Shown piece after piece: positions 1 through 15,268 of a DNA stretch of 15,268 bases. The notes below the pieces were generated by a model. That model was given only the letters and a program-made list of their open reading frames with translations, made no database searches and had not been told where the DNA came from. This stretch comes from an uncultured Propioniciclava sp. (lineage in GTDB: Bacteria > Actinomycetota > Actinomycetes > Propionibacteriales > Propionibacteriaceae): positions 1 to 15,268 of the forward strand of contig CALMPQ010000039.1 of assembly GCA_937872005.1 (NCBI GenBank), read 5' to 3'. The translations under genes were made by a program, and so were the position numbers. How positions within the stretch are numbered: position 1 is the stretch's first letter; every line of letters begins with the position of its first letter.

Positions 1-1
1 G

Positions 2-241
2 ATCCCGCAGATCGAGGTGGTGCGAGCGCTGGTCGGCCGGGGCCTCGGGTACACGCTGCTGAGGTCGCGGCCTGCGGTGATGCACCGTACGACCGAGGGG
101 CGACCGCTGACGGGCCTGCCGCTGCGGCCCCGGTTCGGCCGCTCGGCCGTCGTCGCGGCCTGGCCGAGTGCGCTACGGCCGAACGCCCGTACTCTCACGG
201 TGGCCGAGGTGTGCCGTGAGGAGTTCGCGGCCTTCCGGTGA
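2..241 (+). CDS. LysR-type transcriptional regulator, C-terminal fragment
   Basis: The reading frame is open from the window edge and ends at a TGA; 79 residues are visible and the N-terminus, with its DNA-binding helix-turn-helix, is outside the window. The visible part resembles the end of a LysR substrate-binding domain: a V-R-A-L-V-x-R-G-L-G-Y-T-L-L stretch near the start (the usual helix leading into the effector cleft), then a T-E-G-R-P-L-x-x-L-P-L turn, a short strand (VVAAW), and a final helix ending in FAAF. The effector and target genes cannot be told from this fragment. The next gene starts 30 bases downstream on the same strand, so read-through is possible. The family call rests on the pattern of a short C-terminal region and is moderately secure. 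Confidence 0.6.
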   Translation: MPQIEVVRALVGRGLGYTLLRSRPAVMHRTTEGRPLTGLPLRPRFGRSAVVAAWPSALRPNARTLTVAEVCREEFAAFR

Positions 242-271
242 CCGCGCCGGCCGCCGTGCCATGATGGTCGG

Positions 272-616
272 ATGACTGACTACGGCCCCGAGGACGCGGC
301 GGTCGACCTCGCCGAGCGCGAGGCCGAGCTGCGCCGCAAGCTCGCCCGCCTCACCGCCCCGGTCGAGGAGGGCAGCACGATCGGCTTCGGCAAGCGCATC
401 GGCGACGGGACGATCCAGGCGATCCAGCAGATGGAGGACGCCGGGTCGGCGCAGGTCATCGCCGACACACTCGACGAAGTGCTGCGCGCGCAGGCCCGGT
501 TGGCCGACGGCACGTGGGGTCGCTGCGAGGTGTGCGGGATCGCGATCGACCCCGACCGCCTCGAGTTCCGGCCCTGGTCGACCACCTGCATCGACCACGC
601 GGACGCCCCGCGCTGA
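272..616 (+). CDS. TraR/DksA-type zinc-finger protein
   Basis: This 114-residue protein has an N-terminal helical half (a charged helix at about residues 11-28 and another at 47-79) and a C-terminal zinc finger. The finger reads C85-x2-C88-x17-C106-x2-H109, followed by only five residues. The spacing and the R-L-E-x-x-P core between the two ligand pairs are those of TraR/DksA C4 fingers, but the fourth ligand here is His rather than Cys. Proteins of this family bind the secondary channel of RNA polymerase or act as small regulators; which applies here is unknown. The ATG at 272 has no convincing ribosome-binding site. An ATG 11 bases upstream is in another frame and stops almost at once. The gene lies 30 bases after the LysR fragment and may share its transcript. 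The fold call is fairly secure, the cellular role is not. Confidence 0.8.
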   Translation: MTDYGPEDAAVDLAEREAELRRKLARLTAPVEEGSTIGFGKRIGDGTIQAIQQMEDAGSAQVIADTLDEVLRAQARLADGTWGRCEVCGIAIDPDRLEFRPWSTTCIDHADAPR

Positions 617-622
617 GACGCC

Positions 623-650
623 GGGAACTTTTCGGACCCGCCGCACGACT
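623..650 (+). promoter_or_regulatory. candidate ECF-sigma-type promoter
   Basis: A GGGAACTT box at 623-630 is followed, after roughly 17 bases, by CGACT at 646-650. GGAAC-type -35 boxes with a CGNC/GTC-type -10 about 16-18 bases on are typical of extracytoplasmic-function sigma factors. It would place the transcript start just before the palindrome at 663-678 and give a short leader for the membrane protein gene. The match is by eye only. Confidence 0.35.
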
Positions 651-662
651 GATGGGGTGAAG

Positions 663-678
663 GGCGTCACCTGACGCC
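663..678. promoter_or_regulatory. 16-bp palindrome upstream of the membrane protein gene (candidate operator)
   Basis: GGCGTCA-CC-TGACGCC is a perfect inverted repeat with 7-bp arms and a 2-bp centre. The centre is too tight for a good RNA hairpin, so a dimeric repressor or activator site is more likely. A second, overlapping dyad (GGTGA at 656-660 with TCACC at 667-671) could form an alternative structure. The site lies 22 bases before the GTG start of the next gene and just after the candidate ECF promoter, where a bound protein would block transcription. Confidence 0.45.
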
Positions 679-700
679 GACCCCAGCAGCAGGAGGCAGC

Positions 701-1525
701 GTGTTCTCGTTCGACGACGTCCCGGTGAAGTTCATCGGGCTCCTGGTGCTGTTCGCCTGGTGCACGATCTGGTGCACCTACGAGCTCACCCGCCCCCAGA
801 ACGGCCGGCAGCGCGTCTCGAACGTGCTGCACCTGGTCATGGCCGTGGTGATGCTGCTGATGGTGGCCCGCCCGACGTGGACGGGGCTCCTGTCGGTCGT
901 CCCGATCGACGCGCTCACCGGCGTGTTCGCCGTCGGCACCCTGTGGTTCGGCTGGCTGGCCGTCACGGCGTCCGTGCGACACGACCGTGCCGGGCGTTGG
1001 CACGCGATCGGGCACGCGCTGATGTTCGCGGCCATGACGTGGCACGTGGCCGCGATGGCGGTGAAGCGGGCCCACCGCACGCCCACGGGCATGGACATGG
1101 ACTGGATGATGGCCGCCGGCCGCCCCGGCGGCGAGCTGTGGCTGTTCGCGCTGGTCGGCGTGCCGCTGATGGCGTACCTGCTCTTCGCCAGCGTGGTCGG
1201 GTTGCGCGACATCCTCCGCCCTGCGGCGCCGGTCAACCACGCCTGCGCCTGCGGAACTGACTGCGCGTGTGGCACGGACTGCGGCTGCCCGGCCGCACCC
1301 GGCGACCCGCGCATCCAGCACCTCGAGCACGCCCAGGGCGGCACTACCGCGTTGCTGACCGCGCCGTCCACGATGGCGTGGACCTGCCACGAGGAACGTC
1401 CGGTCGGGTCGGTGCGCTACCGACTGGCCGCCCTGTCAGACGTCGCCATGAACTTCGGCATGTTCTGGATGAGCACCGGGATCATGGTCCCCCTGCTGCC
1501 GTTCTTCGCGCTGCTGGCCTTCTGA
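701..1525 (+). CDS. DUF5134-like six-helix membrane protein with Cys-rich loop
   Basis: The 274-residue protein has about six hydrophobic segments (near residues 9-27, 41-57, 69-91, 103-121, 145-168 and 246-273) and resembles the actinobacterial DUF5134 family, whose function is not established. The fourth segment and the loop after it are rich in His and Met (M-x-x-A-M-T-W-H-V, G-M-D-M-D-W-M-M). The loop between segments five and six holds six cysteines in 15 residues (182-196), arranged as two C-A-C-G-T-D units followed by C-G-C. This looks like a soft-metal or thiol-binding site, by inference only. The GTG start is chosen because AGGAGG lies at 691-696, four bases before it. A palindrome and a possible ECF promoter precede the gene and a strong hairpin follows it, so it looks like its own transcription unit. 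Confidence 0.7.
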   Translation: MFSFDDVPVKFIGLLVLFAWCTIWCTYELTRPQNGRQRVSNVLHLVMAVVMLLMVARPTWTGLLSVVPIDALTGVFAVGTLWFGWLAVTASVRHDRAGRWHAIGHALMFAAMTWHVAAMAVKRAHRTPTGMDMDWMMAAGRPGGELWLFALVGVPLMAYLLFASVVGLRDILRPAAPVNHACACGTDCACGTDCGCPAAPGDPRIQHLEHAQGGTTALLTAPSTMAWTCHEERPVGSVRYRLAALSDVAMNFGMFWMSTGIMVPLLPFFALLAF

Positions 1526-1553
1526 GTGGAGCGAAGGCGAGGCGGGCCTCATC

Positions 1554-1595
1554 CGGCCGGGGCCGCCCAGCACCTGCGGGCAGCGGCCCCGGCCG
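1554..1595 (+). terminator. GC-rich stem-loop after the membrane protein gene
   Basis: CGGCCGGGGCCGC at 1554-1566 pairs perfectly with 1583-1595, giving a 13-bp stem with a 16-base loop, starting 29 bases after the TGA. There is no T-run after it, as is common for actinobacterial terminators. It lies between two same-strand genes and probably separates their transcripts. Confidence 0.6.
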
Positions 1596-1675
1596 TGGGG
1601 CACGGAGCGATCGCTCGCAGCGTGCTGGGGTGGGCAGGTTCTCGGGGGACCTACGCCCCCAGAATGTGGCAAAGA

Positions 1676-1688
1676 GTCACATGGTGAC
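1676..1688. promoter_or_regulatory. GTCAC-N3-GTGAC dyad upstream of the TetR gene
   Basis: Two 5-base arms, GTCAC at 1676-1680 and GTGAC at 1684-1688, flank three bases. The dyad lies about 40 bases before the preferred TetR-family start, in the position of a self-regulated promoter. TetR regulators commonly bind short palindromes in their own promoter, but the arms are short and chance is not excluded. Confidence 0.3.
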
Positions 1689-1719
1689 AAGTTGAAACAT
1701 GGGTGCCGGCAACTGGGAC

Positions 1720-1731
1720 CATGGGCCCATG
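1720..1731. promoter_or_regulatory. 12-bp perfect palindrome covering the TetR start codon
   Basis: CATGGGCCCATG is a perfect palindrome whose right end contains the preferred ATG start (1729-1731). It lies inside a wider pair of arms, GTGCCGG at 1703-1709 and CCGGCAC at 1734-1740. The nested symmetry could be an operator or a hairpin that hides the start codon. Confidence 0.35.
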
Positions 1732-2436
1732 ACCCGGCACACCTACCACCACGGCGACCTGCCCGACGCGGTCATGGGCGCTGCCCTGGAGGAGATGGAG
1801 CGTGGGGACCGGTTCGCCGTCAACTTCAACCGCATCGCGCGCGAGCTCGGTGTCAGCCACAGTGCCATCTACCGGCACTTCCCCAACAAGCAGGCGTTGA
1901 TCGACGCCCTGGCCCGTCGCGGGTTCGAGCAACTGGGCTCCGACCTCGGTGCAGCGCTCGCCGAGCTCGAGGGCAGCGGGGCCGGCGCCCGCATCCGGGC
2001 GCTGGCCCGCACGTTCGTCGCCTACGCGATCTCGGAACCCATGATGTTGCGCCTCATGTTCTCGGGGGTGGCCACTGACCGGGATCGGGATCCGGACCTG
2101 CGGCAGGCCGCCCTCGGCACGATCGGGATGCTGCATCGGGAGGTCAAGCAGGCCGCGGCCGAGGGCTGGGTGCCGCGCGAGGAGGTCGGCGACGTGACCC
2201 GATTCTTCTGGGGCAGCGTGTACGGGATCGCCACGCTCAAGATCGAGGGCCAGTTCGAGGGGATGCTGCCCGACGATGCCGCCTTCGACCGCTTCGTCGA
2301 GCGTTCAGCCGACTGGCTCGCCCTGGGCGTCGGTCACCCGCCCGACGACGAGCTCCCCGAGGAATGGCCCCCGTTGCCCGTCAGCGGGCAGCAAAGCGGG
2401 GCGCCAACAACTCCATCTGTTCAAGGACCAGCTTGA
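1729..2436 (+). CDS. TetR/AcrR-family transcriptional regulator
   Basis: The 235-residue protein has an N-terminal TetR DNA-binding domain. The helix-turn-helix lies at about residues 33-52 (F-N-R-I-A-R-E-L-G-V-S-H-S-A-I-Y-R-H-F), followed by the family's P-N-K-Q-A-L-I-D-A-L helix. The C-terminal part, with an M-M-L-R-L-M-F-S-G segment, looks like a WHG-type ligand-binding and dimerisation domain; the ligand is unknown. I prefer the ATG at 1729 because the T-Y-H-H-G-D-L that follows is the usual start of such proteins. An in-frame ATG at 1699 would add ten residues with no family resemblance. Neither has a strong ribosome-binding site. The last 56 bases run into the 3' end of the convergent hsdR gene, so the final residues, a Gly/Pro/Gln-rich tail, are encoded antisense to hsdR. 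Confidence 0.85.
   Translation: MTRHTYHHGDLPDAVMGAALEEMERGDRFAVNFNRIARELGVSHSAIYRHFPNKQALIDALARRGFEQLGSDLGAALAELEGSGAGARIRALARTFVAYAISEPMMLRLMFSGVATDRDRDPDLRQAALGTIGMLHREVKQAAAEGWVPREEVGDVTRFFWGSVYGIATLKIEGQFEGMLPDDAAFDRFVERSADWLALGVGHPPDDELPEEWPPLPVSGQQSGAPTTPSVQGPA
2375..2390 (-). terminator. short stem-loop at the hsdR stop codon
   Basis: TGCCCG at 2375-2380 pairs with CGGGCA at 2385-2390 around a 4-base loop containing part of the hsdR TGA; one further G-T pair is possible. It lies at the convergent junction of the TetR gene and hsdR. The stem is short and has no T-run, so its role as a terminator is uncertain. Confidence 0.25.
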
Positions 2437-5400
2437 CCGCACCTGGTTGCTTGTCGGGCGGATAGTTGTGCTTCACCAGCAGTCGCTTGATGGACGAACG
2501 CAGCTTTGCTCGCACGTCGTCGCGCACCGTCCAGTCGGTCTTGACGTCACGCTGCATGATGGCGACGAGGTCGCGAGCGATCTGGCCGAGCACATCGTCG
2601 CCCATCACCTCCACGGCCGAGCGGTTCTCGGCTACCGCGTCGTACAGCGCCAACTCATCGGTTCCCAGCGGCGGCGTGAACCGCTCTCCGCGCCGGGCCT
2701 CTGCGGCAACTTCCTGGGCCAGCTCGATGAGCGCTTCGATCACTTGGGCAGCGGTGAGCTGGGAGTTGGCGTACCGCGCCATGAGTTCGGCGACGCGTTC
2801 GCTGAACGCGCGATGGCGGACGATATTGCCCCCCGTGACCCGGGAGGCCTCCGACAGAACCGCATTGCGCAGGGCTTCCAGTGCAAGTTGGGCGTTGCTG
2901 GCCGTCCGGGCCGCGGCGAGCACCTCGGGCGTGAGGGCGTCCAGTTCGGGTTTGGGCAATCCTGCGGCCTCGTACAGGTCGAGCACCTCACCTGAACTCG
3001 TGCTCCGCGCAATCAGGTCACCAAGCAGCCGGGCGATCTCCTCCGGCACGGGACGTCCGCTCGCCCGCCGCTCCTCGGCGTCGAACTTGGCCATGTAGAC
3101 GCGCACCTCTTCGTAGAACCGCACGGTTCCCCGAAGCGGGGCCAGCGCCTCATCGCCCGACGCCAGCGCCCACGCGCGCTGCAGTTGGCTGGCCTTGCGC
3201 CGATAGGTGGACGCCGTGGGCTCAGCCTCGTCGTCGCCCGGCCGCTGTTCGCGGAGCCAGTTCACCAGGCCTAGTGCCACCTTGACGTACTTGACCCCCT
3301 TCGACAGCCTTTGCTGCCAGCCGAAGGGCGCCGTGAGCTGGTCAAGTTCACCGGCGAGCTGCTGAACCAGCGCCACCGCCTCCTCGTGGGGGCGTCCCAT
3401 CGGTCGGCCCTCCTGGTCGGCCTTGGAATAGACGGCCAGGGCGGCTTGCAGGTTCTCGACCAGCGGGGCATACCCGACCAGCAGGCCGGCGTCCTTGCCG
3501 CGGAACGTGCGGTTCACCCGCGCGAGCGTCTGCATGAGCTGGGCACCCTGCTGGGGCCGGTCGAGGTACAGGGTGTGGAGGGGCGGGCTGTCGTAGCCGG
3601 TGAGCATCATGTCCTTGACGATGACGAGTTGCAGCTCGTCATCGGGGTTGCGCAGCCGTTCCTTGATGGTGGCGTTCTGGCTCTCGGTGCGGACGTGGTC
3701 GCTCACCGGGGGCTGGTCGGACGCCGACCCCGAGTAGACCACCTTGATGACGCCGGCCTCGATGGAATCCGAGTGCCACTCCGGGCGGCGTTGGACCAGC
3801 GCCGCGTAGAGGCGGGCGCAGATCTCGCGGGTCGCGCAGACGATCAGCGCCTTGCCGGGCACCTCGATCTGGGGGAGCATCGCGGTCGACCGGGCGTCCC
3901 AGTGCTCGAGGATGTCGTCGGCCAGCGTGGCGATGCGGGCGGGCGCGCCGTAGATGGCGTTGATCTTGGCGACACTGCGTTCGAGTTGGGCGCGCTCCAC
4001 GTCGTCCAAGCCCTCGGTGATGCGGTCAGCGGCGTCGTCGAAGTCGTCCTGGGTGACCCCGTCGGCGAGCGCGACCTGCACGAGCCGGGGCTCGAACACC
4101 ACGGGCACCGTCGCGCCGTCGGCGACGGCGCGGGAGAGGTCGTAGACGTCGATGTCGGGGCCGAACACGTTTCGGGTGTCGCGTTCGGGCAGGGAGATCG
4201 GCGTGCCGGTGAAGGCGATCAGGGTGGCATGCGGCAGAGCGTCGCGCAGGTGCCGTGCGTAGCCGTCGAGGTCGTCGTAGTGGCTGCGGTGCGCCTCATC
4301 AACGACGACGATGATGTTCCGCCGGTCCGACAACAGGGGGTGGGACGCCCCGGTGTCGCGCTCGGTCTGGGTGAGCCCGAACTTCTGCAGGGTGGTGAAC
4401 AGGATGCCGCCGGTGCGGCGTCCGGTCAGTTCGGCGCGGAGTTGTGTTCGGGTCTTGACGGCGAGGGGGCTCTCGGCGAGCAGCCCCGAGCGCTCGAAGG
4501 CTCCGAAGAGTTGCCCGTCGAGTTCCTTGCGGTCGGTGATGACGACCACGGACGGGTTTTCCAGCAGCGGGTGGCGTTGGACGAGGTGGGTGTAGAACTC
4601 CATCTCCAACGACTTGCCCGCTCCCTGCGTGTGCCAGACAACGCCGGCTTTCCCGTCGGTGCGGTAGGCGGTGATGGTCGCTGCGATGGCCCGGGCGACG
4701 GCGAAGTACTGGTGGGGTTTGGCCACGAGCTTGGCGATGCCGCCGTCGGTGACGGAGAACGACACGTAGTTGCGGGCGAGCTGACCGAACCGGTCGGTCT
4801 GCAGCAGCCCGGCACAGAGTGCTTCGAGTTGCGACAGGGCCTCGCCGTCGACACCTTCAGCGTCGGGCGGGTAGGGCGTGCCGTCCTCGTCGACGTACCA
4901 CGGGGCGTAGTGGTTGAGCGGCGTGAACGGCGTCCCGTAGCGCGCGAGGATACCGTCGCTGATCACGGTCAGAACACAGAACCGGAACGCCAACGGGAAC
5001 TCGCGCAGGTACGTCTGCAATTGCGCGTGGGCGGCCGCGAGATGGGCCTGTTCTGAGCCGGCCCGCTTGAGTTCGACGATGGCGACCGGCAGCCCGTTGC
5101 AGTAGAGCACGAGGTCGAACCGCCGTAGGCCCTCAGGGCGGCGGATCGTCACCTGGTTGGCGACCAGGTAGTCGTTATCGGCTGGTTCGGCGCTGATGAC
5201 ACGCAGCGTGGGACTCTGCTCGACACCATCGTCGTCGACGTAGTCGAGGCGATAGCCAGCGGTCAGCCACGCGTGGGCGCGCATGTTCTCGGTGATGGCA
5301 TCGGCGGAGCTGGGGGTCAGAATCTCCTCGCGCGCCTGCACCAACTGTTCATTCGGGACGCCGGGGTTGAGTCTGCGCAAGGCGTCCAGCAGGCGTCCGG

Positions 5401-5536
5401 GGATGGCGAGGTCCTCCCAGGTCTCGCGCTCCCCCGATCCGGGGGCGATGGCCTCACCGGTGACGGGGACCCACCAATCGCCGATCCATTCGAGGGCGTC
5501 AGCTTCGTGCATGGCTTCGGTGCCGTCGCGGGTCAT
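2381..5536 (-). CDS. hsdR: type I restriction enzyme, R (restriction and translocation) subunit
   Basis: HsdR cleaves unmodified DNA after ATP-driven translocation, in complex with HsdM and HsdS. The 1051-residue protein has an N-terminal PD-(D/E)xK nuclease (D141, then E155-L-K157), Walker A G-A-G-K-S at 305-309, DEAH at 413-416, T-G-T-P-I at 443-447 and a motif VI-like A-R-V-N-R at 672-676. The C-terminus is a helical region like that of other type I R subunits. The length is normal for the family and no motif is missing, so it looks active. I start it at the ATG at 5536, because AAGGAGGGG precedes it and it overlaps the upstream stop as ATGA. A longer frame reaching 5638 reads a tail with no family resemblance. 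It is the last gene of the operon, so it is translated after the methylation genes. Confidence 0.95.
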   Translation of the reverse strand: MTRDGTEAMHEADALEWIGDWWVPVTGEAIAPGSGERETWEDLAIPGRLLDALRRLNPGVPNEQLVQAREEILTPSSADAITENMRAHAWLTAGYRLDYVDDDGVEQSPTLRVISAEPADNDYLVANQVTIRRPEGLRRFDLVLYCNGLPVAIVELKRAGSEQAHLAAAHAQLQTYLREFPLAFRFCVLTVISDGILARYGTPFTPLNHYAPWYVDEDGTPYPPDAEGVDGEALSQLEALCAGLLQTDRFGQLARNYVSFSVTDGGIAKLVAKPHQYFAVARAIAATITAYRTDGKAGVVWHTQGAGKSLEMEFYTHLVQRHPLLENPSVVVITDRKELDGQLFGAFERSGLLAESPLAVKTRTQLRAELTGRRTGGILFTTLQKFGLTQTERDTGASHPLLSDRRNIIVVVDEAHRSHYDDLDGYARHLRDALPHATLIAFTGTPISLPERDTRNVFGPDIDVYDLSRAVADGATVPVVFEPRLVQVALADGVTQDDFDDAADRITEGLDDVERAQLERSVAKINAIYGAPARIATLADDILEHWDARSTAMLPQIEVPGKALIVCATREICARLYAALVQRRPEWHSDSIEAGVIKVVYSGSASDQPPVSDHVRTESQNATIKERLRNPDDELQLVIVKDMMLTGYDSPPLHTLYLDRPQQGAQLMQTLARVNRTFRGKDAGLLVGYAPLVENLQAALAVYSKADQEGRPMGRPHEEAVALVQQLAGELDQLTAPFGWQQRLSKGVKYVKVALGLVNWLREQRPGDDEAEPTASTYRRKASQLQRAWALASGDEALAPLRGTVRFYEEVRVYMAKFDAEERRASGRPVPEEIARLLGDLIARSTSSGEVLDLYEAAGLPKPELDALTPEVLAAARTASNAQLALEALRNAVLSEASRVTGGNIVRHRAFSERVAELMARYANSQLTAAQVIEALIELAQEVAAEARRGERFTPPLGTDELALYDAVAENRSAVEVMGDDVLGQIARDLVAIMQRDVKTDWTVRDDVRAKLRSSIKRLLVKHNYPPDKQPGAVKLVLEQMELLAPRFAAR

Positions 5537-6633
5537 GGCCCCTCCTTGGGGTCTGAGAGTTCGGCTTCGAGCTCTTCGATGCTGGGCAGTGACGCCGCCA
5601 GCTCGGCCGGCAGGTCGGTCGTGAGCTCGGACGCCCACTCGGCCACACCCATCGGGTGGGTGTGACCGCGCAGCGCGTACTCAGCAACGACGCTGTTCTT
5701 GCTCCGGCACAGCACCAGGCCAATGGTGGGGGCGTCGCCCTCTGTGGCGAGCAGTTCGTCGGCGGCCGCCAGGTACATGTTGAGCTGGCCGAGATCACGG
5801 GGGTCGAACGGCGTGGCCTTGAGCTCGATGATGACGAAGCACCGCAGGCGGACGTGGTAGAAGACGAGGTCGCACACGAACTCGTCACCGCCGAGCACGA
5901 GCCTGACCTGCCGCCCGTAGAGGGCGAAGCCCTGCCCAAGTTGGAGCAGGAAGTCGGTGACGTGGTCGAGCAACGCTCGTTCCAGATCTCGTTCGAGCTT
6001 GGTTTCCGTGACGGACAGGAAGTCGAACAGGTAGGGATCCTTGGTGAGCTGTTGGGCGAGTTCGCCGTGCGGGCCGGGGATGGCCTGGTCGAAGTTCGTG
6101 ATCGCCTTGCCGGCACGCTCGTGCAGGCCGGTCTCGATCTGGTGGATGAGGACGCGTCCGCTCCAGCCCTCGTGGGCGGCCTGGGCCGCATACCAGAAGC
6201 GCTGATGCTTGTTGGGTACGCGATCAAGCAGCGCGAGTTGGTGGTACCACGGCAGTTGTGCAAGCGGCGCTTGCACAACCTTCTCGTTCGACCAGGCGTC
6301 CGCGAACGCCCGCATGTACTTGAGGTTGCGGGGCGAGAAACCCTTCGCATCCGGAAAGGCCTCCCGGAGGTCGGCCGACAGCCGGTCGATGACCTTGGTG
6401 CCGTAGCCCTCACGGTCTTGTCGGGCGAGGATCTCACGGCCGATGTGCCAGTAGGTGAGGACGATTTCACTGTTGACCGACGCAAGCGCCCGCTGTCTCC
6501 CGGTGGCGACGCGGTCGCGCACGGACGCCAGGAGATCGCCGTACCACTCGGGCATGGACGCCCGCTGGGGCGTGGCAGGGAAGCCGGACTCGGGAGCGGG
6601 GGCGTCCCCGGACGGGATCTTCCCGGGCGTCAC
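5533..6633 (-). CDS. DUF1016 (YhcG-type) PD-(D/E)xK nuclease
   Basis: The 366-residue protein has the two parts of the DUF1016 family. The N-terminal helical domain (about residues 28-185) includes Y-W-x-I-G-R-E-I and Q-L-P-W-Y-H. The C-terminal PD-(D/E)xK nuclease domain (about 190-320) has D255, E270-L-K272 and Q283 in Q-L-N-M-Y-L. The full catalytic set is present, so it should cut nucleic acid; the substrate is not known. Such genes are often found near type I restriction loci. Here it lies inside the operon, with a GTG start overlapping the hsdS stop (GTGA) and its own stop overlapping the hsdR start (ATGA). GAGGAGG precedes the GTG. About the first 27 residues are Pro/Ala-rich and probably disordered. 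A 25-bp perfect palindrome lies within the coding sequence at 6255-6279. Confidence 0.9.
   Translation of the reverse strand: MTPGKIPSGDAPAPESGFPATPQRASMPEWYGDLLASVRDRVATGRQRALASVNSEIVLTYWHIGREILARQDREGYGTKVIDRLSADLREAFPDAKGFSPRNLKYMRAFADAWSNEKVVQAPLAQLPWYHQLALLDRVPNKHQRFWYAAQAAHEGWSGRVLIHQIETGLHERAGKAITNFDQAIPGPHGELAQQLTKDPYLFDFLSVTETKLERDLERALLDHVTDFLLQLGQGFALYGRQVRLVLGGDEFVCDLVFYHVRLRCFVIIELKATPFDPRDLGQLNMYLAAADELLATEGDAPTIGLVLCRSKNSVVAEYALRGHTHPMGVAEWASELTTDLPAELAASLPSIEELEAELSDPKEGP
6255..6279. repeat. 25-bp perfect palindrome inside the DUF1016 gene
   Basis: Arms GTTGTGCAAGCG (6255-6266) and its exact reverse complement (6268-6279) flank a single central base. In the - strand transcript this can fold as an 11-bp stem with a 3-base loop. 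A 10-bp palindrome, GTGGTACCAC, lies just beside it at 6241-6250. The sequence encodes the V-V-Q-A-P-L-A-Q-L segment of the DUF1016 protein, so coding needs explain some of it, but 12 matched pairs of mixed composition are unlikely by chance. Confidence 0.8.
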
Positions 6634-7838
6634 AGTGCCTCCTCGACCCTATGCTCGGCGTCCTTGACGCGGAGCCGACCAGCCATCAACTCTGGGAGCA
6701 GCGTGTCCCGCAGGGCGGCGAGGGTGCGGTTCTCATCCCGGGCTTGCGCCAACCGAGTAAACAGCGCCGTGGCCAACTCCCCGAGTTCACGGAAGCCCTC
6801 GTCGGGTGGCAGGAGCATCTCGTACTTCGCGAGGTCGGCGGCAGCGACGCGCTGCCGTCCTGAGGTCCCGGTCATGTGTAGTGCCGCATGGGTCCGGAAT
6901 CCCTCATCCGTTGCCAGAAGGTAGCTCACAGACTTGGCAATACCCCGTCGGCTCCTCATCACCACGAACTCTGTAGAACCTACCCCCACCTCGCCGGCTT
7001 CAAGGAAGTCAACGAACCCGGTCTTGCGATTCTCGAGGCAGGGCGTGATGCGGGCTAAGAGAGTATCCCCGTTCATGAACCGGGCGCCGCCTGCCACGGC
7101 CGGCCGACTCCCCCAATCGCGGATGACGCTGTCCGCGGTTGGGAGCTTGTTCATGTCGACGAAAGTGATCGGATCAAGGGGCGCACTGCACCGCGGATTG
7201 AAGTCAATCAGCTCAGATATTTCGCGAGGTCCGGCGCTGGGCAGGTCGGAGAGCCGAGCCAGATGGGCTCGGAGTAGTCGCTCGACGCTCCCATTGGGGG
7301 CTTCATTGGCGGCGATCTTGTCGTCCAGCGCTCCGAGGACCTCGGCGATACCCACTTGCTCCCGAAATGCGGGAACTGGCAGGGGTACCTGCCCGAGAAT
7401 GCTCGTGTTGAGGTTGAGCATCGTGGCTCCGACCGCGTGCCGCCGGATCCAGGTTCGCGCATCTTCCGTACCGAGCGCATAGGAAACGAACCGCGAGTCG
7501 GCGCGATCTCCGACACGGACCCGAAGACAACCCGTCCCGCACAACCAACCCTCTTGTTCAGGACGCACCCACGCCCGCTTCTCCACATCACCGCGCCGCG
7601 AGTACACGATGTCTCCAGCGATGAGCCGGTGCTTCGTGAGGCGTTCCGCATCCACATCGCTCACTCGGGCGATCCCCTCAGCACTCAATGAGTTCTCACG
7701 GATGTTCTGAGGCATCACGCTGGGGATGCCGTCCTCGACGTAGTCCGCCGCGTGCAGTTGGCTTCCGAAGGGCCCGGTCTGGATACCACCACCGCCGCGG
7801 CGACACAGCTCCCCCAGCGTCACCATCTCGAAGCTCAT
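6630..7838 (-). CDS. hsdS: type I restriction-modification specificity subunit
   Basis: HsdS recognises the bipartite DNA target for both methylation and cleavage. The 402-residue protein has two target-recognition domains (TRDs). TRD1 (about 1-160) contains the G-D-I-V-Y-S-R-R-G-D turn and ends in L-N-L-N-T-S-I-L-G-Q-V-P-L-P-V-P. A conserved spacer helix follows at about 160-198. TRD2 (about 205-345) contains F-M-N-G-D-T-L-L-A-R-I-T-P and ends in L-L-P-P. A second conserved helix finishes with L-L-P-E-L-M-A-G-R-L-R-V at 380-391. The length is normal for a two-TRD subunit. The target sequence cannot be read from the protein. The ATG overlaps the hsdM stop (ATGA) and has little ribosome-binding site of its own, so translation is probably coupled. 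No internal inverted repeat suggesting phase variation was seen. Confidence 0.93.
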   Translation of the reverse strand: MSFEMVTLGELCRRGGGGIQTGPFGSQLHAADYVEDGIPSVMPQNIRENSLSAEGIARVSDVDAERLTKHRLIAGDIVYSRRGDVEKRAWVRPEQEGWLCGTGCLRVRVGDRADSRFVSYALGTEDARTWIRRHAVGATMLNLNTSILGQVPLPVPAFREQVGIAEVLGALDDKIAANEAPNGSVERLLRAHLARLSDLPSAGPREISELIDFNPRCSAPLDPITFVDMNKLPTADSVIRDWGSRPAVAGGARFMNGDTLLARITPCLENRKTGFVDFLEAGEVGVGSTEFVVMRSRRGIAKSVSYLLATDEGFRTHAALHMTGTSGRQRVAAADLAKYEMLLPPDEGFRELGELATALFTRLAQARDENRTLAALRDTLLPELMAGRLRVKDAEHRVEEAL

Positions 7839-9460
7839 CCCAAACGCCCCAACTGTTCCCGGACGACCTGCGCCAAGCGTTCTGACTCGTCGAACTGCGC
7901 CAGCAACTCGGCCGTGAACGAGTCGATCCGTGCCGCCACTTCGGCCGGGTCCACCTCGACCTCGGCAGCGCCCACATAGCGCCCCGGTGTGAGGGCGTAC
8001 CCGGCGTCCTTGATCTCGGCGAGAGCCGCCGAGCGGCAGAAACCCGGCACGTCGGCGTACTCCAAACCCTTCCCCCGAGCCGAGTCAGTCCCCCGCCACG
8101 CGTGGTAGGTGTCGGCGATCTGGGCGATGTCGGCGTCCGAGAATGCCCGGTTCGCGCGGTCGACCATGTGGCCCAGCTCCCGCGCATCGATGAACAGCAC
8201 CTGACCGCGCCGGTCGGTGGCCCCTTGCTTGCCCGCCGACTTGTCCATGGCGAAGAACCACAGGCACACGGGAATGCCGGTCGACCGGAACAACTGCGTC
8301 GGCAGGGCCACCATGCAACTCACGAGGTCGGCGTCCACGATCTCGGCGCGGATTGCACCCTCACCGCCCGAGTTCGACGACATCGACCCGTTGGCCAACA
8401 CCACGCCGGCCGAACCGCCGGGCGCAAGGTGCGACAGGATGTGCTGCAGCCACGCGTAGTTGGCGTTGTTCGCCGGCGGGACGCCGTAGCGCCAGCGTCC
8501 GTCGCGCTCATTGCGCGCCCAGTCCTTGATGTTGAAGGGTGGGTTGGCGAGAACGTAGTCAGCCTTCAGCCCGGGGTGCAGGTCGCGCGCGAAGGTGTCG
8601 CCCCAGACGGGCCCCAGATCGGCTCCGATGCCGTGGATCGCGAGGTTCATCTTCGCCATCCGCCAGGTGCGCTCGTTGAGCTCTTGTCCGTACACGTGGA
8701 CGTCCTGGGGGTGGCGCCCATGCGCCTCGACGAACTTCTCGGTCTGCACGAACATGCCGCCCGACCCGCAGCAGGGGTCATACACACGCCCTGACAAGGG
8801 CTCCAGCACCTCGACCAGCACCCGCACCACCGAAGCGGGGGTGTAGAACTCGCCGCCGCGCTTGCCCTCGGCCGCCGCGAACTTCTCCAGGAAGTACTCG
8901 TACACCTCGCCCAGCAGGTCGCGCGCCTTCGTGGCGCCCTGGCCGGTGAAGCGTGCGTTGTTGAACAGGTCGATCAGCTCGCCGAGGCGGCGTTGATCCA
9001 CGCTGCTGGAGTTGAAGATGCGTGGCAGCGTGGCCTTGAGCGCTGGGTTGGCGTCCATGACCAGATCCATCGCCTGGTTGACCCGCACCCCGATGTCACC
9101 GGCCTTGGCATTGCGCGCCAAGGACGCCCAGTGCGCGTCAGACGGGATCCAGAAAACCCCAGCAGAGGTGTACTCGTCGATGTCGCCCACCAGGGCCTCG
9201 ATCTGCTCCTCGTTGTACCCCTGCCCGCCGAGCTCGGCAGCGATCTGCTCCCGGCGCTCGTCGAAGGCGTCCGAGACGTACTTGAGGAAGACCAGGCCGA
9301 GAATGACGTCCTTGTACTGCGAGGCGTCCATGGAGCCCCGCAGCTTGTCGGCCGCCTTCCACAAGGTGTCCTTCAACTCCTTGGCCGACGTGGGCGTCTG
9401 CGGCTCGGCAGCCTTCTTCGGACGCCCCCGGCGCGGCAGGGCGTTGGGCAACAGGGTCAT
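7835..9460 (-). CDS. hsdM: type I restriction-modification N6-adenine methyltransferase subunit
   Basis: HsdM transfers a methyl group from AdoMet to adenine N6 at the site chosen by HsdS. The 541-residue protein has an HsdM N-terminal helical domain (about 25-170) and then the methylase core. The AdoMet-binding motif D-P-C-C-G-S-G-G is at 228-235 and the catalytic N-P-P-F at 306-309, with G-E-F-Y-T-P at 203-208. All are intact. Near the N-terminus, R-G-R-P-K-K at 11-16 resembles an AT-hook. I chose the ATG at 9460 because GAGAGGA lies just before it and it overlaps the upstream gene's stop as ATGA; a longer frame to 9490 has nothing to recommend it. It is second in the operon, between protein X and hsdS. 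Confidence 0.95.
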   Translation of the reverse strand: MTLLPNALPRRGRPKKAAEPQTPTSAKELKDTLWKAADKLRGSMDASQYKDVILGLVFLKYVSDAFDERREQIAAELGGQGYNEEQIEALVGDIDEYTSAGVFWIPSDAHWASLARNAKAGDIGVRVNQAMDLVMDANPALKATLPRIFNSSSVDQRRLGELIDLFNNARFTGQGATKARDLLGEVYEYFLEKFAAAEGKRGGEFYTPASVVRVLVEVLEPLSGRVYDPCCGSGGMFVQTEKFVEAHGRHPQDVHVYGQELNERTWRMAKMNLAIHGIGADLGPVWGDTFARDLHPGLKADYVLANPPFNIKDWARNERDGRWRYGVPPANNANYAWLQHILSHLAPGGSAGVVLANGSMSSNSGGEGAIRAEIVDADLVSCMVALPTQLFRSTGIPVCLWFFAMDKSAGKQGATDRRGQVLFIDARELGHMVDRANRAFSDADIAQIADTYHAWRGTDSARGKGLEYADVPGFCRSAALAEIKDAGYALTPGRYVGAAEVEVDPAEVAARIDSFTAELLAQFDESERLAQVVREQLGRLG

Positions 9461-11496
9461 GCGGATTTCCTCTCCACGGTCACAGAACACAGGCCAGCCC
9501 CCAGCGCGCTGGCCAGGGTCGACATCAAGTCATGGGTGGCGCCCAAGGCATCCTCGAGCAGGCGCTGCCGCTCGGCCAGGGCAGCCGCAGCCTCGGAGGC
9601 CTCTCGGATCACGCCGGGTGGCAACAGGGTGATGGGCCACCGGCGCCAGTCCTGGGACTGGGCGGACGCGAGGGCCAACCCAGCGGCCAACCAGGCGGGC
9701 ACCAGACGCTGCGGCTTGGGCTCGTCGGCCCTACCCTCGGCATGAGCCCGGATCTGCGCCTCGGTCGGTATGTGGCACCGCAGCACCCGCGAGGGGGCCG
9801 CGACCACGAGACCGCCGCTGTCGTCGAGGAGAACGATGGGGGCGCCTCGAGTCGAGAAGATGAGATCACCGGGTTCGGTGACTCGTAAGTGCTCATGCGC
9901 ACCGAGGGCCCTGAAGGTGAGGCCGGCCAGGTGGTCCCGCGAACGCAGCTCACGGGGATCCCGCAGGACACCCACATCCGGTGTCGGAACCAGATCGCTG
10001 TCACTGAGCGAGGCACCCCGGATCAGGGTCACGTGACCCAGATCCACCGCCTCACCCAGGGTGATCCGTTGCACCAGACCCGGCGACTCGTTGGGGACCA
10101 CGGACAGCGCCCACCCATTGCTCACCGGTCGCGACACGGCCGGGACCAGGTCGTCCAGCAGTCGGGGCAGGCCGCGGGTTGCCGTCATGCGCGCATCCAG
10201 ATGGAGGGCCACGAGGTCGCCGTCGGCCATCACCAACTCGGCCTGACGCACGAACCGGCCGGGGGCGGCGTGGCCACGCCGCTCAGGACGCCCGACCAGG
10301 GACGCTGCGATGTCGTCGACCAGCGCGGACGGGTTCTGGGTGAGGGGTGCCGAAACATCCGCGCAGTAGGTCTCGGCGGGGTCGTGGGCAGGGCCCAACA
10401 CCCACATGGCCGTGCGCAGCGCCGGATTGCTCGGCAGCAACCCAGCGGGCAGCCGCACGATGGCTCGCGTGAACCCCGACTGCAGGGCCTGACGCCTCTC
10501 CTCACCCGCCGGCGTCAGCGGGACGCCCGACGCAGGGGGCCGCCCGGGGCGCACGACCCGCAGCGGGCCGGTCAGGGCCGACGCCGCGCCCACGACGACG
10601 GCGCGCATGCTGGTCGAGCACTGCAGGGTCAGTTCGTTGAGCCACGCCAGATCGGCCTCGCGATCGTTGTCATCGAGGCGGACGACCAAGACTGCCTCCT
10701 TCGGCAGGCCCGTCCCGTCGCCGGCTTCGAGCGTCGACGCCCGGACGCCGTGGGTGGCCAGCCAGCGCCGCGCCAAGCGCGCCTCCCTGTCGGACGCCTC
10801 CCCGAACAGTGCCAGTGTGGTGTGGGGGCGCTCTTCCAGCCAATCGGGCAGGTTGGCGAGCAGCACGAGATCGCGGGCGCGCGGCAGGCACAGGACCGGC
10901 GCTTCGAAGCCAGCCTCATCGGCAGCGCTCATGGCCACGTCGAGAACGAGGTCGGCGAACGCAGCGGCCACCCTGACCGACCCCGGCGCATCCGGCGTGC
11001 GGCGCGATCTCAGCAGGGCGTCGAACGGCTCTGCGGCGTCCATTGCGCCCCGCACGAGCAAGGACGCATAGGCCGACAACCGGCCAAGATCATCGCCCAA
11101 CGCCTCGACCTCGCGGCGCAGGAACTCATCGTCCGGGTCCCTCTCGTCGGCCAGGTCGAGGAGGTCATCGGGGTCACCCGGGAGCGGACCCGTGAGCGCC
11201 TCGAGACACAGCAGCGCCGACAAGCCGCGGAAGAGTCCGGTGTCCGCCAGGACCCGACGACCCGAGAACTGGAAGGCCACGGCGTCCTCGGCGGCGCGGG
11301 GGTTGCGACCGAGGCCGGTGCGGGTCAGCCACGCCACCACGTCGGCGCAGGAGAAGAACTCTTGGCCACCCTCGCGATTCACAGGATCGGGGAAGGGATC
11401 ACGTTGCGCGCGCCGCATGCGCCAGTTGGTCACGACCGGGCGCCCGACCTGCGCCAGCAACGCCACGTCGGCCAGCGACACCAAGTCCTCAACCAT
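9457..11496 (-). CDS. protein X: winged-helix, degenerate methylase-like and HsdS-like protein leading the operon
   Basis: The 679-residue protein is first in the operon. Residues 5-60 look like a MerR/excisionase-type winged helix (S-L-A-D-V-A-L-L-A-Q-V-G-R-P-V-V-T-N-W-R, later C-A-D-V-V-A-W-L), as found at the front of many actinobacterial N6-methylase-like proteins. Residues 75-400 follow the layout of such methylases (R-G-L-S-A-L-L-C helix; A-R-R-W-L-A-T-H-G-V at 242-251; R-A-I-V-R-L-P-A-G at 344-352). However, no D-x-x-x-G-x-G and no N-P-P-Y/F is present; V-V-R-L-D-D-N-D sits where the catalytic motif would be expected. Residues 410-679 resemble an HsdS half: G-D-L-I-F-S-T-R-G at 543-551, then a helix of about 630-665. 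It is probably catalytically dead and acts in DNA binding or complex assembly. GGAAGGAGG precedes the ATG. The domain reading is inference from motif spacing. Confidence 0.65.
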   Translation of the reverse strand: MVEDLVSLADVALLAQVGRPVVTNWRMRRAQRDPFPDPVNREGGQEFFSCADVVAWLTRTGLGRNPRAAEDAVAFQFSGRRVLADTGLFRGLSALLCLEALTGPLPGDPDDLLDLADERDPDDEFLRREVEALGDDLGRLSAYASLLVRGAMDAAEPFDALLRSRRTPDAPGSVRVAAAFADLVLDVAMSAADEAGFEAPVLCLPRARDLVLLANLPDWLEERPHTTLALFGEASDREARLARRWLATHGVRASTLEAGDGTGLPKEAVLVVRLDDNDREADLAWLNELTLQCSTSMRAVVVGAASALTGPLRVVRPGRPPASGVPLTPAGEERRQALQSGFTRAIVRLPAGLLPSNPALRTAMWVLGPAHDPAETYCADVSAPLTQNPSALVDDIAASLVGRPERRGHAAPGRFVRQAELVMADGDLVALHLDARMTATRGLPRLLDDLVPAVSRPVSNGWALSVVPNESPGLVQRITLGEAVDLGHVTLIRGASLSDSDLVPTPDVGVLRDPRELRSRDHLAGLTFRALGAHEHLRVTEPGDLIFSTRGAPIVLLDDSGGLVVAAPSRVLRCHIPTEAQIRAHAEGRADEPKPQRLVPAWLAAGLALASAQSQDWRRWPITLLPPGVIREASEAAAALAERQRLLEDALGATHDLMSTLASALGAGLCSVTVERKSA

Positions 11497-11663
11497 GGAT
11501 TCCTCCTTCCCTTGGTCAAGATCATGCTCCCTCGACGCGCGGTTGTCGATTGCATTCTGCTTCTAACTATGCAAACAGGGGTTTTCATTTTTTGTGCTTG
11601 CCCCGCCATCCGCCAGGCGTGACATTGGTGTCGGCCGAACAACCCCGAGAAAGGACATGCGCC
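11497..11663. promoter_or_regulatory. divergent promoter region between protein X and the coiled-coil gene
   Basis: This 167-base region separates two divergent genes and is clearly more AT-rich than its surroundings at about 11540-11610. It holds a dyad, TTGCAT at 11550-11555 and ATGCAA at 11569-11574, separated by 13 bases. TTGTCG at 11543-11548 and TAACTATG at 11564-11571 could be weak -35 and -10 elements for the + strand, with short spacing. The - strand also offers TAGTTA-like -10 candidates. Individual promoters cannot be fixed by eye. Confidence 0.5.
11550..11574. promoter_or_regulatory. TTGCAT-N13-ATGCAA dyad, candidate operator
   Basis: The two 6-base arms are exact reverse complements with centres 19 bases apart, close to two helical turns, a spacing suited to a dimeric regulator. 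The dyad lies in the AT-rich core of the divergent region and could control both directions. The winged-helix of protein X is one possible binder, by inference. Confidence 0.35.
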
Positions 11664-13034
11664 ATGACCAGCATCACCCGCCCCCGAGCCCGCTTCGAAG
11701 CGACCGGGCCCAGCCTCCACATCGAGGCGCTCACCATCACTAACGACGCCGTGCTGCGCGAGTGCCGGCACTGGGCGACGGGCGAACGCGGCCCCGCCGC
11801 GGACGCAGACGCCCTGGCCGGTGCCGACCTCACCAGCTTCGTGATGCAGGCGATGACCATCGGTGCAACCGCACTCACGACCGCCGGCACCACCCAGACG
11901 TCCTACTCGGTCGAGAACCTCATTGCGGACGCCGAGAAGCGCTCCACCGCTGCCTCCGAACTCGCCACGCAGCAGACCGCGAAGGCCGTGGAGACGGCGT
12001 CCAAGACGCTCACCCAGGCGACCGCCGACACGGCCAAGCAGGTGGCCGAGTCACTGGAGAAGGCGACCGCGGAGGTCACCCGCGAGATCGGTCGTCTGGT
12101 CGGGGGCGAGGACCCTGAGCTGATGCGCCGTCTTCAGCCCCTGCTCGAGACGACCATGCAGACGATGAAGGAGGCCACGCTGAAGGACACCGCGGGTCTG
12201 CTCGACAAGGTCGCCCGCCAGTTCAACCCGGCCGACCCCGCGTCTCCGATGGCTGTTCAGATGCGGACCCTGACCGAGGCCCAGGAGAAGCAGGCCGAGG
12301 TCTTCACCGCGGAGCAGAAGGCACTCATGGGCAAGATCGACGAGCTCGCGGCCGCCATCAGGATCAAGCAGGCCCACGATCATGTGGTGGCGTCGACCGC
12401 CCTCAAGGGCGTCACGTACGAGGAGGGCGTCCACGCAGCCCTGTCCGATCTGGCCGCGGGCCTGGGCGACGAGTACCACGAGACGGGCACCATCACCGGC
12501 CTCAAGACCCGCAGCAAGAAGGGCGACGGCGTCCTGTCGCTGCAGGGCGGGGACACCAGGGTCGTCATCGAGATGACCGACTCGGCACGTTCTCGTTGGA
12601 CCGACTATCTTCGGGAGGCCGAGGAGAACCGCGGAGCGCTCGCGTCGCTCGGGCTCGCCAGGTCCACCGACCAGTTGGGGGGCCAGACCCTGCTCGTTCT
12701 TGGGCCGCGTCGGCTGGTCCTCGCCTACGACCCCGAGTCTGACGACACGCAACTGCTGCGCTGCGCACTCCTGCTGTTGCGTCAGGCGGCCGAGACCGCA
12801 GCGAGCCGGGTCGATTCTGGCGAGATCGCCACGGCTGACGAAGCGCTGGCCGAGGCGGTGGCGAAGCTCGAACACCTCGGCCGCATCAAGAAGAGTGCGG
12901 GCACGATTCGGCGCGGCGTGGATGCGATCGAGACCGATGCCACCACGTTGCAGACCGAACTCCTTCGGCTGCTGAGCAAGGCGCGGAGCGTTCTCGCGGG
13001 AGTGCCCCTGGACGCCGGCGCCCCCGCAGCCTGA
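11664..13034 (+). CDS. coiled-coil protein with a PD-(D/E)xK-like C-terminal domain, divergent from the restriction operon
   Basis: I do not recognise a named gene. The 456-residue protein has a small N-terminal region, a long Ala/Thr/Glu/Lys-rich helical stretch (about 85-240) that should form a coiled coil, and a globular domain at about 247-380. That domain reads G-V-T-Y-E-E-G-V, G-D-E-Y, K-K-G-D (285-288), R-V-V-I-E-M-T (299-305), then E-E-N-R-G-A. This is the layout of DUF2130-like restriction-nuclease folds, in which K-K-G-D and E-x-K form the active site, but here E303 is followed by M-T, so the usual Lys is missing. A final helical segment (about 385-445) follows. The ATG at 11664 is chosen because GAGAAAGGA lies just upstream; the open frame from 11550 adds a Cys/His-rich tail with no resemblance. 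It may be a DNA-binding or structural partner rather than a nuclease. Confidence 0.65.
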   Translation: MTSITRPRARFEATGPSLHIEALTITNDAVLRECRHWATGERGPAADADALAGADLTSFVMQAMTIGATALTTAGTTQTSYSVENLIADAEKRSTAASELATQQTAKAVETASKTLTQATADTAKQVAESLEKATAEVTREIGRLVGGEDPELMRRLQPLLETTMQTMKEATLKDTAGLLDKVARQFNPADPASPMAVQMRTLTEAQEKQAEVFTAEQKALMGKIDELAAAIRIKQAHDHVVASTALKGVTYEEGVHAALSDLAAGLGDEYHETGTITGLKTRSKKGDGVLSLQGGDTRVVIEMTDSARSRWTDYLREAEENRGALASLGLARSTDQLGGQTLLVLGPRRLVLAYDPESDDTQLLRCALLLLRQAAETAASRVDSGEIATADEALAEAVAKLEHLGRIKKSAGTIRRGVDAIETDATTLQTELLRLLSKARSVLAGVPLDAGAPAA

Positions 13035-13049
13035 GACCGCTGGCCGCCA

Positions 13050-13082
13050 CGCGCCCGGCTTTCAGCGGATCAACCGGGCGCG
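13050..13082. terminator. bidirectional stem-loop between two convergent genes
   Basis: CGCGCCCGG at 13050-13058 and CCGGGCGCG at 13074-13082 form a perfect 9-bp stem with a 15-base loop. The loop includes the stop codon of the convergent toxin gene, and the stem begins 16 bases after the stop of the coiled-coil gene. Its symmetry suits termination from both sides. There is no T-run. Confidence 0.6.
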
Positions 13083-13433
13083 CGGGTGGGCCGCCCATGC
13101 TTGGTCTGCGGTCAGTGCGTCTGCGTCCAGCCGATCGGCCAAGGCGAGGCACAACCGGTCGGCCAAACTCAGCGAGGGGTGGTCGAGCCACAGGTGGGCC
13201 GCGCGCTCGGCGTCCTCTCGGCCCACGTCGACCACGCTCAGGCGCAACAGGGTGACCGCCGCGGCGACGTCGTCGAGGGCCACGCCGCGCGCCAGGGCCT
13301 TCTGGACGACTTCACTCCAGTTGACCGCGGAGCACGTCAAGGGCTCCCCCGCTGCGGTCGCTGCCTCAACCGCGTCGGCGCCGGGCTCGTCCCCCAGCCA
13401 GGCCAACACGGCCGACGCGTCGACGACGATCAC
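13062..13433 (-). CDS. PIN-domain toxin, VapC-like
   Basis: VapC toxins are small ribonucleases that cut tRNA or rRNA when their antitoxin is lost. The 123-residue protein has the full set of PIN acidic residues: D5 in V-V-D-A-S-A, E41 in N-W-S-E-V, D92 in S-L-A-D-R-L-C-L-A-L-A and D110 in T-A-D-Q-A-W. The length is typical. The GTG start overlaps the antitoxin stop as GTGA, so it is probably translated by coupling and lacks a strong ribosome-binding site. All four acidic residues are present, so it looks functional. The RNA target cannot be predicted. Confidence 0.9.
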   Translation of the reverse strand: MIVVDASAVLAWLGDEPGADAVEAATAAGEPLTCSAVNWSEVVQKALARGVALDDVAAAVTLLRLSVVDVGREDAERAAHLWLDHPSLSLADRLCLALADRLDADALTADQAWAAHPRARLIR

Positions 13434-13666
13434 GGCAGGGTTGCGTCACGTCGCCGGTCAGTGATCAGTTCCTCGACCACCCCCGTGCCGCGCAGGGCAC
13501 GACGAACGCGACCGAGGGCCTCACGGGGCGACTGGGCCGTCAGCTTGCCATCGACGACCGTGACGGTGATGTGGTCCCCCTGCTGCAGGCCCAACTCCTC
13601 GCGAAGCTCGACGGGCAGCACGACCCGACCTCGATCTCCCACCCGCAACACGTGCGTGGTACTCAT
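13430..13666 (-). CDS. AbrB/MazE-type antitoxin
   Basis: The 78-residue protein begins with a SpoVT/AbrB-fold DNA-binding domain (about residues 5-48: V-G-D-R-G-R-V-V-L-P-V-E-L-R-E-E-L-G-L, G-D-H-I-T-V). It ends with a charged helical tail that should wrap the toxin. Such antitoxins neutralise the toxin and repress their own promoter as a complex. The ATG at 13666 has no recognisable ribosome-binding site; a TACGGT -10-like element lies nine bases before it, so a leaderless transcript is possible. The upstream ligase gene ends 84 bases away, leaving room for its own promoter. It overlaps the toxin gene by four bases. Confidence 0.88.
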   Translation of the reverse strand: MSTTHVLRVGDRGRVVLPVELREELGLQQGDHITVTVVDGKLTAQSPREALGRVRRALRGTGVVEELITDRRRDATLP

Positions 13667-13690
13667 GTCGATACCGTACCACCAAGCGGG
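13650..13690 (-). promoter_or_regulatory. candidate leaderless promoter of the toxin-antitoxin pair
   Basis: On the - strand TACGGT fits the actinobacterial TAnnnT -10 pattern and ends six bases before the ATG, so transcription would begin almost at the start codon. No clear -35 box is seen at the expected distance. The absence of a ribosome-binding site supports this reading, but the evidence is weak. Confidence 0.3.
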
Positions 13691-13750
13691 CCCGGTCCAG
13701 CACCGCGTGGAGCGCCGGCGGGTCGAAACGTCGCGCGGGGGCCCGTCGCA

Positions 13751-15268
13751 TCACCGCGTCCCCAGCACGTCAGCCAGGTCGTAGCTGACCGGCTCGTCGA
13801 GCTGGTCGTAGGTGCACGACTCCGGCTCACGATCCGGACGCCAGCGCACGAACTGCGCCGTGTGCCGAAACCGGTTGCCCTCCATGTGGTCGTAGCGCAC
13901 CTCGACCACCCGCTCGGGGCGCAGCGGCGTGAACGACAGGTCCTTCTTCGCGTTCCACCGCGAGTGGGCCGCAGCGGTGGGCGTCCGGGGATGCGACTGG
14001 TCGCGGTTGTCGGGGCTGTCGGTTTCGGGTTCGGCCCACGCCCACGGGTGGCCCTCCCACTCGGCGACGAGCTCCTGCAGTTCCACGAACAGCTCCCGGC
14101 GCCGCTCCATCGGGAACGCCCCGATGACGCCGACCGAGTTCAGCGTCCCGTCCTCGGTGTACAACCCCAGCAGAAGCGAGCCGATGGCGTCGGATTCGTC
14201 CCGGTACAACCGGTAGCCGGCCACCACGCAGTCGGCGGTGCGCTCGTGCTTGATCTTCCACATCACGCGCTTGTCCTCGGCGTAGGGCTCGGCCAGCGGC
14301 TTGGCGATCACCCCGTCGAGCCCGGCGCCCTCGAACTGCTCGAACCACTGCTTGGCCAACTCGCGATCAGCCGTGGCCCGCGTGAGGTGGATCGGCGGCT
14401 TGGCCTGCGCGAGCGCCTTCTCCAGCGCCGCCCGCCGCTCGACGAACGGCCGCTCGGCCCAGTTCGTCTCCCCCCAGGCGAGCAGGTCGAACCCGACAAA
14501 GCTCGCCGGCATCGCCTCGCTCAGCTTCTTGATGCGGGACGCCGCGGGGTGGATCCGCTGCTGCAAGAGGTCGAAGTTCAACCGGTCCCCCGAGGAGGGG
14601 TCGACCAGGATGATCTCCCCATCGATCACGCACGGGTCGGGGAAGTTCTCCTTCACCGCCTCCACCAGTTCGGGGAAGTACCGCGTCATTGGCTTGGTGT
14701 TGCGGCTCCCCAGCTCAACGCGATCCCCCGACCGCCAGATGATCGTGCGGAACCCGTCCCACTTCGGCTCGAACAGCACATCGGCCTTCGGGAACTCCTT
14801 GACGGCCTTGGCCAGCATCGGGCCGAACGGAGGCACGATGGGCGTCCCCCACTCGGCGTCACGCTCGGCCTTCGGCGCGAGGTAGTCCTCCTCGGCGCGA
14901 TCCGCCTTCCGCTTCGAGGGCGGCACGCGCGGCGGCTCACCCGGCATCTTGGGGTAGTCGGGCGGGAAGTTCAGCTCCCCCAGCCCACGCTCCAAGTCGG
15001 CCTCCCACAGCTTCAGCGCTCCGGTCAAGTCGCCGGCCTCGTCATTCATGGACGCCCACGCGCAGCCCCGCTCCCCCACGAGCTTCGGGACGGTCCAGAG
15101 GGTCAGGTCGCGCGGGTCGGCGTCCGGGAGTTCGGCCCACGTCAGCGGCGTCGAGACCGGCGCGCCGGGCAGGGGGCGCGGCGAGTACGCGCCGGCGATC
15201 GTGCGGTCGCGGTTGGCCTGGTTGAAGTCCACGAAGACGCGCTCGCCGCGCTCCTCCTTCCACCAGCT
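13751..15268 (-). CDS. ATP-dependent DNA ligase (LigC-like) fused to a LigD/PolD-type polymerase domain, N-terminally cut by the window edge
   Basis: The frame is open to the window edge; 505 residues are visible. The first 95 or so match the C-terminal end of LigD/PolD primase-polymerase domains (W-W-K-E-E-R-G-E-R-V-F-V-D-F-N-Q, R-D-R-T-I-A-G-A-Y-S, Y-P-K-M-P-G). The remainder is a covalent nucleotidyl-transferase ligase: E-P-K-W-D-G-F-R at 167-174 with nucleophile K169, D-G-E-I-I-L at 216-221, D-G-V-I-A-K at 318-323 and W-K-I-K-H at 337-341. An OB-fold region ends the protein. The ligase part resembles mycobacterial LigC, which seals nicks in repair. No phosphoesterase domain lies between the two. 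The GTG near 15232 is internal, since family sequence continues upstream of it. Catalytic motifs are intact, so it should be active. Confidence 0.9.
   Translation of the reverse strand, partial: SWWKEERGERVFVDFNQANRDRTIAGAYSPRPLPGAPVSTPLTWAELPDADPRDLTLWTVPKLVGERGCAWASMNDEAGDLTGALKLWEADLERGLGELNFPPDYPKMPGEPPRVPPSKRKADRAEEDYLAPKAERDAEWGTPIVPPFGPMLAKAVKEFPKADVLFEPKWDGFRTIIWRSGDRVELGSRNTKPMTRYFPELVEAVKENFPDPCVIDGEIILVDPSSGDRLNFDLLQQRIHPAASRIKKLSEAMPASFVGFDLLAWGETNWAERPFVERRAALEKALAQAKPPIHLTRATADRELAKQWFEQFEGAGLDGVIAKPLAEPYAEDKRVMWKIKHERTADCVVAGYRLYRDESDAIGSLLLGLYTEDGTLNSVGVIGAFPMERRRELFVELQELVAEWEGHPWAWAEPETDSPDNRDQSHPRTPTAAAHSRWNAKKDLSFTPLRPERVVEVRYDHMEGNRFRHTAQFVRWRPDREPESCTYDQLDEPVSYDLADVLGTR

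Follow-up and report, generated by a model that had tools for sequence, protein, structure and literature searches.

A methylase-like protein that has apparently lost catalysis is a probable transcriptional controller of a type I restriction-modification subtype in Actinomycetota

Introduction

The best-known control of type I restriction acts on protein, through degradation of HsdR, and control at the level of transcription is known from a few small regulators. The C proteins of type II systems are small stand-alone helix-turn-helix (HTH) proteins, usually with paired operators. Encoded together with a restriction system, these HTH regulators activate their own promoter from upstream (PMC12707154, PMC3874152, PMC5282649). 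In the type I system of Mycoplasma gallisepticum, the cited text describes binding of HsdC to direct repeats (PMC12707154). RptR, whose gene opens a type I locus, is described as a 9-kDa alpha-helical repressor, conserved in gammaproteobacteria, that binds palindromes in its own promoter at sites overlapping the -10 element (PMC12255303). In M.SsoII-type methylases, an N-terminal regulatory region on a DNA methylase is reported to regulate the enzyme's own system (PMC3978073).

We analysed a stretch of 15,268 nucleotides from an uncultured Propioniciclava sp. (the window), in which a gene, here termed X, precedes hsdM. Comparative sequence analysis suggests, with a probability of roughly 0.7, that X is a dedicated transcriptional controller, probably an activator, of a type I restriction-modification subtype in Actinomycetota. 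C proteins and HsdC resemble X in being HTH regulators encoded with a restriction system, a role predicted for X at its own promoter. However, X is a multidomain protein of 679 aa and therefore falls outside the C protein family; its excisionase-like HTH sits on a dead methylase body, and its palindrome has a 6-nt spacer. The candidate operator of X also differs, as a palindrome, from the direct repeats of HsdC. RptR and X are both first genes with a promoter palindrome, but X is built differently and has its operator 5' of the promoter. Unlike the cytosine-5 methylase M.SsoII, X belongs to a type I system, as a fusion of HsdM-like and HsdS-like parts that is apparently inactive. Controllers of type I systems have been described before, in HsdC and RptR; a controller with a dead methylase as its body appears to be new. 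In many actinobacterial families, the switch of a type I subtype appears to have arisen from a dead modification enzyme. The analysis gives a likely role to mostly nameless proteins, provides a sequence marker of the subtype, and opens a concrete route to the question of how cutting is postponed when a type I system moves into a new host.

Results

Gene organization of the X locus

The operon order in the window is X-hsdM-hsdS-YhcG-hsdR, with a divergent gene beyond X:

9457..11496, minus strand, gene X, 679 aa, HTH plus dead HsdM-like core plus half HsdS
7835..9460, minus strand, hsdM, catalytic motifs present
6630..7838, minus strand, hsdS
5533..6633, minus strand, YhcG/DUF1016 nuclease-like gene between hsdS and hsdR
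2381..5536, minus strand, hsdR, likely ATG at 5536 overlapping the YhcG stop
11664..13034, plus strand, divergent gene Dv, no known family

An earlier note on this DNA had described X as the first gene of the operon, coupled to hsdM by an ATGA overlap, and the sequence bears out both points. The note had proposed surveying whether X homologues recur just upstream of hsdM, and had named homologues found mainly away from type I loci as the contrary outcome. X lay directly 5' of hsdM in 70 of 78 loci, the position expected of a controller encoded with its system, and the contrary outcome was not encountered. Dv was divergent to X in 12 of 71 loci.

For the HsdM family of the window, X was directly upstream for 16/16 HsdM matches at ≥65% identity and 0/16 matches at ≤59% identity had an adjoining X match; up to 12 candidates were scored per genome, and a missing X match does not prove that X is absent. 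Within this hsdM clade, 11 loci without X were fetched, and their stretches of 12-18 kb contained no intact hsdR (G023, an X-less HsdM at a contig edge, lies outside the fetched loci). On the HsdM tree, five changes are needed to account for the X-less, R-less rows; the tree also includes L148 (52% identity, long branch), which is not one of the 11. hsdR fell below the threshold used in 11 of the 71 X loci: six lie near contig ends (L041, L060, L156, L182, L185, L188), L180 and L184 are truncated in the sequence retrieved, and L173, L174 and L193 had no hsdR within about 7 kb. The tie of X to one HsdM clade and its joint absence with hsdR would also fit a structural or alternative specificity subunit, considered below with the exchange data.

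The X family

The 71-locus set comprised loci with an X of >550 residues and a strong HsdM hit. Set A1 comprised P0001 and 51 of 54 homologues; the three omitted were a 394-aa fragment, one partial protein and the hit with the weakest score. At least 44 loci were listed. Judged by substitution rates, X is a genuine actinobacterial family under purifying selection, with dN/dS of 0.13-0.30 in 12 X pairs. These values, together with a window reading frame of 701 codons stop-to-stop, ruled out X as a pseudogene. Proteins of the family are at present mostly nameless.

Domains and catalytic state of X

Four regions were delimited within X:

11311..11484, minus strand, excisionase-like winged HTH, residues 5-62 (secondary structure in the predicted model and weak profile matches)
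11413..11442, minus strand, recognition helix, residues 19-28 (predicted model; operator covariation)
10189..11268, minus strand, HsdM-like fold without motifs I and IV, residues 77-436 (fold and motif comparison)
9499..10161, minus strand, half HsdS, residues 446-666, one target-recognition-like domain and a long helix (model and profile match)

This arrangement agrees with the winged helix, methylase-like core without AdoMet or NPPY motifs and HsdS-like C-terminus read earlier from the sequence. In the structure prediction that had been proposed, X residues 76-669 matched the fold of 7eew_A (~11% identity), an intact methyltransferase of Vibrio vulnificus YJ016, with motifs I and IV absent from X and the X HTH outside the match. 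The half-HsdS profile match at the C-terminus had an E-value of 1.6e-9. X thus has the recognition domain and conserved helix of HsdS in one half only; its single domain does not correspond to the two recognition domains of HsdS that are exchanged between relatives. The HTH gave weak profile matches to phage excisionase/regulator families (E 1e-3) and to PDC-M06B (E 1.4e-4), and folding of the HTH alone gave a poor model (pLDDT 60.5). The predicted model of X, these weak matches and the covariation described below point to the DNA-binding HTH expected of a controller.

When the X family profile was compared with sequences of solved structures, only weak matches were obtained: the top two were aminopeptidases (E 0.003-0.005), and 2okc, a type I M protein, had an E-value of 0.028. 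hhalign of X against HsdM aligned 58 columns (probability 2.8, E 0.016). Because these matches are weak, the kinship of X with HsdM rests on the fold and on two intact fusions, L050 and L051. These solitary actinobacterial HTH-N6 methylase fusions have the domain order of X and are matched by the X profile over nearly their full length (93-96 bits); in contrast to X, they have catalytic motifs and a Pfam N6_Mtase match, and the palindrome found upstream of X is absent from both loci.

The window X had no match to Pfam N6_Mtase and lacked motif I at its expected place. A working methylase whose intact motifs had been misaligned, the other contrary outcome named earlier, was not encountered, and we consider this explanation extremely improbable. 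It could draw on a DPT-G remnant kept in many homologues, on a motif I pattern at its expected place in 6/71 X and on a Pfam N6_Mtase match in 1/52 homologues (E 3.6e-5); however, the motif IV pattern was absent in 51/52 homologues, and the single match sits beyond the expected place. The PADLOC mad1 profile (a MADS component) matched 2/52 family members (best E 3.4e-5).

A conserved palindrome upstream of X

A palindrome, TGATAA-N6-TTATCA, lies 5' of X in the family. Of 71 loci, 56 had the exact core GATAA-N6-TTATC within the 250 bp preceding X, and a single operator was seen per X promoter. When spacers of 0-15 between GATAA and TTATC arms upstream of X were compared, only 6 recurred; 15 was found once. 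Elsewhere in the same X loci (1.39 Mb) there were 7 further copies of the core, and 344 kb from 20 X-less hsdM loci contained none. No similar palindrome was seen at the 10 readable loci among 13 further HTH loci (the HTH was not located in 3). A second upstream motif obtained by expectation-maximisation was weak (477 vs 389-423 for two shuffled sets).

Across 394 genomes, 19 exact TGATAA-N6-TTATCA sites were found: 11 at X starts (two of these X being fragments), one just after hsdR of an X locus, and 7 elsewhere. Neither X nor an hsd gene was seen at the 4 of these 7 sites that were inspected. The X search in these genomes scored 2 candidates per genome, and a missing X match does not prove absence. 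A site was also present in G402, an X-less genome of a further set, in which X and hsd genes were not found. Such sites would be expected if the palindrome belonged to an unlinked general regulator and X were a passenger of the operon. We regard this as very unlikely, given that 12 of the 19 sites are at X loci, that the X of Mumia quercus without hsdM (L033/L162) retains the palindrome and X-less hsdM loci are without it, and that operator changes follow the X recognition helix.

Upstream of the window X, two sites were located:

11570..11587, no strand assigned, candidate operator TGAAAA-N6-TTTGCA (read on the minus strand), diverged, ~6 bits against the family operator model
11521..11549, minus strand, promoter-like site TCGACA-N17-CATGAT

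The operator arms are identical in the same-genus locus L059, and the spacer differs. Both loci have only this diverged operator, and a best match with 3/12 mismatches in 250 bp can arise by chance. A conserved operator at the controlled promoters is a property of the X family, the window itself having a weak, diverged candidate.

Promoter geometry and operator copies at hsdR and hsdM

A -10-like TAnnnT was present 30-34 nt past the operator in 59/71 loci and 42-43 nt past it, about one helical turn more, in 5 further loci; neither spacing was present in 7/71. The background elsewhere was 11 in 4615 positions. No conserved -35 element was evident in X promoters. The -10 of the window starts 42 nt past the candidate operator, roughly a helical turn farther than in most loci, and both the window and L059 have CATGAT instead of TAnnnT.

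Where hsdR was ≥2.5 kb from hsdS, an operator preceded hsdR in 8/13 loci, and the other 5 had no site before hsdR; with a smaller gap, the count was 0/48. Similarity to hsdR began beyond the site in 8/8 such loci. TAnnnT followed 31-33 nt after the site at 6 of the 8 (the other two lack a -10), and the same spacing was found in L184, in which hsdM is 6.8 kb from X and has its own operator site.

Repressors usually overlap the promoter, and a fixed spacing is needless for them. The operator of X lies upstream of the -35 position, at a fixed and apparently helically phased distance from the -10, with no conserved -35 evident, which argues against X being a controller that represses. In that case X would hold the operon down through the palindrome until infection brought release, the mode of action put forward for gammaproteobacterial RptR. 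There are precedents: RptR, encoded at the head of a type I island, is a repressor (PMC12255303), and HsdC appears to repress its own type I operon (PMC12707154); we nevertheless consider repression by X unlikely.

Covariation of the HTH with the operator

The strongest covariation of operator base 3 was with X residue 21, in the recognition helix. Ranks 1, 2 and 4 among 584 variable X columns went to residues 21, 18 and 20, all in this helix or at its edge; this ranking draws on 5 loci that are in part related. When all 9 deviating loci were included, residues 21 and 18 remained in the lead, but 12 of the top 16 columns were then in the dead methylase domain.

Proposed regulation by X

X probably goes back to a one-piece HTH-methylase-recognition-domain protein, or has a common ancestor with one, and has lost catalysis. 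The conserved palindrome in the X promoter suggests that X became the master switch of the defence system. The X HTH would bind TGATAA-N6-TTATCA and its variants, probably as a dimer, at promoters that lack an evident -35; from the bound palindrome, the start point would be ~53 bp downstream, or one helical turn farther. Bound X would most likely recruit RNA polymerase and turn on its own operon, X-hsdM-hsdS and often hsdR, as well as promoters of hsdR or hsdM located apart from it and, in certain lineages, the divergent gene. Such positive autoregulation could delay restriction after entry into a new host and then start it abruptly, like type II C proteins.

A 600-residue methylase body is needless for a bare controller and is left unexplained by this model. 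We also considered X as a sensor that couples methylation state to transcription. The dead body would still read DNA, or dock on HsdM/HsdS complexes, without modifying the DNA; occupancy would then set operon activation, and the cell would gauge protection of its genome before making the cutting subunit. We think this improbable.

Sequence exchange in X and HsdS

The earlier note had listed a sensor, a regulator, an alternative specificity subunit and an assembly factor that swaps with HsdS as candidate roles of X. Operator, spacing and covariation now favour the regulator, and alternative specificity with HsdS-like exchange is less likely: in 24 listed pairs with HsdM ≥90% identical (rounded), HsdS was 25-62% identical, and the X domains were 34-100% identical, declining roughly together. 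Alternative specificity was accordingly rejected as the main role, since exchange limited to the X recognition domain was not clear, although the domain was lower in a few pairs. A structural or alternative specificity role, in which X would join HsdM/HsdR as a subunit through its HsdM-like core and half HsdS, is also unlikely, despite a fold like a fusion of HsdM with an HsdS half and the clade and hsdR associations noted above; it also leaves the operator, its copies before hsdR and hsdM, and the HTH covariation unaccounted for. A controlling X may have a subunit role besides. In L164/L173 and L173/L182, identity was 34-35% in the X recognition domain and 50-53% in the rest of X, which may reflect limited exchange in these pairs.

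X is a degenerate methylase at the head of a type I operon

X had been described in the earlier note as a degenerate methylase/HsdS-like protein encoded first in a type I operon, and this description was right. Structure prediction from a 52-row alignment, followed by structure comparison, placed an HsdM fold at residues 77-436; a small helix-turn-helix (HTH) was predicted at the N-terminus, and profile comparison revealed half an HsdS at residues 446-679. X had no Pfam match above the cut-off and no NCBIfam match, and the catalytic motifs were gone from the window's protein. The operon was tightly packed in the order X-hsdM-hsdS-YhcG-hsdR, with four-base overlaps between neighbours (9457-9460, 7835-7838, 6630-6633 and 5533-5536) and clear family matches for HsdM, HsdS, YhcG and HsdR. 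The features discussed are:

9457-11496, minus strand: X, 679 aa, first gene of the operon
5533-6633, minus strand: YhcG/DUF1016 nuclease-like gene between hsdS and hsdR
11664-13034, plus strand: Dv, ~456 aa, no known family, divergent to X
11570-11587: diverged operator candidate, weak family-matrix match (~6 bits)

YhcG-like genes occupied the same place in several relatives (L040, L059, L158, L165, L166, L181, L186 and L191).

Relatives were compared in a set of 71 loci with X longer than 550 residues and a strong HsdM match. The motif I pattern was kept in 6/71; in these (L042, L043, L048, L176, L177 and L196) an AdoMet-motif-like sequence stands at the motif I place, and therefore some members may still bind AdoMet. 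Solitary HTH-N6 methylase fusions with the domain order of X are encoded at L050 and L051; their motifs, SPPF and DPSCGHG, are intact, and both match Pfam N6_Mtase (E 3e-35 and 8e-33). Across 12 close pairs, dN/dS was 0.13-0.30 for X and 0.02-0.18 for HsdM, with X the higher in 11; for HsdR it was 0.05-0.26 (10 pairs). Where HsdM was at least 90% identical, X domain identities averaged 77, 76, 76, 71 and 76%, indicating roughly even divergence, with the recognition domain least conserved.

X accompanies hsdM and tends to be lost with hsdR

Among 7987 candidates scored, drawn from 5.8 billion proteins, 54 relatives were identified. A scan of one genome per species revealed at least 44 loci; the record titles were actinobacterial for 43 of them, and the other was labelled Sporosarcina. 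In this last locus (L173; Bacillota), HsdM grouped with Arthrobacter, which points to transfer or contamination. Some X-profile match was present in 90 of 394 genomes, many over the HTH alone in large ORFs. In a compilation of 78 loci, including the window and with one duplicate removed, hsdM similarity began -67 to +73 bp from the end of X in 70; hsdM lay further away in three and was missing from five (three ending at a contig edge, one with truncated X, and one solitary X in Mumia quercus). Across 97 genomes of the window's family, X was present with 16/16 HsdM at ≥65% identity and beside 0/16 at ≤59%.

A quick-method HsdM tree of 91 rows united the 8 X-less rows that have hsdR in a single group (support 99). 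The 12 rows lacking both X and hsdR lay among the X rows, requiring five changes. Eleven loci lacking both X and intact hsdR were fetched from the close hsdM clade (L134-L144); two kept hsdR fragments (L135, L137) and one an X remnant of 114 aa (L134). This tree placement and these remnants indicate that X tends to vanish along with hsdR in this clade.

A putative palindromic operator precedes X

A search for inverted repeats in the DNA preceding X brought out a single element, (C)TGATAA-N6-TTATCA(G), here termed the operator. Its exact core, GATAA-N6-TTATC, was found in 56/71 loci; spacers of 0-5 and 7-14 never occurred upstream of X in this set, and spacer 15 occurred once. In 13 of the remaining 15 loci the best match differed at one to three of the 12 positions; the other two, L067 and L183, had a symmetrical TGTTTA form. 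Three-mismatch matches, including the window's, can be due to chance. The exact core was absent from 20 X-less hsdM loci totalling 344 kb and had seven further copies in 1.39 Mb of the X loci: three before an hsdR distant from hsdS (L154, L157, L160), one before an hsdM separated from X (L184), one before an SMC/AAA-type gene downstream of hsdR (L047/L199), another at a different place in L184, and one at the extreme end of L180. The SMC/AAA-type gene is:

L199, 4204-6750: SMC/AAA-type gene after hsdR, with its own operator copy and the usual -10 spacing

At a weight-matrix threshold of 13 bits or more, a site preceded hsdR in 8/13 loci with hsdR ≥2.5 kb from hsdS and in 0/48 with a smaller gap. 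In all eight, hsdR similarity started 94-209 bp past the site. Six other matches outside X promoters were in L044, L047, L156, L180 and L184 (twice, one at hsdM).

Forty selected genomes, 28 carrying X and 12 lacking it, contained 21 exact full sites: 19 lay at X starts, one followed hsdR in the X locus of G267, and one was in an X-less genome. Across 394 genomes there were 19 such sites, of which 11 lay at the start of X, one in G267 and seven elsewhere. G017 and G316, among the genomes with sites at X starts, had X as fragments. The G017 locus (L019) matched X over the first ~110 residues only, directly before hsdR and with the operator still there, as if the middle of the operon had been removed by deletion.

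Promoter geometry and a candidate binder

A -10-like TAnnnT started 30-34 nt past the operator in 59/71 loci and 42-43 nt past it in a further five, against 11 in 4615 positions elsewhere. Of the last seven loci, the window and L059 (same genus) had CATGAT at 42 nt, L038 CATCGT at 32 and L196 TAAAAT at 40; three had no convincing candidate. The 31-33 nt spacing was kept at 6/8 hsdR sites and at the L184 hsdM site, and no -35 element stood out. An activator needs fixed, helically phased spacing without a -35; the spacing here is fixed and apparently phased, and we therefore infer that the operator geometry fits an activator.

X itself carries an HTH, and the operator is kept even without hsdM, making X the candidate binder. 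Half-site base 3 was T instead of A in five loci. Among 584 variable X columns, residue 21 split the two types completely (Ala in 5/5 T-type, never in the other 66), followed by residues 18, 398 and 20. Residues 18, 20 and 21 lie within or at the edge of recognition helix 19-28, and residue 398 in the methylase domain. The five T-type X proteins are relatives of one another, at 39-52% identity in the listed comparisons; L037, one of them, is closer to an A-type locus (60%) than to the other four.

Published work describes restriction systems with their own regulators (C proteins, HsdC, RptR; PMC12707154, PMC3874152, PMC5282649, PMC12255303), type I systems included (PMC12707154, PMC12255303), and regulation by the N-terminal region of M.SsoII of its own system (PMC3978073). 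Neither an HTH-dead-methylase controller of type I systems nor the TGATAA-N6-TTATCA palindrome appeared in the titles and abstract starts of the best-ranked open-licence matches (best 8-20 of up to 806 on broad queries).

The window's candidate operator and divergent genes

The window's operator is plausible, not established, because its matrix match is weak. Compared with L059, its arms were unchanged, whereas the spacer and much upstream DNA differed; a promoter-like TCGACA-N17-CATGAT follows it.

Dv was divergent to X in 12/71 loci. In other lineages, divergent membrane or lipoprotein-like genes lay upstream of X (e.g. L181, L179, L071), in families of 22, 14 and 12 loci; the L071 member is a DUF4352 protein. 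On the opposite strand, 23 TAnnnT elements were found at 31-33 nt among the 71 loci, often with a divergent gene on that side, and these membrane/lipoprotein-like genes may share the palindrome as well as a mirrored -10.
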